From Actinomycetota bacterium (GTDB taxonomy: Bacteria; Actinomycetota; Actinomycetes; Streptosporangiales; Streptosporangiaceae), in assembly GCA_003140115.1 (NCBI GenBank), contig PLIQ01000393.1, positions 1 to 7,921 on the forward strand: DNA of 7,921 bases, in the 5' to 3' direction. How positions within the stretch are numbered: the first letter of the stretch is position 1; each line of letters starts with the position of its first letter. Both the position numbers and the translations under genes were made by a program. Below the pieces are notes generated by a model that saw nothing but the letters and a program-made list of their open reading frames with translations, was not told where the DNA came from and searched no databases. Of the stretch, positions 1 through 7,921 are shown one piece after another.

Positions 1-162
1 AGCCGAACGCATGAGACGCGAGCGACGAAAGTGGCTGCGGTGACCGATGCGCTTCGGGCCCGGGCGCTCCGCGGCCGCTGCGCCGCACCGTAGTTGCGCC
101 GCACGGGCCGCTGCGCCGCGCGGTCGCTGCGCTCCATGGTCCTCGGTCTCGACCGGTGGTGG
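1..162. other. Region downstream of cysN, no gene seen
   Basis: I see no convincing gene here. The stretch is very GC-rich. It holds short imperfect repeats built on GCTGCGCCGC: two 15-bp copies at 73-87 and 106-120 match at 14 of 15 bases, with degenerate copies near 93-103 and 122-135. There is no hairpin followed by a T-run, so I cannot place a terminator for the cys block. Transcription may continue past the left edge, possibly into other sulfur genes, but that cannot be seen. Confidence 0.5.
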
Positions 163-1461
163 TCAGCGGGCGTCGGTGATCATGGCGGCGCCGACCGTGG
201 CGTTCGTGGCCTCGTCGATGAGGATGAGACCGCCGGTGGTCCGGTTCCGGGCGTAGGGATCGCAGAAGATGGGCTGGGTCAGGCGGAGCCGGACCCGGCC
301 GACCTCGTTCAGGCCGAGCTGGGTCGCGGATTCGTCGCGGTGCAGGGTGTTCACGTCGATCCGGTAGTGCAGGTCGGTGACGATGGCCTTGACCGTGCGC
401 GAGGTGTGCTTGACGACCAGCCTGCTGCGCTTGGCCAGGACCTGATCGGAGGACATCCAGCACACCATGGCCTCGATGTCCTGCGCGACGGCGGGCCGGT
501 TGTTCGGGCGGGAGATCATGTCGCCCCGGGAGATGTCCACGTCGTCGTCGAGCAGCAGCGTCACCGACATGGGCGCGAACGCCTCGGCGACCGGCTGGCC
601 GGCCCACTCCACCGCGCGGACCTTGGTGGTGAAGCCGGACGGCAGGTGCAGCACCTCGTCGCCCGGCTTGAGCACGCCGCCCGCGACCTGGCCGGCGTAA
701 CCGCGGTAGTCGTGCAGCGCGGCGTCGGTGGCGGCCTGCGGCCGGATCACGTACTGCACCGGGAACCGGACGTCGATCAGGTTCCGGTCCGAGGCGATGT
801 GCACGTGCTCGAGGTGGTGCAGCAGCGAGGGGCCGTCGTACCAGGGCATGTTGGCCGACCGGTCCACCACGTTGTCCCCGTGCAGCGCGGAGATCGGCAC
901 GAAGGTCAGGTCGCCGATGTCCAGCCGGGTCGCGAACGCGGAGAACTCCTCGCAGATGCGCTCGAACACCTCGGCCTGGTAGTCGACCAGGTCCATCTTG
1001 TTCACCGCGAGCACCATGTGCGGCACCCGCAGCAGCGTGGTCAAGAACGCGTGCCGGCGCGACTGCTCGGTCAGCCCGTTGCGCGCGTCGACCAGCACCA
1101 CGGCCAGGTCGGCCGTTGACGCGCCGGTCACCATGTTGCGCGTGTACTGGATGTGGCCCGGAGTGTCGGCGATGATGAACTTCCGCCGGGGCGTCGCGAA
1201 GTACCGGTAGGCGACGTCGATCGTTATCCCTTGTTCCCGCTCGGCGCGCAGCCCGTCGGTGAGCAGGGCCAGGTTGGTGTAGTCCTCGCCCCGGTCCCGG
1301 CTGGTGCGCTCGACCGCCTCCAGCTGGTCGGCGAAGATCGACTTGGAGTCGTACAGCAGCCGCCCGATCAGCGTCGACTTGCCGTCGTCCACCGATCCGG
1401 CCGTCGCGAACCGCAGGATATCCATCCGGGAGGCCAGCGGCCCGGGACTGACTGCGCTCAT
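163..1461 (-). CDS. cysN: CysN, sulfate adenylyltransferase GTPase subunit
   Basis: This is the GTP-hydrolysing subunit of ATP sulfurylase. With CysD it makes adenosine 5'-phosphosulfate (APS) from sulfate and ATP in the cytosol, using GTP hydrolysis to drive the reaction. The 432-residue product has an EF-Tu-like G domain: P-loop GSVDDGKS at residues 22-29, the GITID switch region at 78-82, DTPGH at 99-103 and NKMD at 154-157, followed by the beta-barrel domains. It ends after these and has no APS kinase (CysC) domain, unlike mycobacterial CysNC. The ATG at 1461 shares one base with the cysD stop (TGATG). A GAGGGG ribosome site lies 8 nt upstream, inside the last cysD codons, which points to translational coupling. 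An in-frame extension to 1899 exists but only shadows cysD. An internal start at Met13 is possible. Confidence 0.96.
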   Translation of the reverse strand: MSAVSPGPLASRMDILRFATAGSVDDGKSTLIGRLLYDSKSIFADQLEAVERTSRDRGEDYTNLALLTDGLRAEREQGITIDVAYRYFATPRRKFIIADTPGHIQYTRNMVTGASTADLAVVLVDARNGLTEQSRRHAFLTTLLRVPHMVLAVNKMDLVDYQAEVFERICEEFSAFATRLDIGDLTFVPISALHGDNVVDRSANMPWYDGPSLLHHLEHVHIASDRNLIDVRFPVQYVIRPQAATDAALHDYRGYAGQVAGGVLKPGDEVLHLPSGFTTKVRAVEWAGQPVAEAFAPMSVTLLLDDDVDISRGDMISRPNNRPAVAQDIEAMVCWMSSDQVLAKRSRLVVKHTSRTVKAIVTDLHYRIDVNTLHRDESATQLGLNEVGRVRLRLTQPIFCDPYARNRTTGGLILIDEATNATVGAAMITDAR

Positions 1462-2372
1462 CAGAAGTACCCCTCGCGCTTGCGGTCTTCCATCGCTGCC
1501 TCGCTGGTCCGGTCGTCGGCCCGGGTCTGGCCGCGCTCGGTGATCCGGGTCGCGGCCACCTCGGCGATCACCTCGGCGACCGTCCCCGCCGTGGACGCGA
1601 CGGCCCCGGTGCAGGTCATGTCGCCGACCGTGCGGTACCGCACGGTGGCGGTGAACAACGGCTCGTCCCCGCCCCTGGTCACGTACGGGTTCTCGGCCAG
1701 CAGCAGGCCGTCCCGCTCGAACACCGGCCGCTGGTGCGCGAAGTAGATGCCGGGCAGGTCCAGCTCTTCCCGCTCGATGTAGGCCCAGACGTCCAGTTCG
1801 GTCCAGTTGGACAGCGGGAACACCCGGATGTGCTCGCCGCGGCGGATCCGGGTGTTGTACAGATTCCACAGCTCGGGCCGCTGGTTCTTCGGATCCCACT
1901 GGCCGAATTCGTCCCGGAACGAGAACACCCGCTCCTTGGCCCTGGCCTTCTCCTCGTCCCGGCGCGCGCCGCCGAACAGCGCGTCGAACCGGTACTCCTC
2001 GATGGCGTCCAGCAGGGTCACCGTCTGCAGCCGGTTCCGGCTGGCGTGCCGGCCGGTCTCCTCGGTCGCACGCCCGGCGTCGATGGAGTCCTGCACGGAC
2101 GCGACGATGAGCCGCACGCCGAGCTCGGCCACCCGGCGGTCGCGGAACTCGAGCACCTCGGGGAAGTTGTGCCCGGTGTCCACGTGCATGACCGGGAACG
2201 GGATCCGGGCCGGCGAGAACGCCTGCTCGGCCAGGGCCAGCATCACGACCGAGTCTTTGCCGCCGGAGAACAGCAGCACGGGCCGCTCGAACTCGGCGGC
2301 GACCTCCCGCATCACGTGGATCGCCTCAGCTTGGAGCACGTCGAGCTGGGACAGCTGGTAATCAGGGCGCAT
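1461..2372 (-). CDS. cysD: CysD, sulfate adenylyltransferase small subunit
   Basis: This is the catalytic, adenylyl-transferring subunit of ATP sulfurylase and acts with CysN in assimilatory sulfate activation. The 303-residue product is of normal family length. The N-type ATP pyrophosphatase PP-loop SGGKDS is at residues 36-41, followed by HVDTGHNFPE at 63-72, the basic GGARRDEEKARAKER segment at 134-148, and RVFPLSNWTELDVW at 183-196. The C-terminus REGYF is typical of CysD. The ATG at 2372 lies inside the end of cysQ, giving an 11-nt overlap. The upstream GGGAAG is only a fair ribosome site, so coupling to cysQ translation is likely. The next gene, cysN, begins on its stop codon, which suits the fixed stoichiometry of a heterodimer. 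Confidence 0.97.
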   Translation of the reverse strand: MRPDYQLSQLDVLQAEAIHVMREVAAEFERPVLLFSGGKDSVVMLALAEQAFSPARIPFPVMHVDTGHNFPEVLEFRDRRVAELGVRLIVASVQDSIDAGRATEETGRHASRNRLQTVTLLDAIEEYRFDALFGGARRDEEKARAKERVFSFRDEFGQWDPKNQRPELWNLYNTRIRRGEHIRVFPLSNWTELDVWAYIEREELDLPGIYFAHQRPVFERDGLLLAENPYVTRGGDEPLFTATVRYRTVGDMTCTGAVASTAGTVAEVIAEVAATRITERGQTRADDRTSEAAMEDRKREGYF

Positions 2373-3348
2373 TGGTGACTTCCCGGATCGCTTGCAGGAG
2401 CACGCCCGCGAGTGCGGGCCGGCAGACCAGGATATCTGGCATCAGCAGGTCGCCCTGGTTGTAAGCCAGCGGCGACCCGTCGATGCGCGACGCGTGGTAC
2501 CCGGCGGCCCGCGCCACCGCGACCGGCGCCGCGGTGTCCCACTCGTAGAACCCGCCCCCGTGCACGTACGCGTCAGCCTGACCGCAGACCACGGCGGCCA
2601 CCTTAGCTCCGGCGGACCCGAGCGGCACCAGTTCCGCATCGATAAGACCAGGAATATCCCGAACGAAGCGTGGTGCTCGCGTCCGGCTCACCACGATCCG
2701 CACCCGGCCGTCGCCGATTCGGACCCGCCCGTCGCCTTCCCGAGTCCCAGCAGTCCCGCCAGCCTCCTCGTGCTGGCCAGCCCCGTCGCTCCGCGCACCG
2801 CCCTCGACCCGATGGAACATCGGTGTCGTTATAGCGGCACCAATGTTCCATCGGTGCTGTTCGCCGGGCGCAGCCGTGGACAGGACGTGGCCTTGGGCGG
2901 GGAGGGCGACGGCGCCAGCGGTGAGGTCTCCGGAGTCGCTGGTGTCGCTCCGTTCCCACAGGGCTACGTGGACGGCCCAGTCGGTGCGGCCCGGCTCGCC
3001 GAACTCCCTGGTCCCGTCCAGCGGGTCCACGATCCAGACCCGGCTCGCGGTCAGCCGCGCCGGGTCGTCGGCGCCCTCCTCGGACAGGACCACGTCGCCG
3101 GGACGGCGGTCCGCGAGTGCCGCGGTCAAGAACTCGTGCGACAGCCGGTCACCCGCCTTGCGCAGCAGGTCCGGCTCGCCGCCCCCGGCCCGCAGCTCGA
3201 GCAGCCGCCGTCCCGCCTCGGCAGCCAGGTCACGGGCGAGCGCGTGATCGTCCCCGCGCCCGGTGTCGCTCATCCCCGTGTCGCTCATCCCCGTGTCGCT
3301 CATCCCTGTGTCGCCCGCCACCGTGTCCCTCATCATTGGGTCGCTCAT
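2362..3348 (-). CDS. cysQ: CysQ, 3'(2'),5'-bisphosphate nucleotidase
   Basis: This is an inositol-monophosphatase-superfamily phosphatase. By family and context it should hydrolyse 3'-phosphoadenosine 5'-phosphate (PAP), the inhibitory by-product of PAPS use, to AMP. Metal-binding motifs are present: LSEEGADD at residues 89-95, WIVDPLDGT at 105-113, and the C-terminal WDTAAP at 270-275. GSAGAK at 244-249 is also typical. At 328 residues it is about 60 longer than mycobacterial CysQ as I recall it (about 267). The excess sits in an N-terminal MSDTG repeat (residues 16-30) and in a long linker (about 158-218) that holds a palindrome-encoded segment and a GDGRVRI duplication. Neither interrupts a motif, so the enzyme is probably active. 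The start is uncertain: Met1 at 3348 overlaps the stop of a 7-codon mini-ORF, but Met16, Met21 and Met26 are possible and no start has a strong ribosome site. It overlaps cysD by 11 nt. Confidence 0.93.
   Translation of the reverse strand: MSDPMMRDTVAGDTGMSDTGMSDTGMSDTGRGDDHALARDLAAEAGRRLLELRAGGGEPDLLRKAGDRLSHEFLTAALADRRPGDVVLSEEGADDPARLTASRVWIVDPLDGTREFGEPGRTDWAVHVALWERSDTSDSGDLTAGAVALPAQGHVLSTAAPGEQHRWNIGAAITTPMFHRVEGGARSDGAGQHEEAGGTAGTREGDGRVRIGDGRVRIVVSRTRAPRFVRDIPGLIDAELVPLGSAGAKVAAVVCGQADAYVHGGGFYEWDTAAPVAVARAAGYHASRIDGSPLAYNQGDLLMPDILVCRPALAGVLLQAIREVTNAP
2695..2736 (-). repeat. 21-bp in-frame tandem duplication in cysQ
   Basis: Two adjacent 21-bp units (2695-2715 and 2716-2736) match at 18 of 21 bases. 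Both encode GDGRVRI, as residues 205-211 and 212-218 of CysQ. The second copy is the one that leads directly into the conserved strand (VRIVVSRTRAP). Two of the three base differences are at third codon positions on the coding strand or are otherwise silent in effect, since the peptide is identical. The duplication is therefore old enough to have drifted while keeping the protein sequence. Confidence 0.85.
2809..2854. repeat. 46-bp palindromic element inside cysQ
   Basis: Arms 2809-2825 and 2838-2854 are inverted complements over 17 positions with one mismatch (C2821 against A2842). That mismatch becomes a G-U pair in the cysQ mRNA, so the RNA stem is continuous. After a mismatched pair, two more pairs (2827/2836 and 2828/2835) close on a short loop around TTATAG. 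The element stays in frame and encodes roughly residues 165-180 of CysQ, in the variable linker between the DPLDGT region and the next conserved strand. Mycobacterial CysQ lacks this segment as I recall it. The size, symmetry and in-frame position suggest an inserted REP- or MITE-like palindromic repeat. I see no second copy in this window. Confidence 0.85.
3259..3318 (-). repeat. 15-bp tandem repeat encoding MSDTG
   Basis: Three 15-bp units (3259-3273, 3274-3288, 3289-3303) each encode MSDTG. A degenerate fourth unit (3304-3318) encodes AGDTG. The array forms residues 11-30 of the annotated CysQ. Because each full unit begins with ATG, it provides three extra in-frame Met codons and makes the true translation start ambiguous. 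Replication slippage is the likely origin, so copy number may vary between strains. Confidence 0.88.
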
Positions 3349-3372
3349 CGGGTCATTGGGTCGCTCATCGGG
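3333..3372 (-). repeat. Exact 20-bp tandem duplication at pth/cysQ junction
   Basis: Units 3333-3352 and 3353-3372 are identical over all 20 bases, and the flanking bases differ, so the duplication has sharp ends. Each unit carries an ATGA. In the pth-proximal copy the TGA ends pth; in the cysQ-proximal copy the ATG starts cysQ. Since 20 is not a multiple of three, the upstream ATG is out of frame with cysQ. Removing one unit restores a direct ATGA overlap between pth and cysQ, which I take to be the ancestral arrangement. Confidence 0.95.
3345..3368 (-). other. 7-codon mini-ORF bridging pth and cysQ
   Basis: An ATG at 3368 overlaps the pth stop as ATGA and encodes MSDPMTR. It stops at TGA 3347-3345, which in turn overlaps the cysQ ATG at 3348 as ATGA. 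A ribosome finishing pth could reinitiate here, translate seven codons, and reinitiate again on cysQ. This relay is created by the 20-bp tandem duplication. Whether it is translated is inference; the codons and overlaps are seen directly. Confidence 0.4.
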
Positions 3373-3958
3373 CCTGCTCCTCGTGGTAGAGGTTCTGGGC
3401 CGCGGCCAGGCCCTGGGTGACCAGGGCCTCGGTGGCGTCCGCGCACCGGTCGATCAGGAACGGGAGCTCCTTGCGCTCGGAAGTGCTGAAGTCGCGCAGC
3501 ACGAAGGCGGCTGGATCCATCCGGCCCGGTGGCCGGCCGATGCCGAACCTGACCCGGTAGTAGTCGCGCGTGCCGAGCGCCTGGGTTATCGAGCGGAGCC
3601 CGTTGTGGCCGTTGTCGCCGCCGCCGAGCTTCAGCCGGACCGCGCCGAACGGGATGTCCAGCTCGTCATGGACGACCACGAGCCGCTCGGGCGGGACCTT
3701 GTAGAACGCGGTCAGCGCCGCGACCGGCCGCCCGGACAGGTTCATGTAGGAGCGCGGCCAGGCCAGGGTGACGGGCACCCCGGCCAGCCGGCCTTCGGCG
3801 ATATCGTTGCCGGACCGGTGCGGCTTGAAGCGCGCCCCGGCACCCTGGGCCCGTTCGGCGAGCACGCCGGTCACCATGTGCCCGACGTTGTGCCGGTGAC
3901 CCGCGTACTCCGGCCCCGGATTGCCCAGGCCGGCAATGATCCAGCGGTCCCCGGTCAG
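3365..3958 (-). CDS. pth: Peptidyl-tRNA hydrolase, probable CTG start
   Basis: This enzyme cleaves the ester bond of peptidyl-tRNAs released from stalled ribosomes, recycling tRNA in the cytosol. The 197-residue product has all the catalytic residues of bacterial Pth: Asn13 in GLGNPG (10-15), His23 in RHNVG, Asn73 in SYMNLSG (70-76), Asp98 in HDELD, and His118/Asn119 in GHNG. The first ATG in frame (3877, residue 28) would remove the GNPG and RHN catalytic segments, so it cannot be the start. The only candidate that fits family length is CTG at 3958, which overlaps the rplY stop as CTGA. GAAGGGGAG lies upstream, with GGAG 8 nt from the CTG. ATT at 3937 is a poorer alternative. The stop overlaps the ATG of a mini-ORF that leads into cysQ. 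Function is certain; the CTG start is likely. Confidence 0.93.
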
Positions 3959-4587
3959 CCGGCCTGCTCCCCTTCGCGGGCAGCCGCCTCCACCGACTCG
4001 GGCACCTCGGACGCCGCCTCGTCGGTCTCTTCCGGCGCTTCGGTGGTCCGCGCGATGATGTGCAGGACCAGCGTGTCCGGCTCGACCTGCAGGGTGACGC
4101 CCGGCGGCAGCTTCAGGTCGCTGGCGTGTACCGCCTGGCCGACCTGCATGCCCGTCACGTCGACGTCGATGCCCTGCGGGATGCTGGTCGCCTCGGCCTC
4201 CAGCGGGATCTGCACGAGCTGCTGGTCGAGCATGCCGTCGCCGATCGTGTCGATCTGGCCGATGATCCGGACCGGGATTTCGACGGTGACCTTCTCGCCC
4301 CGGCGGACCAGGATCAGGTCGACGTGCTCGATGAAGCCCCGGACCGGATTGCGCTGCACCGCCTTGGGCAGGGCGATTTCACTGCCCTTGGTCAGGCCGT
4401 CCAGGTACAGCAGCACGTTCGGCGTCTTCAGCGCGAGCATCAGCTGGTGCCCGGGCAGGCTCAGGTGGCGCGTCTCCGTGCCGTGCCCGTACAGCACGGC
4501 GGGCACCCGGCCCTCGCGGCGGCTACGGCGGGCAGCGCCCTTGCCGAACTCCGAGCGAGTCTCGGCGGCGATGTGAACCTCGGGCAC
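3955..4587 (-). CDS. rplY: 50S ribosomal protein L25 / Ctc
   Basis: This is the Ctc/TL5 form of ribosomal protein L25, which binds 5S rRNA in the 50S subunit. The 210-residue product has the N-terminal L25 domain (about 1-92), including the family signature [21 protein letters not shown] (14-34, shown in part by its key residues Gly-Lys-Gly-Ala-Ala-Arg-Arg and the final Tyr-Gly). A C-terminal TL5-type beta domain follows (about 96-180), then an acidic, Glu/Ala-rich tail (182-210) typical of actinobacteria. The start is GTG at 4587, with AGGAG 8 nt upstream, and the protein begins [10 protein letters not shown] as family members do. A longer frame to a TTG at 4740 is not supported. It is the first gene of the tight rplY-pth-cysQ-cysD-cysN block and overlaps pth by 4 nt. 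The rplY-pth pairing is common in bacteria. Confidence 0.95.
3967..3975 (-). promoter_or_regulatory. Ribosome binding site for pth (CTG start)
   Basis: The minus strand reads GAAGGGGAG here, inside the last codons of rplY, and its GGAG ends 8 nt before the CTG at 3958. This near-ideal spacing is the main evidence for the non-standard start, together with the CTGA overlap. Confidence 0.6.
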
Positions 4588-4736
4588 GGTGCTGTCTCCT
4601 GTCTCAACGCGATGCGGGTACGAAGTGTAGCCGACGAACCCGGGGGCCTGGACCGGCAACGATTCCGCGGCCTCGGCAACCCGTCCCGCGCCCGGTCTGG
4701 GCGGCCCGTCACCGGCGACCAAAGATCTGACCGTAA
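4588..4736 (-). promoter_or_regulatory. Intergenic region with possible rplY promoter
   Basis: This 149-bp gap between the transporter and rplY is the longest in the left half and the natural place for the promoter of the rplY-cysN block. The minus strand has a TACACT hexamer at 4629-4624, fitting the actinobacterial -10 pattern TANNNT, and it would give a leader of about 30 nt. No good -35 sits 16-19 nt upstream. A weak 5-bp hairpin (4689-4703) has no T-run, so transcription termination of the transporter is not shown. Confidence 0.3.
4596..4600 (-). promoter_or_regulatory. Ribosome binding site for rplY
   Basis: AGGAG on the minus strand lies 8 nt upstream of GTG 4587. It decides the rplY start against the longer reading frame that begins at TTG 4740. 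Confidence 0.75.
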
Positions 4737-6068
4737 TCAAGCTGTCGCTATCTTATCGGCCTTATCGGCGCCCGCCGCCACCGTTCCTTCCGGAGCCAGA
4801 TCAGAAACGTCCCGGACCCGCCGAAGCGGCGAGAAGACGACCAGCAAGTCGGTGGCCCACAACCCGCCGTACGCGATCCATATCGCCGGGCGAAGGCCAA
4901 CGGCCGAACCGATGATCCCGCCCAGCAACCCGCCCACCGGCAAGGTTCCCCAGATAATCCAGCGACTTGCCGCGTTCATCCGGCCGCGCAGCTCCGGCGG
5001 GCAGATCGACTGCCGATAGGCAACCTGCGAAGCGCCGAAGATGGCACAGGCGAAGGCGGACGCACCATAACCGACCACGAACAGCGCTATCCGCCACCCG
5101 GGTTCGGCGAACGGCAGCAGGATCGCCGGAGCACCGAAAGTCAGGTGCGAGAAACACAAGACCCGCGCCGTTCCGATACGACGTCCGATGGACGCGGCCA
5201 GCATGCCGCCCATGATCCCGCCCAGCGCGCCCAGAGCGGTGACCAGGCCGGCCAGGGCAGGGCGCACCTGGAGCACCCGGACGAGGAACAGCAGGTTCAG
5301 GGAAATCTGCATGGCAATGAACAGGTTCCCGGCGGCGGAAGACTCGGTGGTCTTACGGAGAATCGGGCGGCGGGTAATGAACTGCAGGCCTTCGGCCACT
5401 TCGCGGCGTAGCTGCCTGATGCCCGCGGACTTACGTTCCGGCCGAGGTTCAACGACCTTGAGCGAGAGCAGGCAAGTGACCGACACCGCGTACGACAGGG
5501 CATCGGCCGTGATGGCCCGGGCCGCTCCGATGACGGCGACCAGCGCGCTCGCCAGCCCTCTTCCCGATACCTGCCCGAACGAAGCCGACGCGCCGAGCTT
5601 GCCGAAGCCCTCGGTGAGATCCTCCGGGGCCAGCAAGGACGACACGAAGCTTTGCTGGGACACATCGAAGAAGACTGCGCACACTCCCGCGGTCAAAGCC
5701 ACCGCGTAGAGCTGTGCCAGGGTCAGCCGGTGAAAAGCCGCCGCCACCGGCACCGACCCGATGATGACCAGGCGCGCGCAATCGCAGCAGATCATGATCG
5801 GCCGCTTCCGGAGCCGGTCCACCACCACCCCCGCGGGCAGGGCCACCAAGGCGAAGGCGGCGTAGGTGGCCGCGGTCAGCAGGCCGACCTGCAACGGGGA
5901 GGCCCTGAGCACGGCGATGGCGGCCAGCGGCAGGGCGATGGTGGTGACCGCCGAACCCACCAGGCTGATCGTCTGCCCGGTCCACAGGACCACGAACGCC
6001 CGCTGCCGCCACAGGGACCGCCGCGGCAACACCGGTGTCTCCGCGTATTGTGCATCCGTCTGGCGCAT
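4737..6068 (-). CDS. MFS transporter, DHA3/MFS_3 type exporter
   Basis: This 443-residue inner-membrane protein has about 12 hydrophobic segments from residue 23 to 413. It belongs to the major facilitator superfamily, drug:H+ antiporter-3 (MFS_3) branch, related to macrolide and siderophore exporters such as MefA and EntS. VVVDRLRKRP at 81-90 is the motif-A loop between helices 2 and 3. Family-typical segments are SQQSFVSSLLAPEDL (137-151), the small-residue stretch at 163-185, and PPELRGRMNAASRWIIWG (357-374). A long central loop around 205-235 joins the two halves. The substrate cannot be read from the sequence. ATG 6068 is chosen because AGGAG lies 5 nt upstream and the N-terminus is normal; the frame is open to 6236 but that extension is not family-like. 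It follows the small ORF at 6191 by 122 bp. Its GC is between that of the cys block and the upstream gene. Confidence 0.9.
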   Translation of the reverse strand: MRQTDAQYAETPVLPRRSLWRQRAFVVLWTGQTISLVGSAVTTIALPLAAIAVLRASPLQVGLLTAATYAAFALVALPAGVVVDRLRKRPIMICCDCARLVIIGSVPVAAAFHRLTLAQLYAVALTAGVCAVFFDVSQQSFVSSLLAPEDLTEGFGKLGASASFGQVSGRGLASALVAVIGAARAITADALSYAVSVTCLLSLKVVEPRPERKSAGIRQLRREVAEGLQFITRRPILRKTTESSAAGNLFIAMQISLNLLFLVRVLQVRPALAGLVTALGALGGIMGGMLAASIGRRIGTARVLCFSHLTFGAPAILLPFAEPGWRIALFVVGYGASAFACAIFGASQVAYRQSICPPELRGRMNAASRWIIWGTLPVGGLLGGIIGSAVGLRPAIWIAYGGLWATDLLVVFSPLRRVRDVSDLAPEGTVAAGADKADKIATA

Positions 6069-6190
6069 CCCTGCTCCTGCTCGACCCGTCTGCTTACCCT
6101 GGGCGCCCCGGGTCCCGCAGCTGGCTGGCCACAGATGACCCCAAAGCACCGCTCGCCCGACAATCAGCTCCGCACCGGAGCCGCCCAACG
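6069..6190. other. Gap between small ORF and transporter gene
   Basis: No gene is seen here apart from the AGGAG (6078-6074) that serves the transporter ATG at 6068. On the minus strand I find no strong hairpin with a T-run and no convincing promoter. The transporter could be transcribed from upstream or from a promoter I cannot recognise. Confidence 0.4.
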
Positions 6191-6385
6191 TCATGGATGC
6201 CGCATCCTGATGGGTCTTCGCACCACGCTGCCGCATTCATGCTGTTCCGCTCGCGACTCGCCGGTCGGATTCGCCGGAAACTCGAGTACATCTTCGGGTT
6301 TCAGGTTAAGCAGGCCTGGTCTGGCCGGGTATAGAATCGAGCGAGCCTCTTCTATTGACTTGTATTTACTTCCTTGCTCGGGCAC
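6191..6385 (-). CDS. Small hypothetical protein overlapping upstream gene
   Basis: I do not recognise this 64-codon ORF. It begins at GTG 6385, and GGAGG (6395-6391) lies 5 nt upstream. Both the ribosome site and the start are inside the final Gly/Ala/Arg codons of the proteasome-like gene, which it overlaps by 20 nt in another frame. The product is hydrophilic with no membrane segment: SKYKSIEEARSILYPARPG, then LLNLKPEDVLEFPANPTGE, then a basic end. By hand count the GC at codon positions 1, 2 and 3 is about 66, 47 and 58 percent, a pattern consistent with coding DNA of moderate GC. The setting suggests translational coupling to the upstream gene, as for a partner or regulator; that is inference. 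It could also be a chance open frame, since it is short and no homologue is known to me. Confidence 0.5.
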   Translation of the reverse strand: MPEQGSKYKSIEEARSILYPARPGLLNLKPEDVLEFPANPTGESRAEQHECGSVVRRPIRMRHP

Positions 6386-7718
6386 CGCCGCCTCCAGAGG
6401 ACCGAGTAGTAGTAGTAGCTTGCGAAGAACCGGCAGGGTAGTAGTTCGCGAAGAACTGATGGTTGAGGGCGGCATCAAAATAGTGTTTTCTGTTGATCCA
6501 GATAAAGCCGTCCCCTTTGGAAATGACTGCGACATCGATTGGGCCGCCTACGGTCTCCGGATCGTGCGTGACACGGCGTTTGAACGAGGTTAGGCTGACC
6601 AGCGATTCTGCCATGCCAGCTAGCTCTTCCTTGGGAAGGTTGGCGACCGCGGAGACGACCGGCCGAACGTGGGACTGGACGCTGTAGGAGTCCAAACGCT
6701 CGAAGAACTGTTTCGCTGGAGTTGCTCTTACCTGATCGAACTGCCTGCGTAGGGTACTTTCGCGGCGCCCGGTTGCACCGGTGCCGATCACCAGGGCGTC
6801 GGCCAGTCCGGCGGCAAAATCTTCCAAAGCGTGCTCGACCTCTTGCCGGAAGGCTGGATCTATCCCCTCCAGAAACAGGCTCACCATATCGCCCTGCGCG
6901 AACGGGATAATCGCCGCCGGGTTACGGGAGCCAATGATGGCGGACTTTTCGGCGTTCTGCCGGACCTTTACAAAGCCCAGGAGAACGCCTTCCATGTCGA
7001 AGCTCACCACGCTGGGGAGGTAATCTTCTTCGCCAAACCCGGCAACGACGACGCCGGATACATTATCTGGGAACAAACTCGCGGTAAATACTAGACTTGC
7101 GATATCGATGAGGCGATTTCTCGGGGTGGGATCGACAGGGAGATTCTGGAAAGTATAATCAATGGCTGTCTCTATGCGGCGCCGCCACTGCTGCCGGATG
7201 CGCCGGGCGTGATTCGCCGGGCTGCCGGGCAGTCGATCGGCGCTGGTCCAAAGTGCGTGCGCCTTCCGGATACTCGCCGCCACGATAGCGCGGACCTGGC
7301 TGTCACCGATGGGGCCTGCCTGTGCGATCTTCTCGCGGATCTTGCCGTCGACATCGTCCAGTATCGGCCGGAATTGCCTGACCACTGACCCGAAAAGCTG
7401 CTGCTCTTGGAGTGCTTCGGTGAACATGAACTTATGTCCGTTGATGTAGGCGATAAGGCTGTCGGCGTAGTCCCGCAGATGGGGTAGCCGCTCCTCGCCT
7501 AGCTCGCCGCGAAAGCATTTAATTATTGTTTCCCAGGGCACCCCGGTAAGATTGCCCACCCCGTAAACCATTATTCCGACGGGTGCATATTTCGAAAGCA
7601 TAAAAAGCTTGTTTACCGAGTTGTAGATCTTCTGGCCGTCCGGATAATTTATGGTCATCGCGCTGTCCGCGGCGAGCGCCACCGCCTGAGAGTTCATGAC
7701 TGCGACCTCTGCGGTCAT
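6366..7718 (-). CDS. Uncharacterised protein, proteasome/HslV-like Ntn fold
   Basis: I do not recognise a named family for this 450-residue protein. Its two ends resemble proteasome-beta/HslV Ntn hydrolases. It starts Met-Thr-Ala-Glu; removal of Met would expose Thr1. Asp then falls at mature position 17 in AVALAADSAMT, as in proteasome subunits, and a Lys follows in NKLFMLSK (Lys37, Met numbering), near the catalytic Lys33 of proteasomes. VGIMVYGVGN (47-56) looks like the next strand. GVVVAGFGEED (222-232) with SFDMEGVLLG (239-248) resembles the AG-D...D-G strands. The helix at 366-382 followed by GGPIDVAVISKGDGF (391-405) resembles the C-terminal helix and strand. Long, mainly helical inserts lie at about 65-210 and 255-360. 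There is no signal peptide or membrane segment; the tail (430-450) is Thr/Gly-rich. AGGAG lies 6 nt before ATG 7718. GC is much lower than in the cys genes. Peptidase activity is a hypothesis only. Confidence 0.85.
   Translation of the reverse strand: MTAEVAVMNSQAVALAADSAMTINYPDGQKIYNSVNKLFMLSKYAPVGIMVYGVGNLTGVPWETIIKCFRGELGEERLPHLRDYADSLIAYINGHKFMFTEALQEQQLFGSVVRQFRPILDDVDGKIREKIAQAGPIGDSQVRAIVAASIRKAHALWTSADRLPGSPANHARRIRQQWRRRIETAIDYTFQNLPVDPTPRNRLIDIASLVFTASLFPDNVSGVVVAGFGEEDYLPSVVSFDMEGVLLGFVKVRQNAEKSAIIGSRNPAAIIPFAQGDMVSLFLEGIDPAFRQEVEHALEDFAAGLADALVIGTGATGRRESTLRRQFDQVRATPAKQFFERLDSYSVQSHVRPVVSAVANLPKEELAGMAESLVSLTSFKRRVTHDPETVGGPIDVAVISKGDGFIWINRKHYFDAALNHQFFANYYPAGSSQATTTTRSSGGGGARARK
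6391..6395 (-). promoter_or_regulatory. Ribosome binding site for the small ORF
   Basis: GGAGG on the minus strand lies 5 nt before GTG 6385. It coincides with Gly codons near the C-terminus of the upstream gene, so it may be a by-product of that Gly run, but its position in front of an open frame favours use. Confidence 0.45.
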
Positions 7719-7742
7719 CGGTGTCTCCTATGAAGGTCGCTT

Positions 7743-7781
7743 GCCCCGGTTGCGAACTGCTCGGCGTTTGCTGGCCGGGGC
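7743..7781 (-). promoter_or_regulatory. Leader hairpin before the proteasome-like gene
   Basis: The outer arms GCCCCGG (7743-7749) and CCGGGGC (7775-7781) pair perfectly over 7 bp. After a small internal bulge (TT against TGG) the inner arms GCGAAC (7752-7757) and GTTTGC (7766-7771) pair over 6 positions, one of them G-T, leaving an 8-nt loop. It ends 13 nt before the AGGAG ribosome site. No T-run follows, so an intrinsic terminator is unlikely; it could affect translation or RNA stability. Confidence 0.55.
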
Positions 7782-7875
7782 TCACGGAGAGGAGTCCGCC
7801 TGCCGGGCGGTCAGCACGTCTCGAATGGCAACGCGCCCCAAATTATGCGTCGGCTGGCCGCATCCATTGGATATC

Positions 7876-7921
7876 AAGCGGACGCACAGCAACCAGCGGC
7901 AAAGCGGACGCACGGCAACCA
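7876..7921. repeat. 20-bp direct repeats at 26-bp period, window edge
   Basis: Copies at 7876-7895 and 7902-7921 match at 19 of 20 bases and are separated by 6 nt (GCGGCA). The second copy ends on the last base of the window, so the array may continue. The spacing is far too short for CRISPR. It could be a minisatellite, a set of regulator binding sites, or iteron-like. Confidence 0.8.

What the first reader, a model, noticed from the sequence alone, without database searches (positions are those of the whole stretch)
6366..7718. Proteasome-like Ntn hydrolase with very large inserts
Seen: Thr directly after Met, an AADS motif with Asp at mature position 17, a Lys about 36 residues in, an AGFGEED/SFDMEG pair and a C-terminal GGPIDVAVISKGDGF strand, all in proteasome/HslV order. 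Known: proteasome beta subunits use Thr1, Asp17 and Lys33. Inferred: this 450-residue protein is a diverged Ntn hydrolase, about twice the usual subunit size because of two helical inserts, and so possibly a new class of self-processed peptidase or amidase outside the Prc, HslV and Anbu groups.
Basis: partly seen in the sequence, partly recalled or inferred. Interest (0 to 1): 0.75.

Follow-up and report, generated by a model that had tools for sequence, protein, structure and literature searches.

The report
Proteasome-like enzyme with tiny partner gene
The gene encodes a relative of the proteasome's cutting subunit from a family named in 2021 whose function is unknown, and it is usually followed by a gene for a tiny protein that seems to be its dedicated partner, a pair found scattered among bacteria, archaea and phages.

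The parts
6366..7718 (-). PMI-4-type proteasome-like threonine hydrolase, 450 aa
7713..7715 (-). codon of Thr2, the presumed catalytic Thr1 after Met removal
   Evidence: Thr in 149 of 150 loci; structure alignment starts with model residue 2 on residue 1 of mature beta subunits in most rows shown
7665..7667 (-). codon of Asp18 (Asp17 equivalent)
   Evidence: 122 of 123
7608..7610 (-). codon of Lys37 (Lys33 equivalent)
   Evidence: 123 of 123; aligned with a lysine of the archaeal beta subunit in the profile alignment
7092..7418 (-). helical insert 1, residues 101-209, after helices H1/H2
   Evidence: secondary structure of the model
6642..6770 (-). helical insert 2, residues 317-359, between H3 and H4
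   Evidence: secondary structure of the model
6504..6548 (-). conserved C-terminal strand pair GGPIDVAVISKGDGF, residues 391-405
7725..7729 (-). Shine-Dalgarno-like AGGAG of the PMI-4 gene
   Evidence: sequence
6191..6385 (-). overlapping small partner gene, GTG start, 64 aa, motif YKSIEEARSILYP
   Evidence: family statistics. Alone this copy scores only E 0.15 with the family model
6391..6395 (-). Shine-Dalgarno-like GGAGG of the partner gene, inside the 3' end of the PMI-4 gene
   Evidence: sequence

Best explanation
The window carries a two-gene module. Gene 1 is a PMI-4-type proteasome-like N-terminal-threonine hydrolase; gene 2, overlapping it and so probably translationally coupled, encodes a dedicated ~60-residue helical partner. 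Shown by sequence or model: the proteasome beta fold, the conserved Thr/Asp/Lys set directly after the start Met, the two helical inserts, the overlapping partner gene with its own ribosome-binding site, purifying selection on that partner in relatives, and the sparse distribution over both domains and mobile elements. Inferred: methionine aminopeptidase exposes Thr1, which with Asp17 and Lys36 (mature numbering) cleaves peptide or amide bonds, in an assembly unlike HslV because the inserts sit where rings and double rings would pack; the small protein binds the enzyme and gates, targets or restrains it. Most likely role (about 0.4, inferred): accessory or defensive cargo acting on a phage or host protein when triggered.
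Against: No activity, binding or toxicity data were found. PMI-4 alone links to proteasomes weakly by profile (prob 65); no Pfam or NCBIfam family at a believable score. The window's own partner scores poorly alone (E 0.15) and its C-terminal helix is not recognisable by eye. Of six near-full-length Pseudomonadota copies the partner profile finds one, which had contributed to it; by eye one more has a clear small ORF, one a doubtful one, three none of 35-110 aa. Gly at the supposed oxyanion position is 99 of 123; one homolog has Tyr for Asp18. For the other 72 genomic loci no defence gene was pinned down (they were not scanned protein by protein), the control sample also hit some defence-labelled families, and the window itself lies beside ordinary housekeeping genes.
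Confidence: 0.75

Rival explanations
1. Toxin-antitoxin-like pair: the hydrolase is harmful when free and the small protein is its inhibitor; loss of the element or phage attack releases the enzyme.
For: Two genes with overlapping stop and start, a partner that in most printed pairs evolves faster than the enzyme, accessory places in phages and satellites, plasmids, a RelBE-annotated pair in one satellite.
Against: The putative inhibitor is downstream, the less common order (recalled); the RelBE neighbour is a single case; no toxicity data. In G150 the small gene persists beside a broken PMI-4 gene, as an antitoxin might, but one case shows little.
Confidence: 0.25
2. Housekeeping or stress peptidase with an assembly factor: the small protein is an assembly chaperone or structural subunit of a cellular protease, and mobility is incidental.
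For: 17 of 20 carrier genomes also have a PF00227 member, so division of labour is possible; the window copy sits among housekeeping genes.
Against: Sparse: phrog_5990 matches 11 of 294 and 8 of 299 genomes of two phyla, of which 5 and 6 are (near-)full-length or broken full-length PMI-4 by my reading; 0 of 14 control genomes; archaea and bacteria are not separated on the quick tree, though only 2 of the 8 changes are forced by well-supported branches.
Confidence: 0.25
3. Tagging system like Pup-proteasome: the small protein is a tag attached to substrates of the enzyme.
For: A ~60-aa protein encoded next to a proteasome-like subunit is the gene arrangement of Pup and PrcB (recalled). One plasmid copy has ThiF and multiubiquitin genes nearby.
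Against: 0 of 62 partners end in GGE, GGQ, GE or GQ or have GG in the last six residues (the Pup motif is recalled); no recurrent ligase neighbour in the clustering.
Confidence: 0.05
4. Protein ligase or transferase like connectase rather than a hydrolase.
For: Same family of folds; connectase shows that a Thr1 homolog can be a ligase (PMC8665760).
Against: The inserts are at other sites than connectase's S3/S4 insert (PMC8665760, against the model).
Confidence: 0.1

Closest known systems
PMI-4, proteasome homolog with multiple insertions (Fuchs, Alva, Lupas 2021, PMC8665760)
   Same: Proteasome-like core, Thr1/Asp17/Lys33, longer insert after H1/H2 and insert between H3/H4, found in bacteria, Euryarchaeota and phages, most numerous PMI family in their Table 1, no propeptide
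   Different: The paper reports no telling genomic context and no accessory factor; here a conserved overlapping small partner gene is found
PHROG family phrog_5990
   Same: Match over residues 1-426, E 3.2e-114
   Different: Unannotated phage protein family, unknown function
20S proteasome beta subunit (PF00227)
   Different: Here about twice the size, no propeptide, not detected by the Pfam model
HslV
   Same: Thr1 core fold, bacterial
   Different: Much smaller and works with HslU (PMC8665760); no such neighbour recurs here
Anbu
   Same: Proteasome homolog near group II in PMC8665760; aligns with the C-terminal part and appears in the fold list from rank 21 (E 0.0023 and weaker)
   Different: No large inserts; split-ring complex (PMC8665760)

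Membership tests
proteasome-like family | Thr1 or Ser1 nucleophile at the mature N-terminus | tested here: met
   Thr 149, Ser 1 of 150 loci
proteasome-like family | Asp17 and Lys33 equivalents | tested here: met
   Asp18 122 of 123, Lys37 123 of 123; aligned
proteasome-like family | Gly47 oxyanion equivalent | tested here: inconclusive
   Gly53 99 of 123, Asn 13; register not checked in coordinates
proteasome-like family | beta-subunit fold | tested here: met
   predicted model and fold matches
proteasome-like family | profile similarity above chance | tested here: met
   score 43.1 versus at most 36.0 in 25 column and 5 block shuffles; strong through four insert-less relatives
proteasome-like family | hydrolase activity | not testable with these tools
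   needs protein
PMI-4 | longer insert after H1/H2 | tested here: met
   helices 101-209 after H62-73 and H81-94
PMI-4 | insert between H3 and H4 | tested here: met
   helix 317-359 between 288-313 and 363-383
PMI-4 | occurs in bacteria, Euryarchaeota and phages | tested here: met
PMI-4 | clusters with the reference HDY66466.1 | not testable with these tools
   that record and the authors' map are not held; PMI-3 shares both inserts but is rare and not marked for phages in their Table 1
HslV | small subunit with HslU partner | tested here: not met
   450 aa; no recurrent ATPase neighbour in the clustering
Pup-proteasome system | small protein ends in Gly-Gly-Glu/Gln | tested here: not met
   0 of 62; motif recalled
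anti-phage defence system | enrichment beside defence genes | tested here: inconclusive
   pinned down in 8 of 80 loci; 134 versus 22 PADLOC families in two samples of 140 proteins, families not proteins, no formal test
anti-phage defence system | protects against phage | not testable with these tools
   needs plaque assays

The most novel reading that the evidence does not exclude
A two-component proteasome-like immunity module, shared by bacteria, archaea, phages and phage satellites: a threonine hydrolase held in check or aimed by a co-translated ~60-aa sensor protein that is released or engaged on infection by a competing phage.
Probability: 0.33. Interest if true: 0.85.

Novelty: new variant of a known kind. 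Interest (0 to 1): 0.58.

Why it matters
PMI-4 is among the most numerous unexplained proteasome relatives (7159 of 8000 scored database proteins match), and its discoverers had no functional lead and raised the possibility that such homologs work without specialised accessory factors. A dedicated overlapping partner gene and a mobile-element distribution turn it into a testable two-protein system and may link proteasome-type chemistry with conflict between phages and their hosts.

Tried and rejected
Direct Pfam, NCBIfam, PADLOC and PDB sequence searches with the window protein gave only weak hits of no value (best E 0.018, none, 0.045, 0.53). The viral fold library had no match at E<=0.001. 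A joint alignment meant for folding P0045, a database protein in which both genes read as one, failed because MAFFT spread the small proteins along the enzyme; its junction replaces the normal C-terminus, so I take it as a frameshift-type joining rather than a true fusion, and I did not fold it. The small protein alone gave three helices with pTM 0.40, which says nothing on binding. Neighbour clustering found no other family in more than 4 locus groups; of the two with 4, one is an antisense frame and one looks like a phage lysis amidase (my reading). Pup-like tag and C-terminal HbYX-type activator tail (motif recalled) rejected: 0 of 62 each. Literature: ten paper searches in an open-access library without bioRxiv listed no paper but the 2021 one with both 'PMI-4' and 'proteasome homolog' and none that, from title and abstract start, deals with an antiphage role or small partner of such proteins; most listed papers were not opened. 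Read: PMC8665760 parts 1-4 of 6 and passages; PMC13022661 passages, all from its reference list; all others listing only.

Full report
WHAT IS THERE. The reading frame lies on the minus strand, 7718 to 6366, 450 codons, with an AGGAG 6 bases before an ATG that is followed directly by the Thr codon. The neighbours on the same strand are an MFS transporter, ribosomal protein L25/Ctc, peptidyl-tRNA hydrolase, an inositol-monophosphatase-family gene (CysQ-like, my label), and CysD-type and CysN-type genes (Pfam families, Cys labels and mine). The best DNA matches of the cys part among plasmid records are actinomycetes, 42 records matching in all. No whole genome is held for the window.

THE FAMILY. 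Of 8000 scored candidates, a cap, 7159 match at E<=0.001, the best 120 being listed. Confirmed stretches number 301 in species genomes and 86 in viral contigs, 80 kept of each; 13 of 50,697 phage records and 10 of 72,556 plasmid records match. No Pfam, NCBIfam or PADLOC family matches at a believable score, but PHROG phrog_5990, function unknown, matches nearly end to end. In a 123-row alignment Thr2 is kept in 122, Asp18 in 122, Lys37 in 123, and Gly222, Gly227, Gly229, Asp395, Gly404 and Trp407 in 123. Start sites in that alignment had been trimmed with a Thr/Ser pattern; with residue 2 left free the count is Thr 149 and Ser 1 of 150 loci, 5 more long hits lacking the pattern.

WHAT IT IS CALLED. 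Fuchs, Alva and Lupas (PMC8665760, read in parts) described 22 new proteasome-like families. Their PMI-4 has these two insert sites, is the most numerous PMI group, and is marked for bacteria, Euryarchaeota and phages. PMI-3 shares the sites but is rare and not marked for phages. I therefore file the protein as PMI-4 (about 0.9); their reference sequence could not be fetched. [quoted passage not shown] They found no genomic context or co-occurrence suggestive of a function.

THE PARTNER GENE. At the PMI-4 stop begins a small ORF. In a first pass over the downstream stretch, 66 of 374 candidate ORFs formed one similarity cluster; a profile built from those 66 matched candidates of 74 of 160 loci at E<0.01. 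Of these 74, 56 overlap the PMI-4 stop and 70 start within 30 bases of it, the start codon being picked by a rule that prefers codons near the stop; the commonest offset is -14, in 18. Without the profile, a 40-95-aa ORF starts within -35 to +30 of the stop in 75 of 78 genomic and 70 of 78 viral loci, against 63 of 360 and 58 of 255 neighbouring control genes; requiring a Shine-Dalgarno-like site, 54 of 78 and 60 of 78 against 16 of 360 and 22 of 255. For the alignment A3 I used 61 of the 74 plus the window, leaving out 13. The core motif is roughly [YF]-x-S-x-x-E-[FY]-x-K-x-[YF]-F-P, with the Pro in 61 of 62, then a C-terminal helix with conserved Gly, Ala and Leu. Outside the overlap dN/dS is 0.05-0.45 in 18 of the 22 pairs printed, 4 being saturated and several others near saturation; pairs are not independent. 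Over 45 loci the distance matrices of both proteins correlate, r 0.64 against at most 0.32 in 1000 permutations, as expected for co-inherited genes. Pfam and NCBIfam give only scattered hits, each family in at most 2 of 62 members; 49 database proteins match at E<=0.001, named, if at all, hypothetical or uncharacterised. In the window the copy is 6385-6191, GTG start, GGAGG 5 bases upstream, overlapping the PMI-4 gene by 20 bases. Its N-terminal motif is clear (YKSIEEARSILYP) but its score alone is poor (E 0.15).

SPECIFICITY OF THE PAIR. In 294 genomes of the phylum of an ANME-1 archaeon, phrog_5990 hits 11: by my reading of the table and four full-length, one broken in two, one apparently cut by a contig end, and five short relatives. 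The partner profile hits 5 of 294, each directly beside PMI-4, none elsewhere at E<=0.001; three of the five partners are in the profile, those of G150 and G272 are not. In 20 carrier genomes 18 have the partner beside PMI-4, and nothing elsewhere scores better than E 0.03 (most of these contributed to the profile). Against this, in 299 Pseudomonadota phrog_5990 has 6 near-full-length hits, and two more genomes have divergent ~420-430-aa relatives, but the profile finds the partner only in G002, which contributed. By eye, of the other five one has a clear candidate, one a doubtful one and three none of 35-110 aa; the divergent relatives are followed by ORFs of 82-110 aa of unclear meaning. The partner is thus nearly always there by position in the loci collected, but it diverges beyond recognition, or is absent, in some lineages.

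MOBILITY AND NEIGHBOURS. phrog_5990 rings in 0 of 14 control genomes and is rare within the two phyla sampled. Among 62 labelled genomic rows archaea and bacteria need 8 changes on a quick tree (11.1 when shuffled), of which well-supported branches force 2; a Planctomycetota and a Methanophagales record share 72% in PMI-4 and 67% in the partner, with the usual caution about bins. In the six phage and three plasmid records looked at (of 13 and 10), the places include: late in satellite phages, last after an endolysin-type gene, before a holin, among head and neck genes, and against the direction of its neighbours, as is usual for accessory genes. Of 264 neighbour proteins (120-900 aa, within three genes) I scanned 140 against PADLOC, and 140 of 151 control proteins from 20 stretches of the same genomes: 134 versus 22 families at E<=1e-8, only 25 of the 134 being shown. 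One protein can hit many families, so this overstates the difference, and the control hit some defence-labelled families too (mads, DolB, LeoBC, IetA). Protein by protein, 9 of 10 neighbours picked by motif match at E<=1e-15: restriction-modification enzymes or methylases and defence-type helicases (BrxHI, HmaA, HKD-Snf2) in 8 of 80 loci; no restriction-modification, BREX, DISARM or Hma family is in the control list. This is suggestive only. The one neighbour family that recurs in more than 4 locus groups is the partner.

VERDICT. The overlooked second gene is the new part: a two-protein module. How it works is inferred: a free Thr1 hydrolase in an assembly unlike HslV, bound and regulated or targeted by its partner. 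A defensive role is my best guess at about 0.4.

Noticed in passing
window 7876-7921: Two copies of a 20-base direct repeat (AAGCGGACGCACAGCAACCA, second copy 95%) spaced 26 bases at the very edge of the window; possibly the start of a tandem array.
   Followed up: no
L196 4733-6799 with PMI-4 at 8001-9437: In Mesorhizobium plasmid NZ_AP023255.1 a ThiF-type enzyme and a multiubiquitin-domain protein, and an Xre/RES pair, lie near the PMI-4 gene.
   Followed up: no
L203, L210, L217: In genome G150 the PMI-4 gene is in two pieces about 1.2 kb apart while the partner gene persists.
   Followed up: no
L205-L209: Insert-less 265-300-aa relatives of PMI-4 with a similar C-terminal GGPI/GGPV motif; a bridge between PMI-4 and proteasomes.
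   Followed up: partly
L057 3784-5091: A homolog with Tyr in place of catalytic Asp18 (AAYS), possibly inactive or a sequencing error.
   Followed up: no
L190 6229-6880 and L198 8328-8979: Two small genes directly upstream of the PMI-4 gene in two Streptococcus satellite phages (hypothetical protein, putative transcription regulator), same order, lengths and spacing in both records.
   Followed up: no
P0141: A 119-aa database protein in which a different N-terminal part is joined to a partner sequence of the L022 type, including what looks like the PMI-4 3' end read in another frame.
   Followed up: no
L101-L108, L111-L115, L139-L141: Viral-contig copies carry small downstream ORFs of at least three further sequence types at the same position.
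   Followed up: partly
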